In this document: piece after piece, positions 1 through 64,000 of the stretch
How the letters are laid out: each line of letters opens with the position of its first letter
Position numbering within the stretch: the first letter of the stretch is position 1
Assembly: GCA_018715595.1 (NCBI GenBank)
Contig: DVLI01000006.1
Location: forward strand, 22,085 to 86,084
Reading direction: 5' to 3'
Source of the DNA: Candidatus Caccoplasma merdavium
GTDB taxonomy: Bacteria; Bacteroidota; Bacteroidia; Bacteroidales; UBA11471
DNA length: 64,000 nucleotides
The notes under the pieces: model-generated
What the model saw: only the letters and a program-made list of their open reading frames with translations
Database searches by the model: none
Told to the model about the DNA's origin: nothing
Position numbers and translations under genes: made by a program

Positions 1-1057
1 CGTCGGGCAGGTTGCGGGCGGCGTAGGTGCCGGGGCGTTCGGAGTATTTGAAGAGGAACGAGCTGTCGAATCCCACTTCGCGCATGAGCGAGAGGGTCTC
101 TTCAAACTCCGCTTCGCTCTCGGAGTGGAAGCCGGCAAAGAGGTCGCTCGAAATGCCGCAGTCGGGCAGTATGCGGCGTATGGCGGCAATGCGGTCGAGG
201 TACCATTCGCGCGTGTATTTGCGGTTCATCAGGGCGAGAATGCGGTTGTTGCCCGACTGCACCGGCAGGTGTATGTGGCGGCACAGGTTGGGATACCGGG
301 CGATGGTGCGCAGGGTCTCGTCGCTCATGTCTTTGGGGTGCGAGGTGGTGAAGCGTATGCGCATGTCGGGAGCCGCTTCGGCCACGATGGCGAGCAGGGC
401 GGGGAAGTTGATGACGCGGCCGTCGGCCTCGGTGAAGTGGTAGGAGTTGACGTTCTGTCCCAGCAGGGTGGCCTCCTTGAAGCCTTGGCGGCGCAGTTCT
501 TGCAACTCCTGCAAGATGCTTTCGGGCTCACGGCTGCGTTCGCGGCCGCGGGTGTAGGGCACGATGCAGTAGGAACAGAAGTTGTTGCAGCCCCGCATGA
601 TGGAGATGAAGCCCGATATGCGGTTGGCACCGATGCGGGTGGGAATCACCTGCTTGTAGGTTTCGGTGGTCGAGAGTTCCACGTTGATGGCTTTCTCGCC
701 GTTCTCGACCGAGGCCACCAGGTGGGGCAGGTCGAGGTAGGCGTCGGGGCCTACGACGAGGTCGGCGTGGTGTTCGCTCAGGAGCGACTCTTTCACCCGT
801 TCGGCCATGCAGCCGAGCACGCCCACGATGAGGCGCCGGTTTTTGCGGCGCAGCGAGTTGAAATATTGCAGGCGGGAGACAACCCGTTGCTCGGCATTGT
901 CGCGTATCGAGCAGGTGTTTACAAAAATGGCGTCGGCCTCTTCGATGTTGTCGCACAAGGCATAACCGGCCATCTTCATGATGGAGGCGACCACTTCGCT
1001 GTCGGCCATGTTCATTTGGCAACCGTATGTCTCGATAAAGAGTTTTTTTTCGTTCAT
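1..1057 (-). CDS. miaB: MiaB tRNA methylthiotransferase (3' end cut by window)
   Basis: MiaB adds a methylthio group to i6A37 of tRNAs reading UNN codons, using radical SAM chemistry and two Fe-S clusters. The visible 352 codons begin MNEKKLFIETYGCQMNMADS, with the first cluster-binding cysteine in YGCQMN and others in NTCSIRD and GVLGCMAE. The radical SAM CxxxCxxC motif follows in RGCNNFCSYCIVPYTRGRE, and the later motifs GQNVNSY and HLPVQSGN are also intact. Family members are about 440-460 residues, so roughly 100 residues, including the TRAM RNA-binding domain, lie outside the window. The ATG at 1055-1057 gives the standard N-terminus. The gene is divergent from the plus-strand operon that starts at 1364. 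Confidence 0.95.
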   Translation of the reverse strand, partial: MNEKKLFIETYGCQMNMADSEVVASIMKMAGYALCDNIEEADAIFVNTCSIRDNAEQRVVSRLQYFNSLRRKNRRLIVGVLGCMAERVKESLLSEHHADLVVGPDAYLDLPHLVASVENGEKAINVELSTTETYKQVIPTRIGANRISGFISIMRGCNNFCSYCIVPYTRGRERSREPESILQELQELRRQGFKEATLLGQNVNSYHFTEADGRVINFPALLAIVAEAAPDMRIRFTTSHPKDMSDETLRTIARYPNLCRHIHLPVQSGNNRILALMNRKYTREWYLDRIAAIRRILPDCGISSDLFAGFHSESEAEFEETLSLMREVGFDSSFLFKYSERPGTYAARNLPD

Positions 1058-1180
1058 GGGCACGTTTTTATGATGAGGGGGCAAATATGACAAAAAACTT
1101 TTACAGGAAGAATATTTATTCGAATTTCCTTATTTTTTCAATGATTTGAAGGCTTTTTTATGAAAAAATGCTCTAAAAAG

Positions 1181-1210
1181 TTTGCATTAGAAAGAAAATT
1201 ATTATCTTTG
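1181..1210 (+). promoter_or_regulatory. Bacteroidetes-type promoter (TTTG / TATCTTTG)
   Basis: TTTG at 1181-1184 and TATCTTTG at 1203-1210, 18 bases apart, fit the Bacteroides -33/-7 consensus TTTG-N19-TAnnTTTG. Transcription would start near 1217. That is upstream of the hairpin at 1261-1294 and of the gene run beginning at 1364. Confidence 0.6.
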
Positions 1211-1260
1211 CCGTAACTTCATATGAAATTTTTTCATAGTTAAGGTTTAGGTTAAATTCG

Positions 1261-1294
1261 TTTAGGGTGGTTGTGAAACCGCCCTAAATTTTTT
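1261..1294 (+). terminator. Hairpin plus T-tract in the leader
   Basis: A 12-bp stem (TTTAGGGTGGTT with AACCGCCCTAAA, one G-T pair) with a short loop is followed at once by TTTTTT. It has the form of an intrinsic terminator, yet it lies between the promoter at 1181-1210 and the first gene at 1364. It could attenuate the operon or end a short RNA of about 80 bases. Confidence 0.55.
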
Positions 1295-1363
1295 GTGTAG
1301 GCAGGAATTTTGTTTTTCAAGAGACAATATGTAATTTTACACGGACAAAAATACAAAAAAGCG

Positions 1364-1873
1364 ATGGATAATCTGTGGGTTTATCTGATACTTATTTTTG
1401 GCTATGTCGGATATTCGCTGGTGAAGAGCGCCCGCAAGCAGCGTGAAGAGTCGCAGCAGTCGTCTCGTGCGTTGGAGGACGAGCAAGAGGCGTTGCCAAT
1501 CGGTGACGATGAATTGTTGCGGCTGTTGCAGGGCGAGATGCCTTCGCTCCGTGAGAAGAAAGGCGTTGCAAGACAAACCGCCCCCGCTCCTGCCGAGCCG
1601 CTTCCCGTCAAAAAGAAGCCCGCTCCGTTCCTCCCGGGAGAGTTGTCGCAGGCCTCCAAGCCGGCACGCGAAGCCCGCGAGTCGTTTTTGCGAAAAGTCT
1701 CGCAGGCCAAGCCCGAAGCCGTTGCCCCGGCAACCGGGGCCGAATATGGCGGGACTCCTGTGGTGCCGCCTCCTGCCGAGGCCGACGCGAATGAAGAATC
1801 GCGCCCCGAAATGACCATCGAGGAGTGGCGGAAAGCCGTTATTGCATCGGAAATATTAAATCGGAAATATTAG
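1364..1873 (+). CDS. Hypothetical membrane-anchored protein
   Basis: This 169-residue protein has one N-terminal transmembrane segment (about residues 3-22, LWVYLILIFGYVGYSLVKSA). A charged stretch and a Pro/Ala/Lys-rich linker follow, ending in a conserved-looking tail, WRKAVIASEILNRKY. I recognise it only as the type of small hypothetical common in Bacteroidales. The start ATGGATAAT at 1364 is preferred over an upstream TTG-type start at 1310 because it places the membrane segment at the N-terminus. It is the first gene of the run that continues into the CoA-transferase 15 bases downstream. No function is assigned. Confidence 0.75.
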   Translation: MDNLWVYLILIFGYVGYSLVKSARKQREESQQSSRALEDEQEALPIGDDELLRLLQGEMPSLREKKGVARQTAPAPAEPLPVKKKPAPFLPGELSQASKPAREARESFLRKVSQAKPEAVAPATGAEYGGTPVVPPPAEADANEESRPEMTIEEWRKAVIASEILNRKY

Positions 1874-1888
1874 AAAGACAATACAAGT

Positions 1889-3382
1889 ATGAGTTTTAAA
1901 GTAATTTCGGCCGAAGAGGCCGCTTTGCATGTAAAGAATGATGATAACGTGGGCTTTGGCGGATTTACTGCCGCAGGAACTCCCAAGGTGGTTCCCGAAG
2001 CCATTGCCCGCCGTGCCGAAGAAGAACATGCCGCCGGCCGGCCTTTCCGCATCGGTGTCTTCACCGGAGCATCGACCAGTGACCATCTCGACGGAGCTTT
2101 GGCACGCGCCAAAGCCATCAAATTTCGCACCCCCTACCAGTCGTGTCCCGATTCGCGGGCGGCCATCAACGCGGGGGAGATTTCTTATTGCGACGTGCAT
2201 CTTTCGGAGTTGGCCCAGATGTTGCGCTATGGTTTCCTGGGAAAAATCGACGTGGCCGTCATCGAGGCTTCGTCGGTGACCGATGACGGGAAAATTTACC
2301 TCGGTCCCGGTGTGGGTATCGCCCCTACCGTATGCCAGTTGGCCGGTAAGATTATCATCGAACTCAATGCCCATAACCCCAAAGAGTTGGCCGGTTTCCA
2401 CGACATCTACCAGCCGGCCGACCCCCCTTATCGTCGCGAGATACCCGTCTATCGCCCCTCCGACCGCGTGGGTGTGCCCTATATCCAAGTCGACCCGGCC
2501 AAGATTGTGGGCATCGTCGAGACCAATCTCCCCGACGGCGTGAAGGAGTTTGCCCCGAGCGATGAGGTGACGATGAGCATCGGCCGCAACGTGAGCGACT
2601 TCCTCACCGCGCAGCTTCAAGCCGGCCTTATCCCCCAGGAATTCCTGCCCATACAGTCGGGCGTGGGCAACATTGCCAATGCCGTGTTGGGATTCCTCGG
2701 CAAGAACCCCCATATCCCGCCTTTCCAGATGTATACCGAGGTGATACAGGACTCGGTCATCGGCCTTTTGCGAGAAGGGCGTTGCACCTTTGCCAGCAGT
2801 TGTTCGCTCACGGTGAGCGACAAGGTGATGCAGGAGGTGTATGGCAATCTCGACTTCTTCCGCGACAAGATCGTGTTGCGTCCCGGTGAAATCAGCAACA
2901 ACCCCGAGTTGGTGCGCCGCATGGGACTTATCACCATCAACACCGCCCTCGAAGCCGACATCTTCGGCAACGTGAACAGTACCCATGTCACCGGTACCAA
3001 GATGATGAACGGTATCGGCGGTTCGGGCGACTTCACCCGCAACGCCTACATCTCGATATTTACCTGCCCCTCGGTGGCCAAGGGCGGCAAAATCAGCGCC
3101 ATCGTGCCCATGGTTTCGCATCTCGACCACAGTGAACACTCCGTCAACGTGATTGTTACGGAATATGGCGTGGCCGATTTGCGGGGCAAGAATCCTCGTG
3201 AACGTGCCGAGCTCATCATCGAAAATTGTGCACACCCCATGTATCGCCCCCTGCTGCGAGAATATCTTTCTCTCGGGAAAAAAAGTCATACGCCGCACTG
3301 TCTTCCCGCCGCGTACGCCTTCCACGAAGAGTTCCTCCGTTCGGGCGACATGGCGCAGACGTCGTTTGCCGCATATAAATAA
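1889..3382 (+). CDS. Succinate CoA-transferase / acetyl-CoA hydrolase family
   Basis: This 497-residue protein spans the full acetyl-CoA hydrolase/transferase family, closest to the succinate CoA-transferase group (ScpC/YgfH type). These enzymes move CoA between succinate and propionate or acetate through a glutamyl-CoA intermediate. The nucleophile is expected at Glu284 in MYTEVIQDS. The glycine-rich CoA-site motifs SGVGNIANAV (about 257-266) and TGTKMMNGIGGSGDF near the C-terminus are intact. In Bacteroidales it fits the succinate-to-propionate branch, in keeping with meaB at 20.6 kb. It lies 14 bases upstream of tcdA. Exact acyl preference cannot be read from sequence. Confidence 0.9.
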   Translation: MSFKVISAEEAALHVKNDDNVGFGGFTAAGTPKVVPEAIARRAEEEHAAGRPFRIGVFTGASTSDHLDGALARAKAIKFRTPYQSCPDSRAAINAGEISYCDVHLSELAQMLRYGFLGKIDVAVIEASSVTDDGKIYLGPGVGIAPTVCQLAGKIIIELNAHNPKELAGFHDIYQPADPPYRREIPVYRPSDRVGVPYIQVDPAKIVGIVETNLPDGVKEFAPSDEVTMSIGRNVSDFLTAQLQAGLIPQEFLPIQSGVGNIANAVLGFLGKNPHIPPFQMYTEVIQDSVIGLLREGRCTFASSCSLTVSDKVMQEVYGNLDFFRDKIVLRPGEISNNPELVRRMGLITINTALEADIFGNVNSTHVTGTKMMNGIGGSGDFTRNAYISIFTCPSVAKGGKISAIVPMVSHLDHSEHSVNVIVTEYGVADLRGKNPRERAELIIENCAHPMYRPLLREYLSLGKKSHTPHCLPAAYAFHEEFLRSGDMAQTSFAAYK

Positions 3383-3396
3383 TTCCCCGGCCGACG

Positions 3397-4113
3397 ATGG
3401 AGGAGTGGTTGTCGCGTACCTCTCTCCTGCTGGGAGAAGAGCCGCTGTCCCGGCTGCAAAACGCCCATGTGCTTGTCGTGGGCGTGGGCGGCGTGGGAGC
3501 CTATGCCGCCGAGATGATTGTGCGGGCGGGCGTGGGTCGCATCACCTTGCTCGATGCCGATGTGGTCGAGGAGACCAACATCAACCGTCAGTTGGTGGCG
3601 TTGCATTCGACCCTGGCGCGACCCAAGGTCGAGGTGCTCGGCGAGCGTCTCACCGACATCAATCCCCGTCTGTGCCTGCACACCCTCTGCCGCTATCTCG
3701 AAGCCGATGACGTGGAGGCGCTTCTCGATGCACGCTATGACTTTGTTGTCGACGCCATCGACACGCTGGCTCCCAAAACCGCCCTGCTGGCCGCTTGTGT
3801 GCGCCGTCGGGTGCCCGTGATTTCGTCGATGGGGGCCGGTGCGCGTCTCGACCCGGCGGCCGTGGCCTATGCCGACATCTCGAAAACCTGCCGTTGCGGG
3901 CTGGCGCGTGAGGTGCGACGGCGCCTGCGTGCGCAGGGAATCGACAGCGGGGTAGAGGTTGTCTTCTCCACGGAACAGCCGGTCGCCTCGGCCGTGCGTT
4001 CCACCGATGGCGAGCGCAACAAACGCTCGCTCGTGGGCACGGTCTCCTATCTCCCGGCCGTGTTTGGTTGCTACCTGGCCGCCTATGTGATACGCCAATT
4101 ATCGGAAGCATGA
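3397..4113 (+). CDS. tcdA: tRNA threonylcarbamoyladenosine dehydratase (TcdA/CsdL-like)
   Basis: An E1-like ThiF/MoeB-fold ATP-dependent enzyme of 238 residues. TcdA cyclises t6A37 of tRNA to its hydantoin form. The nucleotide-binding glycine motif GVGGVG is at residues 29-34, followed by [15 protein letters not shown], the usual E1 adenylation signature. [14 protein letters not shown] and [19 protein letters not shown] match the region that marks TcdA rather than ThiF or MoeB. There is no CxxC zinc pair of the MoeB kind. Its stop overlaps the lolD start (ATGA at 4110-4113), which points to translational coupling. Confidence 0.88.
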
Positions 4114-4787
4114 TAGAAATCAAGAACATACACAAAAGTTTCGGCCGGCTCGAAGTCTTGAAAGGCATCGATGCCACGGTCGGGCGCGGCGAAATCGTGT
4201 CGATCGTCGGCGCCAGCGGAGCCGGAAAGACCACCCTGCTGCAAATCGTGGGAACGCTCGAAAAGCCCGATGCCGGACAGATTCTCATCGACGGCCGGGC
4301 GGTTTTCGATTTGCGCGAAAAGGAACTGTCGGCCTTCCGTAACCGCCACATCGGTTTTGTCTTCCAGTTTCACCAGCTGTTGCCCGAGTTTACCGCCCTC
4401 GAAAATGTCATGATACCCGCCCTGATTGCCCGCGAAAACCGCACCGAAGCCCGCCGGCGGGCTGCCGGCCTGCTCGATTTCCTGGGGCTGGGCGACCGCA
4501 TGTCGCACAAGCCGGCGCAGCTTTCGGGGGGCGAGAAGCAGCGTGTCGCCGTGGCCCGCGCGCTGGTGAACCGTCCCGACGTTGTCCTTGCCGACGAGCC
4601 GTCGGGCAGTCTCGACACCCAGAACAAGACCGAGTTGCACAACCTCTTCTTCGACCTGCGCCGGGAGTTTGGCCACACGTTCCTCATCGTCACCCACGAT
4701 GAGACCCTGGCGCGCCTTTCCGACCGCATGATAGAGCTTTGCGACGGCCGCATCGTGGCTCAAACCTCAAATCCCGAAGCCCGATGA
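4110..4787 (+). CDS. lolD: Lipoprotein-releasing ABC transporter ATPase LolD
   Basis: This 225-residue ABC ATPase drives LolCE-type extraction of lipoproteins from the inner membrane. Walker [10 protein letters not shown] is at about 34-42, the Q-loop is Gln86 in [16 protein letters not shown], the signature LSGGEKQRV starts at 138, Walker B is [12 protein letters not shown] (158-169), and the switch histidine is His196. Length and motifs fit the LolD/MacB class. The ATG at 4110 overlaps the tcdA stop, and its own stop overlaps the next ATG (4784), so three genes are coupled. The membrane partner LolC/E is not in this window, so MacB-type export remains possible. Confidence 0.88.
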
Positions 4788-5428
4788 AATTTTCTTTTCT
4801 CCTCCTGTTCGGCGTCATGCTGTCGCTGTTCTGTACCGCCTGCGACCACGGGGAGGAGGGGCTCGACCTCACCCATTTCCGATATGACCTGGTGACTTGC
4901 CGGCACGACGATGGCCAACTCCTCTTCCTGCGCGACGATACGGTGTTGCTCTGTCCGCGGGAGGCTCTTGCGGCCGACCTCATGCCCATCGACGAGCGGG
5001 TGCTCATCGGCTATTCTCCCGTGGGTGAAATCACCGACCGCCGGCTCGACATCGACTTGCAGACCTCCATCGCCCCCGTGACGGGAGGAAAAATCGAGGA
5101 GCTCTCCCGGGAAGCCGTGGAGACTTTGGCCGACGACCCCATCTATCTCACCTCGGTATGGTGCAGCGGAGGCTATGTCAATGTGCGTTACATGATAGAG
5201 TATCACGACCTCTCACACAGTCTCGCGATGGTCGCCCTCCTGCCTCGCGTCGGGGGCGATACCCTCGACTTGCAACTGCTCCACGACACCCGGGGCGACG
5301 CCCCGGGATACTACGCCTCGGGCTACGCCTCCTACCTGTTGCCGAGGCCGCTCTCTCCCGTGGTGCGTGTGCGCATCAATACCTCCAACCTCGGAGGAAG
5401 CCGGCAGTTTGTATTAAGGAACGAATAA
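4784..5428 (+). CDS. NigD-like lipoprotein
   Basis: A 214-residue secreted lipoprotein. The N-terminus [20 protein letters not shown] has a hydrophobic core ending in a lipobox-like CTAC, and the acidic residues after Cys (DHGEEG) resemble the lipoprotein export signal used for surface display in Bacteroidetes. The next part ([19 protein letters not shown], then [12 protein letters not shown]) resembles the OB-like N-terminal domain of NigD proteins. The role of that family is unclear; some members sit beside bacteriocin (nig) loci. The start overlaps the lolD stop, so the lipoprotein is produced together with a lipoprotein exporter ATPase. The family call is by pattern only. Confidence 0.6.
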
Positions 5429-5444
5429 TAAAATCACACATACA

Positions 5445-5738
5445 ATGGAAAAGAAAGAATTGCAGATAGAACTCACCCCCGAAGTCGCCGAAGGCATCTA
5501 TGCCAATCTGGCGGTCATCAGCCACTCTTCCTCGGAGTTTGTCGCCGATTTCATACGCATACTCCCCGGCATGCCCAAAGCCCACGTCAAAGCGCGCATC
5601 GTGCTCACGCCCGAGCATGCCAAACGCCTGCTCTTCGCCCTCGAAGACAATATCGTGAAATATGAAAAGCAGTTCGGCAAAATCAATGTCGAGACGCCGC
5701 CCGCCACACCCTTTATCGTTCCCGGCGGCGAGGCATGA
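5445..5738 (+). CDS. DUF3467 protein
   Basis: A 97-residue soluble protein matching DUF3467, a small family found across Bacteroidetes with no settled function. Typical parts are IELTPEVAEGIYANLAVI, the central HSSSEFVADFIRILPGMPK and the tail segment LTPEHAKRLLFALEDNIVKYE. It starts 16 bases after the lipoprotein gene and appears to be the last gene of the run that begins at 1364, because cysS has its own promoter downstream. Confidence 0.85.
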   Translation: MEKKELQIELTPEVAEGIYANLAVISHSSSEFVADFIRILPGMPKAHVKARIVLTPEHAKRLLFALEDNIVKYEKQFGKINVETPPATPFIVPGGEA

Positions 5739-5801
5739 GGCCATTTCCTGCCGAGGCGACCGGCCCCGGGAACCCGTGTGCCCGATTTTTGCCGGCCGTG
5801 T

Positions 5802-5832
5802 TTTGATTCTTTGTCGAGAATGACTACATTTG
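5802..5832 (+). promoter_or_regulatory. cysS promoter (TTTG-N19-TACATTTG)
   Basis: TTTG at 5802-5805 and TACATTTG at 5825-5832 are separated by exactly 19 bases, a full match to the Bacteroides primary sigma-factor consensus. The predicted start near 5839 leaves a leader of about 14 bases before the cysS ATG. Confidence 0.7.
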
Positions 5833-5852
5833 TATTTTAAACCCGTAGTACA

Positions 5853-7325
5853 ATGGAACAAAAACTCACCATTTATAACACCCTCTCCCGCCGCAAGGAA
5901 GAGTTTGTCCCCCTCAATCCGCCTTATGTGGGCATGTATGTTTGCGGTCCCACGGTCTATGGCGATGCCCATTTGGGACATGCCCGTCCCTCCATCACCT
6001 TCGACCTGGTGTTTCGCTACCTGAAACATCTCGGCTACAAGGTGCGTTATGTGCGCAACATCACCGATGTGGGACACCTCGAAAACGATGCCGACGAGGG
6101 AGAAGACAAAATCGCCAAGAAAGCCCGTCTCGAACAGCTCGAACCCATGGAGGTCGTGCAGTATTACCTCAACCGCTACCACAAGGCCGTCGAAGCGCTC
6201 AACGTGTTGCCCCCCAGCATCGAGCCCCATGCCTCGGGTCACATCATCGAGCAGATAGAGTACATCAAGAAGATTCTCGACCACGGCTATGCCTACGAGA
6301 GCGAAGGGTCGGTCTACTTCGACGTGGCCAAATACAACAAGGACCATCATTACGGCAAACTCTCGGGACGCAACATCGACGAGCTGCTGGGAACCACCCG
6401 TGAGCTCGACGGGCAGAGCGAGAAACACAACACCTTCGACTTCGCCCTTTGGAAGAAAGCCGCCCCCGAACACATCATGCGCTGGCCCTCGCCGTGGAGC
6501 GACGGATTCCCCGGCTGGCACCTCGAATGCTCGACCATGAGCACCAAGTACCTCGGAGAGACGTTCGACATACACGGTGGCGGCATGGACCTGCTCTTCC
6601 CCCACCACGAGTGCGAGATAGCCCAGTCGGTCGCCGCACAGGGGCACGAAACGGTGCGTTACTGGCTGCACAACAACATGATTACCATCAACGGGAAGAA
6701 GATGGGCAAGTCGCTCGGCAACTTCATCACCCTCGATGAGTTCTTCACCGGCAACCACCCGTTGCTCACCCAGGCTTATGCCCCGATGACGATACGTTTC
6801 TTTATCCTGCAAGCCCAATACCGCAGCACGCTCGATTTCAGCAACGAGGCCCTGCAAGCCGCCGAGAAGGGCTGGTCCCGCTTGGCCGAGGGGTGGCGCA
6901 ACTTGGGCAAAATCGTGCCTTCGGCCGAGACCACGGCCGAGGTCAAGGGGCTGCGCGAGCGTTGCTACGAGGCCATGAACGACGACCTCAATACCCCCAT
7001 CGTCATCTCGCACCTCTTCGATGCCGTGCGTGCCATCAACACCATACTCTCGGGCCATGCCACCATCAGCGAGGCCGACTTGGAAGAGTTGCGCAGCACC
7101 TATTCGACTTTCCTCTTCGACATTCTCGGCATGCGTCTCGACGAGACCGAGAGCGGAGCTTCGACCGAACCTTTTGAAAAGGCCGTCGACCTGCTGCTCG
7201 AAGTGCGCCGCGAAGCCAAGAGCCGCAAGGACTGGGCCACTTCCGACCTTATCCGCGACCGTCTCGGTGCCATCGGTTTCGAGATAAAAGATACCAAGGA
7301 AGGTACCGAATGGAAGTTGAAATAA
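5853..7325 (+). CDS. cysS: Cysteinyl-tRNA synthetase
   Basis: Class I aminoacyl-tRNA synthetase of 490 residues that charges tRNA-Cys. The HIGH motif is HLGH at 40-43 and the KMSKS loop is KMGKS at 283-287. The zinc site that selects cysteine is intact: Cys31 in YVCGPTVYG, Cys226 in HLECSTMS, and His251 and Glu255 in [10 protein letters not shown]. The C-terminal helical anticodon region is complete. It carries its own promoter and a strong terminator, so it is probably monocistronic. Confidence 0.97.
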
Positions 7326-7347
7326 ACGCTGTCTCATTATCTCGCAC

Positions 7348-7398
7348 AACGCCGGTCACACAAGGGGGCTCCCGTGGCCGGCGTTTGCCGTTTTTTTT
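7348..7398 (+). terminator. Intrinsic terminator after cysS
   Basis: AACGCCGGTCAC (7348-7359) pairs with GTGGCCGGCGTT (7374-7385) with one wobble pair. A run of eight T ends at 7398. Confidence 0.75.
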
Positions 7399-7410
7399 GT
7401 AATCCGCATT

Positions 7411-8169
7411 ATGGCGCAATGGAATCCGTGGCACGGTTGCCACAAGATAAGCGAAGGGTGCCGCCACTGTTACGTCTACCGCATCGACAGCCGGCATGGC
7501 CGCGACAGTTCGCAGGTGAGCCTTACCCGCGACTACGACCTGCCTGTGCGCCGCCAGCGCGACGGTCGGTACAAAATCCCGTCGGGTGAGACGGTCTATA
7601 CCTGTTTCTCGTCCGATTTCCTGCTCTCCGACGCCGACCCGTGGCGGCCCGAGGCGTGGGCGATGATAAGCCGTCGCCGCGACCTGCACTTTTTCATCGT
7701 CACCAAACGCATCGACCGCTTGCGCTCCTGTCTCCCGTCGGACTGGGGCGACGGCTATCCCCATGTCACCCTTTGTTGCACCGTCGAGAACCAGGACCGA
7801 GCCGACTATCGCCTTCCCTTTTACCTGGCCGCGCCGTTGGCCCGTCGCATCATCGTGTGCGAACCGCTTCTCGGCCCCGTCGACCTCTCGCCCTACCTTT
7901 CGCCGGCCGTCGACGAGGTGATTGCGGGCGGTGAGTCGGGGCCCGATGCCCGTCCCTGTCGCTATGAGTGGGTACTCGACCTGCGCCGCCAGTGTGTCGA
8001 GGCCGGTGTGGCGTTTGCCTTCAAGCAGACGGGGGCGAACTTCTACAAGGAGGGGCGGCACTACGCCGTGCCCCGGCTGTTGCAGCATGCCCAGGCCCGT
8101 AGGGCCGGCATCGACTTCACACCCCCCGGAGTCGCCCCGGCAGCGGGGCCGCCCTCGCTTTTTGGGTGA
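7411..8169 (+). CDS. DUF5131 (phage Gp37/Gp68-like) protein
   Basis: A 252-residue protein of the DUF5131 family, often labelled phage Gp37/Gp68. The N-terminal cysteine motif WNPWHGCHKISEGCRHCYV (Cys10, Cys17, Cys20) is the family hallmark and resembles a metal or Fe-S ligand set. Conserved family parts follow: YTCFSSDFLLSDAD, HFFIVTKRIDRL, CCTVENQDRADYRLP, VCEPLLGPVDLSPYL and the GGESGPDARP loop. The layout recalls a TIM barrel with Cys ligands near the N-terminus, as in radical SAM enzymes, but the reaction is unknown. No phage genes flank it; it sits alone between cysS and a WG-repeat gene. Confidence 0.75.
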   Translation: MAQWNPWHGCHKISEGCRHCYVYRIDSRHGRDSSQVSLTRDYDLPVRRQRDGRYKIPSGETVYTCFSSDFLLSDADPWRPEAWAMISRRRDLHFFIVTKRIDRLRSCLPSDWGDGYPHVTLCCTVENQDRADYRLPFYLAAPLARRIIVCEPLLGPVDLSPYLSPAVDEVIAGGESGPDARPCRYEWVLDLRRQCVEAGVAFAFKQTGANFYKEGRHYAVPRLLQHAQARRAGIDFTPPGVAPAAGPPSLFG

Positions 8170-8229
8170 AAATTCTTGTTTTTGTCGCTAAAAATGCCGA
8201 TATTGGGTCGTCCTCCTAAAACGACGATT

Positions 8230-8922
8230 ATGAAAAACACATGCATGGCTCTCTTTCTTCTTCTGTTTCTCTCCATCGATTTGGCGGGGCAGGAAATCTA
8301 TCCCTATCGCGATCGCGACGGGAAGTTCGGCTACAAGGAAAAGTCGGGAAAAATCGTGATTCCCGCCCAATATGACCGTGCCTTCAATTTCTCCGAAGGG
8401 CTTGCCGTCGTGGTCATCGACGGCATGGCAGGCTACATCGACCCGAAGGGGCGGCTCGAAATTGCTGCCGGCTTCGACATGGCCGGTTCTTTCTCCCAAG
8501 GTCTGGCCAGTGTGAAAATCGACGGCAAATGGGGGTTTATCGACAAGGCCGGCGAGCTGGTCATTCCCTGCCGGTATGACAATGTGTGGGCTTTCTCCAA
8601 CGGCCAGGCCAAGGTGAAGGTGGCCGGAAAGTATGGTACCATCGACAAGTCGGGCCGTTATGTCATTCCTGCCCGCTTTGAGGCGTTGTGGTTCTTCTCC
8701 GAAGATTTGGCCCGCATAAAACTGAGCGGGAAATATGGCTACATCGACAAGAACGGCGACATTGTCATTCCCTGCCAGTATGACGAGGCTTGGGCTTTTG
8801 TCGACGGGCTGGCCCGCGTGAAGATGAACGGTCGCTGGGGTTATATCGACAATACCGGAAAATGGTTCTCGTCGAAAAGCGATGCGACCGAGTGGGTGCG
8901 ACAGCAAGATGTGATGTATTGA
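8230..8922 (+). CDS. Secreted WG-repeat protein
   Basis: A 230-residue protein with a signal peptide (MKNTCMALFLLLFLSIDLAG) and five full WG repeats plus a partial sixth, each about 34 residues. The repeat unit is of the form GKWGFIDKAGELVIPCRYD followed by an F/W-rich turn and GLA-V. WG repeats form beta-rich folds with no single known role and are common in envelope proteins of Bacteroidetes. The start at 8230 places the signal sequence at the N-terminus; the longer frame from 8176 adds 18 unrelated residues. Confidence 0.8.
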   Translation: MKNTCMALFLLLFLSIDLAGQEIYPYRDRDGKFGYKEKSGKIVIPAQYDRAFNFSEGLAVVVIDGMAGYIDPKGRLEIAAGFDMAGSFSQGLASVKIDGKWGFIDKAGELVIPCRYDNVWAFSNGQAKVKVAGKYGTIDKSGRYVIPARFEALWFFSEDLARIKLSGKYGYIDKNGDIVIPCQYDEAWAFVDGLARVKMNGRWGYIDNTGKWFSSKSDATEWVRQQDVMY

Positions 8923-8929
8923 TACCGAG

Positions 8930-8969
8930 GGGCTGTGTGCGGAAGTGAATCTCCGACACGGCCCTTTTT
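8930..8969 (+). terminator. Intrinsic terminator after the WG gene
   Basis: GGGCTGTGTGCGGA pairs with TCCGACACGGCCC (one bulged G and one wobble) and is followed by TTTTT at 8965-8969. Confidence 0.65.
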
Positions 8970-9113
8970 CTTTGTGTCGGCATTGACCGGTGAGATGTTC
9001 TCGGCAAGAAAGGCCGGGGGGCGATGATGGGGCATGTATCCGGGAAAAATGATTGCCCTCCCTTTTTCCGCCGCTCCGAGGTTTGCGATTGAGGTGCCGT
9101 GCCCGCGGGTTTC

Positions 9114-9860
9114 TTACACGGCATATTTCCCGATGAACTCGATGAGGTTGCGGTTGCTCTTTTCGTTTATTGCCGTGTCGTCGCCCGCCTGGCTCAGATA
9201 GGGCGGCAGCTCCCCGCACACGTCGATGCCTACGATGGTGTCGTTGGCCATGATGATGTGCAGGAGCGATTCGAGTTGCGGCAGGGTCATCGAGCCTTGG
9301 TCCCAGTTGGTCGTGGCGAAGTGAGGCGACAACACGTCCTTGTCGACCGAGAGGTAGAGCGGCTCGTGAATGTGCCTTTCCGAGAAAAATTGCCACGCCT
9401 TTGCCGATTCGAGCGATTGCTCGCTGAAAAAAATCAACCGTTTGTCATATCCCTCGATTTCGTTTTTCAACGTTTCGTTGGCACCGATGATGCACACCTT
9501 TTGCAGGAGCGGGTTGGTGTCGAGCATGGTGCGCACCCAGCAGCCGCACGAGAGCAGTTCGTCGAAGAGGGTAGGCTGCATGTCGGGGTGATGGTCGAAA
9601 AGCACGAGGGAGAAGGGCTGGTCGATTTTGTCGGTCCACAACTTGGTTACATAGTGGTAGTCGCCCGAGTCGATGAGATGCAGTCCCTCGGGCGAAAACG
9701 GGGCGAGGAGCTCTTGCAGTTTCCCGTAGGATTCGGGGCTGCAATAGCAGTCGGTCCCTTGCAGGCCGGTGCAGTCGACCCATGAGGCAGGGTAGCGGCG
9801 CAGGAACGGTTGTGTTTCGTAGGCGTGGGTAAAATTGAGTATGACGAGCGAGCGTTTCAT
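9114..9860 (-). CDS. Ureohydrolase (arginase)-fold protein, divergent
   Basis: A 248-residue protein with the metal-site pattern of the arginase/agmatinase superfamily in a divergent frame. His69 in SGDYHYV stands where the family has GGDHS. Asp89, His91 and Asp93 in LFDHHPDM match DAHxD. Asp173 and Asp175 in SVDKDVLSP match the SxDxDxxDP motif. GIDVCGE near 211-217 matches the late Glu region. Binuclear Mn binding is therefore plausible, but the substrate is unknown. It is shorter than arginase (about 300). It is followed on its own strand by no close gene and is separated from hsp20 by a terminator. Confidence 0.65.
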   Translation of the reverse strand: MKRSLVILNFTHAYETQPFLRRYPASWVDCTGLQGTDCYCSPESYGKLQELLAPFSPEGLHLIDSGDYHYVTKLWTDKIDQPFSLVLFDHHPDMQPTLFDELLSCGCWVRTMLDTNPLLQKVCIIGANETLKNEIEGYDKRLIFFSEQSLESAKAWQFFSERHIHEPLYLSVDKDVLSPHFATTNWDQGSMTLPQLESLLHIIMANDTIVGIDVCGELPPYLSQAGDDTAINEKSNRNLIEFIGKYAV

Positions 9861-9866
9861 GGGAAC

Positions 9867-9903
9867 AAAAAAACAGGCTCCCGCTTTTAAGCGGAAGCCT
9901 GTT
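9867..9903 (-). terminator. Intrinsic terminator after hsp20
   Basis: Reading the minus strand, a 15-bp stem (AACAGGCTTCCGCTT with one mismatch) is followed by seven T at 9873-9867, just past the hsp20 stop. Confidence 0.75.
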
Positions 9904-9915
9904 CCGGTTGGTGTG

Positions 9916-10350
9916 TTATTTGATTTCGATTTGTTTCGACCGTTTTACCGGCTCTTCTTTCGGCAACTTGGGAAGGTCAATCGTCAAGACGCCGTCTTTT
10001 ACCGAAGCCGATATTTTTTCTTTGTCGACATCGTCGGGGAGAACCATTGTCTGCTGGAATTTGCTGTATGAAAATTCGCGACGCAGGTAGTGACCGTTTT
10101 TCTTGTTTTCTTCTTTGTTCTCCGATTTCTTTTCCATCGTGATGGAGATGTTGCCATCTTCGTCGAGGTGTACGTTGAAATCGTCTTTTGTCATACCGGG
10201 GGCGGCTACTTCTACGGCATATCCGTTATCGTGTTCGACTACATTGATGGCCGGAGCGGTAGCGTTGGCTTTTTCCATCCATTCGGTATTGAAGAAATCA
10301 TTGAAAATGTCGGGCAACCAACCTTGGTTTTTTCTCATCATGGGTACCAT
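9916..10350 (-). CDS. Small heat-shock protein Hsp20
   Basis: A 144-residue small heat-shock chaperone that holds unfolding proteins in oligomers. The alpha-crystallin domain covers about residues 35-130, beginning PAINVVEHDNGYAVEVAAPG and ending in the hallmark DGVLTIDLPKLP. The short C-terminal tail KRSKQIEIK carries the I-x-I oligomerisation motif. The start at 10350 is preceded by AGGAGA, one of the few Shine-Dalgarno-like sites in the window, 7 bases upstream. It is monocistronic, ended by the hairpin at 9867-9903. No CIRCE element was found. Confidence 0.93.
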   Translation of the reverse strand: MVPMMRKNQGWLPDIFNDFFNTEWMEKANATAPAINVVEHDNGYAVEVAAPGMTKDDFNVHLDEDGNISITMEKKSENKEENKKNGHYLRREFSYSKFQQTMVLPDDVDKEKISASVKDGVLTIDLPKLPKEEPVKRSKQIEIK

Positions 10351-10575
10351 AATATAATCTCCTATAATTAATGTTTAACAATCGTTTTTGTGGTGACTCC
10401 GGCTCTTTTTGTGAACCGAAATCACCAACAGATATGCAAAGTCCGTGCCAAGGGAGAAAACGGGCGATTGTGGACAAAATGTCTTTATTATCAAATAGAT
10501 AATGACAAAATTTCGCCTCCCGACTGTCAAAATTTCACGATTTTCCCCCGGCGTGCGGTGTCGGGTGCGTAACGA

Positions 10576-10607
10576 GCCGGGGCGACCTCCATCGAAGTCG
10601 CCCCGGC
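10576..10607. repeat. Perfect inverted repeat in the 10351-10658 gap
   Basis: GCCGGGGCGAC (10576-10586) and GTCGCCCCGGC (10597-10607) form an 11-bp stem with no T-tract on either side. It lies beyond the 3' end of ansA (minus) and upstream of hsp20 (minus). It may be a weak ansA terminator. The remainder of the 308-base gap shows no gene, and I could not place a clear promoter for hsp20. Confidence 0.45.
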
Positions 10608-10658
10608 AAGTGTGTGGATTGGGTCTTTCGGTGTCCCTGACGGGGGAGGAGGGCTTTG

Positions 10659-11741
10659 TCAGCTGAATGATTCCTGTTGCAGGGGGCGGTCGCTTTCGAG
10701 GGTGATTTCGCCCACGAGCGACATGTTCATCAGGCGGCGCACCTCGTCGGTCGAGTAGCCGTGTCCCAGCAGGAACATGAGTTTGGTGACGGCGGCTTCG
10801 ACCGTGCTGTCATAACCGCTGGTGACCCCGGCTTCGAGGAGCTGGCGTCCGTTTTCGTAGCGTTTCATGTCGACCGAGCCCGACGGGCATTGGGTGATGT
10901 TGATGATGACCAGGCCGCGCTGCGTTGCATCGCGTACGGCCTTGACAAACCATTCCCGTTGCGGGGCGTTGCCCGTGCCGAAGGTTTTCATCACGACGGC
11001 TTTCAGCCCTTCCATTTTCAGCACCTCGGTGACGATGCGTTCCTGTATGCCCGGGAAGAGGGTGAGCACGATGACGTTGGTATCGTAGAGGAAGTGCGGT
11101 TTGAGGGCCTTCTCGGGTGCCGGGGGCGGCAGTATGCGGCGGGTATAGTAGTTGATGTGCACGCCCACGTCGGCCAGATTGGGGTAGTTGTGGGAGCAGA
11201 AGGCGTTGAAGTTCTCGGCATTGACTTTGGTGGTGCGGTTGCCTCGCAGCAGCTGGTCTTGGAACAAGATGCACACCTCGGGCACCATGGGGCTGCCGTC
11301 GGGGCGTTTGGCCATGGCGATTTCGATGGCCGTGATGAGATTTTCCTTGCCGTCGGTGCGCAGCACGCCGATGGGGAGCTGGCTGCCGGTGAAGATGACC
11401 GGCTTGGCGAGGTTTTCGAGGGCGAAGCTCATGGCCGAGGCCGTGTAGGCCATCGTGTCGGAGCCATGCAGCACCACGAAACCGTCGAAGAGGTCGTAGT
11501 TGTCGTAGATGATGCGCGCCAGCTCGACCCACAGTTGCGGATCCATGTCGGACGAGTCGATGGGCGGATTGAACTGCACCGAGGAGATGTGGCATTGTAT
11601 CTGTTTCAGCTCGGGAATGTGCTGCACGAGGTGGTCGAACGTGAAGCTCTCCAATGCTCCGGTTTCGGGGTTGCGTATCATGCCGATGGTGCCACCGGTG
11701 TAGATGAGCAGGACTGAGGGGAGTGAAGTCTCGGTCGTCAT
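10659..11741 (-). CDS. ansA: Type I L-asparaginase
   Basis: A 360-residue asparaginase that hydrolyses L-asparagine to aspartate and ammonia. The first catalytic threonine lies in LLIYTGGTIGM (Thr15) and the second in the HGSDTMAYTASAMSF motif (Thr96). The C-terminal domain has GTGNAP and the ITQCPSGSVDM stretch typical of the cytoplasmic type I group. No signal peptide is seen, in keeping with a cytoplasmic enzyme. ATG at 11741 was chosen over 11786 because the extra 15 residues lie upstream of the family start. A TATTTTTG promoter element is 33 bases upstream. Confidence 0.92.
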   Translation of the reverse strand: MTTETSLPSVLLIYTGGTIGMIRNPETGALESFTFDHLVQHIPELKQIQCHISSVQFNPPIDSSDMDPQLWVELARIIYDNYDLFDGFVVLHGSDTMAYTASAMSFALENLAKPVIFTGSQLPIGVLRTDGKENLITAIEIAMAKRPDGSPMVPEVCILFQDQLLRGNRTTKVNAENFNAFCSHNYPNLADVGVHINYYTRRILPPPAPEKALKPHFLYDTNVIVLTLFPGIQERIVTEVLKMEGLKAVVMKTFGTGNAPQREWFVKAVRDATQRGLVIINITQCPSGSVDMKRYENGRQLLEAGVTSGYDSTVEAAVTKLMFLLGHGYSTDEVRRLMNMSLVGEITLESDRPLQQESFS

Positions 11742-11773
11742 GGCTGTCAAAAGGATAGGGTTGAATTTTGCTA

Positions 11774-11781
11774 CAAAAATA
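11774..11781 (-). promoter_or_regulatory. -7 element for ansA
   Basis: TATTTTTG on the minus strand matches TAnnTTTG, 33 bases before the ansA ATG. No clear -33 box is present. Confidence 0.45.
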
Positions 11782-11859
11782 GCCAAAATTCACCGGTATC
11801 CTCTCTTATTGACTGTGTTTTTGTAAAGAGAACCCGGTTTTTTCGGTTGTTTTGTCTAT

Positions 11860-14391
11860 TTATTCCCACTCTACCCGTAAAAAGTTGAGTTGCGTGGCGC
11901 CGCCGTCGACCGTCCCGGTATGTTGCACGCCGACCCCGCCGAAATCGTTCGGCTCTATTTCCGTCTCCATTTCGACCGAGAGTTTCACCTCGGGGCGTCC
12001 CGGCAGGACATAGTATGTCGCATCGGTGTGGGCCGTGGCGCGCAGCCGCTGCCCCGTTGCTTCGAGGGTGATGCGGCAAGGTGTCCTGAAACACGACGAG
12101 GTGACCGGCTCGCCGATGGGTGTTACCGTGCCGTGGTCATATTTGACGAAGAGGAAATCAATGGCGTCGCCATATTTCGTGGTGCGTATCAGCCGTAGGG
12201 CATATCCCGAGAGCGTGGTGTGGTCGAACTTGATAAACAGGTCGAGATACTGCTGCCGCGCACTGGCAAAGCCTTGTCCGGCCGTCTTGGCCGGTGACGC
12301 GACAAGCTCTACCTTCATGTCGCCGAAGCGGTCGCCCACGGGTGTGTACCGTAGGCGGGCTCCCACGCGGCTTTGCACCAGACCCCGACCCTCACGGGCA
12401 CCGTTTACGCCGTGGCCGTAATACCAATGGTCTTGGGAGTTATCGACCGTCCAGTCATAATCTTGGGTATCGGCCGGCTTGTACCCGTCGAGCGTCCAGA
12501 ATCCCGGAAGCAACCTCAACTGCTGCGTCGTGGGCAGGGTCGAAAAGTCGGTGGTGAGCGACGATGCGTCGTCGGTTATCCTTCTCGACTTGACGGGCCC
12601 GTATATGACCCGGTATTCCTCCCCCGCTTTGCAGCGGATATTCCGGGGTGTGACGGCGGCCATCAGATAGCAGCCCTTGTCTCCGGCCGAAAGGCGGTAG
12701 GAGCAGAGCGGCTTGCCCAGGTTCGACGCCGCCACGGGAATGGCGTTGCGGCCCGACTTGTCGGAGCATCGGTACCACGTCACCGACGACAAATCTTCCC
12801 GTTCGGAGTCGAGGGTATAATGCAGGTGCAATGTCCCGTTTTCATATGCGATGCGGGGCTTGTCGACAAAAGCGGGAGCGGGGAGCGTGCGGGGGCGGGC
12901 ATGGACGATGGCGGCCGCACAAAGACCTTCGGGCGTGGACGCTGTCACGGCCACTTCCCGCACTTCGTCGCGGTCGTGTATCGACTCGACCCGGCAGCTG
13001 CCCTTGTCGGGCGACGGTGTGATGCGCACATAGGCCGAGTCTTCGGGCGAAAGGCTCCAAGAGAGCTGTCCGATGGCCCGGGGCTTGCAACCCGGCCGGG
13101 CGGCCGTCGCAGCCAGGGTGATGCCTTCCTGTCCCGTTTCGATGGTTTCACGGGTCGGTGCTATCCACATCTTCGTGGGAATGTCGGTCAGGTCGCGTTG
13201 CAGCCGTTTCCCGACGGCGACAATCTGTTCCCGGGTGTGGCAGGGGTCCCAATCGTCGTCGCCCCGCAGGAGGTTATATAGGTTATATATCGTGTCTCCC
13301 CCCACGACGATGCGGTAGGCATCGAGCAGCGGTTTCCCGGTGAGGTCGATGCTCGTTTCGGGGGAGTTGCTTCCCATGGGACAGGGGCTGCCGTTGAAAC
13401 GGAGCCCGGCATGGTAGTAGCGCTCTTCGCGCAGGGGAAAGTCGCGCCAGTTGCAATCTCTGACATGCTCGCCGTGTATGTGGGTGTCGATGGCGGCAAC
13501 CGGCCCTCTTGACTTGACGAAGTATTGCGTGCCCCGGCTCATCGAGGTTATGTCGCAGTGGAGAAACACGGCACCGTTCCCCTCGGTATGTCCGAAAGGC
13601 CGCGGGGCATAAAATTCGAGCGTGCAGTCCTTATACACGCCCGTCCCGCACAGGGCGTCGTCGGTGCACTCCATGTGGCACCCGAGAAACAGGGCGCGCT
13701 TGGCACCGGCGAAATTGCACAGGTTGAGCCGGCTGATGAAGCGGACATTCCGGCAGAACACGCGGTCGCTGTTGCAGATGGCCAGTTGTGCCTGCACGAT
13801 GGCGCTGCCGCGTCGGGGGCGGTTCAGCTCGGGGCGGAGCGGATAGTCGAGGTCGACGTTGCAGTAGTTTCCCAGGGTGAGATTCTCGCAGGTTACCTCG
13901 TCGCTGTCGAAATAGAAGAGCGTGAAATTGCCTACCGCTCCCATCGTCTGCCCCCGGTTGCCCGCCAAGACCACTTTCGACGGGTCGTCGGTGAGCCCTT
14001 TGAGATGAAGGCCGTCGCAATGTACGATAAGGCCATAGGGCGTGCTGCCCTGCTGCGGCCGGCGCACCGACGGGTCGTCGGGGTCGTCGACCCAGTACAC
14101 CCACGGGGCGAAATAGAGTTTCATGGGGTCGTCGGCCGTTCCGGGAGTCAGGTGACCGACGGCCTCTTGCACCGAGGTGTAGACGTAGCGACAGACACGG
14201 CTTATGGTGTCGGGCAGCGAGCCGTCGATAAAGAAGGTCTTTGGGCCGAGCGTGATGGTGTCGGTGTGGTAGATGACGGTCTTGCCGTCGAAATATATGG
14301 GGTCGTCGGGGTCGGTGGCTTGGTAGGGATACTGTGCCGACAGGGTGGCTGCACACAAGAGTGCCGATAAAAGAAGGCGTGTTTTTTTCAT
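11860..14391 (-). CDS. Secreted right-handed beta-helix protein, pectinesterase-like
   Basis: An 843-residue exported protein with signal peptide MKKTRLLLSALLCAATLSAQ. Residues of about 40-400 read as a parallel beta-helix of the pectinesterase/pectate-lyase kind. YTSVQEAVGHLTPG matches the usual pectinesterase entry motif, QAQLAICNSDRVFCRNVRF is a typical coil, and the short Cys- and Asp-containing coils ECTDDALCGTGVYKDCTLEF occupy the place of the active-site coils. The C-terminal third, ending GGVGVQHTGTVDGG, looks like a beta-sandwich of the concanavalin/laminin-G type. A carbohydrate esterase or lyase role is likely but unproven, since the canonical catalytic strings are not exact. ATG at 14391 is set by the signal peptide. 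Confidence 0.65.
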   Translation of the reverse strand: MKKTRLLLSALLCAATLSAQYPYQATDPDDPIYFDGKTVIYHTDTITLGPKTFFIDGSLPDTISRVCRYVYTSVQEAVGHLTPGTADDPMKLYFAPWVYWVDDPDDPSVRRPQQGSTPYGLIVHCDGLHLKGLTDDPSKVVLAGNRGQTMGAVGNFTLFYFDSDEVTCENLTLGNYCNVDLDYPLRPELNRPRRGSAIVQAQLAICNSDRVFCRNVRFISRLNLCNFAGAKRALFLGCHMECTDDALCGTGVYKDCTLEFYAPRPFGHTEGNGAVFLHCDITSMSRGTQYFVKSRGPVAAIDTHIHGEHVRDCNWRDFPLREERYYHAGLRFNGSPCPMGSNSPETSIDLTGKPLLDAYRIVVGGDTIYNLYNLLRGDDDWDPCHTREQIVAVGKRLQRDLTDIPTKMWIAPTRETIETGQEGITLAATAARPGCKPRAIGQLSWSLSPEDSAYVRITPSPDKGSCRVESIHDRDEVREVAVTASTPEGLCAAAIVHARPRTLPAPAFVDKPRIAYENGTLHLHYTLDSEREDLSSVTWYRCSDKSGRNAIPVAASNLGKPLCSYRLSAGDKGCYLMAAVTPRNIRCKAGEEYRVIYGPVKSRRITDDASSLTTDFSTLPTTQQLRLLPGFWTLDGYKPADTQDYDWTVDNSQDHWYYGHGVNGAREGRGLVQSRVGARLRYTPVGDRFGDMKVELVASPAKTAGQGFASARQQYLDLFIKFDHTTLSGYALRLIRTTKYGDAIDFLFVKYDHGTVTPIGEPVTSSCFRTPCRITLEATGQRLRATAHTDATYYVLPGRPEVKLSVEMETEIEPNDFGGVGVQHTGTVDGGATQLNFLRVEWE

Positions 14392-14411
14392 GATTCCCGG
14401 ATAAATACATT

Positions 14412-14419
14412 CAAAGATA
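14412..14419 (-). promoter_or_regulatory. -7 element for the beta-helix gene
   Basis: TATCTTTG on the minus strand, 20 bases before the ATG at 14391. It is divergent from the proA element at 14494. Confidence 0.5.
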
Positions 14420-14493
14420 GGGATAAAATTCATCATAATCCCTTCATTCTGAAAAAACGAAACGAAAAAGACCTTTATGCCGACGCTTTTTGC

Positions 14494-14501
14494 TACATTT
14501 G
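14494..14501 (+). promoter_or_regulatory. -7 element for proA
   Basis: TACATTTG matches TAnnTTTG and lies 17 bases before the proA ATG, giving a leader of about 10 bases. The -33 box is weak (TTTA at 14474-14477). Confidence 0.5.
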
Positions 14502-14518
14502 CACAAAATCGCGATAAT

Positions 14519-15769
14519 ATGTCTACACTTCTTTCCCGTCTCGAACAGGTGCGGGTGGCTTCGCGCCGGCTCAACCTGTTCGATGAGGAGCGCATCAATG
14601 CCGTACTGCTCGATGTCGCCGATGCAACCGATGCCCGGGCCGAACACATCTTGTCGGAGAATGCCCGCGACCTTGCCCTCATGGACAAGAACAACCCCAA
14701 GTATGACCGTTTGCAGCTGACCCGGCAGCGACTGGCCGACATCACCTCGGACATGCGCCGCGTGGCCGGCTTGCCCTCGCCGCTGGAACGGGTGCTCGCC
14801 GAGTGGGAGCGTCCCAACGGCATGGCCATTCGCAAGGTGTCGGTACCGTTCGGCGTGATAGGAATTATCTACGAGGCGCGTCCCAACGTGACCTTCGATG
14901 TCTTCTCGCTCTGCTTCAAGGCCGGCAGTGCCTGCGTGCTCAAAGGCGGGAGCGACGCCCACTTCTCCAACACCGCGATTGTCGAGGTTATCAACAGTGT
15001 GTTGGTAAAACATGGAATCGACTCGAACACAGTGGTTTTACTTCCCAATGACCGCGAGGTTATCAACGAGTTGTTGACAGCCTCGGGCTATGTCGACCTC
15101 ATCATTCCCCGGGGCAGCAAGGGGCTCATCGACTTTGTGCGGCAAAATGCCAAGGTGCCGGTCATCGAGACCGGGGCCGGTGTGTGCCACACCTATTTCG
15201 ACCGCGCCGGCGACCTCGAAAAGGGGCGCGACATCGTGTTCAACGCCAAGACCCGCCGCGTGTCGGTGTGCAACGCCCTCGACTGCCTCATCGTGCACCG
15301 CGAGCGGCTCGCCGACCTGCCCGCCCTCTGCGCTCCGCTGGCCGGGAAAAATGTCACCATCTATGCCGACGGGCCGGCTCTTGCCGCCCTGCAAGGAGCC
15401 TATCCCGAGGCGTTGTTGCGGCCGGCCGACGACCATAGCTTCGGCACCGAGTTCCTCGACTACAAGATGGCCCTGAAAACCGTCGATTCGCTCGACGGCG
15501 CCCTCCAACACATCGCCTGCTACTCCTCGCAGCACAGCGAGTGCATCGTGAGCGAAGATACCGGTGCCTGCGCCCGCTTCACCCGCGAGGTCGATGCCGC
15601 CTGCGTCTACACCAACGTGTCGACCGCCTTTACCGACGGCGGCCAGTTCGGCTTCGGTGCCGAGATAGGCATCAGCACCCAGAAGCTCCACGCCCGCGGG
15701 CCCATGGCTCTGCCCGAGCTTACCAGCTACAAATATATTGTTACCGGAAACGGACAAGTGCGAAAATAA
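14519..15769 (+). CDS. proA: Gamma-glutamyl phosphate reductase
   Basis: A 416-residue NADPH-dependent reductase that converts gamma-glutamyl phosphate to glutamate semialdehyde in proline synthesis. The catalytic cysteine is in [12 protein letters not shown], and the ALDH-fold cofactor part includes [15 protein letters not shown] and [13 protein letters not shown]. Length matches the family (about 417). The start at 14519 was chosen over 14477, which lies inside the promoter. It is followed 17 bases later by argF', so proline and arginine steps that share glutamate as precursor are made together. proB is not in the window. Confidence 0.95.
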
Positions 15770-15786
15770 CAAAAAAACATTCCGAT

Positions 15787-16740
15787 ATGAGACATTTCAC
15801 TTCTGTCAAAGACCTGGGCGACCTGAACGCCGCCCTGCAAGAGGCTTTCGCCGTGAAGGCCGACCGTTTTGCCTACCAGCATCTGGGAAAGAACAAGACG
15901 CTCATCATGATTTTCTTCAATTCGAGCCTGCGCACCCGCCTCAGTACCCAGAAGGCGGCCATGAACCTCGGCATGAACGTCATCGTGCTCGACATCAACC
16001 AGGGCGCCTGGAAGCTCGAAACCGAACGCGGCGTCATCATGGACGGCGACAAGACCGAGCACCTGCTCGAAGCCATTCCCGTCATCGGCTGCTACTGCGA
16101 CGTCATCGGCGTGCGCTCCTTTGCCCGTTTTGAAAACAAGGCCGATGATTACGAAGAGAAAATCATCTCGCAGTTTATCCAGTACTCGGGACGCCCCGTG
16201 TTCAGCATGGAGGCGGCCACCCGTCACCCGCTGCAAAGTTTTGCCGACCTCATCACCATCGAGGAGTACAAGAAGACCCCGCGTCCCAAGGTCGTGCTCA
16301 CCTGGGCTCCTCACCCCAAGGCGCTGCCGCAGGCCGTGGCCAACTCGTTTGCCGAGTGGATAAACGAGACCGACTATGACTTTGTCATCACCCACCCCGA
16401 AGGCTATGAGCTCGACCCCCGCTTCGTGGGAAAAGCCCGCGTGGAGTATGACCAGCGCAAGGCTTTCGAGGGCGCCGACTTCATCTATGCCAAGAACTGG
16501 TCGGCCTATACCGACCCCAACTACGGCAAGGTCATCAACACCGACCGCTCCTGGACCGTCGACGCCGAGAAGATGGCGCTGACCAACAACGCCTACTTCA
16601 TGCACTGCCTGCCCGTGCGCCGCAACATGATTGTGACCGACGAGGTCATCGAGAGCCCGCAGTCGATTGTCATTCCCGAAGCCGCCAACCGCGAAATCTC
16701 GGCGCAGGTCGTCCTGAAAAAGATTCTCGAAAGCCTTTGA
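15787..16740 (+). CDS. argF': N-succinylornithine (or acetylornithine) carbamoyltransferase
   Basis: A 317-residue transcarbamylase of the Bacteroidetes ArgF' group, which carbamoylates N-succinyl-L-ornithine instead of ornithine for arginine synthesis. The carbamoyl-phosphate loop is FFNSSLRTRLSTQKAAMNLG (about 43-62), where ordinary OTCases have STRT. The late substrate loop contains HCLPVRRNMIVTDEV. The 80s loop reads MDGDKTEHLLEAIP with Thr90 where, as I recall, the B. fragilis succinyl enzyme has Pro90 and the Xanthomonas acetyl enzyme has Glu92. The acyl preference is therefore open. It is co-transcribed with proA. Confidence 0.9.
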   Translation: MRHFTSVKDLGDLNAALQEAFAVKADRFAYQHLGKNKTLIMIFFNSSLRTRLSTQKAAMNLGMNVIVLDINQGAWKLETERGVIMDGDKTEHLLEAIPVIGCYCDVIGVRSFARFENKADDYEEKIISQFIQYSGRPVFSMEAATRHPLQSFADLITIEEYKKTPRPKVVLTWAPHPKALPQAVANSFAEWINETDYDFVITHPEGYELDPRFVGKARVEYDQRKAFEGADFIYAKNWSAYTDPNYGKVINTDRSWTVDAEKMALTNNAYFMHCLPVRRNMIVTDEVIESPQSIVIPEAANREISAQVVLKKILESL

Positions 16741-16776
16741 CCCGCGACACCGCTTCGCATTTCGCCCGAAAAGTCG

Positions 16777-16784
16777 TACCTTTG
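16777..16784 (+). promoter_or_regulatory. -7 element for argS
   Basis: TACCTTTG, 64 bases before the argS ATG. The leader between them holds an imperfect GC-rich hairpin (about 16786-16824), which may pause or stabilise the transcript. Confidence 0.45.
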
Positions 16785-16847
16785 CCCGCTCCCGACCAGG
16801 CTGTCGCCTGCCGGGGCGGGAGAGTGTAAAATCCTAAACAAGAAATT

Positions 16848-18644
16848 ATGAAAGTCGAAAATCAAATAGCACAAGCCCTCTCGGCTGCCCTCGAAACCCT
16901 GTATGGGACGAAGGTAGCCCCCGAAGCCCTGGGCTTGCAGAAGACCAAAAAAGAGTTTGAAGGCAACCTCACGCTGGTGGTCTTCCCCTTCCTCAAAGCC
17001 TCGCACAAGTCGCCCGAGGCAACGGCCACCGAGATAGGCGAGTACATCAAGGCCCAACACCCCGAGCTGGTCGCCTCGTACAATGTGGTGAAGGGATTTC
17101 TCAACCTGGTCATCGCCCCGGCCTGCTGGGTGAGCCAGCTCAACGCCATCGCCGCCGCACCCCATTACGGTGTGCGCGAAGTGGCTCCCGATGCTCCGCT
17201 GGTGATGATCGAGTACTCCTCGCCCAATACCAACAAACCCCTGCACCTGGGCCATGTGCGCAACAACCTGCTGGGATACAGCCTGGCCTGCATCATGCAG
17301 GCTTGCGGCAACCGGGTGGTGAAGACCAACATCGTCAACGACCGCGGTATCCACATCTGCAAGTCGATGCTGGCGTGGGAGAAGTGGGGCGAGGGTGTCA
17401 CCCCCGAAAAGGCCGGCAAGAAGGGCGACCACCTCATCGGCGACTTCTATGTGCTCTTTGACAAGCACTACAAGCAGGAGTTGGCCGAGTTGCAGGCACA
17501 AGGCATGACCAAGGAGGAGGCCGAAGCCGCTTCGCCCCTCATGGCCGAGGCGCGCGAGATGTTGCGCAAGTGGGAGGCCGGCGATGCCGAGGTGCGCCGC
17601 GTGTGGGAGATGATGAACAGTTGGGTCTATGCCGGATTTGACGAGACCTACCGCCGTCTCGGTGTCGACTTCGACAAAATCTATTACGAGTCGCAGACCT
17701 ACCTCGAAGGCAAGGAGAAGGTGCTCGAAGGGCTCGAAAAGGGCGTGCTCTTCCGCAAGGACGACGGTTCGGTGTGGGCCGACCTCACCGACGAGGGGCT
17801 CGACCAGAAACTCCTGCTCCGGGCCGACGGCACGTCGGTGTATATGACACAGGACATCGGCACGGCCAAGCTGCGTTTCCGCGACTATCCCATCGACCGC
17901 ATGATTTATGTCGTGGGCAATGAGCAGAACTACCACTTCCAGGTGCTCTCGATACTCCTCGACCGTCTCGGCTTCAAGTGGGGCCGCGACCTTGTGCACT
18001 TCTCCTACGGCATGGTGGAGCTGCCCGAGGGCAAGATGAAGTCGCGCGAAGGTACGGTGGTCGACGCCGACGACCTCATCGAAGAGATGGTGAATACCGC
18101 CCGTGAAACATCGGCCGAGCTGGGCAAGCTCGACGGCTGCACGCCCGAAGAGGCCGACGCCGTGTCGACCATGGTGGGACTGGGTGCTCTCAAATATTTT
18201 ATCTTGAAGGTCGACCCCCGCAAGAACATGACCTTCAACCCCAAGGAGTCTATCGACTTCAACGGCAACACGGGGCCCTTTATCCAGTACACCCACGCCC
18301 GCATCTGCTCGGTGCTACGCAAGGCGGCCGATGAGGGAATCGCCGTTCCTGCCGAGGCTTCGGCACATATCACCCTGTCGGACAAGGAGATTTCGCTCGT
18401 TCAGAACCTGGCGGCCTTCCCCGATGTGGTGGCCGAGGCCGGCAAGCAATACAGCCCCGCCCTTATCGCCAACTACACCTACGACCTGGTGAAAGAGTAT
18501 AACCAGTTCTACCACGACTTCTCGATTCTGCGCGAGAGCGATGCCGAGGTCAAAGCCTTCCGCCTGCTGCTCTCGGCACAGGTGGCACGGGTCGTGCGCA
18601 CGGCCATGTCGCTGCTGGGCATTCAGGTGCCCGACCGCATGTAA
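16848..18644 (+). CDS. argS: Arginyl-tRNA synthetase
   Basis: Class I synthetase of 598 residues that charges tRNA-Arg. It has an N-terminal additional domain for the tRNA D-loop (about 1-110), the HIGH motif as HLGH at 133-136 within SSPNTNKPLHLGHVRNNLLG, and the KMSKS-equivalent GKMKSREGT. The C-terminal DALR anticodon-binding helices end LLGIQVPDRM, a usual terminus. It has its own promoter and terminator. Confidence 0.97.
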   Translation: MKVENQIAQALSAALETLYGTKVAPEALGLQKTKKEFEGNLTLVVFPFLKASHKSPEATATEIGEYIKAQHPELVASYNVVKGFLNLVIAPACWVSQLNAIAAAPHYGVREVAPDAPLVMIEYSSPNTNKPLHLGHVRNNLLGYSLACIMQACGNRVVKTNIVNDRGIHICKSMLAWEKWGEGVTPEKAGKKGDHLIGDFYVLFDKHYKQELAELQAQGMTKEEAEAASPLMAEAREMLRKWEAGDAEVRRVWEMMNSWVYAGFDETYRRLGVDFDKIYYESQTYLEGKEKVLEGLEKGVLFRKDDGSVWADLTDEGLDQKLLLRADGTSVYMTQDIGTAKLRFRDYPIDRMIYVVGNEQNYHFQVLSILLDRLGFKWGRDLVHFSYGMVELPEGKMKSREGTVVDADDLIEEMVNTARETSAELGKLDGCTPEEADAVSTMVGLGALKYFILKVDPRKNMTFNPKESIDFNGNTGPFIQYTHARICSVLRKAADEGIAVPAEASAHITLSDKEISLVQNLAAFPDVVAEAGKQYSPALIANYTYDLVKEYNQFYHDFSILRESDAEVKAFRLLLSAQVARVVRTAMSLLGIQVPDRM

Positions 18645-18671
18645 AAACAGCCATTCGGTATAATTTCTGAA

Positions 18672-18704
18672 AACTCCGCCTCAACGAGGCGGAGTTTTTT
18701 TTTT
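18672..18704 (+). terminator. Intrinsic terminator after argS
   Basis: AACTCCGCCTC and GAGGCGGAGTT form a perfect 11-bp stem with a 3-base loop, followed by a T-run of about ten. This is one of the strongest terminators in the window. Confidence 0.85.
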
Positions 18705-18736
18705 GTGCCGGCCGCGCTCCTTGTGTTGAAAATTCG

Positions 18737-18744
18737 TAAGTTTG
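18737..18744 (+). promoter_or_regulatory. -7 element for the fucosidase gene
   Basis: TAAGTTTG matches TAnnTTTG, 30 bases before the ATG at 18775. No convincing -33 box. Confidence 0.4.
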
Positions 18745-18774
18745 TCACACGTTAACCTTTTTCCTATCACGACC

Positions 18775-20541
18775 ATGAAACACCTGCGCATAGCCACATT
18801 TGTTTTCCCCCTTCTGATGGCAGGAGCCGTGGCACACGCCACCCCTTCGCCCACGATGGCACCCGACACGCTGCTGCTGCCCGAGACACTGGCCTTACCC
18901 CCTCTGCCCGATACCCTTCCGGCTGCCTCGGTACCCCTCGGCGACAGTCGTGATTATGCCGAGGTGAAGAGCGATTTCCCCATGTGGAGTGGCCCTTTCG
19001 GCCCGACGTGGGACAGCATCAGCGCCCCCTATCCCGATGAGGTGGCGTGGTTGCGGCAGGCCAAGTTCGGCTTTTGGGTGCACTTCGGCCCCCAGGCGGT
19101 GGGAGAGTGCGGCGACTGGTATGCCCGCCGGCTCTATCAACGCGATTATCCCGCCTACAAGGCCCATCTCGAAAAATACGGCCACCCCTCGCAGGTGGGC
19201 TACAAAGATGTGCTGCGCACCTGGAATCCCGAACATCTCGACCCCGAAGCCTATACCCGACTCTTCTACGAGGCCGGAGCCCGTTACCTCTTTATCTTGG
19301 GAGTGCATCACGACAACTATGACTTGTGGAACTCGCGTTACCAGCCGTGGAACGCGGTCAACATCGGTCCGCACCGCGACCTGCTGGGTGAGTGGGCCGC
19401 TGCCATTCGGGCTCAGGGCATGCACTTCGGCATCACCTTCCATCACGAGTACACCTGGTGGTGGTGGCAGACGGCTTTTGAGTGCGACTCTACCGGCCCC
19501 TATGCCGGTGTTCCCTACGACGGACGCCTCGTCTACGAGAGTGCCGAGGGCCGGTGGTGGGAACCCTATCCCCTGCAATGGCTTTACGGGATAAACCTGC
19601 GGGAGTACAAGACGATGGACGAGTTTGTGAACCGTCCCGAAGAGGGCATCTTCACCCGCCATCAGGACTATGCCCGCTGGTACACCACGCAATGGGCCCT
19701 GCGCATCGAAGACGCCATCGAGAAGTACGACCCCGACTTTATCTACACCGACGGCAACACCCTGCAACCCTTTTGCGGCATACGCACCGGTACCGGCACC
19801 AAGAGCGATGCCGCCCAGCGGGTCATCGCCTCGTACTACAACCGGGCGTTGAAGAAGCACGGCGAGGTCGACGTGTTCAGCATCGTCAAGTTCCACCCGG
19901 CCGGTCGCCGCGGTATCGTGACGACCTTTGAAAACACCGTTCCCAAGGACATCAAACGCGACCAGATGTGGATAGGCGAGGCTCCCGTGGGCGACTGGTT
20001 CTATGCCGAGGGCATCGACTACAACGCCGTGTCGGTGGTGCGCTACTTGCTCGAATGTGTGTCGCGCGACGGGAATTGCGCCGTGAACATACCCATACGC
20101 CCCGACGGTTCGCTCGACTCGGCCTGCGTCGACATGTTGCATGAGATAGGAGCCTGGGTGCGGGTCAATGCCGCCGGTATCTACGGCAGCCGGGCGTGGC
20201 GCGTGTGGGGTGAGTCGTCGCTGACCCCGGCCACGATGACGCCCCGTGGCAAACTCGGACGCCGCCAGGCCGAAGTGCCTTTCACGACGGGCGATTTCCG
20301 CTTCACCCTCGGAGCCGACAGCGCCGTCTATGCCTATTGCATGCAGGTGCCCCGAGCCGGTGAGACGCTTGTCATACGCTCTCTTTCCCGCGAAGCGGCA
20401 CGAGTTACCGCAGTCACCCTCTTGGGCAGCGATGCCCCCGTGGAGTGGCGGCAGACGCGCGACGCGCTCATTCTCCGTTGCCCCGCCGAGGTCGGGCGGT
20501 GCCGCATTACCGCCACCTTCCGTGTCGAGGTCGCTCGGTAA
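18775..20541 (+). CDS. Secreted alpha-L-fucosidase, GH29
   Basis: A 588-residue exported glycosidase with a signal peptide (residues 1-22, cleaving near VAHA). The GH29 barrel starts at about residue 90 with LRQAKFGFWVHFGPQAVG, the family's entry motif. HHDNYDLWNS (178-187) and FGITFHHEYTWWWW follow, then the nucleophile candidate Asp326 in DPDFIYTDGN. GH29 enzymes release terminal L-fucose with retention. The C-terminal 100 residues form a beta-sandwich. No fucose-catabolic genes are adjacent, so fucose handling must lie elsewhere. ATG at 18775 was chosen to fit the signal peptide. Confidence 0.88.
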   Translation: MKHLRIATFVFPLLMAGAVAHATPSPTMAPDTLLLPETLALPPLPDTLPAASVPLGDSRDYAEVKSDFPMWSGPFGPTWDSISAPYPDEVAWLRQAKFGFWVHFGPQAVGECGDWYARRLYQRDYPAYKAHLEKYGHPSQVGYKDVLRTWNPEHLDPEAYTRLFYEAGARYLFILGVHHDNYDLWNSRYQPWNAVNIGPHRDLLGEWAAAIRAQGMHFGITFHHEYTWWWWQTAFECDSTGPYAGVPYDGRLVYESAEGRWWEPYPLQWLYGINLREYKTMDEFVNRPEEGIFTRHQDYARWYTTQWALRIEDAIEKYDPDFIYTDGNTLQPFCGIRTGTGTKSDAAQRVIASYYNRALKKHGEVDVFSIVKFHPAGRRGIVTTFENTVPKDIKRDQMWIGEAPVGDWFYAEGIDYNAVSVVRYLLECVSRDGNCAVNIPIRPDGSLDSACVDMLHEIGAWVRVNAAGIYGSRAWRVWGESSLTPATMTPRGKLGRRQAEVPFTTGDFRFTLGADSAVYAYCMQVPRAGETLVIRSLSREAARVTAVTLLGSDAPVEWRQTRDALILRCPAEVGRCRITATFRVEVAR

Positions 20542-20559
20542 AGCAACACCCGGAAAGAA

Positions 20560-20600
20560 ACAAGAACGGCAACAATCCTCAGGATTGTTGCCGTTCTTGT
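20560..20600. terminator. Shared hairpin between convergent genes
   Basis: ACAAGAACGGCAACAATCCT is followed after one base by its full inverse, giving about 18 paired bases. It sits between the fucosidase (plus) and meaB (minus) stops and probably ends both transcripts. Confidence 0.7.
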
Positions 20601-20617
20601 AAAAGTGAAGTTCCCCT

Positions 20618-21709
20618 CTATCGCGCGAAGTAGTTGTCGAGAATTTCTTGGGCGGCGGTGAAGGGGCTCTCTTCGCCCACGAGCACGCGACGTTCTTTCT
20701 CGGCCAGTTGGCTGGCGATGGCGGGATTCTGGTAGAAGTGGGCCCGCAGTTGTTCGTCGATGGTCTCGGTGAGCCAGTAGCGCGACTGTTCGCGGCGGCG
20801 GCGGTCGAAGTAGCCGTTTTCTTTGACAAAGGCCACATAGTCGTCGATCATTTTCCACACCTCGTCGATGCCTATCCCGTAATAGCCCGAGTAGGTGAGC
20901 ACCTGCGGTTCCCAGCCCGACGGGGTGGGCGGGAAGAGGTGCAGGGCGTTGCGGAAGTGCGCCTGTGCCAGTTGGGCTTTCTCGATGTTGTTGCCGTCGG
21001 CCTTGTTGATGACGATGCCGTCGGCCATCTCCATGATGCCCCGTTTGATGCCTTGCAGTTCGTCGCCCGTGCCGGCCAGCTGGATAAGGAGGAAGAAGTC
21101 GACCATCGAGTGTACGGCGGTCTCGGACTGTCCCACGCCCACGGTCTCGACGAAGATGGTGTCGAAGCCGGCGGCTTCGCACAGGATAATGGTCTCGCGG
21201 GTCTTACGGGCCACGCCGCCCAGCGAGCCGGCCGACGGCGAGGGACGTATGAAGGCGTTTTTCTCCTGCGAAAGGCGTTCCATGCGGGTCTTGTCGCCGA
21301 GAATGCTCCCTTTCGACCGTTCGCTGCTGGGGTCGATGGCCAGCACGGCCAGTTTGCTGCCCCGGCTCAGCACATGCAGCCCGAAGGCGTCGATCGACGT
21401 GCTCTTTCCCGAGCCCGGCACGCCGGTGATGCCGATGCGCACCGATTGCCCGGCGTAGGGCAGACAGCCGGTGATGACCTCCTGCGCGATGGCCTGGTGC
21501 TCGGGCAGTTGGCTCTCGACCAGCGTGACGGCCTGGCTCAGCACGGTGATGTTGCCTTGGCGTATCCCTTCGATGTATTCGGCGGCGGTGTATTCGCGGC
21601 GGCGGTGTTGCAGTTTCTGTGCCAGGTAGGGGTTTATCGACGGCGGTTGGCTGATGCCTTGGTTCACCGAAAGTCCGGCATATTCGCGGTTGTTCTCGAT
21701 ATGTTTCAT
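20618..21709 (-). CDS. meaB: MeaB-type GTPase, methylmalonyl-CoA mutase chaperone
   Basis: A 363-residue G3E-type GTPase (MeaB/ArgK) that protects and reloads cobalamin in methylmalonyl-CoA mutase. The P-loop is GITGVPGSGKST, followed by LAIDPSSERSKGSILGDKTRM and ETVGVGQSE (switch regions), and the base-recognition NKAD in GIVINKADGNN. The C-terminal dimerisation arm is present. The mutase genes are not in the window. With the succinate CoA-transferase at 1.9 kb it supports a succinate-propionate pathway. DUF1573 ends 53 bases upstream on the same strand. Confidence 0.93.
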   Translation of the reverse strand: MKHIENNREYAGLSVNQGISQPPSINPYLAQKLQHRRREYTAAEYIEGIRQGNITVLSQAVTLVESQLPEHQAIAQEVITGCLPYAGQSVRIGITGVPGSGKSTSIDAFGLHVLSRGSKLAVLAIDPSSERSKGSILGDKTRMERLSQEKNAFIRPSPSAGSLGGVARKTRETIILCEAAGFDTIFVETVGVGQSETAVHSMVDFFLLIQLAGTGDELQGIKRGIMEMADGIVINKADGNNIEKAQLAQAHFRNALHLFPPTPSGWEPQVLTYSGYYGIGIDEVWKMIDDYVAFVKENGYFDRRRREQSRYWLTETIDEQLRAHFYQNPAIASQLAEKERRVLVGEESPFTAAQEILDNYFAR

Positions 21710-21761
21710 GGGAAGTGGATAAGGGAGGTTTTTTCGGGGAAGACGGTATGTCGTGACGAGA

Positions 21762-22226
21762 TTATTTCGTGACGGTGCGGGTGCGCAGCTCGCCCGGTTG
21801 GTAGTCGCGGGTCGAGGGCTCGACGCCGTTGTTGCCGTTGTCGGGAATCACCACGCCTTTTATTTGCAGGGTGGTGCGGTCGGGCTTGGTGTTGGAGTAG
21901 ACAAAGATGTACTTGGTAAACTCTCCCGGACGGTGGCGGGTGCGGTATTCGACGGTCATCTCGGCCGTGTCGCCGGGGGCGATGGGGTGTTCGGGATAGG
22001 ATGGTACCGTGCAGCCGCACGAGGCTTGCGCGCGGAGTATCACGAGCGGGATTTTCCCTTCGTTGACGAAGCGGAAAGTGCAGGTGGCGTTGCCGTCTTT
22101 CTCGTAGAGGGTGCCGAAGTCGTGGGTTACTTTGTCGAACGATATTTTCGTCAGTTTGCGGGCGGCCTGCATCGGCAGCAGGGCGATGAGGAGCAGCCCG
22201 ACGATGAGAATCGATTTGCGGGTCAT
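21762..22226 (-). CDS. DUF1573 periplasmic protein
   Basis: A 154-residue exported protein with an N-terminal hydrophobic signal (MTRKSILIVGLLLIALLPMQA) and one DUF1573 immunoglobulin-like domain. Family marks are THDFGTLYEKDG, FRFVNEGKIPLVI, and the SCGCTVPSYPEHPIAPGD motif with its conserved CGC pair. These domains are abundant in Bacteroidetes and lack a proven function. ATG at 22226 sets the signal peptide; the longer frame to 22337 is not supported. It may be co-transcribed with meaB downstream. Confidence 0.85.
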   Translation of the reverse strand: MTRKSILIVGLLLIALLPMQAARKLTKISFDKVTHDFGTLYEKDGNATCTFRFVNEGKIPLVILRAQASCGCTVPSYPEHPIAPGDTAEMTVEYRTRHRPGEFTKYIFVYSNTKPDRTTLQIKGVVIPDNGNNGVEPSTRDYQPGELRTRTVTK

Positions 22227-22410
22227 GGCGATAGAGGTTGATAATAGGTTTGTAATCAGGTATAACCCTTCGTGAGAGGGGAAAATCCTGCTTTTACAAA
22301 AATACGATTTTCTTCTCATTGTTGTCACATGCGTCACGCTTTTTTCGATAACGTCCGAATCTTTAAGGATTTTTGGGGGAGAAAGGCGGGGGTATGGATA
22401 TATACTCTTT

Positions 22411-22442
22411 TTTGCGTGTGTGCGGGCAATCGTTTATCTTTG
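22411..22442 (+). promoter_or_regulatory. Promoter for the MutS-like gene
   Basis: TTTG at 22411-22414 and TATCTTTG at 22435-22442 are separated by 20 bases. The predicted start near 22449 leaves a leader of about 126 bases. Nothing else is seen in the 348-base gap 22227-22574 between the divergent genes. Confidence 0.6.
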
Positions 22443-22574
22443 CGTGCGGCTGTTGTCGGCAAATGAGAGGCGCCTCTCTGTCGCGGGGTTTTCGTGCCTT
22501 GTGTTGCCGGGGCGGCCGGAAATTTTTTATCCGAATTTTTTACACCAATCTTTTACACTAATCCTACTGCCTGT

Positions 22575-24428
22575 ATGGAACAACCTGTCGACCTGTCGCC
22601 GCTCGATTTTTACAACAGAAAACTGCAAGAATATACCGTCGCTCTGGCCGGGCTCTCCCGTCGCATACGCCGGGTGAGCTTTGCGCGGGTGGCTCTGGCT
22701 CTCCTGTTTATTGCCTGGCTGGCGTGGGGGCGCGGCTGGTGCCCCGGGCCCGTGGTGTGGTCGGTGGCCATTGCCCTCGTGGTGGCCTTCCTGGCGCTGG
22801 TCAAGGTGCATGGCCGCCTCTTTGCCCGCAAAGCCTACGTCGAGGCGGCGATGGAGATTTGCCGGCGGGAGTCCCGATTGTCGCGGTACGACTTCTCGGG
22901 TTGCGACGGGGGTGTCGAGTTTTTCGATGCCGCGCATGATTTTACGGCCGACCTCGACATCTTCGGCGAGAAATCGCTCTTTGCCTATATCGACCGCACG
23001 GCCACCGAGGCCGGCCGTCACCGCTTGGCCGACCGGTTGCGTCGTCCGCTCTCCGATGTGGCGTCGATAATCCGCCGCCAGGAGGCGGTGCGTGAACTGG
23101 CCGCCCTGCCCGACCTGCGGCTGCATTTTGCCGCCACCGGCAAGGTCTCGGGCGGGAAGCGGGGCGACGTCTCCATGGCCGGAGATGCCCTTTCGACCGC
23201 TGTCTTTCCCCGTCGCAAGGGGGTTGTGCCGGCCATGAAGATACTTCCGTTTGTCTACCTTGCCCTGGCTCTCTCGTCGGGGGTGTGGCCTGTTGCCGCG
23301 TCGCTCATAGGGTTGCTCTTTGCGCTGTGTCTGGTGGCTGCGCTGGTTGCCGCCAAACGGGTTTCGCAGGCGCAGGAGCGGATCGAATCGGGCCTGCGTG
23401 CCTTGGCCAAATATGCTCCGCTCATCGAGACTCTCGAATCGGCTTCGTTTTCGGCTCCGGAACTGCGTGCGGTAACCGACGCCTTTTCTGCGGCTCCGGG
23501 CGAGAAAGCTTCGGCGGCCTTGCGTCACCTGCATCGCCTGATGGACGATCTCAACCAGCGCAACAATGCGTTGGTGTTTCTCTTGCTCAATGGTTTTCTG
23601 TTGTGGGATTTCAGGCAACTGGCGGCTCTCGACGCCTGGGTGCGACGGCATGGCGGTGCGGTGACGCGCTGGTTCGATGCCTTGGCCGAGTTTGATGCCC
23701 TGTCTTCACTGGCGGCTTTTGCCTACAATCACCCCGGGTATGTCTACCCTGAGGCGGTCGATAGCGAATGCCCGGTGTATGTGGCCGAGGCGTTGGGACA
23801 CCCGCTCATCGACCCTGCGCGTTGTGTCTGCAATCCTGTGCAGTTGCCGGCACGACCTTCGTTCTTGATTGTCACCGGCGCGAACATGGCCGGGAAGAGT
23901 ACCTACCTGCGGGCCATCGGGGTCAATTTCGTGTTGGCTTCACTCGGTGTGCCGGTGTGTGCCGCGTCGATGACGTTCACGCCCTGCACGCTCTTTACGG
24001 GGTTGCACACGACCGACTCGCTGGCCGGCAACGAGTCTTATTTCTTTGCCGAGCTGAAACGGTTGCGGCAAGTGGTGTTGCGACAACGGGCCGGTGAGAG
24101 ATGTTTGGTGATTCTCGACGAGATACTCAAAGGTACCAACTCGGTCGACAAGCAGACGGGCTCACTCTCCCTCGTCCGCCAACTGGTCTCGCTGGGAACC
24201 GTGGGGGTGGCGGCCACGCACGACCTGGTGCTGGGCTCGCTCGCCGATGAATATCCCGGTGTGGTGCGGGCCGTCTGTTTCGAGTCGGAAATCGTCGACG
24301 ACACGTTGCACTTCGATTACCGTCTGCGTCCCGGCGTGGCACGCCACATGAATGCCTGTTTCCTCATGGAGCAGATGGACATCATTCCCCGCGACGGGGA
24401 GAAAGACAACGCCTCGTCTATCGGTTGA
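22575..24428 (+). CDS. Membrane-anchored MutS-family ATPase
   Basis: A 617-residue protein carrying a C-terminal MutS ATPase: Walker A TGANMAGKST at about 434-443, Walker B around RCLVILDEILKGTNS, and the ATHDLVLGSLADEYP switch. The N-terminal mismatch-binding domain of MutS is absent. Two membrane segments lie at about 36-52 and 58-77 and a further pair at about 221-263, so the ATPase is predicted to be tethered to the inner membrane. The core between resembles the MutS lever domain. The Bacteroidetes family is annotated as MutS-like, but a classic mismatch-repair role is unlikely. ATG at 22575 was chosen over 22494. Confidence 0.85.
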   Translation: MEQPVDLSPLDFYNRKLQEYTVALAGLSRRIRRVSFARVALALLFIAWLAWGRGWCPGPVVWSVAIALVVAFLALVKVHGRLFARKAYVEAAMEICRRESRLSRYDFSGCDGGVEFFDAAHDFTADLDIFGEKSLFAYIDRTATEAGRHRLADRLRRPLSDVASIIRRQEAVRELAALPDLRLHFAATGKVSGGKRGDVSMAGDALSTAVFPRRKGVVPAMKILPFVYLALALSSGVWPVAASLIGLLFALCLVAALVAAKRVSQAQERIESGLRALAKYAPLIETLESASFSAPELRAVTDAFSAAPGEKASAALRHLHRLMDDLNQRNNALVFLLLNGFLLWDFRQLAALDAWVRRHGGAVTRWFDALAEFDALSSLAAFAYNHPGYVYPEAVDSECPVYVAEALGHPLIDPARCVCNPVQLPARPSFLIVTGANMAGKSTYLRAIGVNFVLASLGVPVCAASMTFTPCTLFTGLHTTDSLAGNESYFFAELKRLRQVVLRQRAGERCLVILDEILKGTNSVDKQTGSLSLVRQLVSLGTVGVAATHDLVLGSLADEYPGVVRAVCFESEIVDDTLHFDYRLRPGVARHMNACFLMEQMDIIPRDGEKDNASSIG

Positions 24429-26073
24429 GCAGAATGACTTGTGCCCGGCTGTTGTCCATGCCCGTCATCGTGCGGCCTATGTTGGCGCCGATGAAGGTGG
24501 GGTCGCAGATGAGGTATCGTTTGTCGCCGATGACGAAGTAATCGCCCGGAATTTCTTCGTTGAACCGTACCGCGGCGGCCAGGTGACCCGGGTAGTAGAC
24601 GAGTGCCGTTTCGAGACCCATCACATCGCGTATGATGCGGGTGAAGAGAATGGCCCGGTCTTCGCAATCGCTGTAAGGATAGTAGAGGGTTTCGTCGGCG
24701 GCGAAGATGCGGTCGCCGCCCCACACCTTGTCGTCGTATTCATAAACGAAGGCCGTCTGCACGAAATTGATAATCATGTTGGCCGCTTCCTCTTCGCTCT
24801 TCCCGGCGATGGCCTGCCGCAGGGCGGGGTAGAGGCGTTCGCGATTTTCGGGACTGAGCGGAATGTCGGCGAAAATCGTCCATTTGGTGTTTTCGTCGTT
24901 GTCGATGGCCGACGACGGATAGTCGGACAGGAAATCCATCAGATTCTTGTTGGTCGAGACGCTGGCGCTCACTTCGGGGAAGCGTTTGGCGGTGAGGGTG
25001 CGCTCGGCCGAGCTCTCCACGGCGAAGCGGGGGGTCTCGTTCATGGCCAGGTTCAGGGCGCAGTCGTTGGGGAATTTGCGGTCGAAGATGTGCATCGTGT
25101 TGCCCTCATACGGTTGCAGGAGGTAGAACCGCACGTTGTCGAGCCGGAAGAAGCGTTTCCCGTAGATGGTGTAGTCGCTGGCCACGAGCATGTAGAGGTG
25201 GTTGTCGTTGCCGCGGGCGAGGCGGGTGCGGTAGCCCGACTGGTTGAGGATAAACATCTGCAACAGGGTCGATTCGTCGCTGCCCGGGCGCAGGAATGAG
25301 TCGCCCACGACCTTGGCCATTTTCAGATATGCCCAGTCGCACAGGTTGAGCTCGGCTTTCAGCCGCAGGCAGTCGGCCACCATGTCGGTATATTCGTCGG
25401 TGCAGAGGCGTTCCCACATGTCGGCCACGCTGTTTTCCTGCGTATTTTTCAGCGTGAATTTTTGATTCTCATAGAGGCGTATGCGGCAATCGGTCCCGTA
25501 GAAGGAGAAGGCAAAGCGATTGTCGGCCGGGGTTACCGGTTTTTCTACCTCGGGCACCGGTTCTTTTTTTACCGGGGTGGGCTCTTTCTTCCCTTCGGGT
25601 AGGGGTTCTTCCTTTACGGGAAGGGGCTTGTCGGGCATGGGAGCGGGTTCTTCTTTGGGTGTCGGCGGTACGACGGGCTGAGGTTGGGGTTCTTTGTCGA
25701 TGCGTACCACAGGCTGCGGAACGCTTATCGGGGCAATGGGTTTCTTGATGATTTTATCGATGGTGACGGGGCGGTCTACCGCGGGGCGTTCCTGGTCTTC
25801 TTTGGGGGCGACAGTCGGCGGAACGGGTGGCTCTTGCTCGGGTACGGGTATGGCATCTTCGCCCGAGAAGGCTTTCCAACTTTCGCGCATGAACTGGGTG
25901 TATTCGGCATTGATCTTGGCCCGGTAGGCGGCAAAGTCGTCCTCGACATTTTTTTTGTAGTTGCTGTATTCGTTGCGGCGGTTTTTCAGGAACTCCTCAT
26001 AGGAGTCTTGGGCCGCGGCACAAAAACCGAGCGGGAGAGCAAGCCCGAGAAGAAACAGAAATTTGCGACACAT
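24418..26073 (-). CDS. Secreted transglutaminase-like protein with proline-rich stalk
   Basis: A 551-residue exported protein. After a signal peptide (MCRKFLFLLGLALPLGFCAAA) comes a charged helical part (about 25-70), then a Pro/Lys/Glu stalk (about 75-190) with repeated KEEPxP-like units, then a globular part. The C-terminus has a transglutaminase/papain-like triad: Cys470 in YSDCEDRAILF, His497 in YPGHLAAAV, and Asp524 in ICDPTFIGA. Such domains may crosslink, cleave or amidate peptide bonds; the activity is not known. Its 3' end overlaps the 3' end of the MutS-like gene by 11 bases. Confidence 0.75.
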   Translation of the reverse strand: MCRKFLFLLGLALPLGFCAAAQDSYEEFLKNRRNEYSNYKKNVEDDFAAYRAKINAEYTQFMRESWKAFSGEDAIPVPEQEPPVPPTVAPKEDQERPAVDRPVTIDKIIKKPIAPISVPQPVVRIDKEPQPQPVVPPTPKEEPAPMPDKPLPVKEEPLPEGKKEPTPVKKEPVPEVEKPVTPADNRFAFSFYGTDCRIRLYENQKFTLKNTQENSVADMWERLCTDEYTDMVADCLRLKAELNLCDWAYLKMAKVVGDSFLRPGSDESTLLQMFILNQSGYRTRLARGNDNHLYMLVASDYTIYGKRFFRLDNVRFYLLQPYEGNTMHIFDRKFPNDCALNLAMNETPRFAVESSAERTLTAKRFPEVSASVSTNKNLMDFLSDYPSSAIDNDENTKWTIFADIPLSPENRERLYPALRQAIAGKSEEEAANMIINFVQTAFVYEYDDKVWGGDRIFAADETLYYPYSDCEDRAILFTRIIRDVMGLETALVYYPGHLAAAVRFNEEIPGDYFVIGDKRYLICDPTFIGANIGRTMTGMDNSRAQVILLNR

Positions 26074-26307
26074 GGCGATTCGTGTTAAGTTGATAAAGGA
26101 TAAAGGCCGTAGGCGTCGAGCGGGCTCGATGGCGTTTCGAGCCGCGACGGAATGCCTTCTTTCCCAAAGGTAGTAAATAATTGAAAAATAAGGCCGGGAA
26201 AAGGCCGAAAAATTTGTTTTGTCGCGCAGGCGGGCGATAACTCCTGCCGTGGCTCCCGGTGACGGTGCCGCTGCCGTCCGGCCTGGCGTGTGGCGGCGCG
26301 GCGCTCC

Positions 26308-27690
26308 TTAGCGGGAGAATTTCCACCAGTCGAGGTTGAAGAGTTTGCACCCTTTCCGGCCCTTGAAGACAAAATAGAGGTCGTGGACGCCCGATACGTT
26401 GCCGCTCGCGTCGCTTTTCAACCGCTTCCATTGTTCCCAGCCTCCGGTTGATGGCACGTCGACCCGGGCGACGACCGTCCCGCCGATGCTGTCGAGTCGC
26501 ACTTCGATGATCCCGCCGCGCCGTGCGCTTGCGGCGGCGACATGGAATTTCTTCGGACTGTTGTGGCCGAAGTCGACGGCACGCACTTTGAGGTAGTCGC
26601 CGTCGTGTATGTCGGCAATGTAGATTCCTGTCGTGGCGTTGGGTTCCGATTTCACCCCGCGCGAGAATGCCATCGTTTCGGCCTCGGTGCGCTTGTAGGG
26701 GTTGAGGGTGCCTACCGGGTCTACCCCTTCATTGGTGGCGTAGATGAGGGGAAAGGTCCCGTCGGCGTTGTACTCAAACCGCTCCACGGCGACCGAGCGG
26801 CCGAAGCCCCCGCCGCCCGGCAACTTGCCGGTGTGATAGAAGAGGTAGGAATTTCCTTTGTAGTCGGCCACCCCCACATGGTTGGTAAAGGCGCCGGTCT
26901 CTTGCAGGGGCATGACTTCGCCCATGTATCGCCACGGCCCCGTGGGGCTCGGGCTCATCGAGTAGGCGATGTGTTCGGGTACCCCGCCGGCGGCATAGAG
27001 CAGGTAGTAATTGTCGCCGCGTTTGCAGAGCCAGGGGCCTTCGGTATAGGTGTCGGGATATTTTACCTCTTTTGTCCGTTTCTCGGGATTGGGGGCACCG
27101 AAACTCTCGACGGTCTGTTCCACCCGTTGCACGTCGCCTTTGAACGACACCATGTCTTCGTTGAGCTCGGCCAGGTAGAGGTGGGGATTACCCCAGTAGA
27201 GGAAGGCCCTGCCGTCGTCGTCGATGAAGACGGTGGGGTCGATGTAGTCCCAACTGCCGTCGCAGAGGGGTTTCCCGAGGGCGTCTTTGAAGGGTCCCGT
27301 GGGCGAATCGCCCACGGCCACGCCGATGGCCATGGCGTTAGTGAGTTTCGAGTGCAGGCACACATACCAGTAGAACTTGCCGTTGCGTTCGATGCACTGC
27401 GAGGCCCAGGCCCGGTCATCGGCCCAGGCAAACGATTCGATGGCCAGCGGGGAGCCGTGGTCGGTCCAGTTGACCATGTCCTCGGTCGAATAGACGCGCC
27501 ACTCCTGCATCCAGAAAAAGTCGGCACGCTCTTCGTCGTGACCCGTGTAGAGGTAGAGGGTGCCGTCGTGCACCATCGGTGCCGGGTCGGAGGTGTAACA
27601 GGTTTGCACGATGGGGTTTTGGGCTTCCAGCCATGCCGGGGCAAGCAGGGCCAGTGCGGCCGGAAGGAGTTTTTTCGCTGGGCGTTTCAT
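26308..27690 (-). CDS. GH43 glycosidase with CBM6-like module
   Basis: A 460-residue exported enzyme with an N-terminal signal (MKRPAKKLLPAALALLAPAW). The five-bladed propeller carries the GH43 acids: base Asp35 in YTSDPAPMV, pKa-modulating Asp151 in DYIDPTVFIDDDG, and acid Glu217 in DTYTEGPWL. From about 335 a CBM6-like beta-sandwich follows (YKRTEAETMAFSRGV ... VHDLYFVFKGRKGCKLFNLDW). GH43 members with CBM6 act on arabinoxylan or xylo-oligosaccharides, usually as arabinofuranosidase or xylosidase. It is the last gene of a three-gene glycosidase cluster, 14 bases after the GH97 stop. Confidence 0.88.
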   Translation of the reverse strand: MKRPAKKLLPAALALLAPAWLEAQNPIVQTCYTSDPAPMVHDGTLYLYTGHDEERADFFWMQEWRVYSTEDMVNWTDHGSPLAIESFAWADDRAWASQCIERNGKFYWYVCLHSKLTNAMAIGVAVGDSPTGPFKDALGKPLCDGSWDYIDPTVFIDDDGRAFLYWGNPHLYLAELNEDMVSFKGDVQRVEQTVESFGAPNPEKRTKEVKYPDTYTEGPWLCKRGDNYYLLYAAGGVPEHIAYSMSPSPTGPWRYMGEVMPLQETGAFTNHVGVADYKGNSYLFYHTGKLPGGGGFGRSVAVERFEYNADGTFPLIYATNEGVDPVGTLNPYKRTEAETMAFSRGVKSEPNATTGIYIADIHDGDYLKVRAVDFGHNSPKKFHVAAASARRGGIIEVRLDSIGGTVVARVDVPSTGGWEQWKRLKSDASGNVSGVHDLYFVFKGRKGCKLFNLDWWKFSR

Positions 27691-27704
27691 CTCTGTCCGA
27701 TGTT

Positions 27705-29654
27705 TTAGTTGTGAATGACCACTCCGCCGTTGGTGGGAATGGTGACCGACATCTGTTGCCTTTTCCCTATTCGGGCGGTGCGCACCCGCCCTTCGAGCCG
27801 GCTGTTGTCGTCATAGACGGTGACCGTCTCGCCGGCCTCGAACAGGGACAGGTCGAGGGTGAGGCGCACCGTCTCTTTCTGGGCATTCACCCCCACGACA
27901 TACCAGGTGTCGCCGTGGCGGCGCGCCAGGAGTATGTATTTTCCCGGGTAGCCGTCGAGGAAGCGGGTGTCGTCCCAGGTCGTGGGCACCCCCTTCATGA
28001 AGTCGATGGCCCAGGCCGGGGCGTCGGTGAGGTTGTTGGGTGCCAGGGCAAAATGCTGTACGGGGCTCTGGAACAGTATGGCCGTGGCCAGTGCGAAGAC
28101 CTCGGAGGTGACCCGCCGGCTGCCGCCCGGACGGTTCCCGGCGTTGTAGTAGCGGTTGAGCGTGCTGCCGCCGAAATCCATGCTTCCCACCGTGTTGCGC
28201 AGGAAGGGGTGGAGGCAGGCGTTGAAGGCTTCGGCGTCGCAACTGCTTTGCGTGAAGTTCATGTTCTCGCTGGCCAGTACCGCCTCGCTGGCGGCATAGT
28301 TGGGATACATGCGTTCCCAGCCGCGGGGCAGGGTGCAGCCGTGGAAGATGACCAGCAGGCCGTAGTCGTTGGCGTCGGCCAGAATCTCCTCGTAGAGTTG
28401 CAGGGCGGCCTGCTTGTCGCTCCCGAAGAAGTCGACCTTGATGCCCTTGATGCCGGTCTGTTGCAGCCATTTCATCTCCCGGCGGCGTCTGATGAGGTTG
28501 TGCATCTTGCCGCGCGGCCCCTGCGGGGCATCGTTCCAGTAGCCGTTGGAGTTGTACCACAGGTAGAGACCCACCCCCTTGGTGCGGGCGTAGGCGGCCA
28601 GCTCCTCGATACCCTCGTAGCCGATGCGGGTGTCCCACCAGGCATCGACGAGTACCGTGCGGTAGCCCATCTCGGCACAGAAGTCGATGTAGCGTTTCTG
28701 TTCGGCGTAGTTCATGCTGCCGTCGCCGGCGATAATCCAGCTCCATGTGCCGCAGCCATACTCGTCGGCATACTCTTTCGAGGGCTCATAGAGCGGCTCG
28801 ACGAGGTCGAAGGCCACCGTCGTCTCGACCACCGGCGCGAGGGTGCGTCCCACGGTGAGGGTGCGCCACGGCGTTTGTCCCGGCAGGGTGATGCCCGGTG
28901 AGGACGAGCCGTTGCCGTTGAACTCCTTCTCTTGCGGGAAACCGATGGTATAGAGCCCGTCGGCATGTCCCAGGAGCCGGCCGGCGCAGTAGCGGCTGTC
29001 GACGCCCGTCTCCGAAATCAGCACCCACCCCCGGTCGGCGATGCGGAAGAGACCGGGAAAGGTGTACCCTTCGCCCAGTCCGTTCTTGCCCGGTGTGTCG
29101 TCGGGGGTGTAGGGGGTCTCGTAGCTCGGGGTCGTGCGGGCGAATCCGCCCATGGCCGGGCTTTGCGGGCAGAGGAACGTCGTGCTTCCGGCGGGGAGCC
29201 TGAACCCCGTGGCCTCCTGCCGCACCACGCTGCACAGCGTTTCGCCGGTGCGGCAGAGGGTGTAGCGGAACGCCACATCGTTGTTGCCCACGCTGAACGT
29301 TACCACGAAGGCTCTCTTGCCGTTCTGTTCAAACGGTATGTCGACCGTGTGGGCGAGGTGGCGTACTTGGCTTTTCTTGATGTTTTTGAGGCTGTAAGTC
29401 TCGTCGATGACCTGCACTCCGGTCGCTTTGCCCAGCCGCAGGTCCCGGGTGAAGTCGCCCGCGTCGGTTATGAAGCCGAGGGGAGAGGGGTCGAGGAAGG
29501 TGATACCGTCGTATAATATGCGGTAGGAGGCATGGCCGCCGCTGTCGGAGACGATGACCGTGAGCCGTCGGTCGGGGCTCGACAGGCTCAGTTCCCCGGC
29601 ACACAGGAGGGAGGCGCAACATATTGCCAGCAGCATCAATGTCAGTTTTTTCAT
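27705..29654 (-). CDS. GH97 glycosidase, retaining (alpha-galactosidase-like) group
   Basis: A 649-residue exported enzyme with signal peptide MKKLTLMLLAICCASLLCAG. It has the GH97 N-terminal beta-supersandwich (about 24-290), a barrel and a C-terminal sheet. In the barrel, GIKVDFFGSDKQ places Asp408 as nucleophile, as in retaining GH97 enzymes (alpha-galactosidase type), rather than the Glu bases of inverting SusB glucosidases. The motif GCTLPRGWERMYPNYAASEAV is also typical. The substrate could be alpha-galactoside or beta-L-arabinopyranoside. It is flanked on the same strand by two GH43 genes. Confidence 0.87.
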   Translation of the reverse strand: MKKLTLMLLAICCASLLCAGELSLSSPDRRLTVIVSDSGGHASYRILYDGITFLDPSPLGFITDAGDFTRDLRLGKATGVQVIDETYSLKNIKKSQVRHLAHTVDIPFEQNGKRAFVVTFSVGNNDVAFRYTLCRTGETLCSVVRQEATGFRLPAGSTTFLCPQSPAMGGFARTTPSYETPYTPDDTPGKNGLGEGYTFPGLFRIADRGWVLISETGVDSRYCAGRLLGHADGLYTIGFPQEKEFNGNGSSSPGITLPGQTPWRTLTVGRTLAPVVETTVAFDLVEPLYEPSKEYADEYGCGTWSWIIAGDGSMNYAEQKRYIDFCAEMGYRTVLVDAWWDTRIGYEGIEELAAYARTKGVGLYLWYNSNGYWNDAPQGPRGKMHNLIRRRREMKWLQQTGIKGIKVDFFGSDKQAALQLYEEILADANDYGLLVIFHGCTLPRGWERMYPNYAASEAVLASENMNFTQSSCDAEAFNACLHPFLRNTVGSMDFGGSTLNRYYNAGNRPGGSRRVTSEVFALATAILFQSPVQHFALAPNNLTDAPAWAIDFMKGVPTTWDDTRFLDGYPGKYILLARRHGDTWYVVGVNAQKETVRLTLDLSLFEAGETVTVYDDNSRLEGRVRTARIGKRQQMSVTIPTNGGVVIHN

Positions 29655-29719
29655 GGAGGTATGGATTAAGGGTGGGTTGAATTTTCGGTGGAGCGGAAGG
29701 AGGAGGGCGGCGGGAGCGT

Positions 29720-31324
29720 TCATTCGTCGAGGCGTTTATAGTCGAAGAAGTCGACGTCGATGTGTCCGCCCGTCGCTTGGGTGGCATAGTTGAAGAGGGC
29801 GAACTTGGTGCCCATGAAGAAGCGGCGGTAATCGAATGTCATGTTGAAATCCGTGCCGATTCGTCGCCATTGCTTGTTGTCGCGACTGTAATAGAAGGTG
29901 GCGATGTCGCGGCCGACCCTGAAATCGCCGTCGATGCGCAGGTAGAGGGTGTCGGAGGTGAGCGCAACGGTCTCGTGTGTCCTTGTTTTGACGTCGGAGA
30001 CCCGTTTCTCCTTTTCGGTCAGGCTCACCGACTGGCTCTGCATCGAGAGTTGTTTTTTCCCGTCCCGGCAGGTAATCGCCAATACGCCCGCATCGCTGTT
30101 GAACGCGGCAAATCCCGCCACGTCGCCCTCTTTCATGCCCGAGAGGTCGAGGGCGACGATGCCCCGGCACCGGGGCCCTTCCATGCGTTGGGTGAGGGTG
30201 TTCGGCGCCAGGAACAGATTTTCCACCACCCGTCCTGTCGTGAGGCGCAGGAATCCTTTGCGGGCTGTCAGCGAACGGCATGCGTCGATGGGGTTGTGGT
30301 TCCACTGCCAGTTGCGTTTCAGGTTCCCGTCATTGAAATCGTCGCTGACCGTCAGCCCCGGCGAAGAAAATCCCGCCACGGGTTTGTCCATTTTCCCGGG
30401 TACCCGTCCCGACTCGTCGCCCAGCAGGGGCCAGCCGTCGACCCAGCGGCAGGGCATGAGGGTAAGCACCCGGCCCACGCCTCCGCGGTCTTGGAAGATG
30501 ATGCCGTACCAGTTGCCCCGGCCGTCGTCGACGATGGTTCCCTGCCCCACATAGGGAAAGCCCGCAAACGCATCTTCGAGAATCACCCGTTTCTCATACG
30601 GTCCCGTGATGTGGTCGGCGCGGTAGCAGACCTGGCGGCGGGGAGCACCGGCCGGCCATGAAACCATCAGCAGGTAGTAGCGGCCGTCGTGTTTGACGAC
30701 GCGGCTCCCTTCGAGCAGTCCGGTCTCTTCGGCGTCGCGCACGAAGAGGGTGGTATCGACCCCGCCGGGCAGTACCCCGGTCAGGTCGGGTTTCAGTTCC
30801 CGCAGTTGTCCCGTGCCGTAGAAGACATAGGCCCGGCCGTCATCGTCGAAGAAGAGGGAGGCGTCGTGGAAGTGGGGCAGTCGGGCCATGAGCGACCACT
30901 TGCCGGCGGGATTGTCGGTGGTGTAGAGGTAGCCTTTGAAGGGGGTGTCGTTGGGTGAGAAATAGGCGTAGTAGCGACCGTCGCGGTAACGCAGCGAGGT
31001 GGCCCACTGTCCGCGTCCGTAGACGGTGCCCTCCACCATGTCATATTGGGGCTTGTCGTCGAGACGGTCGTAGAGGTAGCTCGCGATGTCCCAGTGGACC
31101 AAGTCTTTGGAGTGCATGACGGGAGCGCCCGGCATGAGGTGCATCGTGGTGCTCACCAGGTAGAAGTCGTCGCCCACGCGTATCACGTCGGGGTCGGGAA
31201 TGTCGGCCCACACGACGGGGTTGGTAAACGTCCCGTCGCCGTTGTCGCCCGATGAGGCGCAAGCGGTGTGCCCCGGCATGAAACAGCCTAGGACGAAAGC
31301 CAGGGATAAAAGCGTGTTTTTCAT
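29720..31324 (-). CDS. GH43 glycosidase with C-terminal beta-sandwich
   Basis: A 534-residue exported enzyme. The GH43 acids are Asp44 in ADIPDPDVIRVG, Asp154 in FHDASLFFDDDG and Glu205 in LLEGSRVVKHDG. After about residue 340 a second beta-sandwich follows, of the kind joined to GH43 beta-xylosidases and arabinofuranosidases (subfamily 12-like). The signal region MKNTLLSLAFVLGCFMPGHTAC may be cleaved as an ordinary or a lipoprotein signal, as the Cys at 22 is not in a strict lipobox. It is the first gene of the GH43-GH97-GH43 cluster. No SusC/SusD pair lies next to it. Confidence 0.88.
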   Translation of the reverse strand: MKNTLLSLAFVLGCFMPGHTACASSGDNGDGTFTNPVVWADIPDPDVIRVGDDFYLVSTTMHLMPGAPVMHSKDLVHWDIASYLYDRLDDKPQYDMVEGTVYGRGQWATSLRYRDGRYYAYFSPNDTPFKGYLYTTDNPAGKWSLMARLPHFHDASLFFDDDGRAYVFYGTGQLRELKPDLTGVLPGGVDTTLFVRDAEETGLLEGSRVVKHDGRYYLLMVSWPAGAPRRQVCYRADHITGPYEKRVILEDAFAGFPYVGQGTIVDDGRGNWYGIIFQDRGGVGRVLTLMPCRWVDGWPLLGDESGRVPGKMDKPVAGFSSPGLTVSDDFNDGNLKRNWQWNHNPIDACRSLTARKGFLRLTTGRVVENLFLAPNTLTQRMEGPRCRGIVALDLSGMKEGDVAGFAAFNSDAGVLAITCRDGKKQLSMQSQSVSLTEKEKRVSDVKTRTHETVALTSDTLYLRIDGDFRVGRDIATFYYSRDNKQWRRIGTDFNMTFDYRRFFMGTKFALFNYATQATGGHIDVDFFDYKRLDE

Positions 31325-31355
31325 GGTCGATTTTCTGTTGGGAAGCGTTCAAAAT

Positions 31356-31408
31356 CACCCCCCCCGTGGTTCTCCCGGGGAACGGCGCGGAAGAAAAAGG
31401 GGGGGGTG
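31356..31408. repeat. C8/G8 inverted tracts upstream of the glycosidase cluster
   Basis: CACCCCCCCC at 31356-31365 and GGGGGGGGTG at 31399-31408 can pair as a 10-bp GC stem, with a smaller hairpin (GTTCTCCCGGGGAAC) inside. The unit lies between the GNAT stop (31414) and the GH43 start (31324). It may terminate the cdd-GNAT transcript. Eight-base homopolymers are prone to slippage. Confidence 0.6.
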
Positions 31409-31413
31409 TGGAA

Positions 31414-31938
31414 TTAAGAATCCTTCATTCTTTTCTCGAAGCGGAAAAACTCTTTTTGAAATTCGGGTTCATCGTCGCTCGTCCCGCTCGCTTTGTGATG
31501 GGCATTGAAAAACTCGACGATGTGAAACCCGCACTTGTTGACGTAAAAATGGATATTCCGTTTCTCGAAATAGGGGGTTACCAATTCCCACACCCGGGTC
31601 TCGGGATAGCGGCGTTCTATTTCCCGCCACACGATTTCGCCCAACCCGCGTCCATGGAACGCGGGCAGGATATAGAACAATTCCATGCTGTTGTGCCGGG
31701 TTTCGGGGTTGATGTTCAGGACGACGCCTCCGATTTTCTGCCCGTGATAGAAAACGGCATACACCACCGACCCGCGTTTGCGAAGCGATTTCTCCACCTC
31801 GTCGAGGGGAACTGCGTTGCGACCGGCGGCGTTGCCGAAATGTTCGACAACGGCAATGGAGAAAACGGCGGCGGTTTCTTTGGCAAAATCGCCGAAAGCA
31901 CGTTCTTCGACAAGAACAAAATCAATATCCTTCTCCAT
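31414..31938 (-). CDS. GNAT-family N-acetyltransferase
   Basis: A 174-residue acetyltransferase of the GNAT fold. The acetyl-CoA loop is in the segment LPAFHGRGLGEIVWREIE (the Q/RxxGxG/A position reads HGRGLG), and the C-terminal half has the usual FEKRNIHFYVNKCGFHIVEFF strand pair. The substrate is unknown. The ATG at 31938 is preferred over a TTG four codons upstream. It follows cdd by 14 bases and is probably co-transcribed with it. Confidence 0.8.
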   Translation of the reverse strand: MEKDIDFVLVEERAFGDFAKETAAVFSIAVVEHFGNAAGRNAVPLDEVEKSLRKRGSVVYAVFYHGQKIGGVVLNINPETRHNSMELFYILPAFHGRGLGEIVWREIERRYPETRVWELVTPYFEKRNIHFYVNKCGFHIVEFFNAHHKASGTSDDEPEFQKEFFRFEKRMKDS

Positions 31939-31952
31939 GAGGTTCTGCAAGG

Positions 31953-32423
31953 TTACAATTCAAAACTCAGCGGCAGCAGGTCGGCCGCCGACTCGGCAAT
32001 GTATATCTCTTCGGCGCCACACATGAGAATGCGCAACGGCTGCCCGTAACGCATCTCGATCTCGCGCATGACCTGGCGGCAGGCTCCGCACGGGGTGACG
32101 GGTTTCCCGATGGCCTGCCCCTTGTCGCAGGCGGCCAGGGCTATCGCCACCGGCGGTACGGTTCCCGCCGTGGCGCCGGCGGCAAAGAGTGCCACCCGCT
32201 CGGCACAAAGGCCCACGGGGTAGGAGGCGTTTTCCTGGTTGCTGCCCGGTATGATGCGGCCGTCGGAGAGCGCCACCGCCGCTCCTACGGCAAATCGGGA
32301 ATAGGGGGCATAAGCCCCTTGGGTGGCTTCTCGCGCCGCCGTGACTAATTTTTTTTCGCGGTCGCTCAATTCATTATAACGACAAACCGTTATCTTTGCC
32401 GATAGTTGCAGGTGTCTTGCCAT
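31953..32423 (-). CDS. cdd: Cytidine deaminase
   Basis: A 156-residue zinc enzyme that deaminates cytidine and deoxycytidine in pyrimidine salvage. The zinc ligands and catalytic acid are in GLCAERVALFAAG (Cys and the CAE Glu) and TPCGACRQVMRE (two Cys), the three-cysteine pattern of tetrameric cytidine deaminases. The substrate loop SRFAVGAAV is intact. Its start is divergent from the glucosaminidase gene. A TATATTTG element lies 25 bases upstream. Confidence 0.95.
   Translation of the reverse strand: MARHLQLSAKITVCRYNELSDREKKLVTAAREATQGAYAPYSRFAVGAAVALSDGRIIPGSNQENASYPVGLCAERVALFAAGATAGTVPPVAIALAACDKGQAIGKPVTPCGACRQVMREIEMRYGQPLRILMCGAEEIYIAESAADLLPLSFEL
32391..32398 (+). promoter_or_regulatory. 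Possible -7 element for the glucosaminidase gene
   Basis: TATCTTTG on the plus strand, inside the first codons of the divergent cdd gene and 116 bases before the ATG at 32515. No -33 box is seen, so the call is weak. Confidence 0.35.
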
Positions 32424-32448
32424 GGCTCGGTCGTGTTGGTAATCTTCA

Positions 32449-32456
32449 CAAATATA
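32449..32456 (-). promoter_or_regulatory. -7 element for cdd
   Basis: TATATTTG on the minus strand, 25 bases before the cdd ATG. A TTTG at 32474-32471 lies 14 bases further up, short of the usual spacing. Confidence 0.45.
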
Positions 32457-32514
32457 AGGTTATTTTCCCACAAATCCATGTCCCGGCACCCATTTTGATA
32501 ACTGTTTTGTCTCT

Positions 32515-33399
32515 ATGAAGCACTGCCGAAAACTTCTTTTTACCTGCCTTTTGTCGCTGATGGCCGCAACGGTGTTTGCCCAGTCGAAAAACCCCATCTA
32601 TATCGATTATATCAACAAATACAAGGATATTGCCATCGAGCACCAGAAACGCTACCGGATTCCGGCCAGCATCACCTTGGCGCAAGGTCTCATCGAGTCG
32701 GCCGCCGGAACCAGCGAACTGGCCCGCAAATCGAACAACCATTTCGGCATCAAGTGCCACAACGCCTGGGAGGGGAAACGGGTGTATCACGACGACGATG
32801 AGAAAGGCGAGTGTTTCAGGAAATACCGCAATCCCAAGGATTCGTATGAAGACCATGCCCTGTTCCTCACCAAAAGCCCGCGCTACGAGAAACTCTTCAA
32901 GCTCGACATCACCGACTACAAAGGGTGGGCACACGGCCTGAAACGCTGCGGCTATGCCACCGACAAGGCTTATGCGAGTAAACTCATTCAGATGATAGAG
33001 CTCTATGGCCTGCACCGCTACGACGGCAAAGGGTTGCCCCGCATGCCCAAGAATTATGAATACCACGACATGGAGTCGAAGTGGGGCCTTCCTTATGTGG
33101 TGGCCCGGGAGGGCGACACGCAACGGCTCATTGCCCGGGAGTTTGAGTTGTATGCCTATCAGATACGCCGCTTCAACGACTTTCCCCGCCGCTACAAGCT
33201 CCAAGCCGGCGACATCGTCTACCTCAAAGCCAAACGCCGCCGCGCCCAAAAGCCCAACAAGACCCATACGCTGGCCGCCGGCGAATCGCTGCACGACGTG
33301 GCGCAAATGTACGGCATCAAGTTGAAGGTGCTCCTGCGTCGCAATGACATCTCGGGCGACAGAGTTCCCCGGGTGGGCGACGTGCTGCGGTTGCGCTGA
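32515..33399 (+). CDS. Peptidoglycan glucosaminidase (GH73) with LysM domains
   Basis: A 294-residue exported cell-wall hydrolase. After a signal peptide (1-22, ending VFA) the GH73 domain covers about 25-170, with the catalytic Glu in GLIESAAGTSELARKSNNHF and the FGIKC motif. Two LysM-like peptidoglycan-binding repeats follow (about 195-237, beginning YVVAREGDTQRLI, and 248-294, beginning HTLAAGESLHDVA). It would cleave between GlcNAc and MurNAc during wall turnover. It converges with the ParB-like gene, with a hairpin between. Confidence 0.92.
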   Translation: MKHCRKLLFTCLLSLMAATVFAQSKNPIYIDYINKYKDIAIEHQKRYRIPASITLAQGLIESAAGTSELARKSNNHFGIKCHNAWEGKRVYHDDDEKGECFRKYRNPKDSYEDHALFLTKSPRYEKLFKLDITDYKGWAHGLKRCGYATDKAYASKLIQMIELYGLHRYDGKGLPRMPKNYEYHDMESKWGLPYVVAREGDTQRLIAREFELYAYQIRRFNDFPRRYKLQAGDIVYLKAKRRRAQKPNKTHTLAAGESLHDVAQMYGIKLKVLLRRNDISGDRVPRVGDVLRLR

Positions 33400-33437
33400 A
33401 ATGGTGGTGCACCGTCGCAATGACAAGGGAAAAGGCA

Positions 33438-33470
33438 GCGAGCCGGCCGAAAGTCTTTCGGCCGGCTCGC
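33438..33470. terminator. 16-bp perfect inverted repeat between convergent genes
   Basis: GCGAGCCGGCCGAAAG (33438-33453) and CTTTCGGCCGGCTCGC (33455-33470) are separated by one base. It most likely ends transcripts from both sides: the glucosaminidase (plus) and the ParB-like cassette (minus). There is no strong T-tract; TTTTCCCTT follows on the minus strand. Confidence 0.6.
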
Positions 33471-33497
33471 TGGCAAAAGGGGCTGCCCCGAGGGGCG

Positions 33498-34025
33498 TCA
33501 ATCGTCGGTAAGCGAGAAATCCTTATTGGCAAAAAGTGCCGCCAATCCGGTAATCTGTTTCAGGCGCAACAGCTCATCTTTGTCCATGCCTATGTTGCGC
33601 TCTATCCAGCGGTCGGACATGCCGGCCTTGGTCAGTTCCGAGACGATTTCGCTCATCAACTCCACGTTGTGCGTGCCGCGGGCCCGGTTGTGGCGTATCG
33701 TCGAGGCCATGCGGTTGGAAAGGTCTTTTTCGATGACCACCACGGGCAAGAGGCCGTGTTCGCGTTCGAAGATGCGACGGGAGGTCTTCATCACCAGGTA
33801 CCGGTGATAGCCGTCGACCAGTTCATAGACATCTTTGTCGGCGACATAGTAACACACGCAAGGCATCGTGTAGCCGTCTTCCCATATCGAGAGTTCGAGC
33901 AATTTCATCTCGGGAGGAGCCACCACGTTGGGGTTATAGGCATTGGCCACCACCTTGTCGACCGGGACGGGTATGACTTTGTAGACGGGACTTCTGTATC
34001 GCTCTTCATTCTTTATTTTCGCCAT
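33498..34025 (-). CDS. ParB/Srx-fold protein, IbrB-like
   Basis: A 175-residue protein with a ParB/sulfiredoxin-fold domain. The N-terminal part has IPVPVDKVVANAYNPN and the family motif ELVDGYHRYLVMK, comparable to the GERR region of ParB. The second half is helical (NVELMSEIVSELTKAGMSD). It has no partner ParA and sits next to a DUF3440 protein. This pairing matches IbrB/IbrA of E. coli, known as activators of Ig-binding protein genes. The start overlaps the end of the DUF3440 gene by 20 bases. Function here is unknown; nucleotide or nucleic-acid work is likely from the fold. Confidence 0.8.
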   Translation of the reverse strand: MAKIKNEERYRSPVYKVIPVPVDKVVANAYNPNVVAPPEMKLLELSIWEDGYTMPCVCYYVADKDVYELVDGYHRYLVMKTSRRIFEREHGLLPVVVIEKDLSNRMASTIRHNRARGTHNVELMSEIVSELTKAGMSDRWIERNIGMDKDELLRLKQITGLAALFANKDFSLTDD

Positions 34026-35307
34026 AGTATTTTTTATATTTTTCCATAATTTGGTCGCGTCGTTCTTTCTCGGCCTTCGTGGGGGCGAAGCCCATGTATT
34101 TGCACGAATGGTCGTTTTTGAGAATGCAGATGCACATGCGTTTGAACGAGGGCAACTCCCTGAACTCCTCGATGTCGATGTCGTCGAGATATGCCATGCG
34201 CACCGGTTTTTTGTCGGTTTTGTAATTGGTCGATTCCCCGACCTCTATCTCGACCCCCATCTTCCGCAACTTGTCGATGGTCTCATCGGCCAGGCAACCG
34301 CCCTTGTCGCGCCAGAAGGCAATGCTCACGCTCAACTTGTCGAGATAGCCCTGGCGTATCTCTTCGGGCAGGGTGCTGAGCAGGAAGTGCATGTATTTTT
34401 CCCATGTCATGTTGGGCGGGCATTTCACCGTGTACCACCCCATGGCCGAGGTGTTGCCGTAGATGCCGGCAAAGTTTACGCCGTTGACACGACTTATCAT
34501 GCGCCCCCACATCTGCGGGTCGATGGCCCGGTAGAGTTGCAGGCTGGGTATCGCCGCCGAGATGAAGGGGCTGGCCACCCGTTGTTTTTCGATGGAGACG
34601 CCGGCCTGGTAATAGAGGTCGTAGAGGTGGTTGTAGGACCACCCGAAACGGCCGTTGGCCACCCACACGTCGGTCGTGCGCCAGTCATATATGGGGTAGG
34701 CATTGTAGACATCGTCGGCAATCTTGCGTGTCCACTTGAAACGCTCGTAGCAGCAATAGTTCTTGTCGCTGTGTATCGAGCGCCAGCGGTTGAAACTCTC
34801 CTGCGTGCGAATGCCCACCAGGCAGCAGGTGCGCCCCGCCCGCTTGTAACGGTGCAGCCACTCGGCAAATTTTATCTGGAAATCATAGTCCCACAAATCG
34901 TCGGAAAAGAAATCGAAATCCTCCTTCCGGTAGGCCGAGCGCGGCATTTCCCTCACCCAAAGCTCCTTCATCTCGTCGTCCCACGGGCGCCAGTAGCTTT
35001 GGTGCATCGAGGTGCAGGTCTGTACCTTGAACGGCACGCACACGCGGTAGATGTCGAGAATGTCGGTGTTTTGCGCGAGTACCTCCTCGACATATTTCAG
35101 CGTTTCGGAGTATTGCACCTCGTAGTCCATGTGGAAAACGCCGATGCGGCGATTCAACCGGTGTTTGCGCACATAGTCGATGCAGAGGTTGAGCAATACC
35201 CCGCTGTCTTTCCCGCCCGAAAAGGAGACATAGACATTGTCGAAATCGGTGAAGATTTTTTCTATGCGCGAGAGGGCCGCTTCATACACGTTACGACGTT
35301 TTTCCAT
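34006..35307 (-). CDS. PAPS-reductase-like DUF3440 protein, IbrA-like
   Basis: A 433-residue protein with an N-terminal adenine nucleotide alpha-hydrolase domain: the PP-loop SFSGGKDSGVLLN is at about 28-40, with YVRKHRLNRRIGVFHMDYE after it. This is the fold of PAPS reductase and DndC. The middle has TCCLVGIRTQESFNRWRSI, and the C-terminal half matches DUF3440 (NDHSCKYMGFAPTKAEKERR at the end). It is expected to bind ATP or PAPS. It overlaps both neighbours (17 bases with the GNAT-like gene, 20 with the ParB-like gene), so the three are translated together. No cys genes for sulfate assimilation flank it. Confidence 0.85.
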   Translation of the reverse strand: MEKRRNVYEAALSRIEKIFTDFDNVYVSFSGGKDSGVLLNLCIDYVRKHRLNRRIGVFHMDYEVQYSETLKYVEEVLAQNTDILDIYRVCVPFKVQTCTSMHQSYWRPWDDEMKELWVREMPRSAYRKEDFDFFSDDLWDYDFQIKFAEWLHRYKRAGRTCCLVGIRTQESFNRWRSIHSDKNYCCYERFKWTRKIADDVYNAYPIYDWRTTDVWVANGRFGWSYNHLYDLYYQAGVSIEKQRVASPFISAAIPSLQLYRAIDPQMWGRMISRVNGVNFAGIYGNTSAMGWYTVKCPPNMTWEKYMHFLLSTLPEEIRQGYLDKLSVSIAFWRDKGGCLADETIDKLRKMGVEIEVGESTNYKTDKKPVRMAYLDDIDIEEFRELPSFKRMCICILKNDHSCKYMGFAPTKAEKERRDQIMEKYKKYYGENKE

Positions 35308-35713
35308 CGCCAGCCTGGTATTTCATTTTTACATAGTGTTTCCATTCCCGTTCAGCCGCAAAACCTTTTTCAAGAAAGGCTTCGGCATCACGCGTATGGA
35401 CAACGGCGACCAGCGGGCCCATCGGGACATACATCTCGATGGATTTCTCGATAAGTGCCGGCAAAACAGCCTCCTCGGCCTCGGGCGAGAGATAGTAGTT
35501 GTTGATGTAGGCATACCCCTCGCGGCGTTCGACGGGGAAAAAGCCCGAAATCTTGTTTTCGTCCTCGTCGTCGAGAGCAAGCAGCCACTCGTGGCGCTGC
35601 GAGGTTTTGTAGGGATAATTGTCGTTCTGTCGCAAGACGGCTGCGTTCATGACAAGGGGAGCGACCAACTTGTACAAGCGGGGTGATGTGCCTCCCAGAA
35701 TTTCGATTTTCAT
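35291..35713 (-). CDS. Small GNAT-like protein of the IbrAB-like cassette
   Basis: A 140-residue protein that looks like a minimal GNAT acetyltransferase. N-terminal MKIEILGGTSPRLYKLVAP leads to a sheet region (ISGFFPVERREGYAYINNYY) and then HTRDAEAFLEKGFAAEREW, the late GNAT motif. The classic acetyl-CoA P-loop is not clear. ATG at 35713 is preferred over a GTG two codons upstream. It is the first gene of the cassette and overlaps the next by 17 bases. The family call is tentative. Confidence 0.6.
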   Translation of the reverse strand: MKIEILGGTSPRLYKLVAPLVMNAAVLRQNDNYPYKTSQRHEWLLALDDEDENKISGFFPVERREGYAYINNYYLSPEAEEAVLPALIEKSIEMYVPMGPLVAVVHTRDAEAFLEKGFAAEREWKHYVKMKYQAGDGKTS

Positions 35714-35760
35714 GTGCACTTATTTCATGGAGAATCTTTCCGGCTCACGGCCGTTTGTCG

Positions 35761-35768
35761 CAAATATA
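35761..35768 (-). promoter_or_regulatory. -7 element for the IbrAB-like cassette
   Basis: TATATTTG on the minus strand, 47 bases before the ATG at 35713. No -33 box is clear. The rest of the 432-base gap 35714-36145 is GC-rich and shows no gene. Confidence 0.45.
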
Positions 35769-36107
35769 CAAAAAAAACCGTTATGGGGGATAAAAACGGA
35801 ATTGTCCGGTAATCCGTTTTCCAAGAGAATGTTTCTTCCGGAAAATTCCCGGGCAAGACCTTTTGGCCCCTTTTATGGCCAGTTGCTGTTCCCTCGCCCC
35901 GTCGCGCCGTGCCCGCCCGACGGGGACCCATCGTTCGCACGCATGGCGCCGGCTTTTCCCCGAACCCCGCATCGAGGGGCGGGGTGACCGCTTGTCCTCT
36001 CCCCCTTCCAACCGTCATGTCCCACCCAGCTGTGCTTCCGTCCCGCTCGGCGGGAAACGTCGTGGAAGAGAACCCACCGTCGCCGGACAAGAAAACTTCG
36101 TTTCCCC

Positions 36108-36138
36108 TTTGCCTTTTATTTGCCATTCATTATCTTTG
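36108..36138 (+). promoter_or_regulatory. dnaX promoter (TTTG-N19-TATCTTTG)
   Basis: TTTG at 36108-36111 and TATCTTTG at 36131-36138 with 19 bases between is a full consensus match. The dnaX ATG is only 7 bases after the -7 box, so transcription would begin at or next to the start codon. Confidence 0.65.
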
Positions 36139-36145
36139 TCTCATT

Positions 36146-37939
36146 ATGGACAACTATATCGTATCGGCCCGGAAATACCGCCCCGCGACCTTCCAATCGG
36201 TCGTCGGGCAGAAGGCTTTGGTGCAGACGCTCAAAGCGGCCGTCATCACCCGCAAGCTGGCTCATGCCTATCTCTTCTGCGGTACGCGTGGTGTGGGAAA
36301 GACCACCTGTGCCCGCATCTTTGCCAAGACCATCAACTGCGAACACCCTACGCCCGACGGGGAGGCCTGCAACGAATGCGAGTCGTGCCGTGCCTTCAAC
36401 GAGCAGCGCTCCTATAACATCATCGAGCTCGACGCCGCGTCGAACAATTCGGTCGACGAGATACGCAGCCTCATCGACAAGGTGCGTGTGCCGCCCCAAC
36501 TGGGCCGTTACAAGGTCTTCATCATCGACGAGGTGCACATGTTGTCGACGGCCGCCTTCAACGCCTTCTTGAAGACACTCGAAGAGCCGCCCCACCATGC
36601 CATTTTCATCTTGGCCACGACCGAGAAGCACAAGCTCCTGCCCACGATACTGTCGCGCTGCCAGATTTATGACTTCCAGCGCATCACCATCGAAGACATG
36701 GTCGAACATCTGCGCTATGTCGCCTCCCGGGAGGGGTTTACCGTCGAAGACGACGCCCTCAATGTCATCGCCCGCAAGGCCGATGGCGGCATGCGCGATG
36801 CCCTCTCCATCTTCGACCAGGTGGCGGCCTCTTCGGGCGGGAACCTCACCTATCAGAACACCATCGAGAATCTCAACATTCTCGACTATGACTATTACTT
36901 CAAACTCACCGATGCCCTGCTCGCCGGTGATGTCCCGGCCGCCCTGCTCGTCTTCGACGCCGTGTTGCGGGCCGGCTTTGGTGCCCAACTTTTTGTCAAC
37001 GGGTTGAGCAGCCATTTCAGGGATCTCATGGTGAGCAAAGATGCCTCGACCCTTCCGTTGCTCGACGTGGGTGCCACGGTGGCCGGGCAGTATGCCGCTC
37101 AGGCTGCCCGATGCGACAAACGTTTCCTCTATGCGGCCATGGATTTGAGCAACCGTTGCGACCTCGATTACCGCATCAGCAACAACAAGCGTCTGCTTGT
37201 AGAGCTCATGCTCATAAAGATTTGTTCCCTGAATGCCCCGGTCGTGAGCCAGCCGTTGGCCGGCACGACCCTTGCCGCGGCCGTTCCCCCTGCGACGGCA
37301 AACCCTCGTCCAGCGGTGTCGCCGGCTACCGCTCACACAAATAAACCGGCTGCCGACCCCTCTGCTCCGGCAGAGAGGGAACCGGCTGCCCCTCGGGAGG
37401 AAGTGACGGAGTCCGCCTCGCAGGAGACTCCGCAGCGGCCTCCGATTCCGGTTGCGCAAGTGGGCTCTCCTTCCAAACCGACCGCCCGCAAGATTCCCCG
37501 CATCTCGCTCAAACACGGCATCGAGCCCGACCCTTCCGAGACACCTGTCGTTGAAAAACAGCCGACTGCCGAGATGAACGAGCCTTTTACCCTCGATGCC
37601 CTGCACGAGGTGTGGTTGCGTTTTACCAAACAGATTCCTACCGAGACGGTATTGGTGCAGACGATGTATCTGTGCATGCCGCAACTGCTCGATGCCACGA
37701 CATTCGAGGTGGTGGTCGACAATCGTGCGCAGATGGACAAACTCAACGGACGGGCGGCCGACCTCCTGGCTTTCCTGCGTACCAGTCTGCGCAATTCTCA
37801 CCTCTCGATGCAGGTGCGCGAACGGGAGCGGGAAGAGCGGCAGAAGGCATTCAGCCCCGGTGAACGTTTTGTGTTGCTGGCCGAGCAAAATCCGGAACTC
37901 AACCGGCTGAAAGAGATTTTCGGCCTCGAACTCTCCTGA
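36146..37939 (+). CDS. dnaX: DNA polymerase III subunit tau/gamma
   Basis: A 597-residue clamp-loader subunit. MDNYIVSARKYRPATFQSVV is the usual N-terminus in Bacteroidetes. Walker A is CGTRGVGKTT, the zinc module is NCEHPTPDGEACNECESC, Walker B/DExx is FIIDEVHML, and the SRC arginine-finger motif is in LSRCQIYDF. The AAA+ core ends near 370. A Pro/Ala/Thr-rich linker (about 375-480) precedes a C-terminal tau-type domain. The open frame runs upstream to 35909, but family alignment fixes the start at 36146. No frameshift (slippage) site was identified. Confidence 0.96.
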   Translation: MDNYIVSARKYRPATFQSVVGQKALVQTLKAAVITRKLAHAYLFCGTRGVGKTTCARIFAKTINCEHPTPDGEACNECESCRAFNEQRSYNIIELDAASNNSVDEIRSLIDKVRVPPQLGRYKVFIIDEVHMLSTAAFNAFLKTLEEPPHHAIFILATTEKHKLLPTILSRCQIYDFQRITIEDMVEHLRYVASREGFTVEDDALNVIARKADGGMRDALSIFDQVAASSGGNLTYQNTIENLNILDYDYYFKLTDALLAGDVPAALLVFDAVLRAGFGAQLFVNGLSSHFRDLMVSKDASTLPLLDVGATVAGQYAAQAARCDKRFLYAAMDLSNRCDLDYRISNNKRLLVELMLIKICSLNAPVVSQPLAGTTLAAAVPPATANPRPAVSPATAHTNKPAADPSAPAEREPAAPREEVTESASQETPQRPPIPVAQVGSPSKPTARKIPRISLKHGIEPDPSETPVVEKQPTAEMNEPFTLDALHEVWLRFTKQIPTETVLVQTMYLCMPQLLDATTFEVVVDNRAQMDKLNGRAADLLAFLRTSLRNSHLSMQVREREREERQKAFSPGERFVLLAEQNPELNRLKEIFGLELS

Positions 37940-38055
37940 ATTTTTTGTCGCCCTGCTGGCGACGGGTCGACTTGTGAGGGACGGGCCGCGAGGCGGATTC
38001 TCTTGCATCTGTCCTTTCCCCGCAATAGAGGGTTTTTATGACACTTTCCATAGAC

Positions 38056-38096
38056 AGATGGCCCCGGGGAAACCAATACCGGGGCCATCTCTTTTA
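38056..38096 (+). terminator. Intrinsic terminator after dnaX
   Basis: AGATGGCCCCGG (38056-38067) pairs perfectly with CCGGGGCCATCT (38079-38090), followed by CTTTTAT. It lies in the 357-base gap 37940-38296, which otherwise holds only the araC-type promoter. Confidence 0.65.
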
Positions 38097-38269
38097 TGTC
38101 CTGTCCGGATCCGTCGGGGTCATTATCGGACGGGGGGAGTAGAAACATGTCGAGCGTGACGGGGAGTCTCTTTTAGCGATGGCGGTACCGGCAGGAATCG
38201 GGGAGGGCAGAAAATGGTCGATATGTTTAAAAAAACGATATATCGAATAATATTTTGTCTGAAAACTCT

Positions 38270-38277
38270 TATATTTG
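38270..38277 (+). promoter_or_regulatory. -7 element for the AraC-family gene
   Basis: TATATTTG, 19 bases before the ATG at 38297. A TTTG at 38254-38257 is too close (12 bases) for the standard spacing. Confidence 0.45.
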
Positions 38278-38296
38278 CCCTGTAAAGCATGATTGT

Positions 38297-39220
38297 ATGG
38301 AACAGATGAATATTGCGAATTTCTCCTTGCAAGAGGTTTTTAAGGAATCGAACGTGCAAAGCACCTTTCATGACGGTTGTCTCATCTCGACCTATCACGG
38401 CATCAATAAAAAAGAGATAGCTCAGGAGGTGCTTCCCATATTTTCATATCCCTGCCGCATCAATGCCATGACGGCCATCGTGTGCGAGAGAGGGAAGGTG
38501 CGTTTCACGTCGAACCTCAAACAGTATATTTTACAGGAGAATATGCTCTACATCAACGTGCCCAACACGATTGTGAAGGTCGACGAAATCGAAGACAGTG
38601 TGGTGCATCTCATGTCTTTCGACGAGAATTTCCTCCGCGATGTGCACATCGACCTGCACAACCTGTTGCCCCAGTTCTCCCTCGTCCTGGAAAATCCCTG
38701 CATCACGATTTCGACCGAGGAGCTCGACGACATGCGGCAACTTTTTGAGACGATAGAGCGTGAGATGAAGAAGCTCTCGGGGAAGCCTTACCAAAAAGAG
38801 ATTCTGCGGGGGTATGCCAGCATTGCCATTTACAAGGTGTGTGCCATACTTTCCCGTGTTATGGAGATGCGCCAAACGGCCTCTATCGAGACCGTGCACA
38901 ATCGGGGTGAAGAGTATTTCCGCGATTTCATGCGCTACTTGCAACAGCATTACCGGGAAGAGCGTTCGCTGAGCTTCTATGCCTCACTGCTCCACATTAC
39001 CCCCAAATATCTGACGACGCTCATCAAGCAGGTCAGTGGCCGTTCGGCCGCCGACTGGATCGACGAGTACGTCATACTCGAAGCCAAGAATCTCTTGAAA
39101 TTCTCCTCGATGAGCATTCAACAGGTGGCTTATTATCTCAACTTTCCCAACCAGTCGTTTTTTGGCACCTATTTCAAGCGGCGCACGGGCATGTCGCCGT
39201 CGGAGTACAAGCAAAGTTGA
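38297..39220 (+). CDS. AraC-family transcriptional regulator
   Basis: A 307-residue regulator. The N-terminal cupin-like sensor domain covers about 1-175 (CRINAMTAIVCERGKVRFTS). The C-terminal double helix-turn-helix covers about 210-305, with SFYASLLHITPKYLTTLIKQ as the first reader unit and MSIQQVAYYLNFPNQSFFGT plus YFKRRTGMSPSEYKQS as the second, the AraC signature. The ligand is unknown. It converges with the GH3 gene, which could be a target, but nothing in the sequence shows this. Confidence 0.9.
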   Translation: MEQMNIANFSLQEVFKESNVQSTFHDGCLISTYHGINKKEIAQEVLPIFSYPCRINAMTAIVCERGKVRFTSNLKQYILQENMLYINVPNTIVKVDEIEDSVVHLMSFDENFLRDVHIDLHNLLPQFSLVLENPCITISTEELDDMRQLFETIEREMKKLSGKPYQKEILRGYASIAIYKVCAILSRVMEMRQTASIETVHNRGEEYFRDFMRYLQQHYREERSLSFYASLLHITPKYLTTLIKQVSGRSAADWIDEYVILEAKNLLKFSSMSIQQVAYYLNFPNQSFFGTYFKRRTGMSPSEYKQS

Positions 39221-39242
39221 TCGAGCCCCCTCCTGTATATGC

Positions 39243-39274
39243 CGTCGGCCGACACAGAGATGTGTCGGCCGACG
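39243..39274. terminator. Hairpin between araC-type and GH3 genes
   Basis: CGTCGGCCGACACA and TGTGTCGGCCGACG form a 14-bp perfect stem around a GAGA loop, between two convergent stops. There is no strong T-tract. Confidence 0.55.
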
Positions 39275-39298
39275 TGTCGTTAGGGCGGAGCCCGTCGC

Positions 39299-41887
39299 TT
39301 ATTTCACGGTGACGGTAAAACGTTTCAGCCCGTTGTCGGCCGAAGTTCCACCGTAAAGGATTTCGTATTTCCCGGGTTTGCACCATACCGAGCCGGTTGC
39401 CGGGTCGAAGAAGTCGAACGTCGAAGCCCGCAGGTCGATGCGCACTTTTTGGGTCTCTCCGGCACGCAGGTGCACCCGTTTGAAGGCGCGCAGCGATTTC
39501 TTGGGCCCTTGCGGGTCTTGGAGGTTGCGCACATACACCTGCACCACTTCGTCGCCGTCACGGCTGCCGGTATTGGTGAGGGAGAGGGTGAGGCTGTTTT
39601 CTTTGCCGGCGCGGGCTTTCTGGTCGAGCGACGCTTTGCCGTAGGAGAAGGTGGTGTAGCTCAGGCCGTGGCCGAAGGGGAAGAGCGGTTCTTCGGTCAT
39701 GTATCGGTAGGTGCGTCCCGTCATGTTGTAGTCTTCGAAGTCGGGCAGTTGGGCGGTGCTTTTGTAGAAGGTCACGGGGAGACGTCCGGCCGGGTTGTAG
39801 TCGCCGAAGAGGACATCGGCCACCGCCGTGCCGCCGGCTTGTCCCGGGTACCAGGCTTGCAGTATGGCGTCGACGCAAGGCAACTCCTCTTCGAGGCCGA
39901 TGGCGCTACCCGAGTTGAGTACGAGAATCACCTTCTTGCCGGCTTTTTTCAGCGCTTTGATGACCTCTCTCTGCACCTGGGGCAGTTCGATGACGGTGCG
40001 GTCGCCCCCTTTGAAGCCCGGATAGTTGACCCGCATCTCTTCGCCTTCGAGACGGGGCGTGATGCCGCCGGCAAAGACGACCACTTCCTCGTCGATGCTG
40101 CGGGCCAGGGCTTCGGCATCGACCGTGGCATATTGGCCTACGTCGAAGCGCAGGTGGCCTTCACCGCCGCCTTGCACATATTCGACGACGACATCATAGG
40201 ATTTGCCGGCTTCGGCGGTGAATTTTATTTCGTTGTTGGCACGCGATTGCGAGTCGAACCAAAGGTTCGAGAGGGTGTCGCCGTCGATAATGAGGCGGAA
40301 TCCGTCGTTGGCCGACAGGGTGAAGATATACTCCCCGTCGCGTTCGGGCGTGAACGTGGCGGTGTAGCGGCTCGAAAAGTCATAGAGCGATACTCCGGCC
40401 GCAAAACCGTCGGCGCCGCCGATGTCGAAGTTGAACGGGAGGGCTACATGGGTGCGTGTGACGGCGTCGCCCTGCATGTCGGTATTGTTCCAGTAGGTGG
40501 CCGAGAATCCGGTTTTACCCTCGGACGAACAACGGTTGAAGACGCTGTTGAAAATTTGGTCTTCGACCCAGTTGCACCCCTTTTGGTAGGAGAAGTCGAT
40601 GCCCTTCTCCTGCAAGCCGAGGAGCAGGGTGGCGGTGTGCGAGGGGAATCCGTTGTAGTTGCCCCATTGCATCACCGAGTCGCCGGCGTTGGGGCCGATG
40701 ACGGCAATGCGGCTTTGCTTGTCGAGGGGGAGTATGTCGTTTTTGTTGTAGAGGAGGGTCATGCTTTTGCGGGCCATTTCGAGGGCTTTGGCCTTGTGCT
40801 CGTCACAGTCTACGACCGAGTAGGGAATGCGGGCCCAGGGCACGATGCTGTCGGGGTCGAAAAGTCCCAGCTCGAAGCGGGCTTTCAGCAGGCGGCGCAC
40901 CGAGGTGTCGATTTGGTCTTCGGTGATGAGGCCGTCGCGCACGGCTTTCACCAGCGACGAGTAGTTGCTTCCGCATTCGAGGTCGGTGCCGCTGATGACG
41001 GCATCGGCCGAGGCGGCCTCTTTCGACGGGTGCGTTTCATGATGGCCTTCCTTGAAGAAGTCGGTGATGGCGCTGCAATCCGAGACGACGATGTCGCGGT
41101 AGCCCCACTGTTCGCGCAGAATGTGAATGAGCAGTTGCTTGCTGCCGCAGCAAGGTTCGCCCTCGTAGCGGTTATAGGCACACATGACCTCTTTCACGCG
41201 GGCTTCCTGCACCAGTTCCTTGAAGGCCGGCAGATAGGTCTCCCACAAGTCGCGCGGGGCGATGTTTTCGGCATCGAACGAGTGTCGGTTCCATTCGGGG
41301 CCGCTGTGCACGGCAAAGTGCTTGGCGCAGGCGTGCAGCTTGTTGTATCGGGCCGTCGTGTCGCCTTGCAGGCCGAGCACCACGGCAACCCCCATGCGGC
41401 CGGTGAGGTAGGGGTCTTCGCCGTAGGTCTCTTGTCCGCGTCCCCAGCGCGGGTCGCGGAAGATGTTGATATTGGGGGTCCAGAAGGTAAGTCCCTGGTA
41501 ACGTTGCAGCTTGTCTTGGGTGCGTTTGAATTCGTGGTGCTTGGCTCGCGCTTCGGTCGAGACGATGTTGAAGGTCTCATACACGGCTTTGTCGTCGAAG
41601 GTGGCGGCCATGCCTATCGTTTGCGGGAATACCGTGGCCAGTCCCGCGCGGCCTACGCCGTGCAGCGCTTCGTTCCACCAGTCGTAGGCGGGAATGCCCA
41701 GCCGGTCGACGGCGGCCGAGCCGTTTTTCATGAGCGACACCTTCTCTTTCAGGGTGAGGCGGTGCAGCAGGTCTTCGGCGCGTTCTTCGGGTGTGAGGTT
41801 GGCGTTTTGGTACGGTAACAGGTCTTGCGCTTGGGCGGTGAGCAGGCACAAGCCGGCGCAGAGGGAAGCAAGGAGTTGTTTCTTCAT
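39299..41887 (-). CDS. GH3 beta-glycosidase with PA14 insert
   Basis: An 862-residue exported enzyme with signal peptide MKKQLLASLCAGLCLLTAQA. The GH3 barrel carries the nucleophile Asp270 in DIVVSDCSAITDFF, with KHFAVHSGPEWNRH forming part of the substrate pocket. The second alpha/beta domain is interrupted by a PA14-like module (about 460-585, with TFTPERDGEYIFTLSANDGF), and an Fn3-like domain closes the C-terminus. Layout fits beta-xylosidase or beta-glucosidase of the large Bacteroidetes type. ATG at 41887 fits the signal peptide; 41965 adds 26 unrelated residues. Confidence 0.92.
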   Translation of the reverse strand: MKKQLLASLCAGLCLLTAQAQDLLPYQNANLTPEERAEDLLHRLTLKEKVSLMKNGSAAVDRLGIPAYDWWNEALHGVGRAGLATVFPQTIGMAATFDDKAVYETFNIVSTEARAKHHEFKRTQDKLQRYQGLTFWTPNINIFRDPRWGRGQETYGEDPYLTGRMGVAVVLGLQGDTTARYNKLHACAKHFAVHSGPEWNRHSFDAENIAPRDLWETYLPAFKELVQEARVKEVMCAYNRYEGEPCCGSKQLLIHILREQWGYRDIVVSDCSAITDFFKEGHHETHPSKEAASADAVISGTDLECGSNYSSLVKAVRDGLITEDQIDTSVRRLLKARFELGLFDPDSIVPWARIPYSVVDCDEHKAKALEMARKSMTLLYNKNDILPLDKQSRIAVIGPNAGDSVMQWGNYNGFPSHTATLLLGLQEKGIDFSYQKGCNWVEDQIFNSVFNRCSSEGKTGFSATYWNNTDMQGDAVTRTHVALPFNFDIGGADGFAAGVSLYDFSSRYTATFTPERDGEYIFTLSANDGFRLIIDGDTLSNLWFDSQSRANNEIKFTAEAGKSYDVVVEYVQGGGEGHLRFDVGQYATVDAEALARSIDEEVVVFAGGITPRLEGEEMRVNYPGFKGGDRTVIELPQVQREVIKALKKAGKKVILVLNSGSAIGLEEELPCVDAILQAWYPGQAGGTAVADVLFGDYNPAGRLPVTFYKSTAQLPDFEDYNMTGRTYRYMTEEPLFPFGHGLSYTTFSYGKASLDQKARAGKENSLTLSLTNTGSRDGDEVVQVYVRNLQDPQGPKKSLRAFKRVHLRAGETQKVRIDLRASTFDFFDPATGSVWCKPGKYEILYGGTSADNGLKRFTVTVK

Positions 41888-41908
41888 GGTTCTTGTATGG
41901 AATTTGAA

Positions 41909-41940
41909 CAAAAATAACGAAAAGTCATGTTGCCTGCAAA
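41909..41940 (-). promoter_or_regulatory. GH3 promoter
   Basis: On the minus strand, TTTG at 41940-41937 and TATTTTTG at 41916-41909, with 20 bases between, lie 21 bases before the GH3 ATG. Confidence 0.6.
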
Positions 41941-42018
41941 GAACGGTTGTTTTTTTATCTTCCATGTGGACTTTTTCATTTCTTAGGAGGATTTTTGCGC
42001 CGTATGTGAGGAATATCG

Positions 42019-42056
42019 AAAAAAGCCTGTCGGCACATGTGCCGACAGGCTTTTTT
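42019..42056. terminator. Bidirectional terminator after the tkt operon
   Basis: A 38-base perfect palindrome with A6 and T6 ends (AAAAAAGCCTGTCGGCAC and its inverse). It gives a stem plus U-tract on either strand and ends the ara-tkt transcript on the minus strand. Confidence 0.85.
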
Positions 42057-42076
42057 GAAGAGGGGATTACGGGCGA

Positions 42077-44086
42077 TTAGGCCAGCAATGCTTTTACTTG
42101 GTCGTAGACGTTCTGTGCGGTGAAGCCGAGCTTCTCGTCGAGCACCTTGTAGGGAGCCGAGAAGCCGAACGATTCGAGACCGAACACCTTGCCGTTGGCG
42201 CCGACCAGCCCTTCGAGGGTGACGGGCAGTCCGGCGGTGAGGCCGAATACTTTGGCTCCCGTGGGGATAACGCTCTCCTGGTATTCTTTGCTCTGGGTGC
42301 GGAAGAGACCTTCCGACGGAGCCGACACGATGCGCACCTTGATGCCTTCGGCGCGGAGTTTTTCGGCACCGGCCACGAGGGTCGATACTTCCGAACCCGA
42401 GGCCACCAGCACCACGTCGGGGTCGGCATCGGAGCCGGCCACGATGTAGGCGCCTTTGGCTACGAGGCTGTAATCGTTACCGGCGGGCAGGTTGGCGATG
42501 TTCTGCCGCGAGAAGATGAGCGCCGTGGGGGTAGTGGTGTTCTCCATGGCCAGCCGCCAGGCGACGGTGGTCTCTTCGGCGTCGGCCGGGCGGAGTACCA
42601 GCATCGAGTTGTGTCCTTTGTGGTTTTTGAGCTTTTCGAGGAGACGGATTTGGGCTTCCTGTTCTACCGGTTCGTGGGTGGGGCCGTCTTCACCGACGCG
42701 GAAGGCGTCGTGTGTCCAGATGAACTTCACGGGGGTCTCCATGAGGGCGGCCATGCGGGCGGCCGGTTTCATGTAGTCGGAGAAGACGAAGAAGGTGGCG
42801 CAGGCCGGTATCACACCGCCGTGCAGGGCCATGCCTATGGCGCAGCAGGCCATGGTGAGCTCCGACACGCCGGCTTGGAGGAAGGCTCCCGAGAAGTCGT
42901 CGCGGGTGAAGGCGTGGGTCTTTTTGAGGAAGCCGTCGGTCTTGTCGGAGTTGGAGAGGTCGGCCGAGGCGACAATCATGTTCTCTACCTGTGTGGCCAG
43001 CGCTCCGAGTACCGTGGCCGAGGCGGCGCGTGTGGCGGCGCCGGCTTTTTGCTCGATGGCGTCCCAGTTTACGACGGGGGCTTTCCCGGCAAACCAGCTT
43101 TCCATCTTGGCGGCCAGTTCGGGATTGGCCTTGGCCCAGGCGTCACGGGCGGCGTAGCGCTCGGCGACGATTTTTTTGAGTTCTTCGGCGCGGGCGGCGT
43201 AGAGGGCTTGCACTTCGGGGAAGATTTGGAAGGGATTTTCGGGGTCTCCGCCGAGGTTTTTGATGGTGTTGACATAGGCGTCACCACCCAGGGGTGCACC
43301 GTGTGTGGCGCAGTTGTTTTCGTAGCTGCTGCCGTCGGCCTTGCGGGCGCCTTTGCCCATGACGGTCTTGCCGATGATGAGGGTGGGTTGTCCCTTCTCC
43401 TCCCGGGCCCGGTTGAGGGCGCAACGTATCTCGTCGGGGTCGTTGCCGTTGATGGAGATGACTTTCCAGCCCCATGCCTCGTATTTTTGGGCGACATTCT
43501 CGCTGGTCACGGCGTTGGTGGCCGTCGAGAGCTGTATGTCGTTGGAGTCGTAGAACATGATGAGGTTGTCGAGGCCGAGGTGTCCTGCCAGACGGCCGGC
43601 TCCCTGCGAGATTTCTTCCTGCACGCCACCGTCGGAGATGTAGGCATATATCGTCTGGTTCATCACTTCACCGAGGCGGGCTTTGAGGAATTTGGCGGCG
43701 ATGGCGGCTCCCACGGCGAAGGTGTGGCCTTGACCCAGCGGGCCCGAGGTGTTTTCGATGCCGCGCATGACGTTCACTTCGGGGTGGCCCGGCGTGGGGC
43801 TGTCCCATTGGCGGAACTGGCTCAACTCTTCCATCGTGAATTTGCCGGTGAGGGCCAGCACCGAGTAGAGCATGGGCGACATGTGTCCCGGGTCGAGGAA
43901 GAAGCGGTCGCGTCCTTCCCAACGGGGATTTTCGGGGTCATACACGAGATACTCCGAGAAGAGTACGTTGACGAAGTCGGCGCCACCCATGGCTCCTCCG
44001 GGGTGTCCCGAGTTGGCTTTTTCGACCATTGAGGCAGCCAATATGCGTATGTTGTCGGCTGCGAGATTAGTTACTTTGTTGTCCAT
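42077..44086 (-). CDS. tkt: Transketolase
   Basis: A 669-residue thiamine-diphosphate enzyme that exchanges two-carbon units between xylulose-5-P and aldose phosphates. GHPGG at 27-31 and GQG near 117 form part of the cofactor site, and the diphosphate/Mg motif is SDGGVQEE (149-156). The middle pyrimidine domain and C-terminal domain are full length. It follows araB by 26 bases and is the last gene of the arabinose operon, where it takes the xylulose-5-P made by AraD. Confidence 0.96.
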   Translation of the reverse strand: MDNKVTNLAADNIRILAASMVEKANSGHPGGAMGGADFVNVLFSEYLVYDPENPRWEGRDRFFLDPGHMSPMLYSVLALTGKFTMEELSQFRQWDSPTPGHPEVNVMRGIENTSGPLGQGHTFAVGAAIAAKFLKARLGEVMNQTIYAYISDGGVQEEISQGAGRLAGHLGLDNLIMFYDSNDIQLSTATNAVTSENVAQKYEAWGWKVISINGNDPDEIRCALNRAREEKGQPTLIIGKTVMGKGARKADGSSYENNCATHGAPLGGDAYVNTIKNLGGDPENPFQIFPEVQALYAARAEELKKIVAERYAARDAWAKANPELAAKMESWFAGKAPVVNWDAIEQKAGAATRAASATVLGALATQVENMIVASADLSNSDKTDGFLKKTHAFTRDDFSGAFLQAGVSELTMACCAIGMALHGGVIPACATFFVFSDYMKPAARMAALMETPVKFIWTHDAFRVGEDGPTHEPVEQEAQIRLLEKLKNHKGHNSMLVLRPADAEETTVAWRLAMENTTTPTALIFSRQNIANLPAGNDYSLVAKGAYIVAGSDADPDVVLVASGSEVSTLVAGAEKLRAEGIKVRIVSAPSEGLFRTQSKEYQESVIPTGAKVFGLTAGLPVTLEGLVGANGKVFGLESFGFSAPYKVLDEKLGFTAQNVYDQVKALLA

Positions 44087-44112
44087 CAGATATTTGTTTT
44101 TGTATTTTAGTC

Positions 44113-45789
44113 TTACGCAAAAAGTTCTTTTTCGGTAAACGCCCCTAAATTACAATATTTTTCGTATATCTTTTGATATTTGACTGCATTATTTGCGTTT
44201 GGACGGTATTCGGCGGCATATCCCGAGTTCATGGCGGCCTGTGCGGCTTCGACGGTGGGGTAGAGGCCGGCGGCCGTGGCGGCGAACATGGCGGCGCCGA
44301 GTGCACAGGCCTGGTCGGTGCGGCATACCTTGATGGGCATGTTGAGCACGTCGCTGAGGGTTTGCATCACAAAGGGCGATTTCAGGGCGATGCCACCGAT
44401 GCCGATGACGTGGTCGATGCGCACGCCTTCGCTGCGGAACCGCTCGATGATGGCTCGCGAGCCGAACGCCGTAGCCTCGACCAGGGCCCGGAAGATGCGC
44501 GGTGCGTCGCTGCCGAGGGTGATTCCCGTCAAGGTGCCTTTGAGCAGTTGGTTGGCATCGGGGGTGCGGCGGCCGTTGAGCCAGTCGGTGGCGAGGAGGG
44601 CGTTCTCGTCGACGGGCAGTTTCTCGGCCTCGGCGGTGAGGCGGGGAATGATTTGGTCGGCCGTTTCGGCGATGAGTTTTTCCTTGGTGGCCTCGTCGAT
44701 GATTTCCGATTTGGCCAATATCTCACGGAGCGGATATTCGAGCACTCGTTTGAACCAGGCGTAGACGTCGCCGAAACTCGATTGGCCGGCTTCGAGACCT
44801 ATCATGCCGGGAATGACCGAGCCGTCGACCTGGCCGCAGATGCCCCGAATGAGTTTGTCGCCAATCTCTTCATAGGGAACGACCATCACGTCGCAGGTCG
44901 AGGTGCCGATGACACGCACGAAGGTGTGCGGGGCGATGTTGGCACCCACGGCGCCCATGTGGCAGTCGAAGGCTCCGCCGGCCACGACGACGTCGGTCGA
45001 CAGTCCCAGCCGCCCGGCCCACTCGGGCGAGAGGGTGCCTACCGGTTTGTCGGCTGTCTCGGTCTTGTCGAAAAGGCGGCTGCGGAATCCGGCCAGCAGC
45101 GGGTCGAGCGTGGTGAGAAACTCCTCGTCGGGCAGTCCGCCCCAGCTCTCGTGCCACATGGCTTTGTGGCCGCCGGCGCAGCGGCTGCGCACGATGTCAC
45201 GGCTGTGTTTCACGCCGGTGATGAGGGCCGGCAGCCAATCGCAATATTCCACGATGGAGTAGGCTTTGGCCCGCACTTGCGGGTCTTCGCGCAAGATGTG
45301 GAGGGCTTTGGCCCAAAACCACTCCGAGGAGTAGATGCCTCCTTCATAGGAAGTGTAGTCGGTGTGCCAGCGACGGGCGAGGTCGTTGACCTCGGCGGCC
45401 TCTTTCACGGCGGTGTGGTCTTTCCACAAGACAAACATGGCGTTGGGGTTCTCGGCAAACTCGGGCAGGAGTGCCAGCGGGTTGCCGCTTTCGTCGGTGA
45501 AGGCCGGCGTGCTGCCTGTCGTGTCGAAGGCGATGCCCACCACCTGCTCCGCCGTTCCGGCGGGGCAGGCAGCCAGTGCTTCGCGCACCGAGGATTCGAG
45601 CACCTCGACATAATCGAGCGGGTGCTGGCGATATTGGTTGGCGGCGGGGTCGCAGTATTTTCCCGTTTTCCAACGGGGATAGTATTTGACCGACGAGGCA
45701 AGCTGCCGACCGGTGGCTGCATCGACGACGATGGCCCGGGCCGAGTCGCTGCCGTAGTCGAGTCCTATGACATATTTACTCATAATCAT
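44113..45789 (-). CDS. araB: L-ribulokinase
   Basis: A 558-residue FGGY-family kinase that phosphorylates L-ribulose. The N-terminal ATPase motif is YVIGLDYGSDSARAIVVDA, the second phosphate loop region is FDTTGSTPAF, and the C-terminal adenosine loop is IGIGGIALKSPF. AGGAFDCHMGAVG and length match ribulokinase rather than xylulokinase (about 490). The gene starts ATGATTATG; either ATG (45789 or 45783) may serve, the second giving the more usual MSKYVIG. It follows araA by 6 bases. Confidence 0.93.
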   Translation of the reverse strand: MIMSKYVIGLDYGSDSARAIVVDAATGRQLASSVKYYPRWKTGKYCDPAANQYRQHPLDYVEVLESSVREALAACPAGTAEQVVGIAFDTTGSTPAFTDESGNPLALLPEFAENPNAMFVLWKDHTAVKEAAEVNDLARRWHTDYTSYEGGIYSSEWFWAKALHILREDPQVRAKAYSIVEYCDWLPALITGVKHSRDIVRSRCAGGHKAMWHESWGGLPDEEFLTTLDPLLAGFRSRLFDKTETADKPVGTLSPEWAGRLGLSTDVVVAGGAFDCHMGAVGANIAPHTFVRVIGTSTCDVMVVPYEEIGDKLIRGICGQVDGSVIPGMIGLEAGQSSFGDVYAWFKRVLEYPLREILAKSEIIDEATKEKLIAETADQIIPRLTAEAEKLPVDENALLATDWLNGRRTPDANQLLKGTLTGITLGSDAPRIFRALVEATAFGSRAIIERFRSEGVRIDHVIGIGGIALKSPFVMQTLSDVLNMPIKVCRTDQACALGAAMFAATAAGLYPTVEAAQAAMNSGYAAEYRPNANNAVKYQKIYEKYCNLGAFTEKELFA

Positions 45790-45795
45790 TCGGTT

Positions 45796-47301
45796 TTAGC
45801 AGAGGGCTTTGTTGAGCATGTAGTAAATCTCGTTGAGGCGCAACTCTTTCTTGAATTGCGGAATGGTCGTGTTGGCGTCGATGACCACCAGTTCGATGCC
45901 GGCGATGTCGGCATAATCTTCGAGGTATTCGGTGGTGAGGTCGTAGGAGAATGAGGTGTGGTGGGTGCCTCCGGCCAGAATCCAAGCGGCGGCACCTACT
46001 TCAAAGCTGGGACGGGGAATCCACAGCGCCGAGGCGACCGGCAGCTTGGGCAGCTCTTTCGACTTGATGCAGTCGACTTCGTTGACGATGAGGCGGAAGC
46101 GGTTGCCCATGTCGACAATCGTGGCGGCGACGCCGGCTCCCTGTTTCGAGGTGAAGACGAGGCGGGCGGGGTCGTTCTTGCCGCCGATGCCGAGGGGGTG
46201 CACTTCGAGTTTGGGTTTGTGCTCGGCGATGAGGGGGCACACTTCGAGCATGTGGGCTTGCAGTATGGCGCTCTTCTCGCCGTCGAAGTTGAGGGTGTAG
46301 TCTTCGAGGAACGAGCAGCCGCGGGGCAGTCCCTGACCCATGAACCACATGGTGCGGTAGAGGGCGGCCGTCTTCCAGTCGCCTTCGGCGCCGAAACCGT
46401 AGCCTTCGGCCATAAGGCGTTGGCAGGCGAGGCCGGGAAGTTGGTCTACGCCGGCGAGGTCGTCGAAGTTGGTGGTGAAGGCTTTGGCCCCTTTGGCTTC
46501 GAGGAAGCGGCGCAGGGCTATCTCCTCACGGGCGGCGTTGCGCACCTGCTGGCGGTCTTTGCCGCCGGCTTGGCAGTTGGGGGCGAGGTCATACTCTTTC
46601 TCGTATTCGGCCACGAGGGCGTCGACTTCGGCATCGGTTACCTGGTCTTGCACGGCCACGAGGTCGGCAATGGGATAGTAGTCGACATGATAGCCCAGCC
46701 GCATTTCGGCCTCGACCTTGTCGCCGTCGGTCACGGCCACGTTGTTCATCTGGTCGCCGAAGCGAATGATGCGCATGTCCTGTGCGTCGGCCCAGGCGGC
46801 GGCCACCCGCATCCACACGGCGATTTTGGCTTGTGCGGCGGGGTCTTGCCAGTGGCCTACGACCACTTTGCGGTTTTTGCGCATGCGGGTGACGATGTGG
46901 CCGAATTCGCGGTCGCCGTGTGCCGACTGGTTGAGGTTCATGAAGTCCATGTCCATGGTCTCCCAGGGAATCTCCTTGTTGAACTGGGTGTGGAAGTGCA
47001 GCAACGGTTTGCGCAGCTCTTGCAGGCCGTGTATCCACATCTTGGCCGGCGAGAAGGTGTGCATCCAGGTGATGACGCCGATGCAGCGCGGGTCGTTGTT
47101 GGCGGCTTTGAGCGTGTCGGTCACTTCGCGGGCCGAATTGACGGTGCCTTTGTAGACGACTTTTACAGGCAGGTTGCCCGATTCGTTGAGCCCCTTTACC
47201 ATTTCGTTGGAGTGGGCGTCGACGGCGATGACGGCATCGCCTCCGTAAAGCAGTTGGGCGCCGGTGACAAACCAGACTTCAAAATTTTCAAATCCTTTCA
47301 T
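45796..47301 (-). CDS. araA: L-arabinose isomerase
   Basis: A 501-residue Mn-dependent isomerase that converts L-arabinose to L-ribulose. The N-terminus FEVWFVTGAQLLYGGDAV is the family signature. WMHTFSPAKMWIHGLQ, LLHFHTQFNKEIPW and NQSAHGDREFGHI belong to the sugar-binding region, and GLPRGCSFLEDYTLNF and GGTHHTSFSYDL contain expected metal-site acids and histidines. Length is exactly typical. It lies between araD (34 bases upstream) and araB in the operon. Confidence 0.97.
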   Translation of the reverse strand: MKGFENFEVWFVTGAQLLYGGDAVIAVDAHSNEMVKGLNESGNLPVKVVYKGTVNSAREVTDTLKAANNDPRCIGVITWMHTFSPAKMWIHGLQELRKPLLHFHTQFNKEIPWETMDMDFMNLNQSAHGDREFGHIVTRMRKNRKVVVGHWQDPAAQAKIAVWMRVAAAWADAQDMRIIRFGDQMNNVAVTDGDKVEAEMRLGYHVDYYPIADLVAVQDQVTDAEVDALVAEYEKEYDLAPNCQAGGKDRQQVRNAAREEIALRRFLEAKGAKAFTTNFDDLAGVDQLPGLACQRLMAEGYGFGAEGDWKTAALYRTMWFMGQGLPRGCSFLEDYTLNFDGEKSAILQAHMLEVCPLIAEHKPKLEVHPLGIGGKNDPARLVFTSKQGAGVAATIVDMGNRFRLIVNEVDCIKSKELPKLPVASALWIPRPSFEVGAAAWILAGGTHHTSFSYDLTTEYLEDYADIAGIELVVIDANTTIPQFKKELRLNEIYYMLNKALC

Positions 47302-47335
47302 AGCGTGTTATTTTTTTGTTTGTTGATACATGAGG

Positions 47336-48025
47336 TTATTTTTTCTGCCCGTAGTAGGCGTTGGGGCCATGCTTGCGGCTGAAATGTTTCTCGACGAGCA
47401 GCGGGTTCATCGTGAGCTCGGGATTGATTTGGTAGGAGAGGTAGGCCATCTGGGCAACCTGTTCCATCACCACGGCGTTGTGTACGGCGTCGGCGGCGTC
47501 TTTGCCCCAGGCAAAGGGCCCGTGGTTGCGCACGAGGGCCCCCGGCGTGTGCAGGGGATCGATGTTTTTAAAGCATCTGATGATGACGCGGCCGGTCTCT
47601 TTTTCATAGTTCCCTTCGACCTCGGCGCGTGACATCTCGTCGGTGCAGGGTATGGCATCGTGGAAGTAGTCGGCGTGTGTCGTCCCGATGTTGGGAATGT
47701 CGCGGCCGGCTTGTGCCCAGGCGGTGGCGTAGGTCGAGTGGGTGTGCACGATGCCTCCGATGCCGTCGAAGGCTTTGTAGAGCATGAGGTGCGTGGGGGT
47801 ATCGGACGATGGACGCAGGCCGCCTTCGATGATGTTGCCATCGAGGTCGACCACCACCATGTCGGCGGCCACCATCGTTTCATAACTTACGCCCGAAGGC
47901 TTGATGACAACCAGGTTGCTCTCCCGGTCGATGGCCGAGACGTTTCCCCAGGTGAAAATGACCAGCCCGTGCTTGACCAGGTCGAGGTTGGCACGGAATA
48001 CTTTTTCTTTCAGAGCTTCTAACAT
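47336..48025 (-). CDS. araD: L-ribulose-5-phosphate 4-epimerase
   Basis: A 229-residue class II aldolase-fold enzyme that makes D-xylulose-5-P from L-ribulose-5-P. Zinc ligands are His94 and His96 in [10 protein letters not shown] and His168 in [10 protein letters not shown]. The phosphate-binding [11 protein letters not shown] and KPSGVSYE motifs are intact. It lies 12 bases after araR on the same strand. Confidence 0.95.
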
Positions 48026-48037
48026 AGCGGTATGTTT

Positions 48038-48715
48038 TTAAAGTTTGAATTTCGTGTTGGTTCGGTTATATACGTTGGCGTTGAACTGGTAGAGCGAGGC
48101 GCCCCGTTTCGACGATTCCTTGTCGATTTTGTCGGTTTTCTCGATACAGTCCATCTCGGCTACCCGTTTGCGGAAGTTGCGTTTGTCGATGGTCTCGCCG
48201 TAGATGGCCTCATAGAGGCTTTGCAGGCGGGTGAGGGTGAACAGCTTGGGCAGCAGGTTGAAGCCTATCGGTTCCCGGGCCGCTTTCTGTTTCATCTTTT
48301 CCCGGGCCTGCGCCACCATCTCTTCGTGGTCGAAGATGAGGGGCGGAACCTCGTCGATGTTGACCCAGTAGGCGTTATGCTCGTGCACCAGTTCGCGGTC
48401 GTATTCGTCGATGTTGATGAGGGCGTAGTAGACGACCGATATGACGCGTTCGCCGGGGTCGCGATTGATGGCGCCGAACGTGTGTACCTGCTCCATGTAG
48501 ACGTTTTCGAGGCCGGTGAGTTCGGCCAAGACCCGCTTGGCCGCGTCATCGACACTCTCGCCTTCGCGCACGAATCCCCCCATCAGCGACCATTGCCCTT
48601 GGGCCGGTTCCATCTTGCGTTTGAGCAGCAGCAGGTTGAGCGACCCTTGCTGGAAACCGAAGATGACGCAGTCCACGGCGACGTAGTGTTTGATTTCGGA
48701 ATGATAGTACGACAT
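48038..48715 (-). CDS. araR: Nudix-related arabinose regulator AraR
   Basis: A 225-residue regulator with an N-terminal Nudix-fold domain (about 10-140) and a C-terminal winged helix (about 155-225). The Nudix box runs from Gly47 (GGFVREGESVDDAAKRVLAE), but the catalytic pattern is broken: positions 62 and 66, normally Glu, are Val and Leu. Loss of hydrolase residues is typical of NrtR-type regulators. In B. thetaiotaomicron the matching protein is the arabinose repressor AraR, next to the same genes. ATG at 48715 was chosen as the start of the conserved region. Confidence 0.85.
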   Translation of the reverse strand: MSYYHSEIKHYVAVDCVIFGFQQGSLNLLLLKRKMEPAQGQWSLMGGFVREGESVDDAAKRVLAELTGLENVYMEQVHTFGAINRDPGERVISVVYYALINIDEYDRELVHEHNAYWVNIDEVPPLIFDHEEMVAQAREKMKQKAAREPIGFNLLPKLFTLTRLQSLYEAIYGETIDKRNFRKRVAEMDCIEKTDKIDKESSKRGASLYQFNANVYNRTNTKFKL

Positions 48716-48730
48716 AGTTTGTTGTTGCAC

Positions 48731-48764
48731 CCCTGCCGCACGGTTTGTCACGGGTGCGGCAGGG
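48731..48764 (-). other. Intercistronic hairpin between araP and araR
   Basis: CCCTGCCGCAC and GTGCGGCAGGG form an 11-bp perfect stem in the 58-base gap after the transporter stop. With no T-tract it is more likely an RNA stability or processing element than a full terminator. Confidence 0.5.
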
Positions 48765-48773
48765 ATTGTTGTT

Positions 48774-50471
48774 TTACCAGAAATACCAGTAGAATGCGGC
48801 GGTAATGGCTATAATGATGCAAGTGTGAATGATGTCCCACTTGTTCCAGCTGGCCCGGGTTTCGGCCAGTTGTTCCTTGCTGGCCGTTCCGAATACCAGC
48901 CCCTTGATTTTCTCTTCCGAAGGAGCCTGCGTGCAGTAGCTCACCACGATGACCACGAGGAGGCAGAAGAGGAACATCCAGCCGCAGAAGAAGAGCCAGT
49001 TGAGGTCGTAGAAGAGGTACTTGAAGAGGCTGTCGCCGGCTGCGGCTCCTGCGGTGGAGTAGTAGACCTTGGCGCCGAGGCGGGTGAGGCCGATAATCAT
49101 GCCGGCGAGCAATCCCCACATGCCGCCCTTGGCCGAAGCGCGTTTCCAGCAGATACCGAGGAGGAAGGCGGCGGCGATACCGGGAGCCAGTACCGACTGC
49201 ACGTCTTGCAGGTAAGCATAGAGCACGTCGCCCACGCTGCGCATGATGGGTATCCACAAGATGCCCAGCAGCACGATGACCACGGTGGCCACCTGGCCTA
49301 TCACCACGAGTCTTTTCTCGGGCGTGTTGGGACGGAAGCGTTTGTAGAAGTCGATGGTGAAGAGCATGGCCGAGGAGTTGAAGAGCGAGGCCAGCGAGCT
49401 CATGAGGGCGGCCAGGATACCGCACACCACGATACCTTTCACGCCGGCGGGCAGCAGTTTCGATACCAGGGTGGGGAAGGCGGCGTCGGCGTTGTGCATG
49501 CCGTTGGCCAGCATCGGCAGGAATCCTTCACCTCCGGCGGCCAGCGATTTCTGGTGCAGGGCAAAGGCTATCATGCCGGGAATGAGGAAGAGGAAGACGG
49601 GCAGCAGTTTGAGGTAGGCGCCGAAGATGCTTCCGCGGCGGGCCTCTCTCTGGTTCTTACCCGAGAGCACACGTTGCACGATGTACTGGTCGGTGCACCA
49701 GTACCAGAAACCGATAATCGACGAACCGACGAGTGCGCCCAACCATGGGAAGTCGGGATCGCTGTTGCTGCGTATGAGGTCGGTCATCGAGTCGCCGTAA
49801 TCGTTGACGGTGACGTTGCTGCAAATGCGCATCATCTCGTCCCAGCCGCCGAGTTCCCTGAATCCGAGAACCAAAATGATGAGCGAGCCGAGCAGGAGAA
49901 TGGGGGTTTGCAGCACCGAGGTGTAGAGTACCGATTTCATGCCGCCGAAGATGGTGTAGAGGGCGGTGATGACCACCAGGCCGATGGCGGCAATCCAGAA
50001 GAAGTCGATGCCCCACAGCGTGTCGATGCCGAAGACCTGCTGGAAGACCAGTCCGCCGGCATAGACCGTCACGGCCACCTTGGTGAGCACATAGCTGATG
50101 AGCGAGATGAGCGAGAGTATGGTGCGCGACTGGGGGTTGTAGCGGCGTTCGAGGAACTCGGGCATCGTGTAGACCATGCTGCGCGAGTAGAACGGGACGA
50201 AGACCCAGCCGAGTATCAATATCATCCAGCCCTGAATTTCCCAGTGGGCCATGGCCATGCCGCTCGACGCGCCGGCGCCGGCAAGGCCGATGAGGTGTTC
50301 GGAGCCGATGTTCGAGGCGAAAATCGAGGCGCCGATGGCAATCCATGTGGCGTCGCGGCCACCGAGGAAGTAATCTTTCGAGTCATCTTGTTTCTGGCGC
50401 ATCACCCATACGATGATGCCCACGAGGGCTAAGCAGAAGAGCCCTATGACAATCCAATCTAATGTTTCCAC
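48774..50471 (-). CDS. araP: Sodium:solute symporter, probable arabinose transporter
   Basis: A 565-residue SSS-family transporter with about 13-14 membrane helices. The N-terminus (ETLDWIVIGLFCLALVGIIV) and the next segment with GGRDATWIAIGASIFASNIGSEHLIGLAG are the SGLT-type sodium-site region. Its place directly upstream of araR-araD-araA-araB-tkt suggests L-arabinose as substrate, as in Bacteroides. The start codon is GTG (50471); no in-frame ATG precedes it. A gap of 31 bases separates it from the lipoprotein galM. Confidence 0.87.
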   Translation of the reverse strand: METLDWIVIGLFCLALVGIIVWVMRQKQDDSKDYFLGGRDATWIAIGASIFASNIGSEHLIGLAGAGASSGMAMAHWEIQGWMILILGWVFVPFYSRSMVYTMPEFLERRYNPQSRTILSLISLISYVLTKVAVTVYAGGLVFQQVFGIDTLWGIDFFWIAAIGLVVITALYTIFGGMKSVLYTSVLQTPILLLGSLIILVLGFRELGGWDEMMRICSNVTVNDYGDSMTDLIRSNSDPDFPWLGALVGSSIIGFWYWCTDQYIVQRVLSGKNQREARRGSIFGAYLKLLPVFLFLIPGMIAFALHQKSLAAGGEGFLPMLANGMHNADAAFPTLVSKLLPAGVKGIVVCGILAALMSSLASLFNSSAMLFTIDFYKRFRPNTPEKRLVVIGQVATVVIVLLGILWIPIMRSVGDVLYAYLQDVQSVLAPGIAAAFLLGICWKRASAKGGMWGLLAGMIIGLTRLGAKVYYSTAGAAAGDSLFKYLFYDLNWLFFCGWMFLFCLLVVIVVSYCTQAPSEEKIKGLVFGTASKEQLAETRASWNKWDIIHTCIIIAITAAFYWYFW

Positions 50472-50502
50472 AATATGATTATTTAAGGTTTATAAAAACA
50501 GG

Positions 50503-51636
50503 TTACTCAGCAATCGAAAATCCGTAGATGCAGAGGCTCTCGTATTTCTCGCCGGGGCGCAGCAGGGTCGAGGGCCATTGCGGTTTGTTGGGGCTGTCGG
50601 GGTAATGTTGTGTTTCGAGACAGATGGCGGTGCGGGGGTTGTAGACGATGCCGCCTTTCCCTTTGACCGTGCCGTCGAGGAAGTTGCCCGAGTAGATTTG
50701 TATGCCCGGTTCGGTGGTGCGCACGGTGAGGCAGATGCCTGTCTCGGGCGATACCAGTCGGGTGGCGGTGCGTTCGGCGTCGCCGGCGGTGGCCAGTACC
50801 CAGTTGTGGTCGTAGCCGTTGGCGTTTTTCAACTGTTCGTTGTTTTCATGCAGGCGGGCTCCCACGGCCGTTTCGGTGCGGAAGTCCATCGGAGTTCCTT
50901 CGACGGGGGCTATCTCGCCCGTGGTCATGTAAGTGCTGTCGACGGGCGTGTAGCTGTCGGCATCGACCGTGAGCAGATGGTCGAGAATGGTGCGGGTGGG
51001 GTCGCCCGAGAGGTTGAAGTAGGAGTGGTTGGTCATGTTCACGACGGTGGGCGCGTCGGTGGTTGCCTCGTAGGCGATGACGATGGCGTTGTCGTCGGTG
51101 AGGTTATAGGTCACTTTGGCCTCGACGCGGCCGGGGAAGTTCTCGTCGCCGTCGGGCGAGTCCATGTAGAGTTCGAGGGTCTTGCCGTCGAGCTGGCGGG
51201 CTTCATACACCTTGTATTGCCAGCCGTCGGGGCCGCCGTGCAGGCAGTGTCCGAAGTTGTTTTGCGGCAGTTGCACGGTGTCGCCGTCGATGATGAGGCG
51301 GCCGTGGTCGATGCGGTTGGCATAGCGGCCTATCGACGCTCCGAAGTCGGAGGGCACGTTCTGGTAGTCGGCGATGTTGTCAAATCCCAATACCACGTCG
51401 CGCATTTCGCCGTTGCGGTCGGGCACCATGAGCGAGACGATGCGTCCGCCGAAATTGGTGATGCAGACTTCCATGCCGGCGGCGTTCTTCAAGGTATAGA
51501 GGGCTACCGGTTTTCCGTCGACGACGGTCTCAAAATCGGCCGGGTTGAGACCCGACAGGGTGGTTTCGGCCTTTTGCGTGCAGGAGGCACCCAGCAGGAG
51601 TGTCAGCGCGGCCAGGAGAAAAGCGTGTTTTTTCAT
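50503..51636 (-). CDS. galM: Aldose 1-epimerase, lipoprotein form
   Basis: A mutarotase of 377 residues with a lipoprotein signal (MKKHAFLLAALTLLLGASC), so it acts in the periplasm or at the surface. The catalytic His is in NMTNHSYFNLSG and the catalytic Glu in CLETQHYPDSPNKP. It probably balances sugar anomers before uptake. It heads the arabinose operon after the terminator at 51813-51852, and is a paralog of the cytosolic galM at 54460-55548. ATG at 51636 (MKK) was chosen; 51642 is also possible. Confidence 0.92.
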   Translation of the reverse strand: MKKHAFLLAALTLLLGASCTQKAETTLSGLNPADFETVVDGKPVALYTLKNAAGMEVCITNFGGRIVSLMVPDRNGEMRDVVLGFDNIADYQNVPSDFGASIGRYANRIDHGRLIIDGDTVQLPQNNFGHCLHGGPDGWQYKVYEARQLDGKTLELYMDSPDGDENFPGRVEAKVTYNLTDDNAIVIAYEATTDAPTVVNMTNHSYFNLSGDPTRTILDHLLTVDADSYTPVDSTYMTTGEIAPVEGTPMDFRTETAVGARLHENNEQLKNANGYDHNWVLATAGDAERTATRLVSPETGICLTVRTTEPGIQIYSGNFLDGTVKGKGGIVYNPRTAICLETQHYPDSPNKPQWPSTLLRPGEKYESLCIYGFSIAE

Positions 51637-51689
51637 GAGCATATAGATTTTATGTTATTGTCGAGGGTTGTGGATTTTAACGGTGTGAA

Positions 51690-51702
51690 AATAACACTTA
51701 TT
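51690..51702. promoter_or_regulatory. Palindrome upstream of the arabinose operon
   Basis: AATAACACTTATT is a perfect 5-3-5 inverted repeat, 54 bases upstream of the lipoprotein galM start. It is one of two candidate operator sites for AraR in the gap 51643-51812. No match to a known motif was made. Confidence 0.3.
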
Positions 51703-51725
51703 CGGACTGCTTATTCGTTTTACAA

Positions 51726-51741
51726 TATGTTTTGCAACATA
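51726..51741. promoter_or_regulatory. Second palindrome upstream of the arabinose operon
   Basis: TATGTTTTGCAACATA has 6-bp perfect arms around TTGC. It lies 90 bases upstream of the galM start, in the expected promoter region, and could be a regulator site. I saw no clear TAnnTTTG box here. Confidence 0.35.
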
Positions 51742-51812
51742 AAATGGCTCATTTTGAGGAGAATTTGTAAAGGGAAAGCCTTTTTTGGTTATCATAGGAG
51801 GGCTATGGGTAT

Positions 51813-51852
51813 AAAAAAGACCTTTGTCCCATAAGGAGACAAAGGTCTTTTT
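51813..51852 (-). terminator. Terminator after galK
   Basis: AAAAAGACCTTTGTC (51814-51828) and its exact inverse (51838-51852) form a 15-bp stem ending in a T-run on either strand. On the minus strand it ends the galM-gluP-galK transcript. Confidence 0.85.
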
Positions 51853-51879
51853 GAATGTATGTCCGACGGTTTGCCGGTA

Positions 51880-53025
51880 TTACAATTTGCGGGCGCCGTC
51901 GCTGATGGTAACAGGGTAGACTTTGGGCTCCTTGCCGAATTTTTCGGTGAAGCCTTTGACGGCCGTCTCTATGAAGTGGTCGTATTTCTCTTCGGGCACG
52001 AGGTTGATGGTGCAGCCGCCGAAGCCGCCTCCCATGACGCGTGAGCCGGTGACGCCGCATTCGCGGGCCACGTCGTTGAGGTAGTCGAGTTCTTCGCAGC
52101 TCACCTCATAGAGTTTGCTCATGCCGTGGTGGGTGCCGTACATTTTCTCGCCCACGGTCTTGTAGTCGCCTTTTTCGAGGGCGTCGCAGGCGTCGAGCAG
52201 GCGTTGGATTTCTTCGATGACATACTCGGCGCGCATGTAGTCTTCGGCGCTCACCTCGTTTTTCACTTCGGCCAGCATGGCCATGTCGGCGTCACGCAGG
52301 AGCGACACTTCGGGGTGGCGTTTCTGTATGGCGGCCACGACGGCTTCGCACGATTCGCGGCGGCGGTTATAGGCCGACGAGGCCAGTTCGTGTTTCACCA
52401 CCGAGTCGATGAGCACCATTTTGTAGCCTTTCGGGTCGAAGGGCACATATTCATATTCGAGCGAGCGGCAGTCGAGGCGAATGAGATGGCCGGCTTTGCC
52501 GAATACCGAGGCAAACTGGTCCATGATGCCGCACTTCACGCCGCAGTAGTTGTGCTCGGTGGCCTGTCCTATCTTGGCCAGCTCGAACTTGTCGATGCCC
52601 AGGCCGTAGAGGTCGTTGAGGGCGAAGGCGAAGGTGCTTTCGAGGGCGGCCGACGAGGAGAGGCCGGCACCGAGGGGCACGTCGCCCGAGAAGGCGGTGT
52701 CGAAGCCGCCCACTTTTCCGCCGCGTTTGATGATTTCACGCACCACGCCGAAGATGTAGCAAGCCCAGCTTTGTGCCGGTTTGTCGCTCTCTTCCATGCC
52801 GAACTCGGCATACTCGTCGAGGTCGACCGAGTAGGCGCGGACGATGTTTTTCCCGTTGGGTTTTATCTCGGCGAGGATTCCTTTGTCGATGGCTCCGGGC
52901 AGGACAAAGCCCCCGTTGTAGTCGGTGTGTTCGCCGATGAGGTTGATGCGTCCCGGCGAGAAGTAGAGGTCGCCCGAGGTCGCGAAATATTTCTGGAAAC
53001 TGGTTCTTACAAGTGTGTTGTCCAT
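51880..53025 (-). CDS. galK: Galactokinase
   Basis: A 381-residue GHMP kinase that phosphorylates galactose at C1. The galactokinase signature SPGRINLIGEHTDYNGGF is at about 23-40, the ATP loop PLGAGLSSSAALE at 117-129, and the third GHMP motif is in GSRVMGGGFGGCT. ATG at 53025 was chosen; the longer frame begins with TTG. It lies 21 bases after the hexose transporter. galT and galE are not in the window. Confidence 0.95.
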   Translation of the reverse strand: MDNTLVRTSFQKYFATSGDLYFSPGRINLIGEHTDYNGGFVLPGAIDKGILAEIKPNGKNIVRAYSVDLDEYAEFGMEESDKPAQSWACYIFGVVREIIKRGGKVGGFDTAFSGDVPLGAGLSSSAALESTFAFALNDLYGLGIDKFELAKIGQATEHNYCGVKCGIMDQFASVFGKAGHLIRLDCRSLEYEYVPFDPKGYKMVLIDSVVKHELASSAYNRRRESCEAVVAAIQKRHPEVSLLRDADMAMLAEVKNEVSAEDYMRAEYVIEEIQRLLDACDALEKGDYKTVGEKMYGTHHGMSKLYEVSCEELDYLNDVARECGVTGSRVMGGGFGGCTINLVPEEKYDHFIETAVKGFTEKFGKEPKVYPVTISDGARKL

Positions 53026-53046
53026 AAGGTATAGCAATTTAATGGG

Positions 53047-54420
53047 TTAATCGACAGGTATATCTTTGTTTACGTTCTTGCAGCCCGAAATGCCGTAGTA
53101 GAGCAGGTACGCGAGGGCGGCCACGATGAGCCAGTAGCTGTTCATGTATCCGCTCACCTTCACCAGGTATTGCTGGATGAGGGGCAGAATGCCACCGCCA
53201 ACGACCATCATCATGAAGATGCCCGAAGCTTGGGCCGTGTATTTGCCCAGTCCTTCGACGGCGAGGTTGAAGATGCCTCCCCACATGACCGAGGTGCAGA
53301 GGCCGCAGAGCACGAGCAGCAGGGCGCTTACCGGAACTTGGGCCACGACGATGCCGTTGCTCACGCTGTAACCGGGCATGTCGAGCGTGCAGGTCTTGGG
53401 AATGAAGATGGCCAGGATTACCAGCACGATGGCCGTGGCCGACACGGCGATGAGTTGGGTGCGGGTCGATACTTTGGCGCTGATGGCGCTGCTCAGCGTG
53501 CGGCCCACGAGCATGAGCAGCCAGTAGATGGCCACGATGGCTCCCGCAATGGCCGATGCGTCGCCCACGACACCGGCACCGGTGACGCTTTGGTCGGCCA
53601 GGTAGAAGTTAAGGGTGCCGGGAATACCGATTTCGACGCCTACATATATAAATATGCCGATGACGCCCATGACCGTGTGGCGGAAGTTCCAGGGACTATG
53701 CTCGAAGACCTCTTTCTTGCCTCCCTTGTGCAGGTGCGGCTCGGGAATGTCGACAAACGTGATGATGAGGAACGCCGCGGCGAAGACGGCCATGCCTATC
53801 CACAACAGCGGGGCGACATCGACCATGGTTGTCGATTTGGTGAGCGAGCCGATGAGGGCACCCACGAAGAACGGGGTGAGGGTGGCCGAGAGCGAGTTGA
53901 GCGCGCCGCCGGCCTGAATGAGCTGGTTGCCTTTGTTACCGCCGCCGCCCAGTATGTTGAGCATGGGGTTCACCACGGTGTTGAGCATGCACACGCAGAA
54001 GCCGCAGATGAAGGCTCCGAGCAGGTAGATGAAGTAGTTGAACGTTACGGGGAAGGCCACCGTTTGCAGCACGCCCTCTTTTTCGATGGTGCTGTCCATT
54101 GTGAAGAGCACGGTGTCGGTGCCGACGACGCTCGACAGGTATTGCACCGCCAGACCCACGACACCCACGGCCATGGCCCAAAGGGCGGTTTTCTTGTATC
54201 CGATTTTCACCAGCAGGTTACCGGCCGGGATACCCATGAAGAGGTAGGCCAAGAAGTTCATCATGTTGCCCATCATGCCCAGCACGCCGTTGCCTTCGAA
54301 CTGGTATCCCCAAATGGTGCCGATGGGGGCCGCCAGGTTGGTCACGAAAGATATCATCGCAAAGATGAAAAACATCGTGATGATGGCGACGATATTGCTG
54401 TTTTTCTTTTCTTGTATCAT
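53047..54420 (-). CDS. gluP: Glucose/galactose MFS transporter
   Basis: A 457-residue major facilitator of the FucP/GluP sugar:H+ symporter group with 12 predicted helices. TM1 is IVAIITMFFIFAMISFVTNL, and the second block contains GVLGMMGNMMNFLAYLFMGIPAG, the usual MFS loop region. The central motif NPMLNILGGGGNKGNQLIQ, including the N-P helix break, is typical of the glucose/galactose family. It lies between a cytosolic mutarotase and galactokinase, which supports galactose or glucose as substrate. ATG at 54420 was chosen over a TTG at 54450. Confidence 0.92.
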   Translation of the reverse strand: MIQEKKNSNIVAIITMFFIFAMISFVTNLAAPIGTIWGYQFEGNGVLGMMGNMMNFLAYLFMGIPAGNLLVKIGYKKTALWAMAVGVVGLAVQYLSSVVGTDTVLFTMDSTIEKEGVLQTVAFPVTFNYFIYLLGAFICGFCVCMLNTVVNPMLNILGGGGNKGNQLIQAGGALNSLSATLTPFFVGALIGSLTKSTTMVDVAPLLWIGMAVFAAAFLIITFVDIPEPHLHKGGKKEVFEHSPWNFRHTVMGVIGIFIYVGVEIGIPGTLNFYLADQSVTGAGVVGDASAIAGAIVAIYWLLMLVGRTLSSAISAKVSTRTQLIAVSATAIVLVILAIFIPKTCTLDMPGYSVSNGIVVAQVPVSALLLVLCGLCTSVMWGGIFNLAVEGLGKYTAQASGIFMMMVVGGGILPLIQQYLVKVSGYMNSYWLIVAALAYLLYYGISGCKNVNKDIPVD

Positions 54421-54459
54421 AACTTTCTTATTTATAAAATTCGTATGCAAAAGAGGGGG

Positions 54460-55548
54460 TTATTGTCGCACCGAGAATTGGTAACGGCACGTCTGGGTGT
54501 AGGTCTCGCCCGGGCGCAGGAGCGTCGAGGGGAAATGCGGCTTGTTGGGGCTGTCGGGGAAATGTTGGGTCTCGAAGCATACGGCCGTGCGGGCGCTGTA
54601 TGTGCGGTTGCATTTCCCGGTGAATCCGTTGAGCCAGTTGCCGGTGTAGAGCTGTACGCCCGGTTCGGTGGTGTAGACGGTCATGACGATGCCCGTTTGG
54701 GGGGAGTAGGCTTCGGCGGCAAAGGCATATTCTCCGGGGAAGTTCTTGGCCAGCACATAGTTGTGGTCATATCCGCGGCCGAATTGCAACTGCTCGAAGT
54801 TGTCGTCGATGCGCAGGCCGATGGCCGTGGGTTTCCTGAAATCCATCGGGGTGCCTTCGACCGTGGCAATCTCGCCGGTGGGCACCGAGTCGGCGTCCAT
54901 CGGGGTGTAGAAGGGGGCGTCGATGGTCACGACGTGGTTGGTCACTTCGCCGCCGCCGTCGCCGTTGAGGTTGAAAAACGAGTGATGGGTGAGGTTGCAC
55001 ACGGTGGCTTTGTCGGTTGTTGCCCGGTAGTGTATCTCCATGGCGTTCTCGTTGGTGAGGGTATAGGTCACCTCTATCTTCATGTTCCCGGGAAATCCCT
55101 CTTCGCCGTCGGGCGAACGGTAGATGAGGTGCAGGGTCTGGGTGTCGCTTTGGCGGGCATCCCACACCACTTCGTTGAAACCTTTGATGCCGCCGTGCAG
55201 GGCGCAAGCCGGGTTGTTCGATGTGATGGTGTAGTTTTTCCCGTCGAGGTTGAAGCGGCACTTGCCGATGCGGTTGCCGTAGCGGCCGATAAGGGCGCCG
55301 AGGTATTTCTCGGGCGAGTGCAGGTAGCTGTCGAGGGTGCTGTGACCGAGCACGACGTCGGTCATCTTGCCGTCACGGTCGGGCACCAGCAGCGATACGA
55401 CGATGCCGCCGTAGTTGGTGATGCAGATTTCGGCCCCGTTGCGGTTGGTCAGTTGAAAAAGCGATACCTTTTTCCCGTCGATGACGGTATCGAAGTCGGC
55501 GAAAGATAGTCCCGACTGTGTTTTTTCGGTATGGTTTACGGTTGTCAT
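54460..55548 (-). CDS. galM: Aldose 1-epimerase, cytosolic form
   Basis: A 362-residue mutarotase without a signal peptide, paralogous to the lipoprotein at 50503-51636. The catalytic His is in NLTHHSFFNLNGDG and the Glu in CFETQHFPDSPNKP. It makes alpha-galactose for GalK. ATG at 55548 (MTTVNHTEKTQSGL) was chosen; the frame runs further up without family support. It is the first gene of the galM-gluP-galK unit, 39 bases before gluP. Confidence 0.92.
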   Translation of the reverse strand: MTTVNHTEKTQSGLSFADFDTVIDGKKVSLFQLTNRNGAEICITNYGGIVVSLLVPDRDGKMTDVVLGHSTLDSYLHSPEKYLGALIGRYGNRIGKCRFNLDGKNYTITSNNPACALHGGIKGFNEVVWDARQSDTQTLHLIYRSPDGEEGFPGNMKIEVTYTLTNENAMEIHYRATTDKATVCNLTHHSFFNLNGDGGGEVTNHVVTIDAPFYTPMDADSVPTGEIATVEGTPMDFRKPTAIGLRIDDNFEQLQFGRGYDHNYVLAKNFPGEYAFAAEAYSPQTGIVMTVYTTEPGVQLYTGNWLNGFTGKCNRTYSARTAVCFETQHFPDSPNKPHFPSTLLRPGETYTQTCRYQFSVRQ

Positions 55549-55576
55549 GGTTAAAAGTTTTTTTATTTCACCGGCG

Positions 55577-55612
55577 CTCCCGGCCCGGGCCAGTTGGCGG
55601 CCGGGTCGGGAG
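55577..55612. repeat. GC-rich inverted repeat between DHODH-like gene and galM
   Basis: CTCCCGGCCCGG and CCGGGTCGGGAG form an almost perfect 12-bp stem with one mismatch. It follows the DHODH-like stop on the minus strand and may end that operon, though no T-tract is present. Confidence 0.45.
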
Positions 55613-55657
55613 TTTACGGTTGTTGTGTGAGTGTGTGAGAAACACGCGCGGCGGCAA

Positions 55658-56647
55658 TCAGTGCTTGCTGTTGCCGGCTTCGCGATATTGGCGGATAAAT
55701 TGCAGACGTTCGTAGTAAGCGACGTCGGGAATGTTTTTGTAATTGAGTGCGCCGATGGCTTCTTGGAGCGAGGCAAATCCCTGCTCTTTGAGCCAGCCGG
55801 TGAGGAAGTCGAGCATTTTGCCTACGATGGCTTCTCCGTTGATGTAGAGGGTCGAGCAAAGTTCGGCAGCCGATGCGCCGGCCAGAATCACCTTCACGAG
55901 GTCTTCGGGGGTGTGTACGCCGGTCGAGGCGGCCAGCGGCAGTTTGTTTACTTGTCCCGAGACGATGCCCAGCCAGCGCAGGGTGTCGCTCAACTCGGCC
56001 GAGGTGCTGAACGGGTTGCCGGCAATGAGGCGGCGGCTATGAATGTCGATGTCGGGTTGCCACGGGCGGTTGAAGAGTACCACGCCGGCGGCTCCGGCGG
56101 CACGCAACTGGTCGACAACCGACACCAGGTTGGAGAGGTTGCGGCTTATCTTCACCGTCACGGGAATTTTCACGGCGGCTTCTACTTTTTGCAGAATCTC
56201 GACGTGGAGTTTTCCGATGGTGCCGGGACGGTATTCGGGGGTGGGATTGATTTTCTGTATGTTCAGTTCGATGGCATTGGCACCGGCTTTTTCGAGGTCG
56301 GTGGCGAAGCTCTCCCAGCTGCCGTCGTCGTAGCAGTTGATGCTGGCGATGATGGGGATTGATACGGCTTGGCGGGCTTCGCGTATCAAGGTCAGGTATT
56401 TTTCTACCTCGTGGGCTTTGACGATGTTTTGGAGGTAGTCATAGGCTTCGGGGTAATCGCTGTCGGAGCTGTTGAGCAGATGCTCGCTTTGTGCGGCGAG
56501 TTGCTCTTCGAAGAGCGATTTCAGTACTACGGCGCCCACGCCGGCTTTTTCGAGGGCGATGATTTTTTCTACTTGGTCGGTCAGTCCCGAACTGGCGGCG
56601 ATGATGGGATTTTTCAATTCCAATCCTGCATACTGTGTCTTTAACAT
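55658..56647 (-). CDS. Dihydroorotate dehydrogenase-like FMN protein
   Basis: A 329-residue TIM-barrel flavoprotein of the DHODH-like class. LKNPIIAASSGLTDQVEKI matches the N-terminal strand, with the lysine of AVVLKSLFEEQ and IELNIQKINPTPEY in the active-site area. Later VTVKISRNLSNL and GVVLFNRPWQPDID form the FMN site, but the standard catalytic Cys or Ser motif (NxSCPN) is replaced by NIQKINP. It is therefore not a plain PyrD, and its substrate is unknown. It ends the engB-DUF4494-yggS run. Confidence 0.8.
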   Translation of the reverse strand: MLKTQYAGLELKNPIIAASSGLTDQVEKIIALEKAGVGAVVLKSLFEEQLAAQSEHLLNSSDSDYPEAYDYLQNIVKAHEVEKYLTLIREARQAVSIPIIASINCYDDGSWESFATDLEKAGANAIELNIQKINPTPEYRPGTIGKLHVEILQKVEAAVKIPVTVKISRNLSNLVSVVDQLRAAGAAGVVLFNRPWQPDIDIHSRRLIAGNPFSTSAELSDTLRWLGIVSGQVNKLPLAASTGVHTPEDLVKVILAGASAAELCSTLYINGEAIVGKMLDFLTGWLKEQGFASLQEAIGALNYKNIPDVAYYERLQFIRQYREAGNSKH

Positions 56648-56665
56648 GATAGTGGTTTTATAAGA

Positions 56666-57337
56666 TTAATAATTTCTTTCTCCAAAAATGAGGGTGCCGA
56701 CGCGCACCATTGTCGTGCCGTAATCGAGCGCCAGCCGGTAGTCGTGCGACATGCCCATGGATATTTCCGTAAAGGCGTCGTCGCCGGCAAAGTATTGTTC
56801 TTTGATTTCGGCAAAGAATGCTTGCAGGGTGGCAAACTCGCGGCGCACGGCCTGTTCGTCGTCGGTGAGGGTGGCCATGCCCATCACCCCGCGCAGGCGC
56901 ACATGGGCGAGGTCGCGCCAGGTGCCCGAGGCCAGGTAGTCGCGGCATTCGTCGGGAGAGAAGCCAAATTTGGTCTCTTCCTCGGCGATGTGCAGTTGCA
57001 GCAGGCAGTCGACACGGCGGTCGCAGCGGGCGGCGCACCGCTCTACCTCTTCGAGCAGATGCGGGCTGTCGATGCTGTGTATGAGGGAGATGAAGGGGAC
57101 GATTTGCTTCACCTTGTTGGTTTGCAGGTGCCCGATGAAGTGCCATGCGATGTCTTTGGGCAGGGCGGCCTCTTTGGCGACCAGCTCCTGCACCCGACTT
57201 TCGCCGAAGATGCGTTGTCCGGCATCGTAGGCTTCGCGCAGGGTCTCGACCGGGTGGAATTTCGATACCGCCACCAGGGCGACACCTGCGGGGAGGGTCG
57301 ATTTTACGGCGTTGAGTTGTCGGGCTATATCGTTCAT
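56666..57337 (-). CDS. YggS/PROSC-family PLP homeostasis protein
   Basis: A 223-residue PLP-binding protein of the alanine-racemase N-terminal fold. The PLP lysine is Lys26 in VALVAVSKFHP. WHFIGHLQTNKVK, SIDSPHLLEE, EISMGMSHDYRLAL and TMVRVGTLIFGERNY are family hallmarks. The protein controls pyridoxal-phosphate balance without a known enzymatic reaction. It lies 15 bases after DUF4494 and 18 bases before the DHODH-like gene. Confidence 0.95.
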   Translation of the reverse strand: MNDIARQLNAVKSTLPAGVALVAVSKFHPVETLREAYDAGQRIFGESRVQELVAKEAALPKDIAWHFIGHLQTNKVKQIVPFISLIHSIDSPHLLEEVERCAARCDRRVDCLLQLHIAEEETKFGFSPDECRDYLASGTWRDLAHVRLRGVMGMATLTDDEQAVRREFATLQAFFAEIKEQYFAGDDAFTEISMGMSHDYRLALDYGTTMVRVGTLIFGERNY

Positions 57338-57352
57338 GGTTTTCGGCGGTTT

Positions 57353-57814
57353 TTATTCTTGTGCGGGGGTGGCGGTGGGGACGGCGTCGGCATCGTAGCG
57401 GAACACGTCCATGAGGGGCGTCTCGGTAATCGAGGCGATTTCATAGTCGGCCATGGTGCCCTTCATGCCTTTGAGCAGATTTTCGAGGGCGGTCTTGAAG
57501 TCGGCGGCTTGCACCATCATGTACGAGGCGGTGCGTTTCTCCACGCCGCTCTTTTCGTCGAGCGTGATGAAGTTGACCTTGCACTTGTACCATTTGTCGC
57601 CGCTTTCGTCGAAGAACAGCTCGCTGATTTTTACCCGTTTGATGTTGGCGACGGTAAACTCGCCCGAGATAAACGGGCGCATCTCTTCGAGTATGCGCGA
57701 TTCGGCTTCGGTGAAGGAGAGGGCGTCGACCATGTAGGGCTCGCTCACGCTTTTTTGCAGCCCGCCTTCGATTTCTTTATCGTATTTAACTTTGCATTCG
57801 AACCAAGAGTTCAT
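57353..57814 (-). CDS. DUF4494 protein
   Basis: A 153-residue protein matching DUF4494, a family almost confined to Bacteroidetes. Typical parts are the N-terminal SWFECKVKYDK, the middle PYMVDALSFTEAESRI, and YKCKVNFITLDEKSGVEKRT. It has no signal or catalytic motif, and no function is known. It lies between engB (21 bases) and yggS (15 bases). Confidence 0.88.
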   Translation of the reverse strand: MNSWFECKVKYDKEIEGGLQKSVSEPYMVDALSFTEAESRILEEMRPFISGEFTVANIKRVKISELFFDESGDKWYKCKVNFITLDEKSGVEKRTASYMMVQAADFKTALENLLKGMKGTMADYEIASITETPLMDVFRYDADAVPTATPAQE

Positions 57815-57835
57815 TTTCTTTTTAAAATTTAGATT

Positions 57836-58477
57836 TTATGTTTCTTCCCCTTCCGGGCTGTCAGCGCCCGAGGGTGCGTTTTTTATCATTTCGTTGAGGG
57901 AGCCGATGTAGTCGAGCAGTTCATCACGGCCTTTCCGCGTCTCCGAGGAGGTGATGAAGATGGGGGGCAGCTCTTCCCACTCTTCGAGCAGACGGGTCTT
58001 GTAGGCTTCGATTTTGTCGCGGAGGACCGTCGTGCCCAGTTTGTCGGCTTTGGTGAAGACAATGGCAAAAGGCACGCCGTTTTCGCCCAGCCAGGTCATG
58101 AATTCGAGGTCGATTTTTTGCGGCTCGTGGCGGCTGTCGATGAGAACAAAAAGGCAGGTCATCGATTCGCGGCCGAGGACATAACGCTCGATGATGCGGC
58201 GAATGTTTTCCCGGCCTTCCTTCCCCCGGCGGGCATATCCGTAACCCGGCAGGTCGACGATGTACCAGGTCCCGTCGATGTCGAAATGGTTGATGAGCAG
58301 GGTCTTGCCCGGTGTCGATGAGGTCATGGCCAATCCCTTGCGGCCGGTGAGCATGTTGATGAGCGACGACTTGCCCACATTCGACCGCCCGATGAACGCA
58401 TACTCGGGGCGGTCGTCCGCCGGGCACTTCGTCACATCGGTGTTGCTGATGACAAATCGGGCCTCTTTTATCTCCAT
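57836..58477 (-). CDS. engB: Ribosome biogenesis GTPase EngB (YsxC)
   Basis: A 213-residue GTPase needed for assembly of the large ribosomal subunit. G1 is GRSNVGKSS (30-38), followed by MTSSTPGKT (G2), [10 protein letters not shown] (G3) and FTKADK (G4). The longer frame to 58849 runs over the divergent promoter and part of fbp and is not coding. ATG at 58477 gives [10 protein letters not shown]. It is the first gene of the minus-strand run. Confidence 0.95.
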
Positions 58478-58504
58478 GGAACAGACGTTTTGCAGATTAC
58501 ATGA

Positions 58505-58512
58505 CAAATATA
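58505..58512 (-). promoter_or_regulatory. -7 element for engB
   Basis: TATATTTG on the minus strand, 27 bases before the engB ATG. It shares a 97-base divergent region with the fbp element at 58547. Confidence 0.45.
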
Positions 58513-58546
58513 GGAAGTTTCTTGATAGATAATAAAAAAAAAGTGC

Positions 58547-58554
58547 TATTTTTG
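58547..58554 (+). promoter_or_regulatory. -7 element for fbp
   Basis: TATTTTTG, 20 bases before the fbp ATG. The spacing to a possible TTG box is not ideal. Confidence 0.45.
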
Positions 58555-58574
58555 ACTGTCTAAACATCAATACT

Positions 58575-60560
58575 ATGGAAAAAAGGCCGCCTATCACCCC
58601 CGAGTCGGCATTCAATGACCTGCGGTATTTGCAGTTGTTGTCGACAAAGTTCCCGACCATCTCCGATGCTTGCACCGAGATTATCAACCTTGAAGCCATT
58701 CTCAACCTGCCCAAAGGTACGGAACATTTTCTCACCGACCTCCACGGTGAATATGAAGCATTCCTCCATGTGCTCAAAAACGCATCGGGTTCGGTGCGTC
58801 GCAAAGTCGAAGAAATCTTCGGCCAAACTTTGCGTGAGAGCGAAGTCAAGGAACTTTGTACCCTGATTTACTATCCCGAGCAGAAACTTGAACTCATCAA
58901 GAAGGAGGAAAAAGACATGACCGACTGGTATCGCATCACGATGCACCAACTCATACGCGTGTGCCAGAACGTCTCCTCGAAGTACACCCGCTCCAAAGTG
59001 CGCAAAGCCTTGCCGGCCGAGTTTTCTTACATCTTGCAGGAGTTGTTGCACGAGTCGCAAATCGACCCCAACAAGCAGGCTTATGTCAACGGCATCATCT
59101 CCACCATCATCTCCACCGGCCGGGCCGATGCCTGCATCTGTGCCATCTGCAACCTCATACAGCGGCTGGTCATCGACACCCTGCATGTCGTGGGCGACAT
59201 CTTCGACCGCGGTCCCGGCGCCGAAATCATCATGGACAAGCTCTGCGCCTATCACAACGTCGATATACAGTGGGGCAACCACGATATTCTGTGGATGGGC
59301 GCGGCCGCCGGCAACGACAGCTGCATGGCCAATGTCATTCGCATGTCGATGCGGTATGGCAACCACGGCACGCTCGAAGACGGTTACGGCATCAACCTCG
59401 TGCCGTTGGCCACCTTTGCCATCGAGCAATACAAAGACGACCCCTGCACCCTCTTCTTGCCCAAGAGCCTCGACGGCGAATATAGCGACAAGACCCGCCG
59501 CCTCCTGGCGCAGATGCACAAAGCCATCTCCATCATACAATTCAAACTCGAAGGACAGCTCATTCTTTCTCACCCCGATTTTGAAATGAACGACCGCTTG
59601 TTGCTCGACAAAATCGACTATGCGCGTGGCGTGTTGATTCTCGACGGGAAAGAATATGCCTTGCGTGACAAGATTTTCCCCACGATCGACCCGGCCAACC
59701 CCTATGCGTTGACTCCCGAGGAGGAAGAACTCGTCAACCGGTTGCATGCCTCCTTTGTCAACAGCGAGAAGCTGCGCAAGCACATGCGTTGCCTCTTCTC
59801 CAACGGCAGCATGTATCTCGTGCGCAACAACAACCTCCTCTACCACGCTTCCATACCCCTCAACGACGATGGCTCGCTCAAAGACGTCACCATCGACGGA
59901 AAGAAATACAAGGGCAAGGCGCTCCTCGATAAAATCGACCAAATGATACGATTGGCCTATTATGGCGTCAATTCACCCGATAAGCAGTATGCCCTCGATT
60001 ACATTTGGTACCTTTGGTGCGGTGCCGACGCGCCCTCTTTCGGCAAAGACAAGATGGCTACGTTCGAACGTTATTTTGTCGAAGACAAGGAGTTGTGGAA
60101 AGAGCGGAAATGCCCCTATTACATTCACTACGACGAAAAGTCGGTGTGTGAGATGATACTCAAAGAGTTTGGCCTCACCGGCCAATATGCCCACATCATC
60201 AACGGGCACATTCCCGTCAAGACGCTCAAAGGCGAAAAACCCGTCAAGGCCGGCGGCAAGTTGCTGGTTATCGACGGCGGTTTCTCCAAGGCTTACCAGC
60301 CCGAGACCGGTATTGCCGGGTACACGCTCATCTTCCACTCCCGCGGCCTGCAACTGGTGCAGCATGAGCCTTTCGAGTCGACGCAGAAAGCCATCGAAGA
60401 CGGTATCGACATCATATCGACCAACGTCATTCTCGAACTGAGCCAGCGTCGCATGCGGGTGCGCGACACCGACATAGGAAAAGAACTTGAAGAGCAAATC
60501 TATAATCTCAACAAGCTCTTGGTTGCCTACCGCAACGGTTATATCAAGGAAAAACAGTAA
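58575..60560 (+). CDS. fbp: Class III fructose-1,6-bisphosphatase
   Basis: A 661-residue gluconeogenic phosphatase of the class III type found in Firmicutes and Bacteroidetes, unrelated to class I and II enzymes. It has calcineurin-like phosphoesterase motifs: [32 protein letters not shown] (the GDxxDRG site) and [16 protein letters not shown] (the GNHD site). Length is typical (about 640-670). It is divergent from engB and followed 20 bases later by recR. Confidence 0.96.
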
Positions 60561-60580
60561 CCCCTCTCTGCCTCACTGTC

Positions 60581-61207
60581 ATGGACTTTCAGCCCTTTGC
60601 CTCGCCCCTGCTCGAAAATGCCGTCAATGAATTTGCCAAGTTGCCGGGAATCGGGCGCAAGACCGCCTTGCGCCTGGTCTTGCATCTGTTGCGGCAAGAC
60701 GAGTCGGTGGCCGAGAGTTTCGGAAATGCCGTCATTCGCCTGCGCAAGGAGGTGCATTATTGCAACGTGTGCCACAATATCTCCGACACCGACACCTGTG
60801 CCCTCTGTTCCGACCCTTCGCGCGACGCCTCGACGATATGCGTCGTGGAGAACATCAAGGAGGTGATGGTCGTGGAGAACACGCGGCAGTATCACGGCCT
60901 CTATCACGTCCTGGGCGGAATCATTTCGCCCATGGACGGGATAGGCCCGTCGGACATCGAGATAGAGAGCCTGGTGCAGCGTGTCGCGGCCGGCGGCGTG
61001 AAAGAGGTGATTTTGGCGTTGAGCCCCACGATGGAGGGCGACACGACCAACTTCTACATCTTCCGCAAGTTGGCCCCCTATCAGGTCAAGGTGTCGATTC
61101 TCGCCCGCGGTGTCTCCATCGGCGACGAGCTCGAATACACCGATGAAGTGACGCTGGGACGTTCCATCATCAACCGTCTGCCGTTCGACGAAACATTCCA
61201 CAGTTGA
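60581..61207 (+). CDS. recR: Recombination protein RecR
   Basis: A 208-residue DNA-repair mediator that works with RecF and RecO to load RecA. It has an HhH region near the N-terminus ([18 protein letters not shown]), a C4 zinc finger ([16 protein letters not shown]), and a Toprim domain with [14 protein letters not shown] and [18 protein letters not shown]. Length is typical (about 200-205). It is 20 bases downstream of fbp. Confidence 0.96.
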
Positions 61208-61217
61208 AGCCCGAATC

Positions 61218-62378
61218 ATGATTACGCTGAGCATTGTCATCGTCAATTACAACGTGTGCGGATTCTTGGAGCAGTGCCTGCTCTCGCTCGCTGATGCCGT
61301 GAAGGAGATACCGCACGAGATTTTTGTCGTCGACAACGCTTCGACCGATGGTTCCGATACCTATATACCCCGGCGTTTCCCGCAGGTAAAATATATCTAC
61401 AACACCGGGAATGTGGGGTTCGCACGCGCCAACAACCAGGCCATGGCCTTGTCGTCGGGGCGTTATGTGCTGTTGCTCAACCCCGATACCGTCGTGGGGG
61501 AATCGGTCCTCTCCGAGGCGTGCCGCTTCCTCGATGACCACCCCGATGCCGGGGCCCTCGGGGTGAAGATGCTCGATGGCGACGGCCGTTTCCTGCCTGA
61601 GTCGAAACGGGGTTTCCCCTCACCGTGGGTCTCGTTCTGCAAGATTTTCGGGCTGGCCAAGATATTTCCCCGCAGCCCTCGTTTCGGGCGCTATCATCTG
61701 CGTTATCTCGACGAAAATGAGATAAATCGCGTCGATGTGCTTTCGGGCGCTTTCATGTTGTTGCGGCGTTCCACGCTCGACCGCTGCGGCCTGCTCGACG
61801 AGCAGTTCTTCATGTATGGCGAGGACATAGACCTCTCCTACCGCATGACCCTTACCGGCCGGCACAACTATTATCTGCCCCTGCGCATCATTCATTATAA
61901 GGGCGAAAGCACCAAAACCGAGTCGTTGCGTTATGTGCGCATCTTCTACCAGGCGATGCTCATTTTCTTGCGAAAACATTATCCCCATTACAAGTTTTTC
62001 GCCCAGTTCTCCATTCGCTTGGCCATCTACCTGCGGGCCTCGGCGGCCGCCGTGCGCCGCAAGCTCTTCCCCAAGAAGAAAAAGGTCGACGAGACGTCGG
62101 GTGAATGGAATCTCCTGTGTCGCGAACCCGATGCCGCGGCATCGTTGTTGGCGCATCATGGCGTCACGCTCGATTTTGTCACCTCCGATGTCGCCGAGAT
62201 GGCCGTCCGTCTCTCCGGTGCCCGGCGACGGCAGCATGTGGTCTTCGACCGTTCGCTCTACACCTATGGAGCCATCATCGAGTGCATGGAGGCGTGGAGC
62301 GCTCCCGGGAAGGTGCGGTTTTATATCTATTCACCCGAAAGCGGGAAAATCGTTTCGGCGCATACGTCGTTTACCTAA
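61218..62378 (+). CDS. GT2-family glycosyltransferase
   Basis: A 386-residue inverting glycosyltransferase with the GT-A fold: IVIVNYNVCGFLEQCLLSL at the N-terminus, the UDP/dTDP loop VVDNASTDGSD, the NVGFARANNQAM motif of rhamnosyltransferase-like GT2 enzymes, and LLLNPDTVVGES in place of DxD. GAFMLLRRSTLDRCG and DEQFFMYGEDIDLSYR carry the acid base (EDxDL). A C-terminal extension of about 100 residues has no recognised fold. The donor and acceptor sugars are unknown. It lies 10 bases after recR. Confidence 0.88.
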   Translation: MITLSIVIVNYNVCGFLEQCLLSLADAVKEIPHEIFVVDNASTDGSDTYIPRRFPQVKYIYNTGNVGFARANNQAMALSSGRYVLLLNPDTVVGESVLSEACRFLDDHPDAGALGVKMLDGDGRFLPESKRGFPSPWVSFCKIFGLAKIFPRSPRFGRYHLRYLDENEINRVDVLSGAFMLLRRSTLDRCGLLDEQFFMYGEDIDLSYRMTLTGRHNYYLPLRIIHYKGESTKTESLRYVRIFYQAMLIFLRKHYPHYKFFAQFSIRLAIYLRASAAAVRRKLFPKKKKVDETSGEWNLLCREPDAAASLLAHHGVTLDFVTSDVAEMAVRLSGARRRQHVVFDRSLYTYGAIIECMEAWSAPGKVRFYIYSPESGKIVSAHTSFT

Positions 62379-62393
62379 TTTTGCAAGCCTGTC

Positions 62394-62933
62394 ATGGATT
62401 TTTTATCGGGAACCCGTTTTTCGTTGAGGGCCGTCGAGCCCGAAGATGTCTCCCTCGTCTACCGCTGGGAGAACGACTCTTCGCTGTGGGGCGACGGCTG
62501 TGCCTTGGCGCCCTATTCGCGTTTTGCGATACGCACCTATATCGAAGAGAGCCTGCATCAAGACATCTACCAGTCGCGTCAGTTGCGGCTGATGGTGGTA
62601 TGTCGTGACGATGAGGCCGTTGTGGGAATGGCCGACTTGTTCGATTTCGACCCGTATCATCGCCGGGCGGCGGTGGGTATCTATGTCGATGCCGCCTCCC
62701 GACGGCAAGGCGTCGGCAGGGAGGCTCTCGACCTGCTGTGCCGTTATGCGTTCGGTTTTCTCCACCTGCACCAGCTCTATGCGCACATTGCCGGGCCCAA
62801 TGTCGCCAGTTTGCGCCTGTTCGAGGCGTCGGGTTTCGTGCGTTGCGGGCATCTTTCGCAGTGGATTGTGCGTGAGGGGGGGTATGCCGACGTGGTGGTC
62901 ATGCAGCGCGTTGCCGGGACTTGCCCTCCTTGA
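62394..62933 (+). CDS. GNAT acetyltransferase (RimJ/SpeG-like)
   Basis: A 179-residue acetyltransferase of the RimJ/SpeG type. FSLRAVEPEDVSLVYRWEND is the usual opening, AAVGIYVDAASRRQGVGREAL holds the acetyl-CoA loop (RRQGVG), and HIAGPNVASLRLFEASGFV is the late motif. The target could be spermidine, a ribosomal-protein N-terminus or an antibiotic. It follows the GT2 gene by 15 bases. The 234-base gap downstream holds only the terminator of the opposing gene. Confidence 0.85.
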   Translation: MDFLSGTRFSLRAVEPEDVSLVYRWENDSSLWGDGCALAPYSRFAIRTYIEESLHQDIYQSRQLRLMVVCRDDEAVVGMADLFDFDPYHRRAAVGIYVDAASRRQGVGREALDLLCRYAFGFLHLHQLYAHIAGPNVASLRLFEASGFVRCGHLSQWIVREGGYADVVVMQRVAGTCPP

Positions 62934-63098
62934 CAAGATGATTTGTTCCTGCACCCCGGGGGCTACAAGCTCCTGCAAGACCTTTGGGCCGATCGACCTC
63001 TTGTCTTGGCCGAGGGGACGGGCCTTGGGGCGGAGTTGTCGACGCGGTTGCTTTGCTGCCGCGTCGGGGGGCATGTGTCGGCCGGTCGTGTGTCAGGC

Positions 63099-63130
63099 AA
63101 AAAAAATCCCGGAAGGCGCACCTCCCGGGA
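63099..63130 (-). terminator. Terminator of the Spy-like gene
   Basis: On the minus strand, TCCCGGGAGG and CCTTCCGGGA pair with one mismatch around TGCG, followed by eight T. Confidence 0.7.
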
Positions 63131-63167
63131 AAAAACACAAAGTTATCTGAGAATCTATTTTATGCGG

Positions 63168-63806
63168 CTATTTCTCTTTGGGGGTTGAGGGGTGAGGCTG
63201 CCCGGCTTGGTCTTTGTTGTTGGGCCAGTGGTTGCGCATCATCTCTTGGGAGAAGCGGGCCTCGGAGTCAAATATTTTCACGATTTTCTGCGCCGGAAGT
63301 ATTTGCAGGAATTTCTCGAAATACTCTTTTTGCAACAGGGCTTCCTGCATTTCGGCTTCAATCTTTTTCTCTACGGCGGCCCGGTATTCGGTCTCGGAGA
63401 CAGGCTCTTTCGAACGCATCAGCCGTTTGATGGCCCGGGAGGCATCGTCTTGCACGCGGAACATTTTGGTTTGCAATTCTTCATATATGGGGAAGAATTC
63501 AGCGGCCTCTTTGTCCGACAGCTCGGCTCTTTCGCGGAGGTAATCACGTTTGTGGGCCTTGAAGATTTCGAGGCGGTAACGACCTACTTCGCGGCTGGCG
63601 GCCCGCATGGCTTTGAGCGAAGTGCCCTCTTGGGGCGATTTCAGCGACTTGCGGTAGTCTTTTTTGGCCTGGTCGTATTTCTGTTGGGCTTTTTCGAGTA
63701 AGGCTTCGGCTTCGGAGAGTGTAAGCACTTTTTCCTGGGCTTCCGCCACGGGGGCGAATGCCGTCAGAAAGAGCAACACTACAATCGAAAAAATGAAGTT
63801 TCGCAT
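63168..63806 (-). CDS. Spy/CpxP-like periplasmic helical protein
   Basis: A 212-residue exported protein with signal peptide MRNFIFSIVVLLFLTAFAPV. The rest is highly helical and charged, with LSDKEAAEFFPIYEELQTKM, a segment like the LTxxQ region of Spy/CpxP-type proteins often placed beside sigma-factor genes in Bacteroidetes. The C-terminus is Pro/Lys-rich. The start is at 63806, the signal peptide start. The open frame runs on through the adapter at 63869-63887, where it would read RSEERRAS, so any longer start is an artefact. Confidence 0.7.
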   Translation of the reverse strand: MRNFIFSIVVLLFLTAFAPVAEAQEKVLTLSEAEALLEKAQQKYDQAKKDYRKSLKSPQEGTSLKAMRAASREVGRYRLEIFKAHKRDYLRERAELSDKEAAEFFPIYEELQTKMFRVQDDASRAIKRLMRSKEPVSETEYRAAVEKKIEAEMQEALLQKEYFEKFLQILPAQKIVKIFDSEARFSQEMMRNHWPNNKDQAGQPHPSTPKEK

Positions 63807-63868
63807 ATACACAAGATTAATATTCATAAGCGTCGGCAAAATACTCATACACGCTGTAATCATCGACG

Positions 63869-63887
63869 CACGACGCTCTTCCGATCT
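63869..63887 (+). other. Illumina TruSeq adapter sequence (artefact)
   Basis: CACGACGCTCTTCCGATCT is an exact 19-base match to the 3' end of the Illumina TruSeq universal/read-1 adapter (…ACACTCTTTCCCTACACGACGCTCTTCCGATCT). It marks the join between the Bacteroidales chromosome and the foreign tail. No natural function is inferred. Confidence 0.95.
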
Positions 63888-63889
63888 TA

Positions 63890-64000
63890 GAGAATGGAGA
63901 TATAGTAACCTTAGAAGATATGACAGGAAGAACGCTTCAATATGCAGTATATGATAGATTTGTAGTAAAGCCTGATGATACAAGCTGTACAAGCCAACAT
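63890..64000 (+). CDS. Fragment of a Gram-positive-type sortase (foreign, chimeric tail)
   Basis: Thirty-seven in-frame codons after the adapter read ENGDIVTLEDMTGRTLQ then YAVYDRFVVKPDDTSCTSQ, H at the end. The GDIV..ED..G..L.Y.VYD..VV.P.DTSCTSQ pattern resembles the strand pair just before the catalytic TLITC motif of Firmicutes sortases. The tail is about 35 percent GC against a GC-rich window, and codon use differs. It is cut at both ends: by the adapter at 63887 and by the window end. It does not belong to this chromosome. Confidence 0.45.

Follow-up and report, generated by a model that had tools for sequence, protein, structure and literature searches.

We consider it highly probable that the last 132 bases of contig C6 in the Candidatus Caccoplasma merdavium assembly (genome G000) are a library artefact, in which 19 nt of sequencing adapter join what is likely a Bacteroidales chromosome to a 113-nt scrap of a Clostridia sortase gene, the joining having likely proceeded by annealing at the word CACGACGC. 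Contig C6 is 86,084 nt long, and the window, that is, the whole stretch of 64,000 nt analyzed here, corresponds to C6:22085-86084, so that the window closes where the contig itself physically ends. The initial annotation had described this end as a chimera joined through an adapter. That description is supported, and both the source of the tail and the probable true neighbor on the genomic side have been located. We confirm that the contig end is a sequencing artefact without a biological reading.

An Exact Adapter Word near the Contig End

Bases 63869-63887 on the plus strand read CACGACGCTCTTCCGATCT and are identical at 19 of 19 nt to the 3′ end of the TruSeq read-1, or P5-side, adapter. An exact copy of the 19 terminal adapter bases had been claimed at precisely these coordinates, and the claim holds. 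The base before it, 63868, is a G that already mismatches the adapter, so the adapter remnant is truncated to 19 nt. We calculate that chance alone would produce an exact 19-mer about 5e-7 times per 64 kb when both strands are counted. A search of the 64-kb window with a 15-nt adapter core, allowing up to 3 mismatches, returned one place, which is the exact site; because shuffled sequences gave a mean of 2.05 places under the same threshold, it is the exactness alone that is informative. In the whole genome (26 contigs, 2,390,084 nt), there is a single copy of the 19-mer at up to 3 mismatches, and the reversed-pattern control gives none. When a 13-nt core was allowed up to 1 mismatch, the genome yielded the junction site and one single-mismatch site in contig C8. 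We reject the C8 site as a second adapter remnant, given that the reversed control also returns 1 and the site is therefore at chance level. Furthermore, an adapter word of at least 10 nt is absent from the last 150 nt of 50 of the 52 contig ends, the exceptions being the right ends of C6 and C23.

The Tail Is a Fragment of a Clostridia Sortase Gene

A match to Clostridia sequence starts at 63887/63888, directly after the ...GATCT that ends the adapter, which is the insert position expected for Illumina TruSeq adapter contamination. The foreign tail (63888..64000, plus strand) comprises 113 nt at 35.4% GC and contains 37 open codons in the plus-strand frame from 63890, whose translation is ENGDIVTLEDMTGRTLQYAVYDRFVVKPDDTSCTSQH. 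The tail thus codes on the plus strand and the preceding gene on the minus strand, in agreement with the opposite-strand coding proposed in the initial annotation. The 36-aa piece is similar to the sortase family PF04203 (E 4.7e-4, 20.3 bits, which falls short of the curated cut-off of 26.6), and two NCBIfam sortase models also match it, both far under their cut-offs. A search of solved structures with the tail gave seven weak matches, of which the best is a sortase (E 0.37) and the other six are arginine hydroxylases (E 0.44-0.54).

Closer relatives of the tail were found by scanning genome contigs with two 8-residue patterns, which returned 101 stretches, 3 of them encoding a relative. Two of these, L162 and L163 from uncultured Clostridia metagenome-assembled genomes (MAGs), have 100% protein identity to the tail piece, and the third, L164 from an uncultured Clostridium sp. 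MAG, has 78%. At the DNA level, the identities are 112/113, 104/113, and 86/113, respectively. The bases of L162 that are equivalent to the tail lie inside a gene for a 250-aa sortase, the full protein of which matches PF04203 with an E value of 1.2e-28 and 99.8 bits, and the L162 sequence continues on both sides of them. Identity to L162 reaches just one base to the left of 63888. Consistent with this, when bases 63700-64000 were compared with the L162 and L163 genomes, only query positions 188-301 matched, that is, the tail plus one base, and the same 301 nt searched in G000 found only themselves. The adapter 19-mer is present in neither of these two Clostridia MAG genomes (0/2). Base 63892 of the tail differs from all three relatives, which may reflect divergence between strains or a mistake introduced at end repair. 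Two other sources were considered for the tail and rejected: a phage origin, for which the seven matching phage records, with E values of 1 to 4 and at most 25% coverage, are not meaningful, and a plasmid origin, for which there was no match among plasmids.

The composition of the tail adds little to this identification. The initial annotation gave the tail about 35 percent GC, which is accurate at 35.4%, but the change that it saw at the adapter is a weak local step, given that the 113 nt before the adapter are nearly equally AT-rich at 38.1% GC; taken alone the step proves little, and we do not accept it as proof of a chimera. Among 113-nt stretches before the junction, 1.4% are as AT-rich as the tail. 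At the opposite end of the contig (C6:1-113), the outer 113 nt have 19.5% GC, compared with 47.7% in the next 287 nt.

The Genomic Side of the Junction and Its True Neighbor

The last intact gene before the artefact is a genuine one, located on the minus strand at 63168..63806, and encodes 212 aa from an ATG at 63806; its nearest relatives in the database are 219 aa long. It has 24 database relatives, the best of which is 99% identical. A source name is given for one of them, a protein from a Porphyromonadaceae MAG that is 55% identical, and this is consistent with the assignment to Bacteroidales made in the initial annotation. When bases 63100-63868 were searched in 60 genomes, G000 included, six matched, namely G000 itself and five of its six same-genus relatives; there was no match in G004, which belongs to the same genus, or in any of the 53 genomes of other genera.

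In same-genus relatives, the 212-aa gene adjoins the gene that is cut in C6. This next gene has 119 codons in G006 and G001 and ends in SCVxDYxxYEYxADAYxY. The 119-aa G006 protein has no Pfam match, and the gene that precedes it in G006 encodes an ECF-type sigma factor according to Pfam. What C6 retains is the C-terminal piece, at 63817..63868 on the minus strand, equivalent to approximately residues 102-119 of the G006 protein; an alignment of G006 residues 95-119 to the C6 end runs by chance through the adapter and into 7 tail bases. Residues 1-97 of the same protein match C23:29038-29331, and contig C23 ends at 29332. C23 also carries the sigma factor gene, with 94% protein identity to that of G006. 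Because the 119-codon gene is split in this way, with its C-terminal piece on C6 and residues 1-97 at the C23 end, comparison of the sequences makes it very likely that C6 and C23 are neighbors and that the adapter chimera sits in the gap between them. This gap, between the C6 break and the C23 end, would measure approximately 8 nt when both are compared with G006.

The two sides of the junction come from different organisms, C23 and the same-genus relatives on the left and L162-L164 on the right, and each side has its natural continuation there. Had the tail been real DNA of the G000 genome transferred from a Clostridia bacterium, it would be contiguous with its surroundings, as it indeed is in the contig. 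However, an exact adapter marks the boundary, the tail comes from the middle of a gene, and what C6 lacks of the cut gene lies at the C23 end; we accord such a transfer next to no probability.

The C23 end has an adapter-like feature of its own. The 10-nt adapter word GAAGAGCGTC is found at C23:29299-29308, starting 34 nt from the C23 end, near the end of L175. Among 9116 60-mers sampled from the window, 38 contain a 10-nt adapter word, and the occurrence on C23 is probably due to chance. A gap made by adapter trimming was rejected by reasoning, as C23 extends 24 nt past the adapter-like word.

Adapter Remnants Elsewhere Face the Other Way

Within the order, 9 of 393 genomes contain the adapter 19-mer, G000 included, and the reversed-pattern control has 0 in its rows. 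In the eight other genomes, 102 places were counted and 29 were read as loci; in all 29 of those read, the adapter takes the outermost position, with own DNA of the contig on its insert side. In two of these genomes, G017 and G341, the 19-mer occurs 39 and 44 times; 6 and 5 of the occurrences were read as loci, all at contig ends, and the two genomes look like heavily untrimmed assemblies. A similar picture emerges from IMG/VR, where the sides were judged from the locus ends with a 300-nt classification cut: among the matches listed, own DNA is on the insert side in 124 of 126 places on 120 loci, and the exceptions among them are L123, which falls just beyond the 300-nt cut, and L131, which faces outward. 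At L131:14347-14365, an outward junction consists of a T run followed by the complete 58-nt P5 adapter and then 116 nt of other DNA; the T run together with the adapter resembles the surface-bound flow-cell oligonucleotide.

The site at the C6 end is thus like residual Illumina adapter at contig ends in that the same adapter 3′ word lies near the end of a contig. At nearly all of the other places read, however, the adapter is outermost and is followed by own DNA, whereas here it faces outward with foreign DNA beyond it. Therefore, the site represents a junction and not an untrimmed read start. In the titles and abstract openings covered, we found no description of outward-facing adapter junctions in assembled genomes, and we do not claim that such junctions are unpublished.

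A Shared Word and the Origin of the Join

The first bases of the adapter remnant, 63869..63876 on the plus strand, are common to the adapter and probably also to the genome, and would represent microhomology at the switch point; judged by the relatives, at least 5 of these 8 bases are likely genomic. In particular, G006, G001, G003, and G005 retain TCGTG on the minus strand, G002 lacks it, and G004 has no match. The minus strand of C6 reads GCGTCGTG at the junction, and the first three bases of this word could derive from either partner. In 200,000 random breaks, at least 5 nt were shared in 0.5% and at least 8 nt in 0.02%.

These observations bear on how the two molecules came together. We prefer annealing followed by extension, whether in library PCR or in end repair, to ligation, because the adapter is truncated where the genome and the adapter share 5-8 nt, although this preference is based on one junction. 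In this view, one strand, with the shared word CACGACGC at its end, would have annealed across to the other partner and been extended, giving a chimeric library molecule. The join would then be a physical one, made by a template switch or mis-annealing in end repair or library PCR, and could have proceeded in either strand direction. In formalin-fixed samples, mis-annealing at microhomology during end repair is described by MicroSEC as a source of chimeric reads (PMC8674242). As described there, those reads resemble the present join in that unrelated strands are joined at a short common word in library preparation, but they involve two strands of the sample in formalin-fixed tumor DNA, whereas one partner of the present junction is the adapter (PMC8674242).

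Alternatively, a genome fragment may have been joined by blunt or TA ligation to an adapter-bearing Clostridia fragment, with the shared bases arising by chance. An adapter followed directly by an insert is indeed the normal ligated structure, and the outward junction of L131, with its complete 58-nt adapter, is what ligation or carry-over of a whole oligonucleotide would give. Here, in contrast, just 19 nt of adapter are left and the cut falls at a 5-8 nt shared word, a coincidence as rare as the random breaks above indicate, and we regard ligation as unlikely, if still the leading competitor to annealing.

Because both sides of the break carry adapter-like words, GAAGAGCGTC on C23 and GCGTCGTG at the C6 junction, it could be proposed that adapter-like genomic words are predictable weak spots of short-read assemblies and that chimeric ends recur at them in unrelated assemblies. 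We consider this generalization very doubtful.

The behavior of the assembler is also relevant. G000 has 52 contig ends, and a comparison of the outer 400 nt of each revealed ends that overlap exactly, end to end, by 131, 124 (four pairs), 105, 84, 65, 20, and 16 nt and yet had been left unmerged. Exactly 131 terminal bases are shared by five end pairs (both ends of C1, C3/C18, C4/C7, C5/C24, and C19/C20), which resembles the branch points of a word graph and points to 131 as the word length of the assembler. The chimeric part of C6, at 132 nt, is one longer than this shared end word, and the position of the chimeric end may have been set by the assembler. The overlap word at the junction would also have allowed an assembler or gap closer to merge two contigs in silico on approximately 8 nt, but a merge on so short a word is out of character for an assembly that kept apart ends with exact overlaps of 131, 124, 105, 84, and 65 nt, and we judge it improbable. 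A physical join by annealing would have survived into the contig if no genomic reads bridged the gap of approximately 8 nt between C6 and C23, leaving one or more chimeric reads as the sole way onward for the assembler.

Consequences for the Genome Record

The initial annotation proposed to trim the 113-base tail; this falls short, as both adapter and tail, 132 nt at 63869-64000, must go. As the record stands, the 212-aa gene has a false N-terminal extension, an open frame on the minus strand (63807..63998) that runs through the adapter into the tail. The resulting minus-strand open reading frame, 63168-63998, has 276 codons and is open at its 5′ end, with 274 codons from the first TTG, and gene callers may take from it chimeric residues or a chimeric protein. 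Trimming 63869-64000 removes both the false sortase fragment and the false N-terminal extension, and C6 and C23 can be treated as likely adjacent. The site also provides a simple rule, namely that an outward-facing adapter with foreign DNA beyond it marks a junction chimera, as opposed to mere untrimmed adapter. Apart from this rule and the likely adjacency of C6 and C23, the removal of the chimera is routine assembly clean-up.
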